Shown here piece by piece: positions 1 through 38,761 of a stretch of DNA of 38,761 nucleotides (positions are counted from its first letter, which is position 1; each line of letters opens with the position of its first letter). The stretch covers positions 1-38,761 of the IMG/VR virus record IMGVR_UViG_3300005511_000897, one strand, 5' to 3'. The notes beneath the pieces were generated by a model. That model saw only the letters and a list, made by a program, of their open reading frames with translations. It was not told where the DNA came from and did not search any database. Source of the stretch: a virus. The translations under genes and the position numbers were made by a program.

Positions 1-291
1 ATGGTTTACCCCGAAGATAGCGGCAACCAAGAGGCCGACGAGCGACTTTTCTGGATCGGCGATAACTTTGGATGCCACGAGCCGATCATCATTACAGCGC
101 GCTGCGGCGGCACTGACACGTATCTAAGCGTGGCAGAGGCTCTCAGCAAGCTAGATAAGTTCGACGCTTTTAGCGCCGCACGTATAAAAAGCGGCCTTTG
201 GATAAACGGGCTTAAGCATCCATTTAACCAGCGATGCGCGAATCGGCTAGACCACTGCGAATACGATGAGGACTTCTCCCGATTGGTGTAA
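1..291 (+). CDS. Hypothetical 96-aa protein at the left edge
   Basis: I do not recognise this protein. It starts with an ATG at the first base of the window, so an upstream start cannot be excluded. It is a small soluble, mixed-charge protein with no signal peptide or membrane segment and a Cys-rich scatter (Cys near residues 25, 35, 79 and 86). It sits 30 bases upstream of a membrane-protein gene on the same strand, so the two may be co-transcribed. Base composition is visibly less GC-rich than the phage structural genes, which fits a late-acquired cargo gene (moron) or flanking host DNA. A defence or exclusion role is only a guess from position. Confidence 0.5.
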   Translation: MVYPEDSGNQEADERLFWIGDNFGCHEPIIITARCGGTDTYLSVAEALSKLDKFDAFSAARIKSGLWINGLKHPFNQRCANRLDHCEYDEDFSRLV

Positions 292-321
292 AAATAGCTC
301 AGCAGAACGAGCGGAGTGAAT

Positions 322-927
322 ATGTCGGGGACCAATCTGGATGAGAATGCGGCGCGCGAAGTGGCGGCAAACTGGGCGATTGCACGCGGGCGTCTGCCAC
401 CCAAATTCCAAAGCTTTGCTGTAGAGCATCTTCGTCTTTACCCGAATACCGATCAGGGTAACCTCGAAGTGCACCTGCATTTTTTCGATCTCGCCACGGA
501 AGATGCGAAAGCTCAGTGGAATAAGTATTGCCATGCGCAGACAAACTGGTCTGGAGAGTGGATGCTGGAGACGGTAAAGCACCTAGCCATCATCAACGCT
601 GCCGGAATCGCAGGTGCCGCCACATTGCTGGCGACACAAGGAGCTGATGGCTGGGTCAAATTTGCCTTTTGCTTTTTTACTTTCGGCTTGATGCTGTCCG
701 TCCTCGATCTCTGGCTCTGCGCCTGCGGCTTTCAGGCACGGAGCGAAGAAGGCAACCGGCGATTCGTCAAGGCGCGTGACTCTGTCTCTTGGCAACAGTG
801 GAGCAAATCTCTTGATCCAGTTCTACATGGCAAGAAGTGGTTCAAAATTGCAGAGCGCGTAGGCTGGACCGCTGCAGTGCTGTGGGTAGCGGCTGCGAGC
901 AGCCTAGGAGTGCATTTGTTTAAGTGA
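322..927 (+). CDS. Hypothetical 201-aa membrane protein
   Basis: Unrecognised protein with an N-terminal soluble part of about 90 residues, two adjacent hydrophobic segments (about residues 92-110 and 117-140) and a C-terminal hydrophobic segment (about 175-198), so probably an inner-membrane protein. I start it at ATG 322 because a GGAG ribosome site at 313-316 lies five bases upstream; a GTG at 316 overlaps that site and is less likely. It follows the gene at 1-291 with a short gap and ends 6 bases before the SRAP gene. Three-helix membrane proteins at prophage ends are often superinfection-exclusion or other lysogen-expressed cargo, but nothing in the sequence proves this. Confidence 0.6.
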   Translation: MSGTNLDENAAREVAANWAIARGRLPPKFQSFAVEHLRLYPNTDQGNLEVHLHFFDLATEDAKAQWNKYCHAQTNWSGEWMLETVKHLAIINAAGIAGAATLLATQGADGWVKFAFCFFTFGLMLSVLDLWLCACGFQARSEEGNRRFVKARDSVSWQQWSKSLDPVLHGKKWFKIAERVGWTAAVLWVAAASSLGVHLFK

Positions 928-933
928 GAAGTC

Positions 934-1635
934 ATGTGCAGCCACTACCAAGCCGTAAAGAAGGCCGAACAGATGGAGAAATTCTTCCGCGCGCGCGGCT
1001 TGCCCCCACCGAAGGCGGACATGCGGCCGAAATACCAGGGCGTGTTTGTGCGCAGGCCGCCGGAATGGGATTCAGGCGACGAAGCCGTCCCGGAGCGCGA
1101 GGCGGTCATTGGACGCTGGGGCCTGGTTTCGGGGATGACCAAGGCCGACGGCCTGGCCAAGGCGGAAAAGCTGTCGACTTTCAACGCGCGTTCTGAGAGC
1201 GCCGCCACGTCCTTCACCTTCGGCAATGCCAGGCGCCGCGGCCAGTACTGCATCATCCCGGCCGAGGCCATTTATGAGCCAGACCACAGGGAAGAAACCA
1301 AGCTGAGAATGGGCAGTAAGGGGCCGGTATCCACCCGCTTTACACGCGCGGACGGCGCTCCTCTCGGTGTTGCCGGGTTGTGGGATCGATATCGGAATGC
1401 CGCTGGCGAGCTGGTGGACAGCTTTACGATGCTGACCATCAACGCGGATAACCACCCCTTGTTCAAGCACTACCACGCACCCGGCAAGGAAAAGCGCATG
1501 GTCGTGATTCTGCCGTTTGGCGCCTTCGATGCATGGCTGACGGCTAAACCATCCGAGGCCGGCGATTTCATGGCGCCATACCCCGCCGATAAATTGGTGG
1601 CGGAACCTGTCGCTAAGGGCGAGCCGCCCGTCTGA
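934..1635 (+). CDS. SRAP (YedK/HMCES-type) abasic-site DNA-protein crosslinking protein
   Basis: Member of the SOS-response-associated peptidase (SRAP) family, which covalently caps abasic sites in single-stranded DNA through its N-terminal cysteine. The start at 934 is fixed by the obligatory Met-Cys: Cys2 follows the initiator. Other family landmarks are visible: FNARSE with Asn84, the PAEAIYEP block with the expected active-site Glu115, and His181 in the HAPGKEKRM block that replaces the usual HxRMP. Length (233 aa) is normal. Phages often carry SRAP near one end, presumably to protect damaged phage DNA. It lies directly upstream of a LexA box, but that box is behind its stop codon and should serve the next gene, not this one. 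Confidence 0.92.
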   Translation: MCSHYQAVKKAEQMEKFFRARGLPPPKADMRPKYQGVFVRRPPEWDSGDEAVPEREAVIGRWGLVSGMTKADGLAKAEKLSTFNARSESAATSFTFGNARRRGQYCIIPAEAIYEPDHREETKLRMGSKGPVSTRFTRADGAPLGVAGLWDRYRNAAGELVDSFTMLTINADNHPLFKHYHAPGKEKRMVVILPFGAFDAWLTAKPSEAGDFMAPYPADKLVAEPVAKGEPPV

Positions 1636-1647
1636 GAAGTGGCGATA

Positions 1648-1667
1648 TACTGTTTATTCATACAGTA
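1648..1667. promoter_or_regulatory. LexA (SOS) box
   Basis: The 20 bases TACTGTTTATTCATACAGTA form an inverted repeat with arms TACTGT and ACAGTA. They match the enterobacterial and betaproteobacterial SOS-box pattern CTG-N10-CAG with the preferred flanks. The box overlaps a good -10-like hexamer TATACT (1646-1651) and ends 16 bases before the ATG at 1684. LexA bound here would block transcription of the 110-aa gene, which would therefore be induced together with the prophage on DNA damage. Confidence 0.8.
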
Positions 1668-1683
1668 TCTCTCAACGTGACCC

Positions 1684-2016
1684 ATGCCCTTCCGTGCCCC
1701 TCTCACGGCTGACGACCTCGCCAAGATCCGCGCGCGCTATGAGGCTTGCTCGCAGCGCGCACCCTGTGCGTACCAAGACACGGTAGTTTGGGAGGACGTT
1801 CTCGCGCTGCTGTTCGAGATCAAGCGCTTGCGAGCGCTGGCGCTGACCGCCCATCAGTTGCGCGACCACCTGAAGAAGCCGGGAAGTTGTCTGGATGGCG
1901 TATGGCAGGAATTCTTGGACAACCTCGCTGTTGAACCATGCGTCGTCGAGCTTGGCGCCCTAAAAGATGACTTGCTGATGAAGCCAAAGCGGCGCGCCAG
2001 CCCCAACACCACCTGA
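1684..2016 (+). CDS. Hypothetical 110-aa protein behind a LexA box
   Basis: Unrecognised small soluble helical protein, Arg/Leu rich, with no signal peptide or membrane helix. Its most telling property is regulation: a near-consensus LexA box ends 16 bases before its ATG, so it is probably an SOS-induced gene. There is no good ribosome site ahead of the ATG, so translation may be weak, or the mRNA may have a very short leader from the -10-like hexamer inside the box. It is followed by a 79-base convergent gap and then the lysis genes on the other strand. Possible roles are an antirepressor-like induction factor or a DNA-damage accessory protein; neither is supported by a motif. Confidence 0.6.
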   Translation: MPFRAPLTADDLAKIRARYEACSQRAPCAYQDTVVWEDVLALLFEIKRLRALALTAHQLRDHLKKPGSCLDGVWQEFLDNLAVEPCVVELGALKDDLLMKPKRRASPNTT

Positions 2017-2095
2017 TTCGCGTGTCCAGGGCATCAAGCTATCGCATTAGCCTCAGCTGGCCCCTCGGCGCTTCATATGAACCGCCTGCCGCCCG

Positions 2096-2365
2096 TCACT
2101 TCGCGGCGGGCTTCCAGCCGCAATGCTGCGCGCCGGCCTCGTTGTTGCCGACGATGACCCTGGCCGACTTGTCCGCAAGGATGTCGGTGGGGGCCAGATA
2201 TACCGGCTGGAACCACTTGCACGAGTTGTCCACGATCTTTGTCTTTACCACGACCTCCGGCGCCAGGGCTTCGGCCGCCGGCGCGGGTGGCTCGGAGGTC
2301 GTGCAGCCCGCTAACAGGACCATCACCAGCACGCTACTCAGGCGTGCGCCATTTATTGACCGCAT
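2096..2365 (-). CDS. Rz1-like outer-membrane spanin lipoprotein
   Basis: 89-aa lipoprotein. The N-terminus has a short basic start, a hydrophobic core and the lipobox LLAGC, with Cys21 as the predicted lipidation site, then a Pro/Ala/Glu-rich stretch. The start at 2365 lies inside the end of the upstream Rz-like gene (32-base overlap in another frame), the classic Rz/Rz1 overlap. The role would be the outer-membrane half of the spanin, fusing inner and outer membranes at the end of lysis. It is longer and less proline-rich than lambda Rz1, with a compact C-terminal part containing Cys49 and Cys82 that could form a disulphide, so assignment rests on the lipobox and position. Confidence 0.7.
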   Translation of the reverse strand: MRSINGARLSSVLVMVLLAGCTTSEPPAPAAEALAPEVVVKTKIVDNSCKWFQPVYLAPTDILADKSARVIVGNNEAGAQHCGWKPAAK

Positions 2366-2672
2366 TCTGTAGCTCCTCCCGGGACATTGCTTCCAGACGA
2401 GAATCGATAGCGGCGCGATCGCCAGCAGCGTCAGCGGCTGACTGGGCGGCGGCCGCCTGGGATTTAGCATCGGCAGCCCGGTCGCGTTCAGCTTGCGCCT
2501 TAACGTCTGCCGCTTCCTGCTTGGCCGCAGCCTCGCGGTGGCCAGCCTGGGCGACCTTTGTATCGGCGGCCTTGCCCTTAGCCCAGGCCACCAGCAGGCC
2601 GAAGAACGCCACGGCGCCGCCAGCCAGCACCGGCCATATGCTCTGCACGAACGCAACCAAGGCGGCGCTCAT
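2334..2672 (-). CDS. Rz-like inner-membrane spanin
   Basis: 112-aa protein with one N-terminal transmembrane helix (about residues 7-30) followed by a long Ala/Lys/Glu/Asp-rich region predicted to be a coiled coil, the layout of an i-spanin. Its ATG overlaps the endolysin stop codon by four bases, and its C-terminal coding end overlaps the start of the Rz1-like lipoprotein gene. It should span the periplasm and pair with that lipoprotein to disrupt the outer membrane after peptidoglycan is cut. The Ala-rich coiled coil is low in sequence information, so the call depends on topology and order within the lysis cassette. Confidence 0.75.
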   Translation of the reverse strand: MSAALVAFVQSIWPVLAGGAVAFFGLLVAWAKGKAADTKVAQAGHREAAAKQEAADVKAQAERDRAADAKSQAAAAQSAADAAGDRAAIDSRLEAMSREELQNAVNKWRTPE

Positions 2673-3133
2673 GCTTGCACCTCATCCAGGCGGGACAGGC
2701 CGCGATAGTCGATGATGGAGATGATCTTGGCGGCATAGCCTGGGTCGGTCGCGTAGCCGGCGGCGGCCACTGCTGACGCAAAGCGCCGGCCGTCCGTGTA
2801 CTGGAACGCGGGCCGGTACCGCGGATTCACCAGAAGAAACCGCGCGTGATCGTCCAAGCATTCCTGCCAGCCGCTGTACCGCCGCCAGCGCGCGACCTGG
2901 GTAACCCACTGGCCGTGTAGGTACTCCTTGGTCGGCAGCTCAAGCATGGCGCCGTGCCAGCTCGCATCGGCCTTTACGCCAAACAAGTTGAACGCCTCGC
3001 GAGCGAGTTGCGATTTCGCCCAGCCTGACTCCAGTGCCGCCTGAGCCACGGTAAAGCTGGCCGGGATTCTGGTCTTGGCTGCTGACGCCTGCGCCGCCGG
3101 GCTAATAGCCGAGATGAATTCAAGGGGTGTCAT
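2669..3133 (-). CDS. Endolysin, GH73 glucosaminidase (FlgJ-like)
   Basis: 154-aa peptidoglycan hydrolase of the FlgJ/GH73 glucosaminidase type. Visible signatures are the AALESGWAKS block with the likely catalytic Glu35, the NLFGVKA block near residue 49, and the C-terminal region about 85-130 with the RRYSGW, FLLVNPRY and AGYATDPGYA blocks typical of the family. No signal peptide is present, so release through the holin encoded just upstream is expected. I start it at 3133, where the ATG overlaps the stop of the holin-like gene; the reading frame stays open further upstream but that part is antisense-like and overlaps the holin. It is the enzymatic core of the lysis cassette. Confidence 0.88.
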   Translation of the reverse strand: MTPLEFISAISPAAQASAAKTRIPASFTVAQAALESGWAKSQLAREAFNLFGVKADASWHGAMLELPTKEYLHGQWVTQVARWRRYSGWQECLDDHARFLLVNPRYRPAFQYTDGRRFASAVAAAGYATDPGYAAKIISIIDYRGLSRLDEVQA

Positions 3134-3402
3134 TGCAAATCCTTTTTCCTGAACATACGGCGCACCGCCGCGATTACGGCGCCCTGGCTCACCACGCGCG
3201 CCACGATGGCCAGCACCACGCCAGCGACCGGTACCCACTGCCGCCCGCTGTGCGGGAACCAGGTCAGGAGCACGGGCGCTAGGTTGGGATACTGATTGCT
3301 TAGCTCGGGGATGCCCGCCAGCAGGATCAGCCCCACTACACCGATCCGGAGCGACCACCACCGGCGCATGACCGTCCAGCGGTCTGCCCATATACCTTTC
3401 AT
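3130..3402 (-). CDS. Putative holin (small two-helix membrane protein)
   Basis: 90-aa protein with a basic, Trp-rich N-terminus, a first hydrophobic segment about residues 17-32, a Pro-containing loop, a second hydrophobic segment about 53-78, and a very basic C-terminal tail (RRMFRKKDLQ). This matches small phage holins of the DUF7940-like style. The start at 3402 is chosen because its ATG overlaps the stop codon of the upstream gene; an alternative ATG is three codons upstream. It would form the timed inner-membrane lesion that releases the endolysin encoded immediately downstream. Function is assigned from topology and neighbours only. Confidence 0.72.
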   Translation of the reverse strand: MKGIWADRWTVMRRWWSLRIGVVGLILLAGIPELSNQYPNLAPVLLTWFPHSGRQWVPVAGVVLAIVARVVSQGAVIAAVRRMFRKKDLQ

Positions 3403-3734
3403 TTCGCCCACCTCTGCGCGTCTGCGCGGTTTGCAACGCTGTTGGAAATCATCTGGTCTTTGAGCTGGTCGATCTTGTTGCTCAGGTCTTTCACGTCGGC
3501 GCTGATGGACCGCAGCGCATCGCGGGTGTCGGCGCGTTGGTCGAGCTGCGCTGACTCAATGCGCCCCATCCGAGCCTCCTGTTGTCGGTCGTGCTCTTCG
3601 AGCGTTTGGACTCGGCTACCGAGCGAGTACCACGCCCCCACGGCGACCGCGATACAGCCGGCCAGCCAGCAAAGCAGCGTTTGCAGGCTGATGGTGGTGT
3701 CAATCCACCGTGCCTTCTGTTGAGGGTCCGTCAT
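3399..3734 (-). CDS. Coiled-coil membrane protein of the lysis cassette
   Basis: 111-aa protein with one transmembrane segment (about residues 17-37) followed by a hydrophilic heptad-rich coiled coil (about 40-98). It is the first gene of the lysis block and overlaps the holin start by four bases. The architecture resembles XhlA-type or antiholin-like accessory proteins that are membrane-anchored with a cytoplasmic or periplasmic coiled coil. It may tune holin timing, but no family-specific motif is visible. The start at 3734 (ATG-ACG) is preferred over an upstream extension, which would be antisense to the acyltransferase gene. A hairpin with a T-run lies just upstream of it on the same strand. 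Confidence 0.6.
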   Translation of the reverse strand: MTDPQQKARWIDTTISLQTLLCWLAGCIAVAVGAWYSLGSRVQTLEEHDRQQEARMGRIESAQLDQRADTRDALRSISADVKDLSNKIDQLKDQMISNSVANRADAQRWAK

Positions 3735-3753
3735 GTGTTGCTTCTCCAGACGT

Positions 3754-3776
3754 AAAAAATTCCCGCCGAAACGGGG
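3754..3776 (-). terminator. Weak intrinsic terminator or attenuator ahead of the lysis genes
   Basis: On the minus strand a CCCG, six-base loop, CGGG hairpin is followed by AA and a run of T (bases 3754-3761 read as A on the plus strand). It lies just upstream of the first lysis gene, so it could trim late or antisense transcripts coming through the acyltransferase locus before lysis expression. The four-pair stem is short, so this is a weak call; almost the same hairpin recurs at 12936-12954. Confidence 0.4.
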
Positions 3777-3845
3777 TTGGGTATGGGAAGATAAAATCGG
3801 CACCAGCAGGCCCGGGAGGCCACAACTGATGACCGAGGATTCGAA

Positions 3846-4886
3846 TTGAGCCAACCGCCAGAGAATGTCCCTGTACTGAATGGAATCCGTGCTCTCGCAG
3901 CCCTGTCGGTGTTTGCCGCTCATTCGATGAGCATCTACTACGACGGTTTCCTATTTGGTCGGGGTTCTGGCCAAATAGGCGTGATGCTGTTTTTCCTTCT
4001 CAGCGGTTTTTTAATGGGACACCTGTACTTGAAGCGCCCACCCGCACCAGGTGAGATTTTTGGATTTGCCGTAAAGCGTCTGTCCCGCGTTTATCCGCTG
4101 TTCGCGCTGGTTGTGATCTCAGCCTACTTGGCGATCAAATTGGGTTTCACTGGCTATGCTTATGGCATGTCGTCTGGGGCTGAGCTTGCTCTGACCCTGG
4201 GCCTGGTGCATGGAACAAGTGTCTTATGGACCATAGGGCCGGAGATTATTTTTTACGGCGTTTTCATGATCCTCTGGCCTTTGTGGCACCGAAGCCGGCT
4301 GGCATTTTTCGGTATGCTGGCACCTCTGATGCTCCTGTGCTGGCTTCCCGTCGAAGTCCAGCCTTTGAACTCAATTTTGTCGCTTCACAATCGATTCCCA
4401 TATTTCGTGCTTGGCATGTTCATGGGCCTTCATTCAGAGCGATTTTCGGCACGCGTCCCGACTTCTCTGTTCTGCATTGCACTCGCCATATATTTTTTTG
4501 GCTCCCCCCAGATTGCCAGCTATGTCATAAATGTCCCGGAAAGAATGACCTCTGACCCATGGTCGTTCCCCGTATATATCGCCAGTTCCTCGATGGTGAT
4601 GGTGACAGCCCTACTCGCCAAACCCAGACTGTTGATCAATCCCGTGATGGACTATCTCGGGCGAGTTTCGTACTCGTTCTACCTGATTCATGTGTTGGCG
4701 TTGCTGAACATCAAGCCGCTACTAAGCGGGCGCCCCGCCCTTGCAATCGCGGCATCGCTTGCGGTGACAATTACAGCTTCTGCGATATGTCACCGGTGGG
4801 TTGAAACCCCGGCACGGGAGGCCGGCCGAACGTGCCTTCGATACATTCGAGGCAAGCGCAAACACCCGGTTGTCGTGGCTTCATAG
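3846..4886 (+). CDS. O-antigen acyltransferase (acyltransferase 3 / OafA-type), probable serotype conversion
   Basis: 346-aa multi-pass inner-membrane acyltransferase of the acyltransferase-3 family, which transfers acetyl groups to O-antigen or other envelope sugars. The N-terminus has the family R-X10-H motif (Arg15 to His26 in the NGIRALAALSVFAAHS block), followed by IGVMLFFLLSGFLMG, another hallmark. About ten hydrophobic segments continue to the C-terminus; length is typical. The start is a TTG at 3846; no ATG in frame lies upstream. The gene is on the opposite strand from the tail genes to its right and the lysis genes to its left, and is visibly more AT-rich, both typical of a horizontally gained conversion gene. 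It probably alters the lysogen's surface and blocks superinfection. Confidence 0.88.
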   Translation: MSQPPENVPVLNGIRALAALSVFAAHSMSIYYDGFLFGRGSGQIGVMLFFLLSGFLMGHLYLKRPPAPGEIFGFAVKRLSRVYPLFALVVISAYLAIKLGFTGYAYGMSSGAELALTLGLVHGTSVLWTIGPEIIFYGVFMILWPLWHRSRLAFFGMLAPLMLLCWLPVEVQPLNSILSLHNRFPYFVLGMFMGLHSERFSARVPTSLFCIALAIYFFGSPQIASYVINVPERMTSDPWSFPVYIASSSMVMVTALLAKPRLLINPVMDYLGRVSYSFYLIHVLALLNIKPLLSGRPALAIAASLAVTITASAICHRWVETPAREAGRTCLRYIRGKRKHPVVVAS

Positions 4887-4932
4887 TTCCTGCCTGCCGC
4901 GAGATGGGCGTCCATACTTGCGAATTCGAAGG

Positions 4933-5274
4933 TCATAGAACCTCACCGGCCTCGATAAACAGGGCGTCAAGCTGCCCCGGAGTCAGGCCCATTTGTTCGG
5001 CCGCATATAACAGCGAGGGAGAATCCCGGTTAAACGTCGGTGCTCGTAGCCACGCAATGCGCCGCGCGTCGTCTTCTTCTAGGGCTATGAATAGCGCGCT
5101 CGCGTCCTCCCAAATGCCGTGCTTGCGCATGGTGACTTCGGCCTGATAGGCGGATACGGACTGGGGCACCATCTTAACTTCCGGTGGCGCCCCCACGAAC
5201 GCAGTAAATCCTAGCGTCGGTTGTGGATCCAGTGACCAGCCAGGATTCTCTCCGGTAGGGTCGATATAGGGCAT
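4933..5274 (-). CDS. Tail-fibre-associated small protein
   Basis: 113-aa soluble protein, last gene of the late structural operon, starting four bases after the fibre gene stop. It has no membrane segment. The position directly after the fibre gene is where lambdoid and Mu-like phages encode fibre assembly chaperones, but I cannot see a clear Tfa motif. The N-terminal DPTGENPGWSLDPQPT block could contact the fibre, and the C-terminal half is helical and acidic. The best-supported statement is a small protein translated with the fibre; a chaperone or tail-tip accessory role is inference. Confidence 0.6.
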   Translation of the reverse strand: MPYIDPTGENPGWSLDPQPTLGFTAFVGAPPEVKMVPQSVSAYQAEVTMRKHGIWEDASALFIALEEDDARRIAWLRAPTFNRDSPSLLYAAEQMGLTPGQLDALFIEAGEVL

Positions 5275-5278
5275 TGTG

Positions 5279-6529
5279 TCAATCCTCTAAGAAGTCGCGG
5301 TATCCGGTCAGGTACATCAAGTACGCCCCGGTAGTAGCTGCCGTGGTTGCGTATTTGAGCTGTGCGCTTTGATCCGTTATGACCTTATGTGCTACCGACC
5401 ACACAGAGCCGTTTGGAAACGTGCCGACCGCGTTTCGTTGAAGCGCGGACCCCGCAAGTGAAAGCTCGGGACTCGCCACCACCAATCCCGTTAGAGGATT
5501 AGCTCCATTCATGGTGCTATTGATGAACGCCTCGCTACGCACTCCTGGCGGTAACGTCGTGCCCAAGGCTATCGTCTGGAACGTCGTCGAGGTATTGACG
5601 TTGCTCAGCGGCGATACGGCGTCCTGAAAGAGAAACACACCAACCTCTGGGTTTAGCTTAGACAGCCAAGCCAGCGTGGTGGTGTAGCGCTCCGTGCTCA
5701 CCCGGCGATACTCGGTGAACCCGGTGGGACGGTTAGCCGCAGTCAGCGACGTGTCGAAACCAGCGTCCACTACTCCGGTAGCTGGGTTGTAGATGACAAA
5801 CAGGTGGTACGACGTTGCGACGGCAGCCACGCCAGTGAAAAGACCGTTGGCGCCACTACCGGGCGCCCAGGTACCGCTAGACTGCAGCACCTTGGTCAAC
5901 GGCGCGGTAAGGCGGATGTCTGCAGTATCTCCGCGGCTACGCCAGCTTCCAGCAGAGATCGTGATGGAGTTAGAAGTTGTTTGGAAGATCAAGCCGCCGG
6001 CTCGATACTGACGTGGCAGCCCCGCCACTGTGACGTAGCGGCTCGCGCTCGCGCGCCACTCCATAGTCCCCAGGCCGATGACGTAGATTGGCCCGACATC
6101 GCTGGCAGGAATCCCGGAGGGCAGGTATTGCGGCAGCCCTACATTGGCGGCCGCCGCAGCCTGCTCTGCGTACTGTCGCGCTGAAAGCAACCCGCCGGAA
6201 ACAGTGCCTGTCGGCTTTGACGCCCATGCCTGCGCCAGGTCGCGCGCGGCCTCAGCGGCAATCCGCGCCACTCGTGCTGCTGTCTCAGTCGTCGCCGACT
6301 CCCCCGCCGAGGCCGCGGCCGCAATCGCCCGCTGGTCGGAAAATGCAGCGCTAGCTGCCGCGGCGGACGCGTCAGCATCCACGGTGGCGGCCGCATCGTT
6401 GACTTGCGCCTGCAAGGCGTTTGCCTGAGTCGCGAACTGTGGCAACGCAGCCATGAAAGCGTCTGCACGTTCAGGAAAATTCGCCGGGTCGCTCCGACTG
6501 GGCGGTGCCGGCAATGCGGTGATCGACAT
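5279..6529 (-). CDS. Tail fibre / receptor-binding protein
   Basis: 416-aa protein with a short N-terminal anchoring part (about 1-50), a long Ala-rich coiled-coil stretch (about 50-130, many A-A-A and E-A-A-R repeats) and a C-terminal beta-rich domain from about residue 140 rich in Gly, Thr and Ser. This is the layout of a trimeric phage side or tip fibre. The start codon overlaps the stop of the upstream distal tail gene by one base (TAATG arrangement). As the last large structural gene before the acyltransferase it is the prime candidate for host recognition. No endosialidase or chaperone-peptidase motif is visible. Confidence 0.78.
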   Translation of the reverse strand: MSITALPAPPSRSDPANFPERADAFMAALPQFATQANALQAQVNDAAATVDADASAAAASAAFSDQRAIAAAASAGESATTETAARVARIAAEAARDLAQAWASKPTGTVSGGLLSARQYAEQAAAAANVGLPQYLPSGIPASDVGPIYVIGLGTMEWRASASRYVTVAGLPRQYRAGGLIFQTTSNSITISAGSWRSRGDTADIRLTAPLTKVLQSSGTWAPGSGANGLFTGVAAVATSYHLFVIYNPATGVVDAGFDTSLTAANRPTGFTEYRRVSTERYTTTLAWLSKLNPEVGVFLFQDAVSPLSNVNTSTTFQTIALGTTLPPGVRSEAFINSTMNGANPLTGLVVASPELSLAGSALQRNAVGTFPNGSVWSVAHKVITDQSAQLKYATTAATTGAYLMYLTGYRDFLED

Positions 6530-7416
6530 TATGTGAGTCCTTCGATTTCGAGGTTGCAGAAATTGACTAGGGGATAGGCGATATCGATACTGAAATCGCG
6601 GTAGAAACCGAAAATTGTCAGCGGCCCGAGATCCTCAGACTCCGCCCCGATCCAAACGCAGGGCGTCGCGCGCAGCCCAGAGAGCAGCCGGTACACCGCG
6701 TTGAAGCGTGGAGCATCGACCCAAAGGCGCTGCGACATACGGCGCGAGAATTTGCGCTTGCGAAAGGTCGTCGTTCCGGTGTCAGAGGTGTCCTTCCGGC
6801 TGTAGTCGATGATGCCGGCACTGCCACCGTATTCGCTGTCGCCGACAAGGTAGGCGGTGCCCACAATCATGGCCCCGCACGCCACGTCAGCGCCCGATAC
6901 GATCGACACTTCGATCTGCAGGCTCCCGTATGCAGGCAAGTCAGTTAACACCACCTCTCCCAAGGGGGAAAACGGCTCAAAGAAGTACTCGTACCAGTTG
7001 GTGACGATGGACGCCTCGAGGGACCGCTGCGCGCTGTAGATCACGGGTCCGCCGGCGCCGTCTCGGCCTATCACCTCGACACTAGCCCCTTCCAACTCGA
7101 GCAACGCCAAGCTGTTAACCAGTCCAGCCTTGACCACCACGGTGAGCGGACTTACCCGAAGGGTCTGCGTGCTCACTTGGTCGTCGAACATTGCCCATTT
7201 ATTGGTCGGCCCCGTCAGCGCCCAATACAGCGGTTGCTCGCCGGGAGTTTTGCCTTGGTTGGGTGTCTCTACCGATTGGTACACGTTCGACTGGTACACG
7301 ACCTTCGCGCCGACGGCGTAGTTCGTGGCAGCAGCGTACGCAGGCGCGTCATCTTCCGTGACGTTCGAACTGACCAATTGAGCAAGCCCAATGGTTACCG
7401 GTTTGATGACCTTCAT
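6529..7416 (-). CDS. Distal tail protein with carbohydrate-binding-like segment
   Basis: 295-aa protein translated directly after the tape measure (ATGA overlap at 7413-7416). Near residues 28-80 it has a segment with the pattern YAVGAKVVYQSNVYQS, then PLYWALTGPTNKWAMFD. Such carbohydrate-binding-like stretches recur in phage tail-tip proteins. The remainder is beta-rich without recognised motifs. Because only this gene and the fibre gene lie between the tape measure and the end of the operon, it probably serves as the distal tail or baseplate component normally represented by several genes. The assignment is from position and the short conserved segment, not from a full domain match. Confidence 0.6.
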   Translation of the reverse strand: MKVIKPVTIGLAQLVSSNVTEDDAPAYAAATNYAVGAKVVYQSNVYQSVETPNQGKTPGEQPLYWALTGPTNKWAMFDDQVSTQTLRVSPLTVVVKAGLVNSLALLELEGASVEVIGRDGAGGPVIYSAQRSLEASIVTNWYEYFFEPFSPLGEVVLTDLPAYGSLQIEVSIVSGADVACGAMIVGTAYLVGDSEYGGSAGIIDYSRKDTSDTGTTTFRKRKFSRRMSQRLWVDAPRFNAVYRLLSGLRATPCVWIGAESEDLGPLTIFGFYRDFSIDIAYPLVNFCNLEIEGLT

Positions 7417-10400
7417 GCTTGCACCTCCACATGAAGCGGCTCGTCTGCATCCGTGCGCACCGGCATGCCGTCCACCTCGAAGCGTTCGAGCTGCCTCGTC
7501 GTTTTCGCCGTGTTGCTCGCCGTAGCGCGCGCCTCGATGCGCAGGCCGGCTACCTCTTCGCGCAACGCCTGCTGCTCCTGAAGAAGCGACCGCAGGGCGG
7601 CCAGCAAATCGGCCTGTTCGCTGCCACCGGCGAGGATCGATTGAGTCTGCTGGGCGTTGAAGATGCGCGAAGGCCCAGTTACCTCCAGTTCCGGACCGTT
7701 CTCTCCCACCAGGCGCAAACCGCCGGCGTGATCGCCGCCAGTAGCGAACGCCGCCACCGGGGCGCCACTCAGCGCGTTCACAACCTGCCTCAGTCCGTTG
7801 ACCGTGGCATCGCGTGCAGCGTTGATGGCGTTGGTCAGGATCTCGTCGCCCGTCAACGCTGATTTCTCCAACTGCGCCAGCGCTGCGTCGATCGTGCCCA
7901 ACAGGTCCAGGCTCTCCTGCTCGTAGCCCTTGGGCGCGACCGTGTCCATCCGGCCCGCCACAGCTTCGGCACGAGCCAGCGTCGTGGCGATGAAGGCCTG
8001 ATACTGTGCATCCGACGAGAAGGCACCCTGCGCGGCTTCCAGCAGCGGCTGTAGCATGCTGTTCAACTGGTCGCTGTAGCCGATCAGCGCATCACCGTCT
8101 GAACCCATGGCCTTGGCATAAGCCTCGGCGAAGTCCGACTGCATGACGGCGAACTGATCTTCGGGGTCCAGTTGGCTGACGCGATAGTCCTTGACGGTTT
8201 TGCGTAGCGCATCCGCACCCTGCGCCAGGGCGGTCGCCAGTGCCTTCTGCGCTTCGTAATACTTCACCGTCTGGTCGCGCAGATCGCTCAAGGTAGCCAC
8301 CGACTTGGTCGCGTCCAGCGCGAACTGCTGCAAGGAGTCCGCATAGGCGAGTTGCTGATCTTTCGCGTTCTTCGCTGCCAGCGTCGCAGCCGCCTGGGCA
8401 CTTGCTTGTTTCGTCACTGCGTCCGCGTAGGCGCGCTGTAGTTCCGCTGCCTCCTCCAGCGAGGGCATGGACCCTCTGTTCGCCTGCGCAGCAGCCAGTG
8501 CCGCTTGAGCGTCTGCATATGCCTGCTGCGCAGCAGGCAGTTGCGCCTGCGCCACCGATCTCGCGGCGTCCAGCTCCTTCCAATTGTCTTTCTTGTACTT
8601 GACGGTCTTGGGGGCGTAGATGTCCCAGTTCAGCTTATCCAGCCATGCCTTCGCATCGTCAGCTTGCTTCTGCGCGTTATACAGACCTTCATCCGCAGCA
8701 TGAATAGCGCCGGCGACCGAGTTGTATGCCTGCTCGGCACTGTTGCGCTCCCGCATCCGCTGCGCCGCCATCGCGTCAGCCGCATTCAGCTGAGCCGACG
8801 CCTGCACGACGCCAGCATTGCTCGGCAGCGCCGTGTTGATTCCCGCGATTGCCTGCCGGATAGCTGCGGGCGACATCGGTGCCGGATCAAGGATATCCCG
8901 CGCAGATTGGCGGACTGCCATCCGTTCGTTGCCGATCGAGTCCAGCAGCGACTTCATCCGGTCCGCGAGCTGCTGGAACGCAGCGTTCAGCGTAGACACG
9001 AAGACATCGGTATCGACGTTTGCGAGCGCGTCACCCATCGACTTGAAATCGATAATCGACCCGCCCAAGCCCTGACGCAGCAACTCGATCTGATCGCCCA
9101 GCTCCAAACTGGCCTGCTGCGCGCCCGTCATCGTCCCATCTAGGTTGGACGTGCTGCTTTCGAAGTCCAGCAGCCCGGAATCAAGGTCCAGGAACAGGCG
9201 CGAAATCTGGCCGCTGACGGTGATGGTCTGACCAAGGCTGTCGGCCAATACCTTTGCACTGATGGCAGCTGCATCCATCGCCGGCGCCACGCCGCCGCGA
9301 CCGGTGTAGGCCGCAAGGATCGCAGCGGCCATTGCCTGCCCCTGTTGGCTCGTCGCTTGCACCACTGCGGCGAACTCCGGCGCCACCGCCAGCAGTGCCG
9401 CATAGGCGGCCTGGCCGGAATCCGTCGTCAGATCCAGCGCCGACACCATATCTCGGAACTGCTCCATGGTGTCGGGCAGCACGATGTTCAGGCCTCGCAA
9501 CGCATCGTTCATAGCTGCCAGGCTCAGCTTCGCGCGCTCAGCTTCGGTGTAGTACTGCTGGTAGTACTGCTGGGTGGCTTGCGTCAGATTGTCCACGCCA
9601 CCGAACGCGTCGACCAACTTCGATGCCGTCGCCGCGCCCGTGATGGATATGTCGTAGAGTTTGAGATCAAGCAGCTTTAGCGTTTGGTTTGCCGCGCCGA
9701 GGTTGGTACCGAGTCGCGCCAAGGTTTCCGCCGCCGCCTCTCCTTCCTTCGAAAAGTCCGCAATATTAGGCACCAACGAGCGCACGATATTCTCGCCGAC
9801 CGTCTTAAGCGCGTCCTCCAGCAGCTTTTGGTTCTCCTCCTCGCTCTCTGTCAGCGTGACCCTGATCTGATCGGTGTACGTGTCCAGAGACTGCGCAGAT
9901 ACGCCGACGGCCTGCGCCAACACGGCGGCGCTGGTCTTCATCTGGCCGAAAGCCGCGCTGATCTCGGTCAAGAACGTATCATCAAGCGCGCCGATCTGCG
10001 TTCCACTGCGACTGCTAGAAAACCAGCCCCCTTTTTGCTTCCAGGGCGTGCTCGTGTAGCCACTGACGCCGAGGCTTCCGAAGTCACCGATCAGCGTGGT
10101 GTCTCCGTATTCCTTTGGCGCGCGCCCAAACGCTCGATTGACGAATCCCCCAATGAGGCCTCCGACCAGCGCGCCAAGGGCAGTGCCAAGGCCCGGAACA
10201 ATTGATCCTATACCAGCACCGATTGCCGTCCCAGCGCCCACAGTGACGTTGGAATTCCCTAGCGCGTACTTCCCGGAGATCAGTTTGCCGCCAGTGAAGC
10301 CGATAGCGGCGCCTGCCAAGACGCCCGAAGCCGCGCCGAGCGTACCCGCAGAGGTTGCCGTCGCACCCGCCCCTTGACCGAAGCCGTAGCCGAAGTCCGC

Positions 10401-12920
10401 CACCCACTGCGACCCCATGCTCACGCCGAGGTCCGTGATGGACTGCCCGGCCGCGGCAAAGCCTCCCGTCAGCATCGAATACACACTCTTCGCGCTGCTC
10501 GCCACACTAAGAGCGCTGGTCGCGGTAGCTGCCCCGCCGCTGGCGAGCGCCGCCGGCGTCCCAGCTGCTGCCGCCGCAGTGGCCGCGCCCGTCCCGGTGA
10601 CACCGAGCAAGCTACCGACAATTTGGACCACGAAGGGCTGCGCGAACATCTTGTATATCTGGTCCGCCACCGATGTTTTGAACGTGGTAACCAGCGAAGT
10701 CGTGAAGGATTTCCAACCGGCCTTTCCATTATTCAGCATGGAGGCAAAGCCCTGCCGGAACACATCCCCGTACTGGTCGACGGTCCGTTGCCAATCTCGG
10801 CTTGCCTCTTCATTCGCCTTCTTCTGCGCGTCCTTGGTGTCCTTCGCCTGTACGGCTGCTACCAAGCGCTGACGGGCATCGATTTCCTGGTTGATCAGGT
10901 CAATCTCTTGCTGCGCTCCATCAAAGCCCGCCAGGGCCGCCTTGCGCTCCTCAAGGCGAGCAATCGTCAGCTGTTCAAGCGCGGCTTTGCTTAGCCCATA
11001 GGTGGCTACTTGGTCCTCGGTAACCTGCGCCTCTTGTGTGATCTTGGCAATGCCGTCGCGCAAGCCGTCGAAGTACTTCTCCCGCGACTCCAAAAAGGCC
11101 TTCGTCTCGGTGTTGGCGCGAACCAGGGCGCCGGCCTCATTGGCCAGCGCTTGGGTGTGCTCTAGACTGCTGCGCACCTGGTCCTTAAGGTTGCCCTTGA
11201 GCAGTTCCCCGATCTCGGCGGACCGGCGCTCGAACTCGTTCAGCTTGCTGGTCTGCAAGCCACGTTCTGCCAGCTCTGTAGACAGCGCCTTCTCTTCGCT
11301 GATGCGGGCGGTCAGCCTGGCGGCCTCAGTATCGGCGCCGGACGGGCCGCCAGTGCTCTTCCCGTCAAATTTCTTGTTGATGGCGTCCAGGGCGGCGCGG
11401 TGCGCGTCGTAGACCTGCTGATATTCCTGTGTGCCCTGACGCAGTCCGTCGATCGCCTTCTCGAAAGCCTGCTGCTCTTTCTGGATGGCCTTGACCCTTT
11501 GCTGCGAAGGAGAGCTGCGGCTGTCGTCATCCAGATATTCGGCACGATAGGAGGCGCGGTCCAGGTCCTGCTTCTGAGCTTTGCCGGCCGATGCCGCAGC
11601 CGCCTCGGCGAAGTACTCCTTCTCCAAACGGTCTTGCTCAGCCTGGGCGGCCGCCAACTGCGCCGCCAGTTGGCCGGTGGGGCGTCCCCGCGCCGTCTGC
11701 GCTAGTAGCTTGTCTCCCAGATTCTGCACGACGCTGGCCTGCGAGGAGATGCGATCCTGCAGCGTGGCCGGGCGACCGATATCGAGCATCGCATCCCAGG
11801 CGCCCTTCGCCACATCCTTAACGCGAATCCAAGCGCGCTCCAACGTGCCCAGGTTCTGCTCGAGCTTCGGCGCGCGGTCGTTCAGCGCATCGGCGTAAGC
11901 CTTCTGAGCGACGGCGGCAGCCTGGGCCGTCTGACCTTGGCGTTCCAGAGAACGGATCTGCTCGTAGGTGCTGGCCGTCAGGAAGTTCATCCCCTCGTTC
12001 AGCTTCATCACAGCGTCGAGCGGGTCTTTCCCAAGGTCGATGAACGCCTTGACAGTGTCCTCCGCCGCGGTGCCGGTGACCTTTTCCCACCGAATGGCCG
12101 CCTGGGCAAAATTCTCCATGTTTTCGGCGCCGACGGCGGTACTACGGGCGAACTGATCCAGGACCGCCGCAGCCTTGCCCTGCGTGCCCACCACGTCGCT
12201 GATACGGCGGGCCATCTGCTGCAGGTCGCCCGTCGTCTTGCCGGCGAGCGCACCCGTCTGGATAAACGTAGCGTTGAACTGTTCTGCCTCGCTTGCGCCC
12301 TGCGAATAGGCGACAGCGAGCGCGACCGCCGCGCCTGCGGCCAACGTCATCGGGTTCACCATGCCAGCGATGTAGCCTGTCAGCGCGCGCGCGGCCGGCG
12401 CGATGCCGCCGAACATGTCTTTCAACTGGCCACCTTGCTGCAACAGCACCGTAAGCGGACGCTGGCCGCCCTGCAGGGATACGGCGATATCGGTGAACTG
12501 CGCCGGCAGACCGCGCGTGGCGGCTGTCAGCGCCTTGGCGGACATGCCAGCGTCACCCTGAGCCACCGAGACCGCCTTCAACTGGTCCAAGTAGGGCTTA
12601 AGTTGGGAAGGATCCACGCCTCGCTGTTGCGCGATCGCCTGAAAGTATTCCGCCGTCCCCTTGGCCCCAGCCTTGGAGACAGCGATCTGACGTTCGATTT
12701 GGCTGATGAGGCTCTGCGTCGAGCGCTCCATCTTCTTGGCGGCCTGGTCGCCGTCCGCCGCGGCCTTATTCAGCCCTTGCGACGCGCCCCGGCCCAGGTC
12801 CTCAATGGACTTCTTCGCCTTGCCGGTCTGTTGCGTCACCTCTGCCATGGTGGCAGTGAGGCCCGACGCGTCGCCGGTAACGGCTACGACGCCTTCCGCA
12901 ATGACTTGTGACTGCGACAT
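7413..12920 (-). CDS. Tail length tape measure protein
   Basis: 1835-aa protein, the longest gene in the window and the standard tape measure: it sets tail length and later forms part of the DNA channel. The N-terminal 130 residues are polar and Lys/Gln rich; a lambda gpH-like region covers about 130-400; Ala/Gly-rich hydrophobic segments lie around 770-960; long Ala/Gln/Lys/Glu coiled-coil stretches fill much of the rest. Near the C-terminus is the characteristic GGLRLVGENGPELEVTGPSR block. It follows the G/G-T chaperone genes after 35 bases containing a hairpin and overlaps the next gene by four bases. Its length is large for a genome of this size. Confidence 0.93.
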   Translation of the reverse strand: MSQSQVIAEGVVAVTGDASGLTATMAEVTQQTGKAKKSIEDLGRGASQGLNKAAADGDQAAKKMERSTQSLISQIERQIAVSKAGAKGTAEYFQAIAQQRGVDPSQLKPYLDQLKAVSVAQGDAGMSAKALTAATRGLPAQFTDIAVSLQGGQRPLTVLLQQGGQLKDMFGGIAPAARALTGYIAGMVNPMTLAAGAAVALAVAYSQGASEAEQFNATFIQTGALAGKTTGDLQQMARRISDVVGTQGKAAAVLDQFARSTAVGAENMENFAQAAIRWEKVTGTAAEDTVKAFIDLGKDPLDAVMKLNEGMNFLTASTYEQIRSLERQGQTAQAAAVAQKAYADALNDRAPKLEQNLGTLERAWIRVKDVAKGAWDAMLDIGRPATLQDRISSQASVVQNLGDKLLAQTARGRPTGQLAAQLAAAQAEQDRLEKEYFAEAAAASAGKAQKQDLDRASYRAEYLDDDSRSSPSQQRVKAIQKEQQAFEKAIDGLRQGTQEYQQVYDAHRAALDAINKKFDGKSTGGPSGADTEAARLTARISEEKALSTELAERGLQTSKLNEFERRSAEIGELLKGNLKDQVRSSLEHTQALANEAGALVRANTETKAFLESREKYFDGLRDGIAKITQEAQVTEDQVATYGLSKAALEQLTIARLEERKAALAGFDGAQQEIDLINQEIDARQRLVAAVQAKDTKDAQKKANEEASRDWQRTVDQYGDVFRQGFASMLNNGKAGWKSFTTSLVTTFKTSVADQIYKMFAQPFVVQIVGSLLGVTGTGAATAAAAAGTPAALASGGAATATSALSVASSAKSVYSMLTGGFAAAGQSITDLGVSMGSQWVADFGYGFGQGAGATATSAGTLGAASGVLAGAAIGFTGGKLISGKYALGNSNVTVGAGTAIGAGIGSIVPGLGTALGALVGGLIGGFVNRAFGRAPKEYGDTTLIGDFGSLGVSGYTSTPWKQKGGWFSSSRSGTQIGALDDTFLTEISAAFGQMKTSAAVLAQAVGVSAQSLDTYTDQIRVTLTESEEENQKLLEDALKTVGENIVRSLVPNIADFSKEGEAAAETLARLGTNLGAANQTLKLLDLKLYDISITGAATASKLVDAFGGVDNLTQATQQYYQQYYTEAERAKLSLAAMNDALRGLNIVLPDTMEQFRDMVSALDLTTDSGQAAYAALLAVAPEFAAVVQATSQQGQAMAAAILAAYTGRGGVAPAMDAAAISAKVLADSLGQTITVSGQISRLFLDLDSGLLDFESSTSNLDGTMTGAQQASLELGDQIELLRQGLGGSIIDFKSMGDALANVDTDVFVSTLNAAFQQLADRMKSLLDSIGNERMAVRQSARDILDPAPMSPAAIRQAIAGINTALPSNAGVVQASAQLNAADAMAAQRMRERNSAEQAYNSVAGAIHAADEGLYNAQKQADDAKAWLDKLNWDIYAPKTVKYKKDNWKELDAARSVAQAQLPAAQQAYADAQAALAAAQANRGSMPSLEEAAELQRAYADAVTKQASAQAAATLAAKNAKDQQLAYADSLQQFALDATKSVATLSDLRDQTVKYYEAQKALATALAQGADALRKTVKDYRVSQLDPEDQFAVMQSDFAEAYAKAMGSDGDALIGYSDQLNSMLQPLLEAAQGAFSSDAQYQAFIATTLARAEAVAGRMDTVAPKGYEQESLDLLGTIDAALAQLEKSALTGDEILTNAINAARDATVNGLRQVVNALSGAPVAAFATGGDHAGGLRLVGENGPELEVTGPSRIFNAQQTQSILAGGSEQADLLAALRSLLQEQQALREEVAGLRIEARATASNTAKTTRQLERFEVDGMPVRTDADEPLHVEVQA

Positions 12921-12934
12921 ATCAGGGTTCCAAT

Positions 12935-12955
12935 AAAAAAGCCCGCCGGAACGGG
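12935..12955 (-). terminator. Hairpin with T-run between G-T and tape measure
   Basis: On the minus strand a CCCG, TTCCGG loop, CGGG hairpin is followed by C and six T, just after the G-T stop and 15 bases ahead of the tape measure ATG. It may act as a partial terminator setting the ratio of chaperone to tape measure mRNA, or simply as an mRNA processing or stability element. The stem is short, so it is not a certain terminator. Confidence 0.4.
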
Positions 12956-13587
12956 TTACTTCTTCGCCATCTCTTCGAGGGCCGCACTTTCCATGATCCG
13001 GATTTCCTCCTCCAGATCCTCATAGCGCTCGGCCGATAGACCCATGCGATCCATCTTGTGAAACAGCACGCCGTAGTCCAGGCCAGTCGCGCCGGCCATG
13101 CCTATACGCCACTGTGTGCGCATCTTTAGGAAGAGATCCAGCGCCTGCTCATGCCCCGGCCAGATCTCGATGGGAGGACCCGCCACGTCGTCGAAAGTCA
13201 GCCCGAATGCCGCCAACTCATTCTCCGTGGGACCCTTCACATACAGCGCGGCCCCCAGGGCGGTCAGTTTCCCACGCGGGCCTTCATGATTTCGTCGAGA
13301 TAGGTGGTGAAGATCGCGCGGGCAGCACCGGTGTAGTTGTCCACCAGCTTCTCGATATTGGCCTTGTCGAACGGCTCCTCCAACTCCCAAGCGCTGGCCA
13401 CATCCATCACTAGGGCCGCGTCGTCCGTTTGGTCCTTGACCTGCTCCATGAATTCCTGGAACTCGGTCTTCGTTCGATGTTTGAAGGTGAACTCGACATC
13501 GACGAAACCGGCGCCAGGGATCGGCATCTTCACCTTTTGCTTAAAGGTGGGCTGGGGGTTGAGCGTGAACTTGATTTTGCCGGCCAT
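12956..13587 (-). CDS. Tail assembly chaperone G-T fusion by programmed -1 frameshift
   Basis: Reading frame 0 from 13587 to 13267 and then frame -1 from 13267 to 12956 gives a 210-aa fusion: 107 residues of G plus 103 residues of a DUF1799-like T domain beginning LTALGAALYVKG and ending EEMAKK. The T part has no convincing start codon of its own; the only upstream ATG in its frame lies deep in the antisense-like overlap with G. In lambda the G-T product recruits tail tube subunits to the tape measure and is absent from virions. Coordinates given cover both frames; the shift occurs at 13267-13273. Confidence 0.82.
13264..13587 (-). CDS. Tail assembly chaperone, short form (gpG-like)
   Basis: 107-aa protein made by normal reading to the TGA at 13264-13266. 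It sits between the major tail protein and the tape measure gene, the invariant position of the lambda G chaperone that coats the tape measure protein before tail tube assembly. The protein is small, acidic and helical in its C-terminal half, with a beta-like N-terminal part. Its last codons are GTG GGA AAC TGA, which contain the slippery heptamer G-GGA-AAC; a minority of ribosomes should shift by -1 and continue into the T domain down to 12956. Start at ATG 13587. Confidence 0.88.
   Translation of the reverse strand: MAGKIKFTLNPQPTFKQKVKMPIPGAGFVDVEFTFKHRTKTEFQEFMEQVKDQTDDAALVMDVASAWELEEPFDKANIEKLVDNYTGAARAIFTTYLDEIMKARVGN
13267..13273 (-). other. Slippery heptamer GGGAAAC for -1 frameshifting
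   Basis: On the minus strand the zero-frame codons GTG GGA AAC TGA contain GGGAAAC, an X-XXY-YYZ heptamer that differs from the lambda G/T site GGGAAAG only in its last base. It lies immediately before the zero-frame stop codon. Slippage of both tRNAs by one base joins the chaperone G frame to the T frame. A short GC-rich potential stem follows but I see no strong pseudoknot. Confidence 0.85.
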
Positions 13588-13663
13588 GGATTCGTCCTAT
13601 TGGTTGCGGATACTGCTGTGGGTGGGGCGGCCACGCCGATAGTGGTGGCGCGGCCGGAAATGC

Positions 13664-14320
13664 TTAGACCTGGGGCGCGGCGTAGCGCACGGGGCGCGAC
13701 AGCAGCGAGAAGGTGGCCTGTACCGCCATCACCTGGCCTTTGGTCATGGTGGGGGTCTCGTTGAACGACACATAGCCGTTGTAGAGGATCACCGAACCAT
13801 TGGGGAAGGTGACGCGCAACGCGCGCACGTCGCGTTTTTCGGCCGCTGCCTGGAGCGCCTTGTAACCGGGCAGTGTCGGATCGTCGGCAATGGTCATTTG
13901 GAACGATTGCGCGCTGGCCTGCGTCGGGATCTGCGACTCGAAATCGTTTTCCAGGAAGCTGAAGGTGGCGAACTGCATCTCACCGCCTGAGGTCGACGTG
14001 TCGGTGACCTGCGAGATCTGAGTCCAGGCAGTGATTTCGCGCAGCGTCCCCGTGCCGGTACCGCCCGGGTATACAGTCTGCGAGGTTGTGTCGGTCCCCT
14101 CGAGCGAGAACGCGCCAACAGTGGTGTCGTCAATCCGATAGATCCGATCGTTCAGCTTCTGCCAGCCGGACTTCATTTCGATAATCGCGCCGTCAGTCAG
14201 GCCATGGGCCGCGCTGGTGGCCACGGCGGGCGCAGCGTTCGTGAGCGCGGTCACGTTCTTGACCGCACCGTAGGCGGTAGCCAGCGCCAGGATGACGCCA
14301 TTGGGGAGGGATACAGACAT
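13664..14320 (-). CDS. Major tail tube protein
   Basis: 218-aa protein between the tail terminator genes and the tail chaperones, the expected place of the major tail protein of lambda-like siphophages. It is rich in beta-forming residues, Gly and Thr, with an extended loop around residues 80-95 (YPGGTGTGTLRE), and no membrane segment. The start at 14320 is preferred because the open frame upstream runs through a terminator-like hairpin. The C-terminal part (FPNGSVILYNGYVSF) resembles the Ig-like or tube domains of phage tail subunits. An in-operon hairpin with a T-run lies just before the gene. Confidence 0.82.
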   Translation of the reverse strand: MSVSLPNGVILALATAYGAVKNVTALTNAAPAVATSAAHGLTDGAIIEMKSGWQKLNDRIYRIDDTTVGAFSLEGTDTTSQTVYPGGTGTGTLREITAWTQISQVTDTSTSGGEMQFATFSFLENDFESQIPTQASAQSFQMTIADDPTLPGYKALQAAAEKRDVRALRVTFPNGSVILYNGYVSFNETPTMTKGQVMAVQATFSLLSRPVRYAAPQV

Positions 14321-14343
14321 GGGATTGCTCCAATCAAGGGACG

Positions 14344-14368
14344 AAAAAAAACCCGCCAGCGGCGGGTT
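14344..14368 (-). terminator. Intrinsic terminator / attenuator inside the late operon
   Basis: On the minus strand an eight-pair stem AACCCGCC / GGCGGGTT with loop GCT runs directly into a run of T (A-run 14344-14351 on the plus strand). It has all the hallmarks of a rho-independent terminator but lies between two co-directional tail genes, so it either limits read-through from the head genes, is bypassed by antitermination, or hints at a separate promoter for the major tail protein. Confidence 0.75.
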
Positions 14369-14414
14369 GGGTGGTTGTGCCCCAAGGAGGGCAGCGCGCC
14401 AGGTTTCTCTGGCG

Positions 14415-14855
14415 TTAGACCGGCTCGAGGATGTCGCTTTCGATTTCGAGGGTGAGGGATGTTGCGGCGGTGTCGGTAGCACTGCCGAGGCCAAGCGTCC
14501 GATTTGAGGCGCGGGCGGTGAAGAAGTGCGGACCTAGCCCCGGCACGACGATGCGAAACGCGTAGGGGGAGTCCTGGTCGATTGCGGCACGCAGCAGAGC
14601 TTGGCCGGCATCAGCGACCCGGTAAAGGTCAACTTGGAGCGATTGCGGCGCGCGGGCCACGCGGCGCTGCCTGGGCAGTCCGCCAGCGAGCGGAGTGAAG
14701 GCGGCGGTTTGGTACTGCTTCGCCAGCGAACCGAGAACTCGAACACCACGTACCTGCGTGAACGGGAGCGCGGTGTATGCCTCAAATGTGAACGCCGGTG
14801 GCGCAGCGGCCGACACGTACACGGTGGCGCCGACAATGGTCGCAGGCGAGGTCAT
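14415..14855 (-). CDS. Tail protein of unknown role between terminator and major tail protein
   Basis: 146-aa soluble protein, first residues MTSPATIVGATVYVS, with no recognised domain. Its ATG overlaps the tail terminator gene by four bases and it is followed by a terminator-like hairpin before the major tail protein. It has scattered beta-strand-like segments and an Arg-rich centre (GGLPRQRRVARAPQSL, about residues 58-73). In related siphophages a small gene at this place encodes a tail completion or minor tail protein. The role is therefore a positional inference. Coding is convincing from the overlap arrangement and lack of stops. Confidence 0.65.
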   Translation of the reverse strand: MTSPATIVGATVYVSAAAPPAFTFEAYTALPFTQVRGVRVLGSLAKQYQTAAFTPLAGGLPRQRRVARAPQSLQVDLYRVADAGQALLRAAIDQDSPYAFRIVVPGLGPHFFTARASNRTLGLGSATDTAATSLTLEIESDILEPV

Positions 14856-15199
14856 ATGGGCGAGTACCAGATATTGAAGTCTTGCTGGGCGCCGAGGAAC
14901 CCACCGTCATTACGCGCCACGTCCCCGCCGAGCGGAGTAGCCAGCACCGGTACAGCGCACAGGGTTGCTTTGACCCGACGCATCATCTCGGAGGCCTCCG
15001 TCCGTTTGCGTGCCCATACCTGGATCTGCACGCGTGCATTTTCCTTGTCGGGTAGAGTCCCGTCGGCGAACAGCGGATCTAGACCACCGATCTTCTGGAA
15101 CACCACGTAGGGCAGCACCGTACTGGCCGGCGCGGTGTCGGGAAACACCCGGCCCTCCACTAGCGGGCCTAGCGTGCTAACCATTAGGGTTTCGAGCAT
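14852..15199 (-). CDS. Tail terminator / completion protein (DUF3168-like)
   Basis: 115-aa protein resembling the DUF3168 tail terminator family (lambda gpU-type role: caps the tail tube and joins the connector). The N-terminus MLETLMVSTLGPLVEGRVFP, then YVVFQKIGG and a block of alternating strands VQIQVWARKRTEA, follow the family pattern. I start it at 15199, behind an AGGAG ribosome site; the frame is open further upstream but that overlaps the gp10-like gene. It overlaps the preceding gene by 23 bases and the following one by four. Confidence 0.78.
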   Translation of the reverse strand: MLETLMVSTLGPLVEGRVFPDTAPASTVLPYVVFQKIGGLDPLFADGTLPDKENARVQIQVWARKRTEASEMMRRVKATLCAVPVLATPLGGDVARNDGGFLGAQQDFNIWYSPI

Positions 15200-15686
15200 G
15201 CTGGAACTCCTGGATTTTTTCCGCAAGACGTTGTCGTCCGGCCTCGACCGCAGCGTTGAGCTTGGCGTCGACTGACACACGAAGATAGGGTTTCGCCGGC
15301 ACGTGAATGGGCGTTTTCAGGGGGCGACTTTTCACTGTGACCCATTCGCCGTCCGGCAACTGTATAACGACGTGCCTGCGCCAGTGCCCATGTTCTACAA
15401 GCCACCAATGCGGTGCCTTGCTTTTGTTCACGCCGACCATATAGGTTTGCCTGTCCGGACCCGATTGCGAATCATCGTGCCAGCGATAGATGGCAGACTG
15501 CAACTTGCCGAGCTGCACCGGAACACGTGCACGCATCTCGTCGTAAAGCACCAGCGCCATGGCGTGCGCAGCAGGCCGTAGAGCCTCTTTCTTGATGCGG
15601 TCGAGCCAAGCCCCTACCTGTGCGACGATATCGCCCTCGAAGGCGAATGCCGAGGCGTTGGCCCTGTGTCTACGCACCTGCTTCAT
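15177..15686 (-). CDS. HK97 gp10-like neck/tail completion protein
   Basis: 169-aa basic protein that fits the HK97 gp10-like family found between head closure and tail terminator genes. Recognisable features are the N-terminal helical segment ALRPAAHAMALVLYDEM, the VPVQLGKLQSAIYRWHDD strand pattern, and APHWWLVEHGHWRR followed by PAKPYLRVSVDA near the C-terminus (the 'P-x-P-Y/F-L-R' block is typical). The start at 15686 is supported by position; it overlaps the end of the head closure gene by 17 bases. The protein probably acts at the head-tail junction. Confidence 0.82.
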   Translation of the reverse strand: MKQVRRHRANASAFAFEGDIVAQVGAWLDRIKKEALRPAAHAMALVLYDEMRARVPVQLGKLQSAIYRWHDDSQSGPDRQTYMVGVNKSKAPHWWLVEHGHWRRHVVIQLPDGEWVTVKSRPLKTPIHVPAKPYLRVSVDAKLNAAVEAGRQRLAEKIQEFQHARNPNG

Positions 15687-16020
15687 CGCCCACCTCGCGC
15701 GGAGCCAAGAGTCGGCACACCAGATCCACGTGCCGATGGCGCTCTTCGTCAGGGAGGACTGCATCCACCTCATAAACGTTCGACCCGCGCCGCACGCGCA
15801 TGCCCATGACTATATCCAAGCGGTACGGCAGTCGAATGGACGCTCGTACCAATGCGAGATCCGCGCCAGCCTTGATCGTGGCCAGCCCCGAAACGTAGCG
15901 AATGGAGGCCCAAGGACTGCCGAACACAACCCAGCTATCGAGCTGCTCGTTGGCCTCGTTTCGCTGCCCATCATTGCGCAACAGCTCGACTCGCCGGTTT
16001 CGGCTCCCAGCTTTCAGCAT
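15670..16020 (-). CDS. Head closure / head-tail adaptor protein
   Basis: 116-aa beta-rich protein of the SPP1 gp16 / HK97 head-closure type. The N-terminus (KAGSRNRRVELLRNDGQRNEANEQLDSWVVF, shown here only as description: an I/V-E-L-x-R strand then a loop and W) and the central PYRLDIVMGMRVRRGSNVYEVDAV strand pattern are typical. The ATG at 16020 has a strong GGGAGGAACA ribosome site. It closes the portal-connector complex after DNA packaging. Gene order (connector, closure, gp10-like, terminator) is the canonical HK97 order. Confidence 0.82.
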   Translation of the reverse strand: MLKAGSRNRRVELLRNDGQRNEANEQLDSWVVFGSPWASIRYVSGLATIKAGADLALVRASIRLPYRLDIVMGMRVRRGSNVYEVDAVLPDEERHRHVDLVCRLLAPREVGDEAGA

Positions 16021-16033
16021 TGTTCCTCCCGAG

Positions 16034-16357
16034 TCAGCAGTCCGGCCACCACCGATGCGGCTCTGCCAGGTCGTTGAATCCGTGCGGAATCGGTGCAAGC
16101 TGAGCGTCCGTCACGTCCTCACGATTTACGTTCCAGTGGCCGATCAAAAGCAACAGTGCAAGCGCAACGTCGGCGTCCAATACCAGCGCATTGGCCGGCG
16201 TCGGCGTAGGGAGATCGTCTTGGCTCTTGAACAGGCTGCGACCGGTGCGGTACTCGAATCGACGCACCGCAGCGCGCAAATAGCGCGTCAGCAATGCGTC
16301 GCTCGTGTCCTCCGGCTCGATGTTCAACTGCGAACGAATTTCATCGAGTTCGAGCAT
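16034..16357 (-). CDS. HK97 gp6-like head-tail connector
   Basis: 107-aa protein with the helical pattern of gp6-like connectors: EIRSQLNIEPEDTSDALLTRYLRAAVRRFEYRTGRSLF (described: an I-R-x-x-L helix, acidic loop, then A-A-x-x-x-E-x-x-T-G), followed by ALALLLLIGHWNVNRE, a hallmark helix with the W-Y/N motif. The C-terminus ends with FNDLAEPHRWW. It forms a ring under the portal. It starts 38 bases after the capsid gene and is the first of the connector genes. Confidence 0.87.
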   Translation of the reverse strand: MLELDEIRSQLNIEPEDTSDALLTRYLRAAVRRFEYRTGRSLFKSQDDLPTPTPANALVLDADVALALLLLIGHWNVNREDVTDAQLAPIPHGFNDLAEPHRWWPDC

Positions 16358-16395
16358 TGATCACAGCGGCCCGGTTGCCCAGGCGCGCTCCTCGT

Positions 16396-17619
16396 TTAGG
16401 CCGTCTTACCCTGGAGTGCTTTCACGGCGGCGCTATCTTGCAGCACGCACCCGAAGCGGTGGAAAGCCAGGAAGCCGGTCTGGTCGAACTCGGCATACCG
16501 CTCCACCAGACGCTTGAGCGCCATGTATCGAACGCGACGGATGACGAACTGGGCGAAGTCGCCGGCATAGACGAACTTAGCGCCAGCGGCAATCGACGGA
16601 ATGGCTTGGTCTATAACGTACTGGTACTTCAGCAGGCGGGCGGGCGCGCTGGCGTCCAGGCCCGGGATCCACAGCGGCCGGCCGTTTCCGTCCTCCATTT
16701 CCTCCAGGGCTTCCAGCGTCGCGTCGTTGAACGCTAGGCGGAACTGGGGCGCGTTGCGGTATGCCGGGTCCACCGAGTGAATCAGCGCATTGACTTCCTT
16801 CCAGTTGAAGGTGCCAGCCGCGGCAGTCTGCTTGCCCACGGCAGCCGACGCGGCCAAACCCTTCGGTTGAGTCGGGTTGCCTGCACCGGTGCCCAGCACC
16901 AGCAGACGGGCCTCCGTGCGCCCAATACGCGAGCCAACGCGGCCGGCCAGGAAGGTTTCCATGTCAATGCCGGTGTCGTTCAGCAATTCATTGGACACGC
17001 GAATGACCTTCGAACTCAGCTTCTGCGCGCCCAGGGTACCCATGCCGAAATCCACGTCGGCTTCGCTGGCCTCGCTGTTTTCGCCGAGCAGTTCGCCTTC
17101 GTCGTTCGTGCCATCGCTGGTGGGCCACTCGATGGGATTACCCGAGTCCGTGTACAGCACCTGAGCCACGCTCGCGATGCCGCCGTACTGCTTCAACGAC
17201 TCGACCACTTTGGCCTGGAACGTGGTCGGGACGGTGTAGCCGCCCTTTTCCGGAACCGAGCCGCCTTGCGCACGCGTTTCCGACAGCAGCTTGCGCTCCT
17301 CGGAAGTCAGTTCACCGACGCCATGGCGGACGAACTTATCGAATGCGATGGAGCGCTTCTCCTCGTCACCTCCCTTGCCGGCGGCGGCGGCCGCGCGCGC
17401 GGCCAGCTCGGTGACGTTATCGTCGACGTAGCGCTGTTCGACAGCACGCACCTCGTCTTCACGCTCGATCTGCTCGTCCAGCTTCTTCAGATCGGCCTTC
17501 ATGCCCTCCCATTTCGAGCGCTGCTCGTCTCCCCAGGCATTCTCGCCTTGGGCATCGTGGAGTGCGCGCATTTCGGCCGCGATGCGCGCACGCTTTTGCT
17601 TTAGTTCAGCTTGGGACAT
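16396..17619 (-). CDS. Major capsid protein, HK97 family
   Basis: 407-aa HK97-fold capsid protein. The first about 100 residues are Lys/Glu/Arg-rich and coiled coil (the scaffolding delta domain normally removed by the prohead protease encoded just upstream). The mature part begins around residue 105-115 and contains the segments GGYTVPTTFQAKVVESL and AFHRFGCVLQDSAAVKALQG near the C-terminus, typical of the family. The start at 17619 has a textbook GGAGG ribosome site four bases ahead; a longer open frame upstream runs into the protease gene and is rejected. Length is in the usual range (about 380-420). Confidence 0.94.
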   Translation of the reverse strand: MSQAELKQKRARIAAEMRALHDAQGENAWGDEQRSKWEGMKADLKKLDEQIEREDEVRAVEQRYVDDNVTELAARAAAAAGKGGDEEKRSIAFDKFVRHGVGELTSEERKLLSETRAQGGSVPEKGGYTVPTTFQAKVVESLKQYGGIASVAQVLYTDSGNPIEWPTSDGTNDEGELLGENSEASEADVDFGMGTLGAQKLSSKVIRVSNELLNDTGIDMETFLAGRVGSRIGRTEARLLVLGTGAGNPTQPKGLAASAAVGKQTAAAGTFNWKEVNALIHSVDPAYRNAPQFRLAFNDATLEALEEMEDGNGRPLWIPGLDASAPARLLKYQYVIDQAIPSIAAGAKFVYAGDFAQFVIRRVRYMALKRLVERYAEFDQTGFLAFHRFGCVLQDSAAVKALQGKTA

Positions 17620-17630
17620 AAGTCCTCCGT

Positions 17631-18248
17631 TCAAATATTGATGAGATCGAGAAAGCGCTCGCGTGCGCGACGCTCGTTGACGGCCTTTGCGGCCAGATCC
17701 TGGGCGCATTCGGTCCGCTTTTTCCAGCTGTCCAGCGAGCGCTGGGCGGCATGGCTTTCCCCATAAGCCGGGTAGGTCACCGGCGACACGTCGCGCAGTT
17801 CCGCCAGCTTGTGGATAGTCCGGACAATCAGGTCACCTTCCCGGCGCCATTCATCACCATCGGGTGCGACCCGGAAACCGAAGCTCGAACCGTTGAGGTC
17901 GCCCCGCTTGAGCGGCGTGAGCACCAAATCGCGCACGGTTTGCGTGTCCGGGGGATCGATGGTGTAAGCCAAGCCACGCGTATCAACCTCCAGGCGCAAC
18001 GTATTGCTGCTGGTGCGGCCGAGCACGAAGTTCGGGTCATGGTTAAAAAGCGCCCGCACGTCATTTCCGAGAACGTCATCGAAAGCGCCAGGGGCGATTT
18101 CCTCAACGAAGGTGCCAAAAATGAGCGCGCTGCGCGTGTTGAATACTGCGCCGTAGCCAAAAATCTGCGGGCGCGCGTTTTCGCCTTCGCCGGACGTGCG
18201 AAGCTCGCACGGCTGACTGGTCAGCGTGCGCAATTCCAGGTCTTTCAT
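17631..18248 (-). CDS. Prohead protease, HK97 family (S78)
   Basis: 205-aa protease that matures the capsid by cutting the delta domain and itself. The family catalytic His is seen in FNHDP (His70) and the nucleophilic Ser in the GSSFGFRV block (Ser121 or Ser122). The C-terminal LRDVSPVTYPAY segment near residues 149-160 is highly characteristic. It lies between portal and capsid genes with 9 and 11 base gaps. The highly charged C-terminal tail after about residue 165 is probably auto-processed. Length and order are normal. Confidence 0.93.
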   Translation of the reverse strand: MKDLELRTLTSQPCELRTSGEGENARPQIFGYGAVFNTRSALIFGTFVEEIAPGAFDDVLGNDVRALFNHDPNFVLGRTSSNTLRLEVDTRGLAYTIDPPDTQTVRDLVLTPLKRGDLNGSSFGFRVAPDGDEWRREGDLIVRTIHKLAELRDVSPVTYPAYGESHAAQRSLDSWKKRTECAQDLAAKAVNERRARERFLDLINI

Positions 18249-18257
18249 GGGGAATCC

Positions 18258-19481
18258 CTATTGGATGGGGGGTGGTGCCGGCGTTTTGCCGACCTCGGAG
18301 GCCGGCTTAGCGTTGACGCTGATCAACAACTCGGAGAGCGTGTCACGCGGACTGAGGTCTTCCAGGGCGCGAACCTCATTGCGGTCCATCCAGCCATCGG
18401 TAATGGCGTAGTGGTAAAACTCCGCGCGCTCTTTCGGCGTGCCGCGCAGCAGGGCCGCCAGGTTTAGCTTCACGTAGTACCCAGCGCGTCGTTCCGCAGG
18501 GGTGAACAGCTTGCAGTTCATTTCCTGCTCCCAATTCACTGCCCAAGGCATCATCGAGTACCGAACAAAGCGGATGCTCTGCTCGGTGATATTGGCGTTG
18601 GTCGCGCGCTCCAAGTCATTGATCATGTCCGCGGGCACGTTGTAGATGGCCGCGATCTCGGTCCGGTTCATCTTTCGGGTTTCGAGAAACTGGGCTGCCT
18701 CCGGCGGGATGGTCAGCGCACGGTAGTCAAGGTCAGCGGGCAGCAGGAGGGTCTTGTTCTCAGATTGCACCAGCCGGCTGACCGCCTTCTTCCAAAACTC
18801 CTTCAAACGCTCCCAGCCCGGCACGCTCAGGTCGCCTTTCACGGTCAGCACGCCGGTCGGACGGCCTCCACCCTCGAAAAAATCCCGCCCGTAGCGCTGT
18901 GCCGCAAGGCCCAGGCCAAGCATTTCCGAATGCTGCTGGATAATGCTCTTGCCCATTCGCCCAGTGGAACCCAACGCGCGCACGTGCAACATGTCCTCAG
19001 GGGCGACAGCGAAGGCTTGGCCGTCCTCGTCGATGGTGCTGTATACGTACCTGCCGGCGGGTTTTATCAGCGTCGTGGACCATGGGACACAAAATTCGAG
19101 GCTTCGCAACTCGCCAGAGCGGCGCCGCACAATACGCGTGTATCCGTTCCCCCAGCCGAGGATGTGATTCTGCTTCGTTTCACGCCACTTGTAGCTGGTC
19201 TGCCACTCGTTCGGCTTGGAGTGCACCAGGTCAAAAGCCGGGTGGTCCGTAGCGGCCTCGATTTTGACGCCCTGCTTCCGCAGGACCACGGCGGGCAGTT
19301 GAGCGACGTTGCTCGACAGCACGTAGTGGCATGAGTACACGGCGGAGAGCGTCATCGCGCTGTCTGGGGAGACATGAATCCGGCGACCTTCGCCGTGCAA
19401 ATACTCCTGCAGGTTCTGTCCGGTCAGCGGAACGTCGGGGTTTTCGAGGCTGCGGCCCTCGAAGAGGCTTGATAGGATCAT
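18258..19481 (-). CDS. Portal protein, HK97 family
   Basis: 407-aa portal subunit of the HK97 type, forming the dodecameric ring for DNA entry and exit. Family blocks visible include YSCHYVLSSNVAQLP near residue 55, HPAFDLVHSKPNEWQT near 80, GRDFFEGGGRPTGVL near 205 and TEIAAIYNVPADMI near 275, followed by LFTPAERRAGYYVKLN near 325. The ATG overlaps the stop of the 51-aa membrane protein (ATGA). Gene order TerL, small membrane protein, portal, protease, capsid is the standard HK97 head module. Confidence 0.94.
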   Translation of the reverse strand: MILSSLFEGRSLENPDVPLTGQNLQEYLHGEGRRIHVSPDSAMTLSAVYSCHYVLSSNVAQLPAVVLRKQGVKIEAATDHPAFDLVHSKPNEWQTSYKWRETKQNHILGWGNGYTRIVRRRSGELRSLEFCVPWSTTLIKPAGRYVYSTIDEDGQAFAVAPEDMLHVRALGSTGRMGKSIIQQHSEMLGLGLAAQRYGRDFFEGGGRPTGVLTVKGDLSVPGWERLKEFWKKAVSRLVQSENKTLLLPADLDYRALTIPPEAAQFLETRKMNRTEIAAIYNVPADMINDLERATNANITEQSIRFVRYSMMPWAVNWEQEMNCKLFTPAERRAGYYVKLNLAALLRGTPKERAEFYHYAITDGWMDRNEVRALEDLSPRDTLSELLISVNAKPASEVGKTPAPPPIQ

Positions 19482-19633
19482 TTCGATCCCCGGCCAGCAG
19501 CGGCAAGCGCCAACACGAGCGCAATGGCCCCGCAGACGATCATCGCTGGATCAGGGCCAAATTGAAGCCATATCCCGGTCGTCATGCTGCCAAATCCCGC
19601 AATCCCGATCGCGTCAATCATCAAATTCTTCAT
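19478..19633 (-). CDS. 51-aa membrane protein between TerL and portal
   Basis: A short gene filling the whole interval between terminase and portal. It begins with ATG at 19633, one base after the TerL stop, and its TGA overlaps the portal ATG. Translation starts MKNLMIDAIGIAGFGSMTTG and contains two hydrophobic segments (about residues 5-22 and 29-44), the second Ala/Leu/Val rich, with a basic end RGSK. Its exact nesting between neighbours makes it very likely real. Small membrane proteins at this site occur in other HK97-like phages, but their function is not known to me. Confidence 0.75.
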   Translation of the reverse strand: MKNLMIDAIGIAGFGSMTTGIWLQFGPDPAMIVCGAIALVLALAAAGRGSK

Positions 19634-21358
19634 TTATCCCACCAGAATGTCGTCTTCGGTAAGGCTCTCAAGCACCGAACGTGGCGCCGCCGCCAGCATC
19701 GCGCGCCCAATTGCCATGATCAACGCCACGGCACCGTCAATCTTGTTGTCGTTGCCCTGCTTAATCGGCCTCACAACGTCGTCATTTCCTGGAAGAAACT
19801 TGCCGATGACGTTGCCGATACACCAAGTCATGATCGGGTTTCCGTCATGATGGAACCGGCCAGACTGAATCGCAGCCTCCAATTCCTTCATCGGGTCGCT
19901 CATGTTGGTGTAGTTCTGCACGATGGTGACCGGCGTAAGGCCATCGTCGTCTAGATGGTGGGAAAGGTTGGTTGCGCCGCTAGGGTCGATGGCAGACTGG
20001 TCCACCGGATTGGTCGTATTGGCGTCCACGGCCTCCGCATGGATCTCGCGGTAGTCGATTTCCGCGCCCGGTGTGGTGTACAGGTGGCCACTGTTGATCC
20101 ATTTCTGGAAACGCTCGACCATCCTACGGTTATCGCTGTCGTTTGCCGTGTCCTCCGGCACCCAGAACCGAGGCGCAACACAGAAGTAATGCCGCTTCCC
20201 GTCGATATCCCGAGTGAACACGCGTGCCATGCTGTTCATGTCCAACTTTCGCGCCAGGTCGAACGCCAGAATGCACCGGGTGCCGGCGAAATCCTCTAGG
20301 CACAGCGATTCGTCCTTGCATTTCTCCCACTGAGCGAGGTTGAAATAGCCCGTCTTAGCGGTGACCCATACGTTCAAGTGCTTCGTCTTGAACACGTTGG
20401 TGAAGCGCGCCTGCTTTATTGCGCGTTGCTGCTGGCTGGCAAGGTATTCAGCGTAGACCGAAACCCCCATATTGGGGTTTGCCTTCGCCAACACCGCCGG
20501 GTCTGTCCAGTCATCGCCCTCATCAAGAGTCCAGATCCATCCGAACAGTTCATCGTTGGGCACCAGGCCCGTGAGCATCTCGACAACTTCGCGGCGCTTG
20601 TCGTAGCAGGGACCCTCGATATTTGCCCCTGCCGTAGTGATGATGAACATGAGGGGCTGCCGGCGCGCGCCCATACCAGTCAGCATCGTTTCGTACAACG
20701 CTGCGGAATCGTGCTCGTGATACTCGTCAACGATCGAGCAGGACGGTGAAGCTCCATCCCCCGGGTTACCGATGATGGGTTCGAACCTGCTTCCATCTTC
20801 CGGGCGGGTCAGCGCCTGCGCGTTGACTTCGATTCCAAGGTACTCGACCAGTTGGGGTGAGCGCTGAACCATCAGCCGCGCAGGTCGGAAGACTTCCCAA
20901 GCTTGCTTCTCTGTCGTCGCGCCGGAATATACCTCTGCGCCGAACTCGTTGTCCGCGGCGAACATGGCGATGCCGACGCCGGCCGCGATGACGCTCTTGC
21001 CGTTCTTGCGGGGCACCTCCCAATAAGATTCACGATATCGGCGCAGGCCGCCCTTTTTGTGGACCCAACCGAATGTGCAGCCCAGACCGAATTTCTGCCA
21101 CGGTTCCAAGACCACGAGCTGCCGCTTGAAAGCCCATTCGCCCTTGGTGTGGGGCATAAGCTCGACCATGGTGAGCTTCTTCTCAGCCTCCGCAGCATTG
21201 AAGCGGTATGGGTACTTCGCGGACTTCGACGCGGCCAGGTCGTCAAGATGTCGCTGGCAGGCCAGCATCACGTAGCGGCAGGCGGGTACTCGGCCTTTGA
21301 CTACATCTTTTGCGAATTTCAGCGCCTGCGCTACCCGGGGATACTGGGGCGCCGCCAT
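19634..21358 (-). CDS. Terminase large subunit
   Basis: 574-aa packaging motor. The N-terminal ATPase has a Walker A-like PRKNGKS (about residues 116-122) and Walker B SIVDE with Asp211-Glu212; the C-terminal RNase H-like nuclease begins with the CILAFDLA strand carrying Asp367. This pattern is that of HK97/P27-type large subunits that pair with a P27-family small subunit, encoded three bases upstream. It cuts concatemeric phage DNA and pumps it into the prohead. Length is typical for the family (about 560-580). Confidence 0.94.
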
Positions 21359-21361
21359 GGG

Positions 21362-21844
21362 TTACGTCCCGCCGATTAGCGCGGCAAACGGATTGGCGGC
21401 TCCTGGCTTCCTCGGGCCAGTCAGACGCTGCCGGCTGGACGGATCTAGCCCAAGCATGGTTCCGTAGCTAGCCATCTGCTTAACTGCTTCGTTCTTGGCT
21501 GTCAGAGCGGGATTCTTTACGGATCCTCCCTGGGCACCATCCACGACCAACCCCTTCGCGGCGATGTCCCGCTCCGCTTCGCGGAACTGGTTATAGGCCG
21601 CGCAGTAGACTTCCAGATTCTGAACATCTGTGGACATGATGAGGCGTTGCTTGCAAAGCTGCGGCACCACGACTTCCCAAAGCGCGCGACCGTACTCGCC
21701 CATCCATTCCGGACAATCGATGGTCTGAACCAAGTCGAAATTCGGCTGTTCGGTATTCAATTTGCGCTTGCCCGGATTGCCGGCCGCCAGCTTTTTCTCT
21801 ACCGGCTTGGCCTTGCGCCCGGAGCGCCCTGCAACTCCGGGCAT
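21362..21844 (-). CDS. Terminase small subunit, P27 family
   Basis: 160-aa protein with the typical P27-type beginning GRSGRKAKP, then KLAAGNPGKRKLN and a helical middle (YGRALWEVVVPQLCKQRLI), ending in a Ser/Arg/Pro-rich tail. It recognises the packaging site and regulates the large subunit. I choose the ATG at 21844 because a GGAG site lies six bases upstream; the in-frame ATG at 21856 overlaps that site. The 199-base gap between its start and the HNH gene is the usual place of cos in such phages. Confidence 0.9.
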   Translation of the reverse strand: MPGVAGRSGRKAKPVEKKLAAGNPGKRKLNTEQPNFDLVQTIDCPEWMGEYGRALWEVVVPQLCKQRLIMSTDVQNLEVYCAAYNQFREAERDIAAKGLVVDGAQGGSVKNPALTAKNEAVKQMASYGTMLGLDPSSRQRLTGPRKPGAANPFAALIGGT

Positions 21845-22043
21845 GGTCTTCTCCATAGGTCAAGGACGGCGCTCCGAAGTGCGCAGGTCCAATTTCATTT
21901 TTCGCGGGCGTAAAAATCTGACGGAACGGGCCGTCCTATGTGCCGCCTGCCCCAAGGATGGACCCACCCCCCCATCCCAGACAGGGCCTGGGTCGCACCA
22001 GGAGGGCCGTGGTGGCACGACTGGCATCGAGGTGACGCGACGC
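21845..22043. other. Non-coding gap between HNH and TerS; candidate packaging (cos) region
   Basis: A 199-base interval without a supported gene. It includes a run of seven C near 21967-21973 and several GC-rich short inverted repeats, but no recognisable cos consensus. In HK97-type phages with HNH-TerS-TerL order, the packaging site is commonly located here, so this is a positional proposal only. Confidence 0.25.
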
Positions 22044-22424
22044 CTACTCCCTCAGCCGGGCGCGCCCACGCGCGCTCTCGCGGGCAGTCTTCCGCCGGTG
22101 GCAGTCGACGTTGATCGCGGACAGGTTGACCGGGTCGTCGGTGCCGCCCTCACCCTTCGGGATCTTGTGGTCCACCTCGGTCGCGGGCAGCACGCGGCCC
22201 GTACGCGCGCATTCGTCACACCGACACAGATGGCGGTCACGCTTCAAGACCAGCTCGCGGACACGATCCCAGGCCGCGCCATACCCACGCTGGTGGCGGG
22301 TGCCGCGCTGGTGGACCAACCGCCAGCCCGTCGCCTCGGCGGCATGGGCCTCGCAATAGCCAGGCGTGCGTACCAGCGCGCCGCAGCCACGGTGGCGGCA
22401 TGGGAACAAAGAACGTCGAGTCAT
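22044..22424 (-). CDS. HNH endonuclease of the packaging module
   Basis: 126-aa HNH nuclease. An N-terminal small zinc-binding part has Cys9, Cys14 and Cys24 with His27; a second Cys cluster CRCDEC (67-72) precedes the catalytic block ATEVDHKIPKGEGG with Asp84-His85, then NLSAINVDCHRRKT with Asn100 and His109. HNH proteins next to the terminase are required for cos cleavage and packaging in HK97-like phages. The start at 22424 (MTRRSLFPC) is chosen because the upstream frame runs antisense through hicA. It is the first gene of the late operon. Confidence 0.9.
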   Translation of the reverse strand: MTRRSLFPCRHRGCGALVRTPGYCEAHAAEATGWRLVHQRGTRHQRGYGAAWDRVRELVLKRDRHLCRCDECARTGRVLPATEVDHKIPKGEGGTDDPVNLSAINVDCHRRKTARESARGRARLRE

Positions 22425-22431
22425 TGATTTG

Positions 22432-22470
22432 TTGTGTACTTCTACACAATGAGTGTGTATAATTACACAC
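22432..22470 (+). promoter_or_regulatory. hicAB promoter with two palindromic operators
   Basis: Two inverted repeats lie side by side: TTGTGTA CTTC TACACAA (22432-22449) and GTGTGTA TAAT TACACAC (22453-22470), with centres 21 bases apart, i.e. two DNA turns on the same face. A perfect -10 TATAAT is at 22458-22463, inside the second palindrome, with a weak -35 TGTACT 17 bases upstream. HicB carries a ribbon-helix-helix domain and HicA-HicB complexes bind such palindromes to autorepress. The second repeat abuts the hicA ATG, so bound HicB would sit on the transcription start. Confidence 0.75.
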
Positions 22471-22653
22471 ATGGACAGCGCAAAACTCATCAAGCAAATC
22501 AAGGCGGACGGCTGGTTCCTGGTGCATACCGTCGGGTCGCACCACCAGTTCAAGCATCCAACCAAGCCTGGCAAGGTTACGGTGCCACATCCCAAGAAAG
22601 ATTTGCCATCAGGGACCGTACACAGCATCCTCAAGCAAGCGGGCCTGAAGTAA
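22471..22653 (+). CDS. hicA: HicA-family toxin (mRNA interferase)
   Basis: 60-aa toxin with the dsRBD-like HicA fold. It reads MDSAKLIKQIKADGW, then the VGSHHQFKHP block with the catalytic His24/25, and ends with TVHSILKQAGLK, all hallmark features. HicA cleaves mRNA and is neutralised by HicB encoded 25 bases downstream. The ATG at 22471 lies directly after the operator and only about 8 bases beyond the -10 element, so the transcript may be leaderless or nearly so; a GTG six codons upstream is possible but lies in the operator. The module probably stabilises the prophage in lysogens or acts in defence. Confidence 0.92.
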   Translation: MDSAKLIKQIKADGWFLVHTVGSHHQFKHPTKPGKVTVPHPKKDLPSGTVHSILKQAGLK

Positions 22654-22678
22654 GCGAGTCCAAGAATAGGAGAAAGAA

Positions 22679-23068
22679 ATGCTTTATCCCGTCTACGTTC
22701 ACAAGGAAGGCGAGTCCGCCTACGGCGTCACCTTCCCTGATTTCCCGGGCTGCTTTGCCGCATCCGATGAACTGCAAGGCATCCCAGCCGCCTCGCAGGA
22801 GGCAGTCGAAGCGCACTTCTATGGCGATGAGGCCGGCGTGCCCGCACCGTCCACGCCGGAGAAGTGGCAGGGAGAGGCCGACTACCAGGGTGGCTACTGG
22901 ATGCTGGTTGAAATCGACCTGTCCAAGATCAGCACCAAAGCCGTGCGCCTGAACATTAGCCTGCCGGAAAATCTGGTGCATCGCATCGATAAGGCCGCCA
23001 ATGATCGCCGCTTGTCTCGCTCAGCGTTTCTCGCATTAGCGGCCGAGCACGAAATGACTGCGCACTGA
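22679..23068 (+). CDS. hicB: HicB-family antitoxin
   Basis: 129-aa antitoxin. The N-terminal part (about 1-75) is the partially degraded RNase H-like HicB fold: MLYPVYVHKEGESAYGVTFP, then DFPGCFAASDEL. The C-terminal part (about 88-128) is a ribbon-helix-helix DNA-binding domain: KAVRLNISLPENLVHRIDKA followed by SRSAFLALAA. It should bind and block HicA and repress the promoter at the two palindromes upstream of hicA. A ribosome site AGGAG lies upstream of the ATG. The gene is convergent with an unknown minus-strand gene, separated by a hairpin. Confidence 0.92.
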   Translation: MLYPVYVHKEGESAYGVTFPDFPGCFAASDELQGIPAASQEAVEAHFYGDEAGVPAPSTPEKWQGEADYQGGYWMLVEIDLSKISTKAVRLNISLPENLVHRIDKAANDRRLSRSAFLALAAEHEMTAH

Positions 23069-23110
23069 CCTCAGCCACGCCGGGGGAGGCTTGTCTACGA
23101 GTGGCCGTTC

Positions 23111-23141
23111 GCATAAGAAAGGCCACCAGAAATGGTGGCCT
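23111..23141 (-). terminator. Terminator between hicB and the minus-strand gene
   Basis: A perfect nine-pair stem AGGCCACCA / TGGTGGCCT (23120-23128 with 23133-23141), closed by GAAA on the plus strand and TTTC on the minus strand. It is followed on the minus strand by TTCTT. It probably terminates the minus-strand gene at 23161 and may stop hicAB transcripts as well. Confidence 0.7.
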
Positions 23142-23160
23142 AAACATTCTCAAAACGAGA

Positions 23161-23664
23161 CTATTTCTTGGTATTGATCGTCTTGATGAAACTGGACAAG
23201 TAGTCCTCAATACGCGCTTTGATTCCCTGCGGAACCTCCGCGCTGCCCAAATCAGCGGACGGGATGATATCTTTGGGCGAACCGCCGTGCTTTGCGTGAG
23301 CGCGTGCGCTGACTCGAATCTGAAGATCCTGTCTAACGACGACCTTTATGACATAAGTATCATCGTCGACAATACCAAAACTGGAATGCGACCGACTGCC
23401 CACTTTTCTTTTCAAGTCCAGCCGCGCACCGGCCTCAGGAACTTGCTCGTCCTCCACGACGAAACACGTTGCCTCAAACCCTAAATCCATCGCGTCAGTC
23501 GCTTCGTCTTCCAAGCAAGAGAGAATCACAGCTAGTGCGTCGATTGCACGCTGCTTGATTTCGTCAAGCCCTTCTTTACGCTTCCGCGCTGCTGCTTGTT
23601 CAGCCGACAATCGCGCCGATTCGATGTCTTGTTGTTCCTTCGCGTACCGTTTAAATGCACCCAT
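23161..23664 (-). CDS. Unknown 167-aa protein, isolated between terminators
   Basis: No family recognised. The first about 60 residues are Lys/Glu/Arg/Ala-rich and predicted coiled coil (YAKEQQDIESARLSAEQAA), the C-terminal about 100 residues are mixed alpha/beta, ending TINTKK. It starts at 23664 behind a GGAGG ribosome site. It has a terminator-like hairpin on each side (23713-23744 and 23120-23141), so it is probably its own transcription unit. It is also visibly more AT-rich than neighbours. Such a stand-alone gene beside hicAB looks like lysogen-expressed cargo. Function unknown. Confidence 0.6.
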   Translation of the reverse strand: MGAFKRYAKEQQDIESARLSAEQAAARKRKEGLDEIKQRAIDALAVILSCLEDEATDAMDLGFEATCFVVEDEQVPEAGARLDLKRKVGSRSHSSFGIVDDDTYVIKVVVRQDLQIRVSARAHAKHGGSPKDIIPSADLGSAEVPQGIKARIEDYLSSFIKTINTKK

Positions 23665-23712
23665 CGCCGCCTCCATAGAAAGTTAGAGGTTGTATCACGC
23701 GGCGCAGGAATG

Positions 23713-23745
23713 AAAAAGCCCCGACAGTCTGGTCAAGGCTTTTTT
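23713..23745. terminator. Bidirectional terminator after the early leftward operon
   Basis: Stem AAAAAGCC / GGCTTTTT (23713-23720 with 23737-23744) around a 16-base loop that can form three further pairs. T-runs follow on both strands, so it can work in both directions. On the minus strand it lies 60 bases after the last early gene (stop at 23805), where a late antiterminator would have to act. Confidence 0.7.
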
Positions 23746-23804
23746 CTACGGACTGATTCACCGTATCAGGTAAGACTCTATTTTGAGGGGGAAATTCCCA
23801 ATGC

Positions 23805-24422
23805 TCAAATTGGCGTAGGGACAATTCCAACCATGCCCGCAGTGGTCAGGACGTTCTCCGTAGCGGCCATCGCCATTTGCTCGACTCCGATTCGCGCAGG
23901 CTGGCCCTTTCGACCTTTCGACTCGCCGCGAAGCCAAAGCCGAAGCCTGGACAGATGGTTGGTGGCGGTATTGTGAGAAACGCCAGCCTTGTCCGCCGCA
24001 TCACCAATAGCGATATCCTTTCCGAAAAGACGCGCGAGGAGGTCAAGGGTCAAGCCCCGATGCACGGAGCAACCCGAAAGCGCATCCCGCTCCGCATGAT
24101 CGGCCACCATTCGAACAGCGGCTTGCCATTCGAAGTTCGGCATCTTCCCTGTGCAGCAAGGCGCGCCACACGCGCATGGCAACAACGCGGGCGCGCAGCG
24201 CGACACGAGGACAGCTTGATGCAACACAGGAAGCGTCGAAAGCCTCTCGCGGACCATGCCAGCCTGCCCTGCTCCATCCATGCCGGACAGGCCCTTGCCT
24301 TCGCCGCCAGCGATTCGACCGGCTGCCAGCTTGTTCATCAAAGGCCGATCATATTGCTGCATAGTGAAATTGAGAGCGAACGTCACCGCGGCGTGCGCGG
24401 AGGTAAAGATCGGCTCAGACAT
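23805..24422 (-). CDS. Cys-rich, HTH-containing protein; candidate late gene regulator
   Basis: 205-aa protein. A Cys cluster (CAPALLPCACGAPCCTGK, about residues 76-93) looks metal-binding, and a helix-turn-helix-like segment lies near 139-162 (GDAADKAGVSHNTATNHL) followed by a basic RLRLWLRGESKGRKG. It is the last gene of the early leftward operon, directly before a terminator and upstream of the late genes, the position of lambda Q. Q itself is also a zinc-binding DNA-binding protein, but I see no sequence match that proves it. The start at 24422 overlaps the upstream gene by eight bases. Confidence 0.5.
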   Translation of the reverse strand: MSEPIFTSAHAAVTFALNFTMQQYDRPLMNKLAAGRIAGGEGKGLSGMDGAGQAGMVRERLSTLPVLHQAVLVSRCAPALLPCACGAPCCTGKMPNFEWQAAVRMVADHAERDALSGCSVHRGLTLDLLARLFGKDIAIGDAADKAGVSHNTATNHLSRLRLWLRGESKGRKGQPARIGVEQMAMAATENVLTTAGMVGIVPTPI

Positions 24423-24900
24423 TAAACTTCGCTCCTGTATTTCGATTTACTCCGGCGAGGCTTGCCATCCTCGGCTGGGCTTCCATTGCCCGGGCTGCAT
24501 TGATTTGCATCGTTGCCGACATGGTTAGCGGGCGCATCCGAGCGCTACGGCCGATTGTGAGCGGCGCAACGGTCGCGGCAGGTAGCGGCACCGGGTCGGG
24601 TATCTTCTGGGGCGCGCGCGTGACACGACGAAGGAAGGCACTAAGCAACTCCACCCACGCCGCATAGGCGGACGCCGGGGTATCGCCCATGCTTTCAGCG
24701 TCTTGAGAGATGCAAGCCCATAGACCGCCAGAGAAAACCTTGATCCTCGGCTTCGCAGGGAGGTCCCCGAAGCTGCGATTCAGCTCATAGATGCGCGTGA
24801 CGTTGAGCCGGAAGACTGCCGCCAGCAGTTGCGCTTTTTCGCCCTCCCGGTAACGCCTCACGATTGCCATGTCCCGGGCAAGATTCAATGACTTCGTCAT
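24415..24900 (-). CDS. Hypothetical early protein with N-terminal HTH-like segment
   Basis: 161-aa protein. Residues about 8-42 (DMAIVRRYREGEKAQLLAAV followed by RLNVTRIYELNRSFG) could form a helix-turn-helix resembling small phage regulators; the middle has a WACISQDAESMGDTPASAYAAW block; the C-terminal third is Pro/Ala/Arg-rich and probably disordered. It lies in the early leftward operon with ATGA overlap with the upstream small gene. I cannot assign a function; a DNA-binding accessory role is plausible from the HTH-like segment only. Confidence 0.55.
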   Translation of the reverse strand: MTKSLNLARDMAIVRRYREGEKAQLLAAVFRLNVTRIYELNRSFGDLPAKPRIKVFSGGLWACISQDAESMGDTPASAYAAWVELLSAFLRRVTRAPQKIPDPVPLPAATVAPLTIGRSARMRPLTMSATMQINAARAMEAQPRMASLAGVNRNTGAKFNV

Positions 24901-25055
24901 TGGTTGCTCCCGTGCGCAAGCCAGCCTGGAAGACCACGACTAGACGCCCAATCGGCGTATGCCTCCCCAAAGGACGCGCCCTCGCCTTTCACCAGGTCGC
25001 AGCTGCAAACCCATTTTTTCCCATGTTGCCGAATACGCGGCTTTACCCAAACCAT
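24897..25055 (-). CDS. Hypothetical 52-aa early protein
   Basis: Small soluble protein beginning MVWVKPRIRQHGKKWVCSCD and ending WLAHGSNQ. I choose the ATG at 25055 because a AGGAG ribosome site is seven bases upstream; a longer frame exists but starts without a ribosome site. It resembles the short 'R-W-x-C' proteins common in phage early operons, but no function is known to me. Its stop overlaps the next gene by four bases, supporting translation. Confidence 0.6.
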   Translation of the reverse strand: MVWVKPRIRQHGKKWVCSCDLVKGEGASFGEAYADWASSRGLPGWLAHGSNQ

Positions 25056-25113
25056 TCCTTTACTCCTGTCTGTATCGTCCATACCGGCCGGCGCCATCAA
25101 GACACCGCCAGCC

Positions 25114-25455
25114 CTAGAATTCTTCGACCGCCCAACCCCCGCCGTCCTTCTTCGCCCTAGACTTCACCGCGATGAATTTGAAGGGGTACATGTCCGCAGC
25201 GATCTTGATCTTTGCTCGTGCGTCGTCCTGCCAATACCCCTTTACTTCGTGGATTTCGATTTGGCCATCGGGCTTCATCAGAGCGAAATCCGGCGTGTAG
25301 AACGTGTTGTCCGCCAGCCGGAACTTCAGCCCCTCAAACTTGAACCACTGGATTCCGCCAACCGCCAGCAACTGCTGGAGATAGATGGCGTATGCCTGTT
25401 CGGTTTTGTTCATCTGCCCGGCTTTAAGCCGGCCCAGTGCAAACGATCTGTTCAA
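25114..25455 (-). CDS. DUF1064-like phage nuclease
   Basis: 113-aa protein with the restriction-endonuclease-fold pattern of the DUF1064 family: early helix MNKTEQAYAIYLQQLLAVGG with Glu19, then TFYTPDFAL with Asp56, and EIHEVKGYW with Glu70-x-Lys72, a (P)D-(D/E)xK-type active site, followed by RAKIKIAADMYPFKFIAV. It probably acts as a structure-specific or Holliday-junction nuclease in replication or recombination. The start may be the second Met (MNKTEQ, residue 15). It lies 13 bases downstream of dnaB. Confidence 0.82.
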   Translation of the reverse strand: MNRSFALGRLKAGQMNKTEQAYAIYLQQLLAVGGIQWFKFEGLKFRLADNTFYTPDFALMKPDGQIEIHEVKGYWQDDARAKIKIAADMYPFKFIAVKSRAKKDGGGWAVEEF

Positions 25456-25468
25456 CGCTTCGCTCCCT

Positions 25469-26863
25469 TCAATCTCTCAATCCCCCATAAGTGCCCTTAG
25501 TCTTCGTCGGCGCCACATTCCTTGCCTCGGCCACTTGCTGCGCTTCCGCAGGCAGAAATCGCGAGTACTGCCCCTGGAAGACCATGAACACCTCACCCAA
25601 CGGCCCCATGCGTTGCTTCCGAATCAAAATCTCCGCCAGCCCCTTGAATGAGCTGTCCGGCTTGTAGTACTCGTCCCGGTAGGCCATCAGCACAACGTCT
25701 GCGTCCTGCTCGATGGCGCCGGATTCCCGCAGGTCACTCAGGATGGGACGCTTGTCCATCCGCTTCTCCACCTCACGGGACAGCTGCGATAGCAAGATCA
25801 CCGGACAGTCCAGTTCACGCGCCAGCATCTTCAGCGCGCGCGTGATCCCGCCTAGTTCCTCGTTTCGGCTGTTTCCCTCGCCCTGCATCAACTGGAGGTA
25901 GTCGATCACGAGCAGATTCAGCTTTCCGTGCTTCTGTTTGACCTTCCGGGCCGCCAGACGTATACGCGAGACCTTCGCGAGGCCAGGGTCGTCAGCGATG
26001 ATCAGGCGGCGATCCTGGAGCTGTGTCATTGCGTGCGTCAGCCGCGCCCAGTCGTCCTGGGTCAGCTTGCCGTTGCGGAGCCGCTGGGTATCGATGCCGC
26101 CAGTACGTGAAACGCTCCGCTCGGTCAGCTGGTCTGCCGACATCTCCAAGGACACGACCATGGCCACGCCGTCATCAGCACAGACGTTCTCCCCGATGTT
26201 CAAAGCCAACGTGGTCTTGCCCATCGACGGACGGCCGGCGATGATGATCAGGTCTCCGCCTTGGAGGCCGCTGGTCTTCTCGTCCAGGTCGGGAAAGCCG
26301 GTGGATAGGCCGGAAATGCCGCCGCCACGGTGGAAGCGCTCATCCAACGCCTCTACGAAATCATGAAGCAGATCGCCGATTGCCACCGCCTCACGGCCCG
26401 CTGCGCGGTCATCGGCAAGACTCATCACCATGCCCGTCGCACGCTCGACCAGCGTGTCTGCTTCAGATACGTCGTCAGAAGCGATCGCGGCGATCTCATT
26501 GCCTACCGCCAGCACATCACGCCGCACCTTGTGCGCACGGACAATCTCCGCGTACCGGCGCACGTTCGCGCTGCTAGGCACGCTTTGCGTGACCGCGTGC
26601 AGGTACGGTAGCCCGCCAGCAGCCTCCGCATGCCCCTCCGTGCAAAGCCGGTCGTGCACAGTCAGCACATCGGCCGGCATGCAACGGTTCAACAGCGACG
26701 TGACGGCGCTGAAGATGAGGCGATGCTCGTGGCGATAGAAGTCGTCATCCGCCAGCAAGGCACCAAGCTTGTCCCATGCCTGGTTGTCGAGCAGCAGCGC
26801 CCCCAGGACGGACTGCTCCGCGTCGACCGAGTATGGCGGCACCTTCAGGTCGTCTGTCATCAC
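25469..26863 (-). CDS. dnaB: Replicative DNA helicase, DnaB family
   Basis: 464-aa helicase of the DnaB family. The N-terminal domain (about 1-110) starts PPYSVDAEQSVLGALLLD, followed by a linker helix and the RecA-like ATPase with Walker A AGRPSMGKTT (about 209-218), Walker B LLVIDYLQLM with Asp321, and later RESGAIEQDADVV with motif IV. Length is full. A GAAGGAGG ribosome site lies seven bases before the ATG, and the ATG overlaps the initiator stop codon. It unwinds phage DNA after being loaded by the initiator encoded upstream. Confidence 0.95.
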   Translation of the reverse strand: MMTDDLKVPPYSVDAEQSVLGALLLDNQAWDKLGALLADDDFYRHEHRLIFSAVTSLLNRCMPADVLTVHDRLCTEGHAEAAGGLPYLHAVTQSVPSSANVRRYAEIVRAHKVRRDVLAVGNEIAAIASDDVSEADTLVERATGMVMSLADDRAAGREAVAIGDLLHDFVEALDERFHRGGGISGLSTGFPDLDEKTSGLQGGDLIIIAGRPSMGKTTLALNIGENVCADDGVAMVVSLEMSADQLTERSVSRTGGIDTQRLRNGKLTQDDWARLTHAMTQLQDRRLIIADDPGLAKVSRIRLAARKVKQKHGKLNLLVIDYLQLMQGEGNSRNEELGGITRALKMLARELDCPVILLSQLSREVEKRMDKRPILSDLRESGAIEQDADVVLMAYRDEYYKPDSSFKGLAEILIRKQRMGPLGEVFMVFQGQYSRFLPAEAQQVAEARNVAPTKTKGTYGGLRD

Positions 26864-27741
26864 GCAGCCTCCTTCCGACGAGCCGCCACCATGGCCTGCG
26901 CTTGCAGCCCCTGGGTGGTCAGCTTGTACGCCACACCACCGTCTGGTCCAGGCTCACCATGCCACAGACGGAAATAGCCCTTTTTCACGTAGTTGAGGAA
27001 GTGCTTGCGCCAATCGGCTTGCTGGCGAGCCTCGTTCGTCCCGTCCGGCAAGAACTCCTGGCGGAACACGTCCCACGCCAGCTGCACGAACTCCATCGGA
27101 AGGCCGACATCCTCCACGTACTCCAGCAGCGCGCCGTACCCGCTTATCGGCTTCTCGCCGGCCTTCACGCAGTTTTCGATGAAGGTCTTCAGGGACGTGC
27201 GCGGTTTGCGTTCCCGCTTGGGTTTGTCAGGCGAAGCCGATGGCGACGCTTCACCCCCCTGCACAGGGGGGTTAGGGGGGTTCTTTTTATCTATATCTTT
27301 ATCTTTATCTTTATCTAGCGTGACTTCGCGTGACCCCGCGTGACTCTGCTGTGACGCGGCTTGCGCCAAGGCTTCCCGCTCCCTCTCTCGCTGGTCGCGT
27401 TTCCTCTGAACGCTAGATTTGGCGCCGCTTTCCGGGCTGCCTTGATCCTCGCGCTTGGGCTGGCGTTTATTCCATCCGGACAGTGCATCGCCTTCCATCA
27501 CACGGCCTTGCATAGCCGCGTGAATCGCCTCGATTGCCTCGTTTGTCACGTCAAGTGCGCTTGCGACATCCTCATGCGTGACATTGACGTGACCGCGCGT
27601 GACACTGCGTGACGCATCAGTCATGTAATGGAGCGCCACAGACAGCACGACGGATATCGGCTGCCCAGAAACTCGGGCGATGGTCTTCCATTTGGGATCG
27701 TTGACCATGTCATGCCACAGGCGAAACCATTCATTCGCCAT
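26860..27741 (-). CDS. Phage replication initiator (lambda O / DnaT-like role)
   Basis: 293-aa protein directly upstream of dnaB. The N-terminal domain (about 1-100, ANEWFRLWHDMVNDPKWKTI at the start) is winged-helix-like and typical of phage replication proteins. A charged linker (QRKRDQREREREALAQ, then DKDKDKDID, then PPNPPVQGG) is followed by a C-terminal domain with WRKHFLNYVKKGYFRLW, similar to DnaT/primosome segments that load helicase. Start at 27741, since the upstream extension overlaps the Cro-like gene. The gene contains AT-rich hexamer repeats and iterons that look like the origin it would bind. Confidence 0.82.
   Translation of the reverse strand: MANEWFRLWHDMVNDPKWKTIARVSGQPISVVLSVALHYMTDASRSVTRGHVNVTHEDVASALDVTNEAIEAIHAAMQGRVMEGDALSGWNKRQPKREDQGSPESGAKSSVQRKRDQREREREALAQAASQQSHAGSREVTLDKDKDKDIDKKNPPNPPVQGGEASPSASPDKPKRERKPRTSLKTFIENCVKAGEKPISGYGALLEYVEDVGLPMEFVQLAWDVFRQEFLPDGTNEARQQADWRKHFLNYVKKGYFRLWHGEPGPDGGVAYKLTTQGLQAQAMVAARRKEAA
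27281..27355. other. Candidate replication origin: AT-rich tract plus phased iterons
   Basis: Inside the initiator gene, bases 27281-27317 are a 37-base AT-rich tract of repeated ATCTTT-type hexamers. Adjacent to it GCGTGAC occurs at 27318, 27328 and 27338 (10-base period) and a variant GCTGTGAC at 27348. An AT-rich unwinding element next to helically phased initiator sites is the design of lambda ori, which is also inside the O gene. In the protein this region is only the low-complexity linker, so it is free to serve as DNA signal. Confidence 0.65.
27545..27613. repeat. Second iteron cluster in the initiator gene
   Basis: GCGTGAC or ACGTGAC occurs at 27576, 27587, 27597 and 27607, again about one DNA turn apart, with a copy in inverse orientation (GTCACGT) at 27545-27551. 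The cluster is about 220 bases from the first one and lies in the part coding for the VTRGHVNVTHED segment. Together the two clusters give eight or nine sites within 300 bases, which supports a binding array for the initiator. Confidence 0.6.
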
Positions 27742-27743
27742 GG

Positions 27744-28001
27744 TCAGACCGCCGCCCCTTTCGCGATTGGGTCGTGGCTGCCTTGGTCCGCCAGCGCACA
27801 ATCTTGATCAATCGGGTCAGCTGGACAAACGACTCGCTTATGCAACGCGAGCAACCGCTGCCCTTCGGACCAAGGGATGTCGCGGTATCGCTCCCGGACA
27901 ATGTCAGCTACCCACGATTGGGACCTGCCAAGTTCCTGGCCGATAGCGGCCTGAGTCCATTTGGCAGCGAGGAGGTCGGATATCAGGTTTTTCCAGTTCA
28001 T
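27744..28001 (-). CDS. Cro-like HTH protein
   Basis: 85-aa protein with a helix-turn-helix at about residues 14-37 (WTQAAIGQELGRSQSWVADI), the probable Cro counterpart. It is divergent from the repressor gene and starts the leftward early operon, its stop lying two bases before the initiator start. The C-terminal part (about 50-85) is acidic and not typical for Cro. It should bind the same operators (28012-28092) to shut off cI and later its own promoter. An AGGA ribosome site precedes ATG 28001. Confidence 0.8.
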   Translation of the reverse strand: MNWKNLISDLLAAKWTQAAIGQELGRSQSWVADIVRERYRDIPWSEGQRLLALHKRVVCPADPIDQDCALADQGSHDPIAKGAAV

Positions 28002-28011
28002 CCGAGCATCC

Positions 28012-28092
28012 TAAACGCGGTTGCGTTTATAGCAAACCGCAATTGCGGTCAGTTAGTTGCTATGCTGGGGGAAATCCATCACAATTGCGATC
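28012..28092. promoter_or_regulatory. Repressor operators and divergent early promoters
   Basis: Three operator-like sites: TAAACGC GGTT GCGTTTA (28012-28029, perfect arms), ACCGCAATTGCGGT (28036-28049, perfect palindrome) and a weaker CACAATTGCGATC copy (28080-28092) ending at the cI ATG. The leftward promoter has -10 TATAAA at 28026-28031 (minus) in the first site, with a -35-like CTGACC beyond the second. The cI promoter probably uses -10 TATGCT at 28061-28066 with a weak -35 in the second site. Repressor here would block cro and tune its own gene. Confidence 0.75.
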
Positions 28093-28863
28093 ATGGACAC
28101 CATAGCGAAACGGCTCAAAGCCGCACGAGCACTCCGAGGCGTTTCTCAAGCGCAGCTCGCCCAACTGGCGGGCTGCGGGCAGTCGTCGATTGGCAGCATC
28201 GAGAGCGGGCGGAATCACAACTCGGCGCTGCTAATACCCCTTGCCGAGGCACTCCGGATCAACCCGATTTGGTTGGCTGAAGGCAGAGGTCATATGCAGG
28301 GCGCCGTCGTGATTGGCGAAAAGGGGGCAACTGCGCGAGCGGAAGCGGATCAGCCTGACAGCCCTACGCCGAATGACGAAGGCCGGGGAGCCATGATCCA
28401 GGTTTGGGATAGCCCAGACGAGCTTGAACCCAGTGACGGCCGTGTTTGGGTGGACCAATGGGATTATCGAGTGAGCGCGGGAGACGGCGGCGTGCAGTGG
28501 GAAATAAGGCAGAAAAAGGCGCTTCCGTTTACTTCTGAGTTTTTCAAGGCCATCGGCACCAAGCCCGCAAACTGTCGACTACTAATCGTCCGCGGCGACA
28601 GCATGGAGCCGTTTCTCTACAACCGCGATATGGTGATGGTTGACATTACCAAAACCACCGTGCGCGACGGAGGTGTTTACGCCGTCGCTTTCGAGCATGA
28701 AGGCCTTGTAAAACAGATCTTTAAACAGCCAGGCGGTGCTTTGACACTTCATTCGTTCAACAGTCGCTATCCAGATCGCTCTGTCAGCCCGCAGGACTTG
28801 GACAACTTCGTCATCATAGGCGAGGTCAAATACAGATCCGGAAGCGGATTCGCCAGCAACTGA
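28093..28863 (+). CDS. cI: Phage repressor, XRE HTH plus S24 peptidase (CI/LexA-like)
   Basis: 256-aa lysogeny repressor. The N-terminal XRE helix-turn-helix is at about 17-40 (VSQAQLAQLAGCGQSSIGSI). The C-terminal S24 domain has the cleavage Ala129-Gly130 in YRVSAGDGGV, the nucleophile Ser170 in VRGDSMEP and the general-base Lys207 in GLVKQIF. RecA filaments on damaged DNA would trigger self-cleavage and induction. I start it at ATG 28093; an open frame upstream runs through the operators. It lies on the plus strand and ends at a strong terminator, then a second operator set. Confidence 0.94.
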   Translation: MDTIAKRLKAARALRGVSQAQLAQLAGCGQSSIGSIESGRNHNSALLIPLAEALRINPIWLAEGRGHMQGAVVIGEKGATARAEADQPDSPTPNDEGRGAMIQVWDSPDELEPSDGRVWVDQWDYRVSAGDGGVQWEIRQKKALPFTSEFFKAIGTKPANCRLLIVRGDSMEPFLYNRDMVMVDITKTTVRDGGVYAVAFEHEGLVKQIFKQPGGALTLHSFNSRYPDRSVSPQDLDNFVIIGEVKYRSGSGFASN

Positions 28864-28868
28864 TAAAC

Positions 28869-28887
28869 GGCCCTTCGGGGCCTTTTT
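28869..28887 (+). terminator. Intrinsic terminator of the repressor gene
   Basis: Stem GGCCC / GGGCC with a short TTCG loop (28869-28882), followed by five T (28883-28887), seven bases after the cI stop. It separates the repressor transcript from the rightward operon, which has its own operator-controlled promoter. Confidence 0.85.
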
Positions 28888-28910
28888 ACTGTCTTGAATT
28901 GTCCCTACAT

Positions 28911-28953
28911 AAACGCGATTGCGCTTGACATGACTAAACGCAACTGCGACCAT
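28911..28953 (+). promoter_or_regulatory. Rightward early promoter with two operators
   Basis: A consensus -35 TTGACA is at 28925-28930, with a weak -10 GACCAT at 28948-28953 after 17 bases. Two operator copies flank it: AAACGCGATTGCGCTT (28911-28926) and AAACGCAACTGCGACC (28936-28951). Both share the AAACGC/TTGCG core of the operators on the other side of cI. Repressor would cover both promoter elements, so the whole rightward operon including int should be repressed in lysogens, unless int has an internal promoter. Confidence 0.7.
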
Positions 28954-28983
28954 GAGCACTCATTGGCTTAGACCAAAAAGACT

Positions 28984-29051
28984 ACGGCCCCGACAGGTGC
29001 GAACTGTTCGGGGCCGTTAAGACCGCCAGCGGGTGCGAACCGCTTCGGCGG
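28984..29051 (+). promoter_or_regulatory. Tandem leader hairpins with identical heptaloop GTGCGAA
   Basis: Hairpin 1 (28984-29017) pairs ACGGCCCCGA with the matching downstream arm TTCGGGGCCGT and an inner CAG/CTG; its loop is GTGCGAA (28997-29003). Hairpin 2 (29023-29051) pairs CCGCC with GGCGG and GCGG with CCGC; its loop is also GTGCGAA (29033-29039). They lie between the rightward promoter and the first gene, which starts 26 bases further on behind a TGGAG ribosome site. Neither has a T-run, so they are not simple terminators. Likely a structured RNA leader with a protein or antitermination role. Confidence 0.6.
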
Positions 29052-29076
29052 ATTTCCAAGGCAACTGGAGCGAACC

Positions 29077-29610
29077 ATGCCTCAGATGAGTACCCCGGGA
29101 TACCCGGGGGGCCTCTGCACGTCCATGCGACGAGGCCCCACGAAAGTAACAACTTTCAGAATCAGTGTCAATAGGCTGATCCAACAGGGGGCGGCGCCGT
29201 CACCCCGCAGCCCATCCAGCGATATCGGCAACCCCGATTCGACTTTCTTTGCTGGATTCCACAAGGTCACAGAGTGGCCTTTCGATCTGGTCATCAACCT
29301 GTATCCAGACGGTTTGTCCGTGAGCGATTTCGCCCGCTACGCAGCAGGGCTTTTGAGCCAAACGCAGACCCATCTTTCCGACCAACTTCGCAAAATCGAG
29401 GACCTCCGTGCAGGCCACGTGGACCCGGGCGCCCCGGTTCGTCATCGGACGGCAATGGCTATCGGCTTCTCCCTAGGCGAGGCATCGACTGCTCTGGACC
29501 TACGCATTGACCCCTACGCTGTAAACGTCGCCTATCTTCGCCAGCATTGGCCCATCGCAATCCGGTCACTTTCCACGCTGCTAGCTCAAATCCGCGAGGC
29601 ACGCATATGA
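29077..29610 (+). CDS. Hypothetical first protein of the rightward operon
   Basis: 177-aa soluble protein with no recognised domain. It contains TKVTTFRISVNRLIQQG near residue 21, a WPFDLVINLYPDGLSV block near 66, and a helical C-terminal half. The ATG at 29077 has a TGGAG ribosome site six bases upstream, but the first about 20 codons also form strong hairpins (29093-29109 and 29108-29139) and read as an unusual Pro/Gly-rich N-terminus; an ATG at 29125 inside the second hairpin is an alternative start. It is translationally coupled to the next gene by an ATGA overlap. Confidence 0.65.
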   Translation: MPQMSTPGYPGGLCTSMRRGPTKVTTFRISVNRLIQQGAAPSPRSPSSDIGNPDSTFFAGFHKVTEWPFDLVINLYPDGLSVSDFARYAAGLLSQTQTHLSDQLRKIEDLRAGHVDPGAPVRHRTAMAIGFSLGEASTALDLRIDPYAVNVAYLRQHWPIAIRSLSTLLAQIREARI

Positions 29611-30011
29611 GCAAGATTCGGAAAATCCTGGACCGATTAGCGGAGAGCAACTCACCGTGCACTGTGGAGGCGCTTGTCCTCAACGACCCAACGCAACGCC
29701 GTGCGGTATCCCGAGAGCTGAGTCGCCTTCACAAGGAAAACCGCGTTTCAAAGTTGCGCGTCGACGGAAGAACCGCCGCTTACTTTCTTACATCCGACCA
29801 GAAAGCACAAGTTTCGATGTCGCCGGCGGAGCGTCGGAAGCGATATCCGGCTGATGGGTTGTCCCCTGCTCAAATCTCTGAGCGTCTCCGCTTCCTGAGT
29901 GATCTGAGCGGCCGCCCGGCATTCCTCGGTCACGCCGTACTCGAAGAGATTAAGGGCGACTATCGCCGCGCCCTTGAGCGGTCAGTTGAGACGGAGGACC
30001 AGGCGTCATGA
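29607..30011 (+). CDS. Putative winged-helix-like small protein
   Basis: 134-aa basic protein. The N-terminal half (SKIRKILDRLAESNSPCTVE, then RRAVSRELSRLHKENRVSKL and TAAYFL) has the spacing of a winged helix-turn-helix, suggesting DNA binding, for example as a regulator of this operon. The C-terminal half is helical and charged. Starts at ATG 29607 overlapping the previous stop, and its own stop overlaps the next ATG. No specific family is recognised. Confidence 0.65.
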   Translation: MSKIRKILDRLAESNSPCTVEALVLNDPTQRRAVSRELSRLHKENRVSKLRVDGRTAAYFLTSDQKAQVSMSPAERRKRYPADGLSPAQISERLRFLSDLSGRPAFLGHAVLEEIKGDYRRALERSVETEDQAS

Positions 30012-30124
30012 CTCCCTCCCAAATCATGGCCGTCGGCGACTGCCTCAGCACCGTCATCCTGTGCGCCCTGCTCGCCGTCCTGTTGTGGCCGCGCCGCCGC
30101 CACGTTGGAGGCAACGATGAGTGA
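30008..30124 (+). CDS. 38-aa single-span membrane protein
   Basis: Tiny gene linked by four-base stop/start overlaps to its upstream neighbour and by eight bases to its downstream neighbour. The product has one hydrophobic helix at about residues 12-27 (LSTVILCALLAVLLW) followed by PRRRH, so it should sit in the inner membrane with a basic cytoplasmic end. Very short membrane proteins of this kind are frequent in phage accessory operons; function is unknown. It is below the length usually reported automatically, but the overlaps make it credible. Confidence 0.6.
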   Translation: MTPSQIMAVGDCLSTVILCALLAVLLWPRRRHVGGNDE

Positions 30125-30317
30125 ATACGACCTCCACACTCAAGGCGCACCGCTGCCGGACGGGCTTCGACGCTGCGCAACCTGCGGTGCTCATTGCGAC
30201 CACAACGATGCCCGCCGGTGCGGCCTGAACGGTTCCCGCTGGAAGCCTGTCGCCGCGCTGCTCGTGCCTGCTAAAGCCAACGAACAAGGAAAAGATGATG
30301 GCAAAGAACAGCGTTGA
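30117..30317 (+). CDS. Small Cys-rich (zinc-ribbon-like) protein
   Basis: 66-aa protein with LRRCATCGAHCDHND and RRCGL in its centre, i.e. Cys-x2-Cys-x3-Cys-x-His and a further Cys, likely to bind one metal ion. It starts at ATG 30117 within the tail of the preceding gene and overlaps the ParB-like gene start by about 20 bases. Compact Cys-rich proteins next to ParB-like and methyltransferase genes are common in such operons, but I know no function. Confidence 0.6.
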   Translation: MSEYDLHTQGAPLPDGLRRCATCGAHCDHNDARRCGLNGSRWKPVAALLVPAKANEQGKDDGKEQR

Positions 30318-31119
30318 AGTCTACGGCGCTGAGGGCAAGACTAACGTCCTCAGCTTTGACCCTAACGTCCTCGTGATCGTCGAGGACACGCAGCACCCCC
30401 TCTACGACGAACGTATTCACCTGCCGTTGGATGAGGCGATGGTGAAAAACGTCATGACGTACGGCGTGATCGAACCCGTTCTGGTTTGGAAGGACCCGGA
30501 AACCGCACAGGTTCTGGTGGTGGCCGGCCGCCAACGCGTCCGACACGCTCGCGAGGCGAACCAACGGCTTTCGGCCGAGGGTAGGCCGACGCTGCTGGTG
30601 CCGGGTATCGCGCAGCGAGGGACTATCGACCAGATGGCCGATAAGGCGATTCTGGAGAACGAGCTTCGCCGTAACGACACGCCGATGGCGCGCGCCCGCA
30701 AGATGGCCGCCTACGCCGCGAGGGGTTACACGGACAACCGCCTCGCCCTGATCTTCGGATGCAGCGAGGCTACCGTTCACACCCACATGATCCTGATGGA
30801 CTGCACCGTCGCAGTTCAGAAGGCGGTCGACGGTGGGCAGATCAACCTGACACATGCAAAAGCCCTTGCCAAGCTGGATCCCGCCGAGCAACGCGCCAAG
30901 GCAGCCGAGCTGATTGCAGCCGGGACCGGAGCCAAGCCCCACGAACGCGCACGGAAGCAGGCCGCAATCGTGGGCGGTGACGCGCCCAGGCCGCGTACCA
31001 AAAAGGAGATCAGCAAAGCGCTCGATACGGCCGATGGTGAAGTACGCCACGCGCTGCGCTGGGTTCTCGGTCTGGAGTCCGAACTGGGTGCACCCGTGCC
31101 GGAGGCCGCCGATGCTTAA
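30295..31119 (+). CDS. ParB-like nuclease/CTPase-fold protein
   Basis: 274-aa protein with an N-terminal ParB/sulfiredoxin-like domain (about 30-115) containing YGVIEPVLVWKDPETAQVLV followed by the hallmark AGRQRVRHAREAN with the G-x-R-R pattern, and a KorB-like helix-turn-helix near 150-172 (LALIFGCSEATVHTHMILMD). In phages such proteins accompany DNA modification genes and can be nucleases or DNA-binding clamps rather than plasmid partition factors. An ATG at 30295 is followed directly by another at 30298; AAGGA lies four or seven bases ahead. It overlaps the next gene by eight bases. Confidence 0.85.
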   Translation: MMAKNSVEVYGAEGKTNVLSFDPNVLVIVEDTQHPLYDERIHLPLDEAMVKNVMTYGVIEPVLVWKDPETAQVLVVAGRQRVRHAREANQRLSAEGRPTLLVPGIAQRGTIDQMADKAILENELRRNDTPMARARKMAAYAARGYTDNRLALIFGCSEATVHTHMILMDCTVAVQKAVDGGQINLTHAKALAKLDPAEQRAKAAELIAAGTGAKPHERARKQAAIVGGDAPRPRTKKEISKALDTADGEVRHALRWVLGLESELGAPVPEAADA

Positions 31120-31621
31120 GCGAACTACGCCCCTCCGCCAGCAGGCACCGATGAAGCGCACCGGCTGGATGCGCACCACGCGTGAGAAGAAGGCCCCAGG
31201 CCTCGCCCAACGCATTGCCGAAGCCCTGGGCTTTGCCATCAAGCACGAACGCGCTGAGTCGTCCGTATTCCGGAGCCAGACCCACCTGCAGAACGTTGCA
31301 AGCCTCAACTGCATCAGCTGCGGTCGGCCCCAACGCTCGCAGGCGGCCCACACCAACATGCTGGCCTTGGGCAAAGGGAAAGGCATGAAGGCGTCCGACG
31401 CCCTAACCTTCCCCCTGTGCGCCAGCGGCCTGCTCGTTATTGGCTGCCACGCCATGCTTGATCAAGGTGGCGCCTACAGCAAGGCCGCCAGCCGCGAAGT
31501 TCAGCTCGATTGGCTGGTCCGCACCCGGGACAAGCTTCTGCGCCTGGGGCAATGGCCGGCCGCTGCGGAAAACGACTTCGAAAAGTTCGTCGTCTCCTAT
31601 CTGAATCGGGAGGGCAAGTGA
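31112..31621 (+). CDS. Ref/HNH-like Cys-His nuclease-fold protein
   Basis: 169-aa protein with a basic N-terminus (LKRTTPLRQQAPMKRTGW) and a metal-binding region: NCISCGRPQRSQAAHTN (Cys70, Cys73 and His82), GKGKGMKASD, then CASG and GCHAMLDQGG. This Cys-x2-Cys plus H and C-H pattern is that of phage HNH-like proteins related to Ref and DUF1364 (RecA-dependent nucleases in the case of P1 Ref). I am confident of the metal-binding fold but not of the activity. It is coupled to the methyltransferase by the GTGA overlap. Confidence 0.65.
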   Translation: MLKRTTPLRQQAPMKRTGWMRTTREKKAPGLAQRIAEALGFAIKHERAESSVFRSQTHLQNVASLNCISCGRPQRSQAAHTNMLALGKGKGMKASDALTFPLCASGLLVIGCHAMLDQGGAYSKAASREVQLDWLVRTRDKLLRLGQWPAAAENDFEKFVVSYLNREGK

Positions 31622-33066
31622 ATGGTCTGGCTCTATGTGCCGGGGTTGGCATGCTCGACGAAGGACTCAGAGCTGCATGCCAGTTTCTTGGATTCGAATA
31701 CCGTACCGTTTGCTACGTGGAGCGGGAAGCCCCTGCTGCCGCGCAGCTTGTCACGCTCATGGAAAACGGAGCGATTGACGCGGCGCCTATCTGGTCTGAC
31801 CTGCTCACCTTCGACGGCGCAGCGTGGCGCGGCCGTGTGGATTGCGTCGTTGCTGGCTTCCCCTGCCAAGACCTATCCATCGCCGGTCGCCGCGCAGGCC
31901 TCAATGGCAAGCGGTCCGGTCTCTTCTTCAATGTCGTCGAAATTGCGGACGCTTGCGGTGCGGTCGAACTCTTTTTGGAGAACGTCGCAGGGATCGCTAC
32001 TGCAACCGCCGCCGTTGTGGACCCGGAAGAAGGCGATCTCGAAGAACGCGCCGCCGCCCGCGTCCTGGGAGAACTGGCCGACCGCGGGTGGGATGCGGAA
32101 TGGCTCACTCTTTCAGCGTCCGACGTTGGCGCTGGACATGGCCGCGCACGCTGGTTCTGTCATGCCTGGCGAGTGGCTGACGCCGAACGTCCCGAATGGG
32201 GGCCGCAGTGTATCAGCGGAGCTGGTGGCGTCGAAGGGCACAACCAGCACCGGAGAGAAGCGCACGGTCGGTCTGGAGTCGCAGGCGAAGCACTGGCCAA
32301 CTCCGGACGCATCGGCGACAGAACGCACGAACCGCAGCATTTCGGACGGAGCAGCCATACGGCCAACGATAGCACTGGCAGCGAAGCAATGGCTAACGCC
32401 GCACGGCATGAGCGGAACAGGCAAGGATGGCCGACCGGGCGGGGGCGGGGAGTTTGCGAAGCAGGTTACGGCCTGGCCCAGTCCGCGAGCGTCGGATGCA
32501 GCGAAAGGCGGACCGAACCAACGGGGAAGCCGGGGCGATTTGATGCTGCCGAGCATGGCGGCACAGTGGCCGACGCCGAATGCCCACGACGGTCGCCGGC
32601 CGGGAGTGGATTTGAGTTCGACCCAGGGAGGCAACCTGAATCGAGATGCCGCAGCTTGGCCGACACCAATGGCGGCGGATCATCGCGGGAGTGCCGGCGC
32701 GGACAAAGCGGAATTACCGAACAGGGCTATGGCGTGGCCAACGCCGGCCAGCCGGGATTTCCGCACGCCGAACAGCCAGGAGAGCCAGGAGAGCCGGAAT
32801 CACTCGGGCGGGGAGCAGCTACCGAACTTTGTGGAACACCACTTTTCGCACCCGGTCCTCTCGACGATCGATGGCCGCGAATTATCGCCGACCGGCCGGA
32901 CCTTGCCCCGGCGGTTGAACCCGGCGTTCGCATGCTGGCTGATGGGATGGCCTACTTGGTGGACGAATCCCGCAGTCACCAACTCCGTCAAGTCGGAAAT
33001 GGCGTTGTACCGCTCCAAGCTGCAACGGCATTTGTGCAGCTTATTCGCCGTGCCGGCCTCGAATAG
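31618..33066 (+). CDS. DNA cytosine-5 methyltransferase (Dcm-like), orphan
   Basis: 482-aa C5 methyltransferase. Starts with GTG 31618 behind GGGAGG. Motif I is LALCAGVGMLDEG (SAM binding), motif IV is GFPCQDLS with catalytic Cys83, motif VI is LFLENVAGI, motif VIII is HGRARWF, and the C-terminus has motif IX/X-like QVGNGVVPLQAATAF. The region between motif VIII and X (about 187-440), which should hold target recognition, is low in hydrophobic residues and built from repeated VADAE/LADT/VANA units. The same DNA is open in the +1 frame with its own family-like pattern (see the next entry). No cognate restriction enzyme is visible, so it probably protects phage DNA from host restriction. Confidence 0.9.
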   Translation: MNGLALCAGVGMLDEGLRAACQFLGFEYRTVCYVEREAPAAAQLVTLMENGAIDAAPIWSDLLTFDGAAWRGRVDCVVAGFPCQDLSIAGRRAGLNGKRSGLFFNVVEIADACGAVELFLENVAGIATATAAVVDPEEGDLEERAAARVLGELADRGWDAEWLTLSASDVGAGHGRARWFCHAWRVADAERPEWGPQCISGAGGVEGHNQHRREAHGRSGVAGEALANSGRIGDRTHEPQHFGRSSHTANDSTGSEAMANAARHERNRQGWPTGRGRGVCEAGYGLAQSASVGCSERRTEPTGKPGRFDAAEHGGTVADAECPRRSPAGSGFEFDPGRQPESRCRSLADTNGGGSSRECRRGQSGITEQGYGVANAGQPGFPHAEQPGEPGEPESLGRGAATELCGTPLFAPGPLDDRWPRIIADRPDLAPAVEPGVRMLADGMAYLVDESRSHQLRQVGNGVVPLQAATAFVQLIRRAGLE

Positions 33067-33079
33067 GACCGCAACATGA
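32162..33079 (+). CDS. Overlapping +1-frame reading of the methyltransferase recognition region
   Basis: In frame +1 relative to the methyltransferase an open frame continues to 33079. From ATG 32162 it reads MPGEWLTPNVPNGGRSV and then carries seven W-(P/L)-(T/S)-P units (EWLTPNVP, HWPTPDAS, QWLTPHGM, AWPSPRAS, QWPTPNAH, AWPTPMAA, AWPTPASR) and a C-terminus RLNPAFACWLMGWPTWW. I recall this W-x-TP / LNPxFxxWLMG pattern as a recurring C-terminal region of phage Dcm-like proteins. The alternative frame of the same bases gives the equally patterned VADAE repeats. No strong ribosome site precedes 32162; expression by internal start or +1 frameshift, or mere phylogenetic relic, cannot be told apart. 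Confidence 0.4.
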   Translation: MPGEWLTPNVPNGGRSVSAELVASKGTTSTGEKRTVGLESQAKHWPTPDASATERTNRSISDGAAIRPTIALAAKQWLTPHGMSGTGKDGRPGGGGEFAKQVTAWPSPRASDAAKGGPNQRGSRGDLMLPSMAAQWPTPNAHDGRRPGVDLSSTQGGNLNRDAAAWPTPMAADHRGSAGADKAELPNRAMAWPTPASRDFRTPNSQESQESRNHSGGEQLPNFVEHHFSHPVLSTIDGRELSPTGRTLPRRLNPAFACWLMGWPTWWTNPAVTNSVKSEMALYRSKLQRHLCSLFAVPASNRTAT

Positions 33080-33522
33080 CAAACACAATTGCAATAGATC
33101 GCGCTGTCCTGTGGGCCGCAGTAGAAGCGCTGCGCGCGAACCGCGACTGGCACCTCGACGGCGACAAGGAAACCGCCTACGAAGGCAGCGACCTGAAGCA
33201 CCAAACCGAGGAAGCAATCAAAGGTCTGGAATCCGTGTTGGCAATCCGCCATCCCGAATGGTGCAAATGGCGTGTCGTCCCCTCGGAACCAACTCCGGAG
33301 ATACTGGCAGCAGCAGCTGTCGCCGTCTGGGCTATCGCCTCTCCGTCCGACGTTCAAATCGCCAAAGACGCAGCGCGCATCGTCCTCATGTCCATGAACG
33401 CAGAACCCGGCGTGACTTTGGATATGCTCGCAGCAACGATCGCCACGATGGCGCCCGCCTACCGCGCCATGATCGCCGCGGCGCCGTTGCTGCATGGAGG
33501 CGCCAATGGCGGAACAGCCTAA
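33076..33522 (+). CDS. Hypothetical 148-aa protein
   Basis: Soluble Ala-rich helical protein without recognised domain. The N-terminus (AVLWAAVEALRANRDWHLDG) followed by LKHQTEEAIKGLESVLA is helical; Trp-rich turns WCKW and VVPSEPTPEILAAAA follow. It starts nine bases after the methyltransferase stop and overlaps the next gene by 17 bases. Proteins of this look are common fillers of phage accessory operons. Nothing specific points to function. Confidence 0.6.
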   Translation: MTNTIAIDRAVLWAAVEALRANRDWHLDGDKETAYEGSDLKHQTEEAIKGLESVLAIRHPEWCKWRVVPSEPTPEILAAAAVAVWAIASPSDVQIAKDAARIVLMSMNAEPGVTLDMLAATIATMAPAYRAMIAAAPLLHGGANGGTA

Positions 33523-33796
33523 ACGCGTCCGCGAGATCCCGAAGCCCCGCAAGGCATTCGGCACCGCAGCCAACCTCGACGGCGATGTCCTGATCTACAG
33601 CGAGAAGGAAATGAACAGTTTCGGCGACGCCTGCTTCGCCGATGGTTTCCGCACGGCCACCGAACGCGCCAGGCGCGCCCTGGTCCAGGCCGGCATCCTG
33701 ACCGCCAGCAACGCCGACGGTGCCCGTATCCAGGCTGAGAACGATGCCTGGGGTGACTACAACGCCGGTCGGGGTCCGCGCCCCACACGTCGATAG
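33506..33796 (+). CDS. Hypothetical 96-aa protein
   Basis: Basic, hydrophilic protein from ATG 33506, which has a GGAGG ribosome site five bases upstream inside the preceding gene. It contains the segment LIYSEKEMNSFGDACFADGF near residue 27 and a helical C-terminal part ending GRGPRPTRR. The long overlap and good ribosome site support translation. No domain recognised; Arg-rich ends could bind nucleic acid. Confidence 0.6.
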   Translation: MAEQPKRVREIPKPRKAFGTAANLDGDVLIYSEKEMNSFGDACFADGFRTATERARRALVQAGILTASNADGARIQAENDAWGDYNAGRGPRPTRR

Positions 33797-33803
33797 GATC
33801 ATC

Positions 33804-34877
33804 ATGAAAGAAAACCACATACTCAGTGATCAAGAGTCCCAGGACCTCGGCAAGCACTTCGTCCGCGTCGTGGAATCGGCAGTCGGCGAGCGGCTGCGCG
33901 CAGCCGCCAGCGAGGCCGAGCCGGTGGTCCGATATTGCCCGGGATGCGGCAGCATCGGCGCCGTCGAAGGCAAATACCGCGACTGCTGCCCGGATGGTAA
34001 CGAAGCCCGCATGATCCCCCAGCCGCTCGCGGAGAAGTGCCGCGACACGTTCAAGGAAGCGATCAAATCGATGCGCGCCAACGCGGCCGCGAACGACGCC
34101 ACCCCAACCATTAGAAATTCTCTAACGGTTGGCGATTCAGTTATTAGAAATTCTCGAATAGCTGGCGACGGCGAGGCCGGGGCAGTGCCGACAGAGCAGG
34201 AAGTCATGCGGCTGTACGCCGAAACCCTGGCTGAATTTTCAGATGGTCGCGGCTTCGACGCTGGCACCGTGGCTTTTGCGAGAGCGCTTTTACGGCGATA
34301 TGCCGCCCCGCCCGAGAAGCAAACTTCACATTCCGAGGGGGATGCGGAAGACGAGCGCCAGCACATCGGAGAGGCCGTAACCAACTTTTTTGCCGACTAC
34401 GTCGAAAACGGCGTCTTAGAGTTTGATGTGTTCGACTCTCGTAACATCGACGCATTGCTTGATGCCATCGATGCCGCCCGCGCCGCCCCAACCGTCCCGC
34501 ATTCCTTGACGGTTGCGCAGGGCGATGCGCTATACGCACGTATGCATGAAATCGCGTATCGAGACACCGCAGTTTGTGTGACCGTGCAGGCTGCAGACCT
34601 ACGCGCAATACTGGCGCGGCAGCAGGGCGGGGGCGATGCGGAGCCGACAAGGCCAGGAGTATATGCGTGGACGGCGGGCACGAGCAACGCGCTGGTGCTG
34701 GTCGACCGACGGCCGAGTGAGCACAGTCCCGGCGGCGTGCTGAACGGCCACGTTATCCACTCCACGAAGTTTTACGACGGCTGCCCGGTAGAGAAGTGGG
34801 GCAAAGATGGCCGGTGGGTTCTGCTGCATGACTTCGACGCCGCCCGCGCCCAGCGCGCTGGAAAGGGGGAAGCATGA
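33804..34877 (+). CDS. Hypothetical modular 357-aa protein with zinc-ribbon-like segment
   Basis: Large accessory protein of unknown function. Near residue 43 there is RYCPGCGSIGAV followed by a CC pair (Cys-x2-Cys then Cys-Cys), a likely zinc-binding unit. A Thr/Ser/Asn-rich linker contains two near-identical peptide units IRNS(L/R)(T/I)(V/A)GD, encoded by a 33-base DNA repeat. C-terminal parts contain helical acidic segments and a YAWTAGTSNALVLVDRRPSE block near residue 290 that looks like a small beta domain. Start ATG 33804 has an AGGA site. It looks assembled from several small phage domains. Confidence 0.6.
   Translation: MKENHILSDQESQDLGKHFVRVVESAVGERLRAAASEAEPVVRYCPGCGSIGAVEGKYRDCCPDGNEARMIPQPLAEKCRDTFKEAIKSMRANAAANDATPTIRNSLTVGDSVIRNSRIAGDGEAGAVPTEQEVMRLYAETLAEFSDGRGFDAGTVAFARALLRRYAAPPEKQTSHSEGDAEDERQHIGEAVTNFFADYVENGVLEFDVFDSRNIDALLDAIDAARAAPTVPHSLTVAQGDALYARMHEIAYRDTAVCVTVQAADLRAILARQQGGGDAEPTRPGVYAWTAGTSNALVLVDRRPSEHSPGGVLNGHVIHSTKFYDGCPVEKWGKDGRWVLLHDFDAARAQRAGKGEA
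34110..34155 (+). repeat. 33-base direct repeat in an accessory gene
   Basis: ATTAGAAATTCTC occurs at 34110-34122 and again at 34143-34155, 33 bases (11 codons) apart, and the similarity extends to the following GGCGA. A more diverged third copy with the CCCCAACC...TTGACGGTTG pattern is near 34483-34525. The unit contains the short inverted repeat TTAGA / TCTAA and is much more AT-rich than its surroundings. Confidence 0.7.
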
Positions 34878-35083
34878 TCAAGATCACCGACATGGATGGC
34901 CGGGCGCATTACCTTTCGCCCGACGCCGTCGCGCGGGTTGTAGATGCCGGCCCGAACTGGCACGGCATCCGAAGCTACGTGAAGACGTTCGACGGCATGA
35001 CCATAGAAGCTTCGGAGGATGCTTCTACGCTGGCGCAGGCCATTGAACGCGCTACTGCACAAGGGGCGAACGATGCAACCTGA
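34874..35083 (+). CDS. Hypothetical 69-aa protein
   Basis: Small soluble protein with beta-like N-terminus (MIKITDMDGRAHYLSPDAVA) and helical C-terminus. The pattern 'I-x-(I/V)-T-D-x-x-G-x-x-(H/Y)-x-(L/I)' is reminiscent of very small beta-barrel proteins such as FlbD-like or phage accessory proteins, but similarity is too short for an assignment. It is translationally coupled by ATGA to the preceding gene and overlaps the methyltransferase gene by 11 bases. Confidence 0.6.
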   Translation: MIKITDMDGRAHYLSPDAVARVVDAGPNWHGIRSYVKTFDGMTIEASEDASTLAQAIERATAQGANDAT

Positions 35084-35672
35084 TGTCCTTGACCCGTGCT
35101 GCGGCAGCCGCATGTTTTGGTTTGATCCGCAGGCTCAGGGCGTACTGTTCGGCGACATACGCAGCGAGCAGCACACCCTATGCGACGGCCGCGCCCTCAA
35201 TGTCACGCCTGACCTGCAAATGGACTTTCGGGCGATGCCATTTCCGGATGGCTCGTTCAAACTGGTGGCGTTCGACCCGCCCCACCTGCGCAAAGCTGGC
35301 CTGGCGAGCTGGCTGGGGCTGAAGTACGGCATCCTGTCCGACGACTGGCGCGAGGACTTGCGACGCGGATTCGCGGAGTGCTTCCGCGTGTTGGCCAACG
35401 ACGGCGTGCTGATCTTCAAGTGGAACGAAACCCAGATCAAGGTGAGCGAGATTCTGGCGTTGACGCCGCATAAGCCACTTCTCGGACACAAGTCCGGAAA
35501 GAGGGCCGACACGCATTGGATGTGCTTCATGAAGCGCGCCGGCGCCCTGTGTGACCCCCACCAGATCGAGGGATCGAGTGGGGTCGATCTCCGGTCACGC
35601 TGCGAGGGTCACGCAAGCTCAGTGGACAGGGGAGGTCAAACCGTTCCATCAATCGATGGGAGGGAGCCATGA
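35073..35672 (+). CDS. SAM-dependent DNA methyltransferase (DPPH motif)
   Basis: 199-aa class I SAM methyltransferase. Motif I-like DPCCGSRMFWFD is at the very N-terminus (residues 6-17), and the catalytic motif IV-like FDPPHLRKAG (about residue 66) replaces the usual DPPY with DPPH. A later LANDGVLIFKWNETQIKV is the typical strand 5 region. The order and short length match phage-encoded orphan N6-adenine or N4-cytosine methyltransferases. The C-terminal about 45 residues (from CDPHQ) are unusual and may be extra. The start is ATG 35073, and the stop overlaps the next gene by four bases. Confidence 0.8.
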   Translation: MQPDVLDPCCGSRMFWFDPQAQGVLFGDIRSEQHTLCDGRALNVTPDLQMDFRAMPFPDGSFKLVAFDPPHLRKAGLASWLGLKYGILSDDWREDLRRGFAECFRVLANDGVLIFKWNETQIKVSEILALTPHKPLLGHKSGKRADTHWMCFMKRAGALCDPHQIEGSSGVDLRSRCEGHASSVDRGGQTVPSIDGREP

Positions 35673-35911
35673 CGCAGGCAGGCCAATCCCGCCGCGGCAG
35701 CGCCGCAGAGGCAGCAGTGAACATCTTGGTCGGCCTGGGCGTCAGCATGCTGGCAAATGCCATCGTGTTTCCCGCCTATGGCTTCCAGGTGTCCGCCAGC
35801 ACGAACGCCCAAATCAGACTCATCTACACCGCCTTATCGCTGGTGCGCTCCTATAGCCTGCGCCGGCTCTTCAATTGGATCGGCTTCGGCCGGCAAAAGG
35901 ATTCAGCATGA
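35669..35911 (+). CDS. Small membrane-associated phage protein (DUF7220-like)
   Basis: 80-aa protein with a basic N-terminus and hydrophobic segments at about 15-33 (EAAVNILVGLGVSMLANAIV) and 48-60, followed by SLVRSYSLRRLFNW. This TALSLVRSYxLRRLFNW pattern is one I associate with small conserved proteins of phage accessory operons (DUF7220). Function is unknown; it is probably an inner-membrane protein. Coupled on both sides by ATGA overlaps. Confidence 0.7.
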   Translation: MTQAGQSRRGSAAEAAVNILVGLGVSMLANAIVFPAYGFQVSASTNAQIRLIYTALSLVRSYSLRRLFNWIGFGRQKDSA

Positions 35912-36609
35912 CGACCAAGAACACCGTTGCTGCACCCGTCGGCGAACAAACAATCTATCTCCCTCGTGGGGGGCTTAAGGGCTGCCTGCGAATCGCTCCG
36001 AAGTCCGACATACGCTATTTCCTCAATGGCGTCCACGTCGAAGCAGACAGGAATGGCACCACCCTGGCTGCCACCGATGGCCATCGGTTGCTCGCGGTTC
36101 GCAGCTCAACGGAGAATGCGATATCTGAGCCGGTGTCGTTCATCATCCCGCGGGAGGTGGCCTTGCACGCCGTCACAGGAGGGTCGGTTGCAATGCGGCG
36201 ATCTCCAGTCGCGGTGAAAAAACAGGAGGGTGGCAGGTGGAGCATTCACTTGGCGCAAATGACAGGTCGAGCATGGCTCGAATTCGCTCCGGTCGACGGG
36301 CGATTTCCTGACTGGCGAAGAGTAATTCCACAGGAAATTTCGAACACCTGCGGGCACTACAACCCGCGATATATCGCCGACTTCGCAGCAGCTGCCGCAG
36401 ACACTTTCGGAACTACTGCCATGCGCGGGCCGGCGATCAAGATTTGCCAAAACGCGGACCGCGCCGCAATAGTCCTTTCCACAGTGGCAAGCGCCGAAGA
36501 GTTCTTCGGAATACTCATGTCCGTCGCCGATCCGAAGATCGCTTGGCAATTGCCAGCATGGGCAGCGACACCGGAATCCGAACCCTCAAAGGAGGGCCAG
36601 ACGGCATGA
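35908..36609 (+). CDS. Sliding-clamp (DnaN/beta-clamp)-like protein
   Basis: 233-aa protein resembling parts of bacterial beta clamps: YFLNGVHVEADRNGTTLAAT followed by DGHRLLAVRS near residue 42 is the typical clamp strand-helix pattern, and RFPDWRRVIPQE near 133 corresponds to the FPDY-x-x-VIP block of DnaN. The length is about two clamp domains instead of three (366 aa in bacteria), so it may form a trimer or bind the host clamp. No phage polymerase is encoded here. Possible roles are clamp mimicry or replacement during replication. The link to DnaN is from motif resemblance. Confidence 0.75.
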   Translation: MTTKNTVAAPVGEQTIYLPRGGLKGCLRIAPKSDIRYFLNGVHVEADRNGTTLAATDGHRLLAVRSSTENAISEPVSFIIPREVALHAVTGGSVAMRRSPVAVKKQEGGRWSIHLAQMTGRAWLEFAPVDGRFPDWRRVIPQEISNTCGHYNPRYIADFAAAAADTFGTTAMRGPAIKICQNADRAAIVLSTVASAEEFFGILMSVADPKIAWQLPAWAATPESEPSKEGQTA

Positions 36610-36884
36610 TTACAGAGAATCAGTTTCAAGCTGTCAAAGGCGACGCCCTCCATCCTATCGGCACCTCCGTGCACTACTTCCGTCCGGACACATGGCGTTG
36701 GAGCATTGGTATCGTCGTCGGCTATCACGCTCTGAAGGTCATTGCCGGGCCGATGAACAGCTACTACATCCACGCCCATATACAGGACAGTGACGGTTCC
36801 CCGTTCGAATCACCGCTGGACAAAATCCGCTTGGTGAATCCACCGGCGCCGCCCGTTGGCAGATGGATGGGAGGCGGTCGATGA
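36606..36884 (+). CDS. Hypothetical 92-aa protein
   Basis: Small soluble, beta-rich protein with GTSVHYFRPDTWRWSIGIVV and IHAHIQDSDGSPFESPLDKI; a Tudor- or SH3-like barrel is possible but unproved. ATG 36606 overlaps the clamp-like gene stop by four bases, and its own stop overlaps the next gene. No family assigned. Confidence 0.6.
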   Translation: MITENQFQAVKGDALHPIGTSVHYFRPDTWRWSIGIVVGYHALKVIAGPMNSYYIHAHIQDSDGSPFESPLDKIRLVNPPAPPVGRWMGGGR

Positions 36885-37183
36885 AAGACGTGACCACGGT
36901 GCCCATGCACCAACGCGCCAAGCTGATCCAGGCGATCGAAAAGCTCTGGCCTGGCTCCGGCGCGCATACAAAGCGCAATCACGACACCAGCCGCGATGAG
37001 GTTGCCGTAGGCGAGCATGTCTCCCCGGCGATTCAGCGCGAGATTCGCCTGTACGTCTCGGGCTGGGAAACCGGATCTGCATTGGTCTCGGGCATCTTCA
37101 GCACCGACAAGCGAGAGCGGGCGCGGAAGGCCCAGACAGAGCTGGAAAACCTGTTTTCCAGCTCGGGAGGTGGGCGCTCATGA
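36881..37183 (+). CDS. Hypothetical 100-aa protein
   Basis: Basic helical protein, MKDVTTVPMHQRAKLIQAIE at the start, then HTKRNHDTSRDEV and a C-terminal charged helix ending SSSGGGRS. ATG 36881 overlaps the preceding stop, and its TGA overlaps the next start. No domain recognised; the REIRLYVSGWETGSALVSGI segment (about 54-75) looks like a conserved core. Confidence 0.6.
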   Translation: MKDVTTVPMHQRAKLIQAIEKLWPGSGAHTKRNHDTSRDEVAVGEHVSPAIQREIRLYVSGWETGSALVSGIFSTDKRERARKAQTELENLFSSSGGGRS

Positions 37184-37437
37184 CCTTAGGCTATGATTTG
37201 CCCGTCACCGGAACAACGGTGGACGGGCGTGGAAACCCGGAATCACAAGGCGCACTTAGCCCGCGCCATGCTTTGTCGCGGCTCTTCAGTGCCTATCGTC
37301 TCTGCACGCCTATGGCGGCGCCGAGCGGGGCCAGCTTCGGCTGGGCCGGTTCCTTGTGTCCGGTTTTCCACCCTCGCCCGGCTGCCGCCGCCCTCAGCCT
37401 CAAACAGCGGGGGGACGGCCCATGGTCCGGTTCGTGA
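37180..37437 (+). CDS. Uncertain 85-aa open frame before xis
   Basis: Open frame coupled by ATGA to the preceding gene and overlapping the excisionase start by 16 bases. The product is Pro/Ala/Ser-rich (RHALSRLFSAYRLCTPMAAP) and looks little like a folded protein. Another frame here is open as well, so coding is doubtful. The 240 bases could instead be a leader region for xis/int. I keep it because the overlap matches the pattern of the operon. Confidence 0.35.
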   Translation: MTLGYDLPVTGTTVDGRGNPESQGALSPRHALSRLFSAYRLCTPMAAPSGASFGWAGSLCPVFHPRPAAAALSLKQRGDGPWSGS

Positions 37438-37700
37438 CAATCCCCAAAGCGGCTGAGCTGACTGGCTATTCCGAAGATGCTATTCGTACAAAAATCCGGG
37501 ATGGGATTTGGCGAAATGGCAAGGAATGGAAGCACGCGCCAGATGGGCGTGTCGTAATCAACATGGACGGGTATGACGAATGGGTAGAGACGGGAGGGGC
37601 GTTAAATCCGCCTCGGACAACAGCATCGAGATCACGTTCCAATATCAAGGGAGGCGGTGCCGCGAGCGAGTCCAGCTCAAGCCCACCCCCGCTAACCTAA
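37422..37700 (+). CDS. xis: Excisionase (MerR-like winged helix, Xis)
   Basis: 92-aa protein whose first about 55 residues (VRFVTIPKAAELTGYSEDAI, then RTKIRDGIWRNGKEW and GRVVINMDGYDEWVE) match the short MerR-like winged helix of phage excisionases (DUF1233 type), which bends the attachment-site DNA and directs the integrase to excision. The C-terminal about 35 residues are Ser/Pro-rich and probably disordered; they are encoded by the region that overlaps the integrase gene by 121 bases. Start ATG 37422. Confidence 0.85.
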   Translation: MVRFVTIPKAAELTGYSEDAIRTKIRDGIWRNGKEWKHAPDGRVVINMDGYDEWVETGGALNPPRTTASRSRSNIKGGGAASESSSSPPPLT

Positions 37701-38761
37701 AACGTGTGGAGCAGCACCGGGCCGCCATCCTGGACGCCATCATTCGGGGCGTCTTCGACTACGCAGCAACGTTCCCGAACAGCGCGCGTGCCAAGGAATT
37801 CGCCACCGTACCCGGTCAGGTTGAGTCGGTGGAGGACTTCTTGGAGCGCTGGCTCAAGAGGAAGGAACGCCATCTGAAGAAATCGTCGTGGGATGGCTAT
37901 CGCAAGATAGTCGACCACCTTCTAATCCCTCGCTTCGGTCGAAAAATGCTCGCCGATTGGAAGCGTAAGGACTTTAGGGAATGGTTCGACGAAATGGAGG
38001 TCACGAATAAGCGGTTCGCCAACATCCTGAGTGTCGCGCGGGCGGCACTTAGCGACGCTGTCGAAGACGAGCTGATCGACACAAACCCGTTATACGGCTG
38101 GACCTATTCACGCCAGGGCGCGCCGAAAGAGGATGACGATGTTGATCCGTTCACGGCTGAAGAACAGGGGATCATCATCAAATCGTGCGAGCCGATGATG
38201 GCCAACCAGATTCAATTCGAGTTTTGGACGGGCCTGCGTCCCAGCGAACTAGTGGCATTGGACTGGAGCGACATCGACTTCCACCGGGGCGTGGTCGTGG
38301 TGCGGAAGGCCATGACCACGGCAGCGAAAGGCGAGGCCGAGGACACCAAGACCCGATCGGGGCGCAGAGAGGTCAAGCTACTAGGGCCAGCGCGCGCCGC
38401 CCTTGAAGCGCAGCGCGCGCATACCCAGATGGCCGGGGATGCCGTTTTTGTGCATCCGCGGCTACGCGAGCGGTGGGCGGGCGACCAGACTATTCGGGAC
38501 GAATGGATTCGGATCTTGAAGCGCGCGAAGGTGCGATATCGACGACCTTACCAAACCCGACACACCTATGCCAGCATGATGCTGTCCGCCGGGGAACATC
38601 CAATGTGGGTGGCAAAGCAAATGGGACATCGAGATTGGACGATGATCGCCCGGGTCTACGGCCGATGGATACCATCAGCAGATGTCGCAGCGGGCAGCAA
38701 AGCGGAGGAGTTATTTGGTGCCCGCCAGTCGACGGAACCATCAGCGCTGAAGGCTGGGTGA
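37580..38761 (+). CDS. int: Site-specific tyrosine recombinase (integrase)
   Basis: 393-aa integrase. The first about 60 residues are a DUF3596-like arm-binding domain (SDNSIEITFQYQGRRCRERV), then a SAM-like core-binding domain (about 82-170), then the catalytic domain with Arg220 in TGLRPSEL, Lys257 near KTRSGRR, Arg327 in PYQTRHTYAS, His350 in MGHRDW and nucleophile Tyr360 in ARVYGRW. The first residue of the usual HxxR is Tyr324 here. It catalyses integration and, with Xis, excision. It ends exactly at the window end, so the attachment site should lie just downstream. Confidence 0.94.
   Translation: MGRDGRGVKSASDNSIEITFQYQGRRCRERVQLKPTPANLKRVEQHRAAILDAIIRGVFDYAATFPNSARAKEFATVPGQVESVEDFLERWLKRKERHLKKSSWDGYRKIVDHLLIPRFGRKMLADWKRKDFREWFDEMEVTNKRFANILSVARAALSDAVEDELIDTNPLYGWTYSRQGAPKEDDDVDPFTAEEQGIIIKSCEPMMANQIQFEFWTGLRPSELVALDWSDIDFHRGVVVVRKAMTTAAKGEAEDTKTRSGRREVKLLGPARAALEAQRAHTQMAGDAVFVHPRLRERWAGDQTIRDEWIRILKRAKVRYRRPYQTRHTYASMMLSAGEHPMWVAKQMGHRDWTMIARVYGRWIPSADVAAGSKAEELFGARQSTEPSALKAG

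Follow-up and report, generated by a model that had tools for sequence, protein, structure and literature searches.

M.EcoHK31I (YGGCCR) is encoded by a small gene lying within a large gene in another reading frame, with a small subunit of about 176 aa, and in the multi-specific enzymes of Bacillus phages a single chain, read in one frame, holds all recognition units between motifs VIII and IX. In M.EcoHK31I, motifs I-VIII and X reside in the large polypeptide, where the recognition domain has also been described, and motif IX resides in the small one (PMC3404938). M.AquI is split after motif VIII, with both IX and X in its small polypeptide (PMC3404938). Target recognition by C5 enzymes is located between motifs VIII and IX (PMC5944983), and complementation is seen between enzyme fragments when the split falls between motif VIII and the recognition domain (PMC3404938, PMC5944983). 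Tandem recognition domains give the Bacillus phage enzymes several specificities (PMC8936443).

Here we analysed a viral sequence of 38,761 nucleotides (the complete stretch of IMG/VR record IMGVR_UViG_3300005511_000897, hereafter the window) in which a methyltransferase gene appears to carry the same kind of division in an unusually extended form. The window encodes tape measure, terminase, portal, head, DnaB and integrase genes and thus belongs to a temperate tailed phage. A second DNA methyltransferase gene (35019-35672; phrog_954, 4e-77) lies 2 kb downstream of the one considered here. Dual coding of the latter is strongly supported by the comparative sequence data below: a single stretch of DNA would yield two proteins, alpha and beta, read in the same direction and one base out of register over nearly its whole length. 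The parts of this gene and its upstream neighbour described below are on the plus strand.

Alpha, beta and their twin starts

Alpha (31618..33066, 482 aa, frame 0) was identified as a C5-cytosine methyltransferase catalytic subunit from its Pfam and PHROG matches and its motifs. It matched Pfam DNA_methylase PF00145 at 3e-21 over residues 2-187 and, by profile search, phrog_29583 at 1e-138. The C5 motifs occur in the expected order, with I at 31636, IV (PCQ, within GFPCQ) at 31855, VI (ENV) at 31978 and VIII at about 32119-32157, followed by QVGNGVV of motif X at 32989. The TTG start given for alpha in the raw list of open reading frames was replaced by GTG at 31618, which is preceded by GGAGG (31609-31613) and directly followed by motif I.

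Beta (31622..33079, 485 aa) begins at an ATG 4 nt after the alpha start with the sequence MVWLYVP, remains open to 33079 and fully overlaps alpha; its assignment draws on the open frame, PHROG matches, codon-position test and twin start. Seven WxTP modules are followed by a block at 32912..32968 (RLNPAFACWLMGWPTWWTN in beta, where alpha reads EPGVRMLADGMAYLVDE) that we take, from knowledge of the C5 family, to be motif IX, and whose LNPxF..LMGWP pattern is invariant across 32 beta proteins. Motif X (SRSHQLRQVGNGVVPLQAA, 32971..33027) lies in the alpha frame. Since the IX-like block is found solely in the +1 frame and X in alpha, neither protein alone carries the full set of conserved motifs. 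Profile searches related beta to phrog_1008 (2e-18) and phrog_27243 (about 1e-17), so that both translations, searched separately, have relatives. No family was found for beta in Pfam or NCBIfam searches, and no PDB match was found. The first-pass annotation had placed the two frames across the repeat region described below. Two frames do run through that region, but the +1 frame is open over almost the whole gene.

The GGAGG sequence (31609..31613, within GGGAGGG) is a putative Shine-Dalgarno element able to serve both starts. Its spacing, 4 nt to the alpha GTG and 8 nt to the beta ATG, may favour the beta start over that of alpha. Close pairing of the starts extends to the relatives: the beta start lies at +4 relative to that of alpha in 58 of 91 loci, at -2 in 21 and at -5 in 3, placing the two codons 2-5 nt apart in 82/91, with the beta start unrecognisable in the other 9. 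The usual forms are GTGAATG, ATGCATG and an overlapping ATGTG, and the beta N-terminus, MxWLYxP, is conserved from Acidovorax phages to a cyanophage. The upstream gene (31112..31621, weak Pfam match to DUF968) ends in a TGA (31619-31621) that abuts the beta ATG and overlaps the alpha GTG, an arrangement that makes translational coupling likely.

The repeat and the beta module array

The gene carries a degenerate unit, TGGCNNANNCC (TGGCnnAnnCC), that occurs at 32174, 32294, 32390, 32474, 32567, 32657 and 32735. The spacings of 120, 96, 84, 93, 90 and 78 nt are all multiples of three, leaving every unit in a single phase. The first-pass annotation had reported this in-phase, seven-fold repeat, and it withstands statistical scrutiny: 2000 dinucleotide shuffles of 32160-33079 gave a mean of 0.096 units and a maximum of 2. 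Its readings of the two frame ends, RQVGNGVVPLQAA in frame 0 and RLNPAFACWLMGWPTWW in the +1 frame, were likewise correct.

In beta, these units delimit seven modules, whose families were assigned by average-linkage clustering. Module 1 (32174..32293, WLTPNVPNGGR...) belongs to family 11, module 2 (32294..32389, WPTPDASATERTNRS...) to family 08, module 3 (32390..32473, WLTPHGMSGTGKDGRPGGGGEFAKQ) to family 13, module 4 (32474..32566, WPSPRASDAAKGGPNQRGSRGDL) to family 06 and module 5 (32567..32656, WPTPNAHDGRRPGVDL) to family 12. Module 6 (32657..32734, WPTPMAADHRGSAG) joined no family at the clustering threshold, and module 7 (32735..32911, WPTPASRDFRTPNS...NFVEHHF), which includes the linker to motif IX, falls in family 07. 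Clustering of 403 modules from 90 loci yielded 29 families of at least two members and 50 singletons; an array holds between one and seven modules, each some 25-40 residues long. Across this set each family is represented at most once per locus, and families recur in differing slots and orders, as in 11-08-13-06-12-x-07 in the window, 08-12-09-06-07 at locus L008 and 08-x-06-09-07 at locus L009. By these patterns the modules are evidently cassettes exchanged between phages, as expected of target-recognition units.

Codon-position analysis was used to ask which frame is selected here, given that position 1 of an alpha codon is position 3 of a beta codon. Across the module region of 16 homologues, the differences at alpha positions 1/2/3 are.377/.152/.137, and position 1 has the highest value in all of the 61 close pairs. 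An independent clade (clade 2) gave.278/.079/.059, with position 1 highest in 1182/1183 pairs, although loci inside one clade are related and the pair counts are therefore not independent. Because alpha position 1, the third position of beta, is the most variable, beta is the selected frame in the modules. The alpha frame contains no stop codon through the modules in 16/16 homologues, where 5-9 would be expected from the beta protein and window codon usage and 1.7-5.5 from a more conservative within-gene shuffle. The "VADA" text that alpha shows in this region is thus best read as a shadow merely kept stop-free. Dual coding of a recognition region, as first suggested for the repeats, therefore holds in that the +1 frame is selected there, but the alpha frame is simply kept open.

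Taken together, these features point to a two-subunit, multi-specific methyltransferase, a reading we consider probable. Alpha would supply motifs I-VIII, a long linker without selected sequence and then motif X. Beta, initiated 4 nt past the alpha start from the same Shine-Dalgarno element, would supply a selected N-terminal half, the seven WxTP modules and motif IX. The two proteins would associate into one active enzyme, with IX provided in trans, as has been reported for M.EcoHK31I, and the modules would act as recognition cassettes for several target sequences, protecting phage DNA from host restriction.

Both proteins might instead be made with the modules playing no part in target recognition. 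The array would then be a flexible docking or DNA-mimic element, which could for instance serve a decoy or anti-restriction function, and beta would give the enzyme just motif IX. Structure prediction lends this some weight, as the modules match no fold or family and AlphaFold leaves them disordered, even in the natural single-chain protein of locus L133, from alignments that are shallow and module-shuffled. Mean pLDDT for the window beta is 49, with confidence solely in the motif-IX segment, and the L133 model is confident in the C5 catalytic part and the IX-X part, its best PDB match being M.HhaI. Folded recognition domains are not supported by these models. On the other hand, the modules fill the interval from motif VIII to motif IX that houses the recognition domain in C5 enzymes (PMC5944983); at the DNA level several exchangeable units do occur in that interval, encoded in the other frame. 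Shuffling of cassettes without repetition inside a gene also fits multi-specific phage methyltransferases, and we regard a non-recognition role as rather unlikely.

Selection and conservation of the two frames

Outside the modules, alpha shows the pattern of a coding frame. Its positions 1/2/3 differ at.158/.090/.282 over the catalytic domain and at.157/.069/.216 over the C-terminal block (16 homologues each). Within the latter, the HQLRQVGNGV segment has a diversity of 0.37 at alpha position 3 versus 0.04 at position 1 and 0.02 at position 2, and motif X is, on this measure, alpha-selected.

The catalytic domain also bears the imprint of beta. Change at its alpha third positions is almost absent from three blocks and unrestricted in the stretches separating them. 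Block 1 (31693..31842; beta FATWSGKPLLPRSL...RLSGLTCSPSTAQRG) and block 3 (32053..32112; ENWPTAGGMRNGSLFxRPT, overlapping the motif VII-VIII region of alpha) were marked by suppressed change at alpha position 3, and block 2 (31963..32022; SxLLPPPPLWTKPK in the beta of relatives) by position diversity, which in its second half is 0.01 at alpha position 3 versus 0.16 at position 1. A TWPTSGMTRNG-like segment comparable to block 3 occurs in actinophage beta as well. The blocks were defined from clade 1 and tested on clade 2 with position-resolved tests, and all three replicated. In clade 2, four-fold site diversity was.117 inside the blocks versus.307 outside (p 7e-8). Among differences that change alpha, the ratio of beta-silent to beta-changing was 728:59 in the blocks versus 170:173 elsewhere. 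A structured RNA is disfavoured as the source of this synonymous constraint, because such asymmetry is not expected from RNA and an Rfam search of 31400-33200 gave no match. The N-terminal half of beta thus has the evolutionary signature of a selected protein.

Stop avoidance operates here too. In 15/16 homologues the beta frame crosses the catalytic domain past the start region without a stop, with 4-6 expected from the alpha protein and 1-2.6 from within-gene shuffles. In the catalytic domain, Leu and Val codons ending in TG or TA precede an A-starting codon once, versus 62 times for the alternatives; the corresponding counts in control genes were 122:81.

The arrangement is shared by a wide range of phages. 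By profile searches, beta lies at +1 to alpha in 119/126 loci in which the two adjoin, and in 83 of 90 non-redundant +1 loci the stretch open in both frames measures at least 900 nt, the median being 1196. Among the first-collected loci with both parts, the WxTP frame always stands at +1 relative to the catalytic domain, even at identities as low as 28%; in the first locus search, no catalytic-domain match was obtained at L015, L017 or L027-L030. The loci include those of Acidovorax, Klebsiella, Arthrobacter and Gordonia phages, one Synechococcus phage and many uncultured viruses. Related beta proteins were detected in 195 phage-collection records, including Escherichia, Klebsiella, Salmonella, Xanthomonas, Pseudomonas and Rhodobacter phages.

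Several natural variants redistribute the parts. In several actinophages alpha stops after motif VIII, and beta alone carries the modules, IX and X. In the mycobacteriophages the array begins in the +1 frame, and its later modules share the alpha frame, and one chain, with I-VIII, IX and X. Such chains show the modules, IX and X to be components of the enzyme that carries I-VIII. The two parts of the mycobacteriophage array are each under selection in their respective frames (.375/.114/.128 versus.187/.151/.429), and at most of these loci the +1 frame ends 8 nt before the first frame-0 module. Loci L133-L167, from mycobacteriophages and prophages, keep a fixed order: one to four modules come first at +1, and further modules, IX and X follow in the frame of alpha.

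A few loci depart from the rule. The locus from a metagenome-assembled Acidovorax genome (L032) has one stop in the N-terminal half of beta, at offset 458 from the alpha start, with an intact module part, and L004 has an additional frame change within its array. L040 has a 1-nt frame break that joins the beta start to the alpha end and coincides with a G7 tract in the module WLTPFGMNG...GGEFAKQ (3600-3640 of that locus); slippage on such a G tract could act as a frame switch. In the window, the same module contains G-runs at about 32438-32454. L101 (2387-3666) has a replaced or scrambled catalytic domain and retains the start region, modules, IX and X, as in a decayed copy.

The step past motif VIII is almost always +1 and single-chain versions exist among the relatives, which would suit a programmed +1 frameshift after motif VIII that produces an alpha-beta fusion with the modules and IX beside unshifted alpha. 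The first-pass annotation had offered this option, but it is not needed, because both proteins start at twin start codons. It also sits poorly with the data, as beta initiates at a start codon of its own, has a conserved N-terminus and is already under selection ahead of the point at which slippage would occur, and motif X would be lost from the fusion. Moreover, synonymous variation is among the highest in the last 20 codons of motif VIII ahead of the modules, with alpha position 3 at.41-.43. Given this variability just 5' of the modules, no slippery site is conserved there, and we judge frameshifting very improbable.

That just one frame is real, the other being a by-product of the repeat and GC-rich codon usage, is harder still to credit. 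Long spurious frames do arise in GC-rich DNA, and the alpha amino acids do appear unselected in the module region. Against this stand stop avoidance in both directions, beta-selected modules and an alpha-selected motif X, together with beta-constrained blocks inside the alpha catalytic domain and actinophages that use the +1 frame alone for modules, IX and X. The +1 frame therefore has both homologues and purifying selection, and a mock repeat or chance frame was rejected on the shuffles, stop avoidance and codon-position data.

Least credible of all is an old frame switch, in which a single-chain gene recently suffered a frame-shifting mutation and is decaying: L040 and L101 do have frame breaks, and switching has happened in relatives such as the mycobacteriophages, but this does not explain the window, and the +1 layout spans hosts in 119/126 loci under purifying selection. 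Of the three options first put forward, true dual coding is the one supported, in the altered form of a whole-gene overlap; a programmed frameshift is very improbable, and an old frame switch does not account for the window.

A proposed class of phage genes and its known counterparts

We lean towards a wider interpretation of the two-subunit methyltransferase, in which the window represents a widespread class of phage genes that encode, in two frames opened by twin start codons, a catalytic subunit together with a multi-specific recognition subunit whose cassettes are shuffled. It would follow that every moving cassette must code in one frame and be stop-free in the other. To our knowledge, few double-stranded DNA phages have been documented to carry same-strand overlaps exceeding 1 kb in which both frames are demonstrably selected. 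The overlap described here is common and modular and is linked to an enzyme that can be tested, and it offers a natural case for studying two-frame co-evolution under cassette recombination. We found no paper on this phage overlap, on selection in both frames or on cassette shuffling in an openly licensed literature library.

There are also consequences for annotation, as most records examined list one frame, so that half of the enzyme, and with it probably its specificity, is missing. In Acidovorax phages Alfacinha1 and 3 (L001, L002), gp46, a "cytosine-specific methyltransferase", is the beta frame, and the frame with the catalytic motifs is unannotated. Annotators have nonetheless already seen a nested pair, since the records of the Escherichia phages K1G and K1ind1 (Kagunavirus) give a gene for each of the overlapping frames, named "C-specific methylase" and "Mte8-like protein". 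Like the window, these have an alpha with I-VIII and X and a nested beta with IX; their pair differs in being shorter, with one WPTP module and a beta start inside alpha rather than a twin start.

Among characterized enzymes, the C5 methyltransferases of Bacillus phages SPR, SPbeta, phi3T, rho11 and H2 resemble the window in layout, having several recognition units in tandem; unlike theirs, the window's units are in a second, +1-frame protein. M.AquI is closest to the actinophage relatives, where alpha has I-VIII and beta has modules, IX and X; the window differs from it in placing motif X in alpha and not beta, and in its full-length overlap. By analogy, the window would work most like M.EcoHK31I, with which it shares overlapping frames, I-VIII and X in alpha and IX in beta. 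Unlike the small subunit of M.EcoHK31I, beta in the window is 485 aa long, has a module array and overlaps almost all of alpha from a twin start. The recognition domain of M.EcoHK31I is in its large subunit, whereas the module region of the window is selected in the beta frame.
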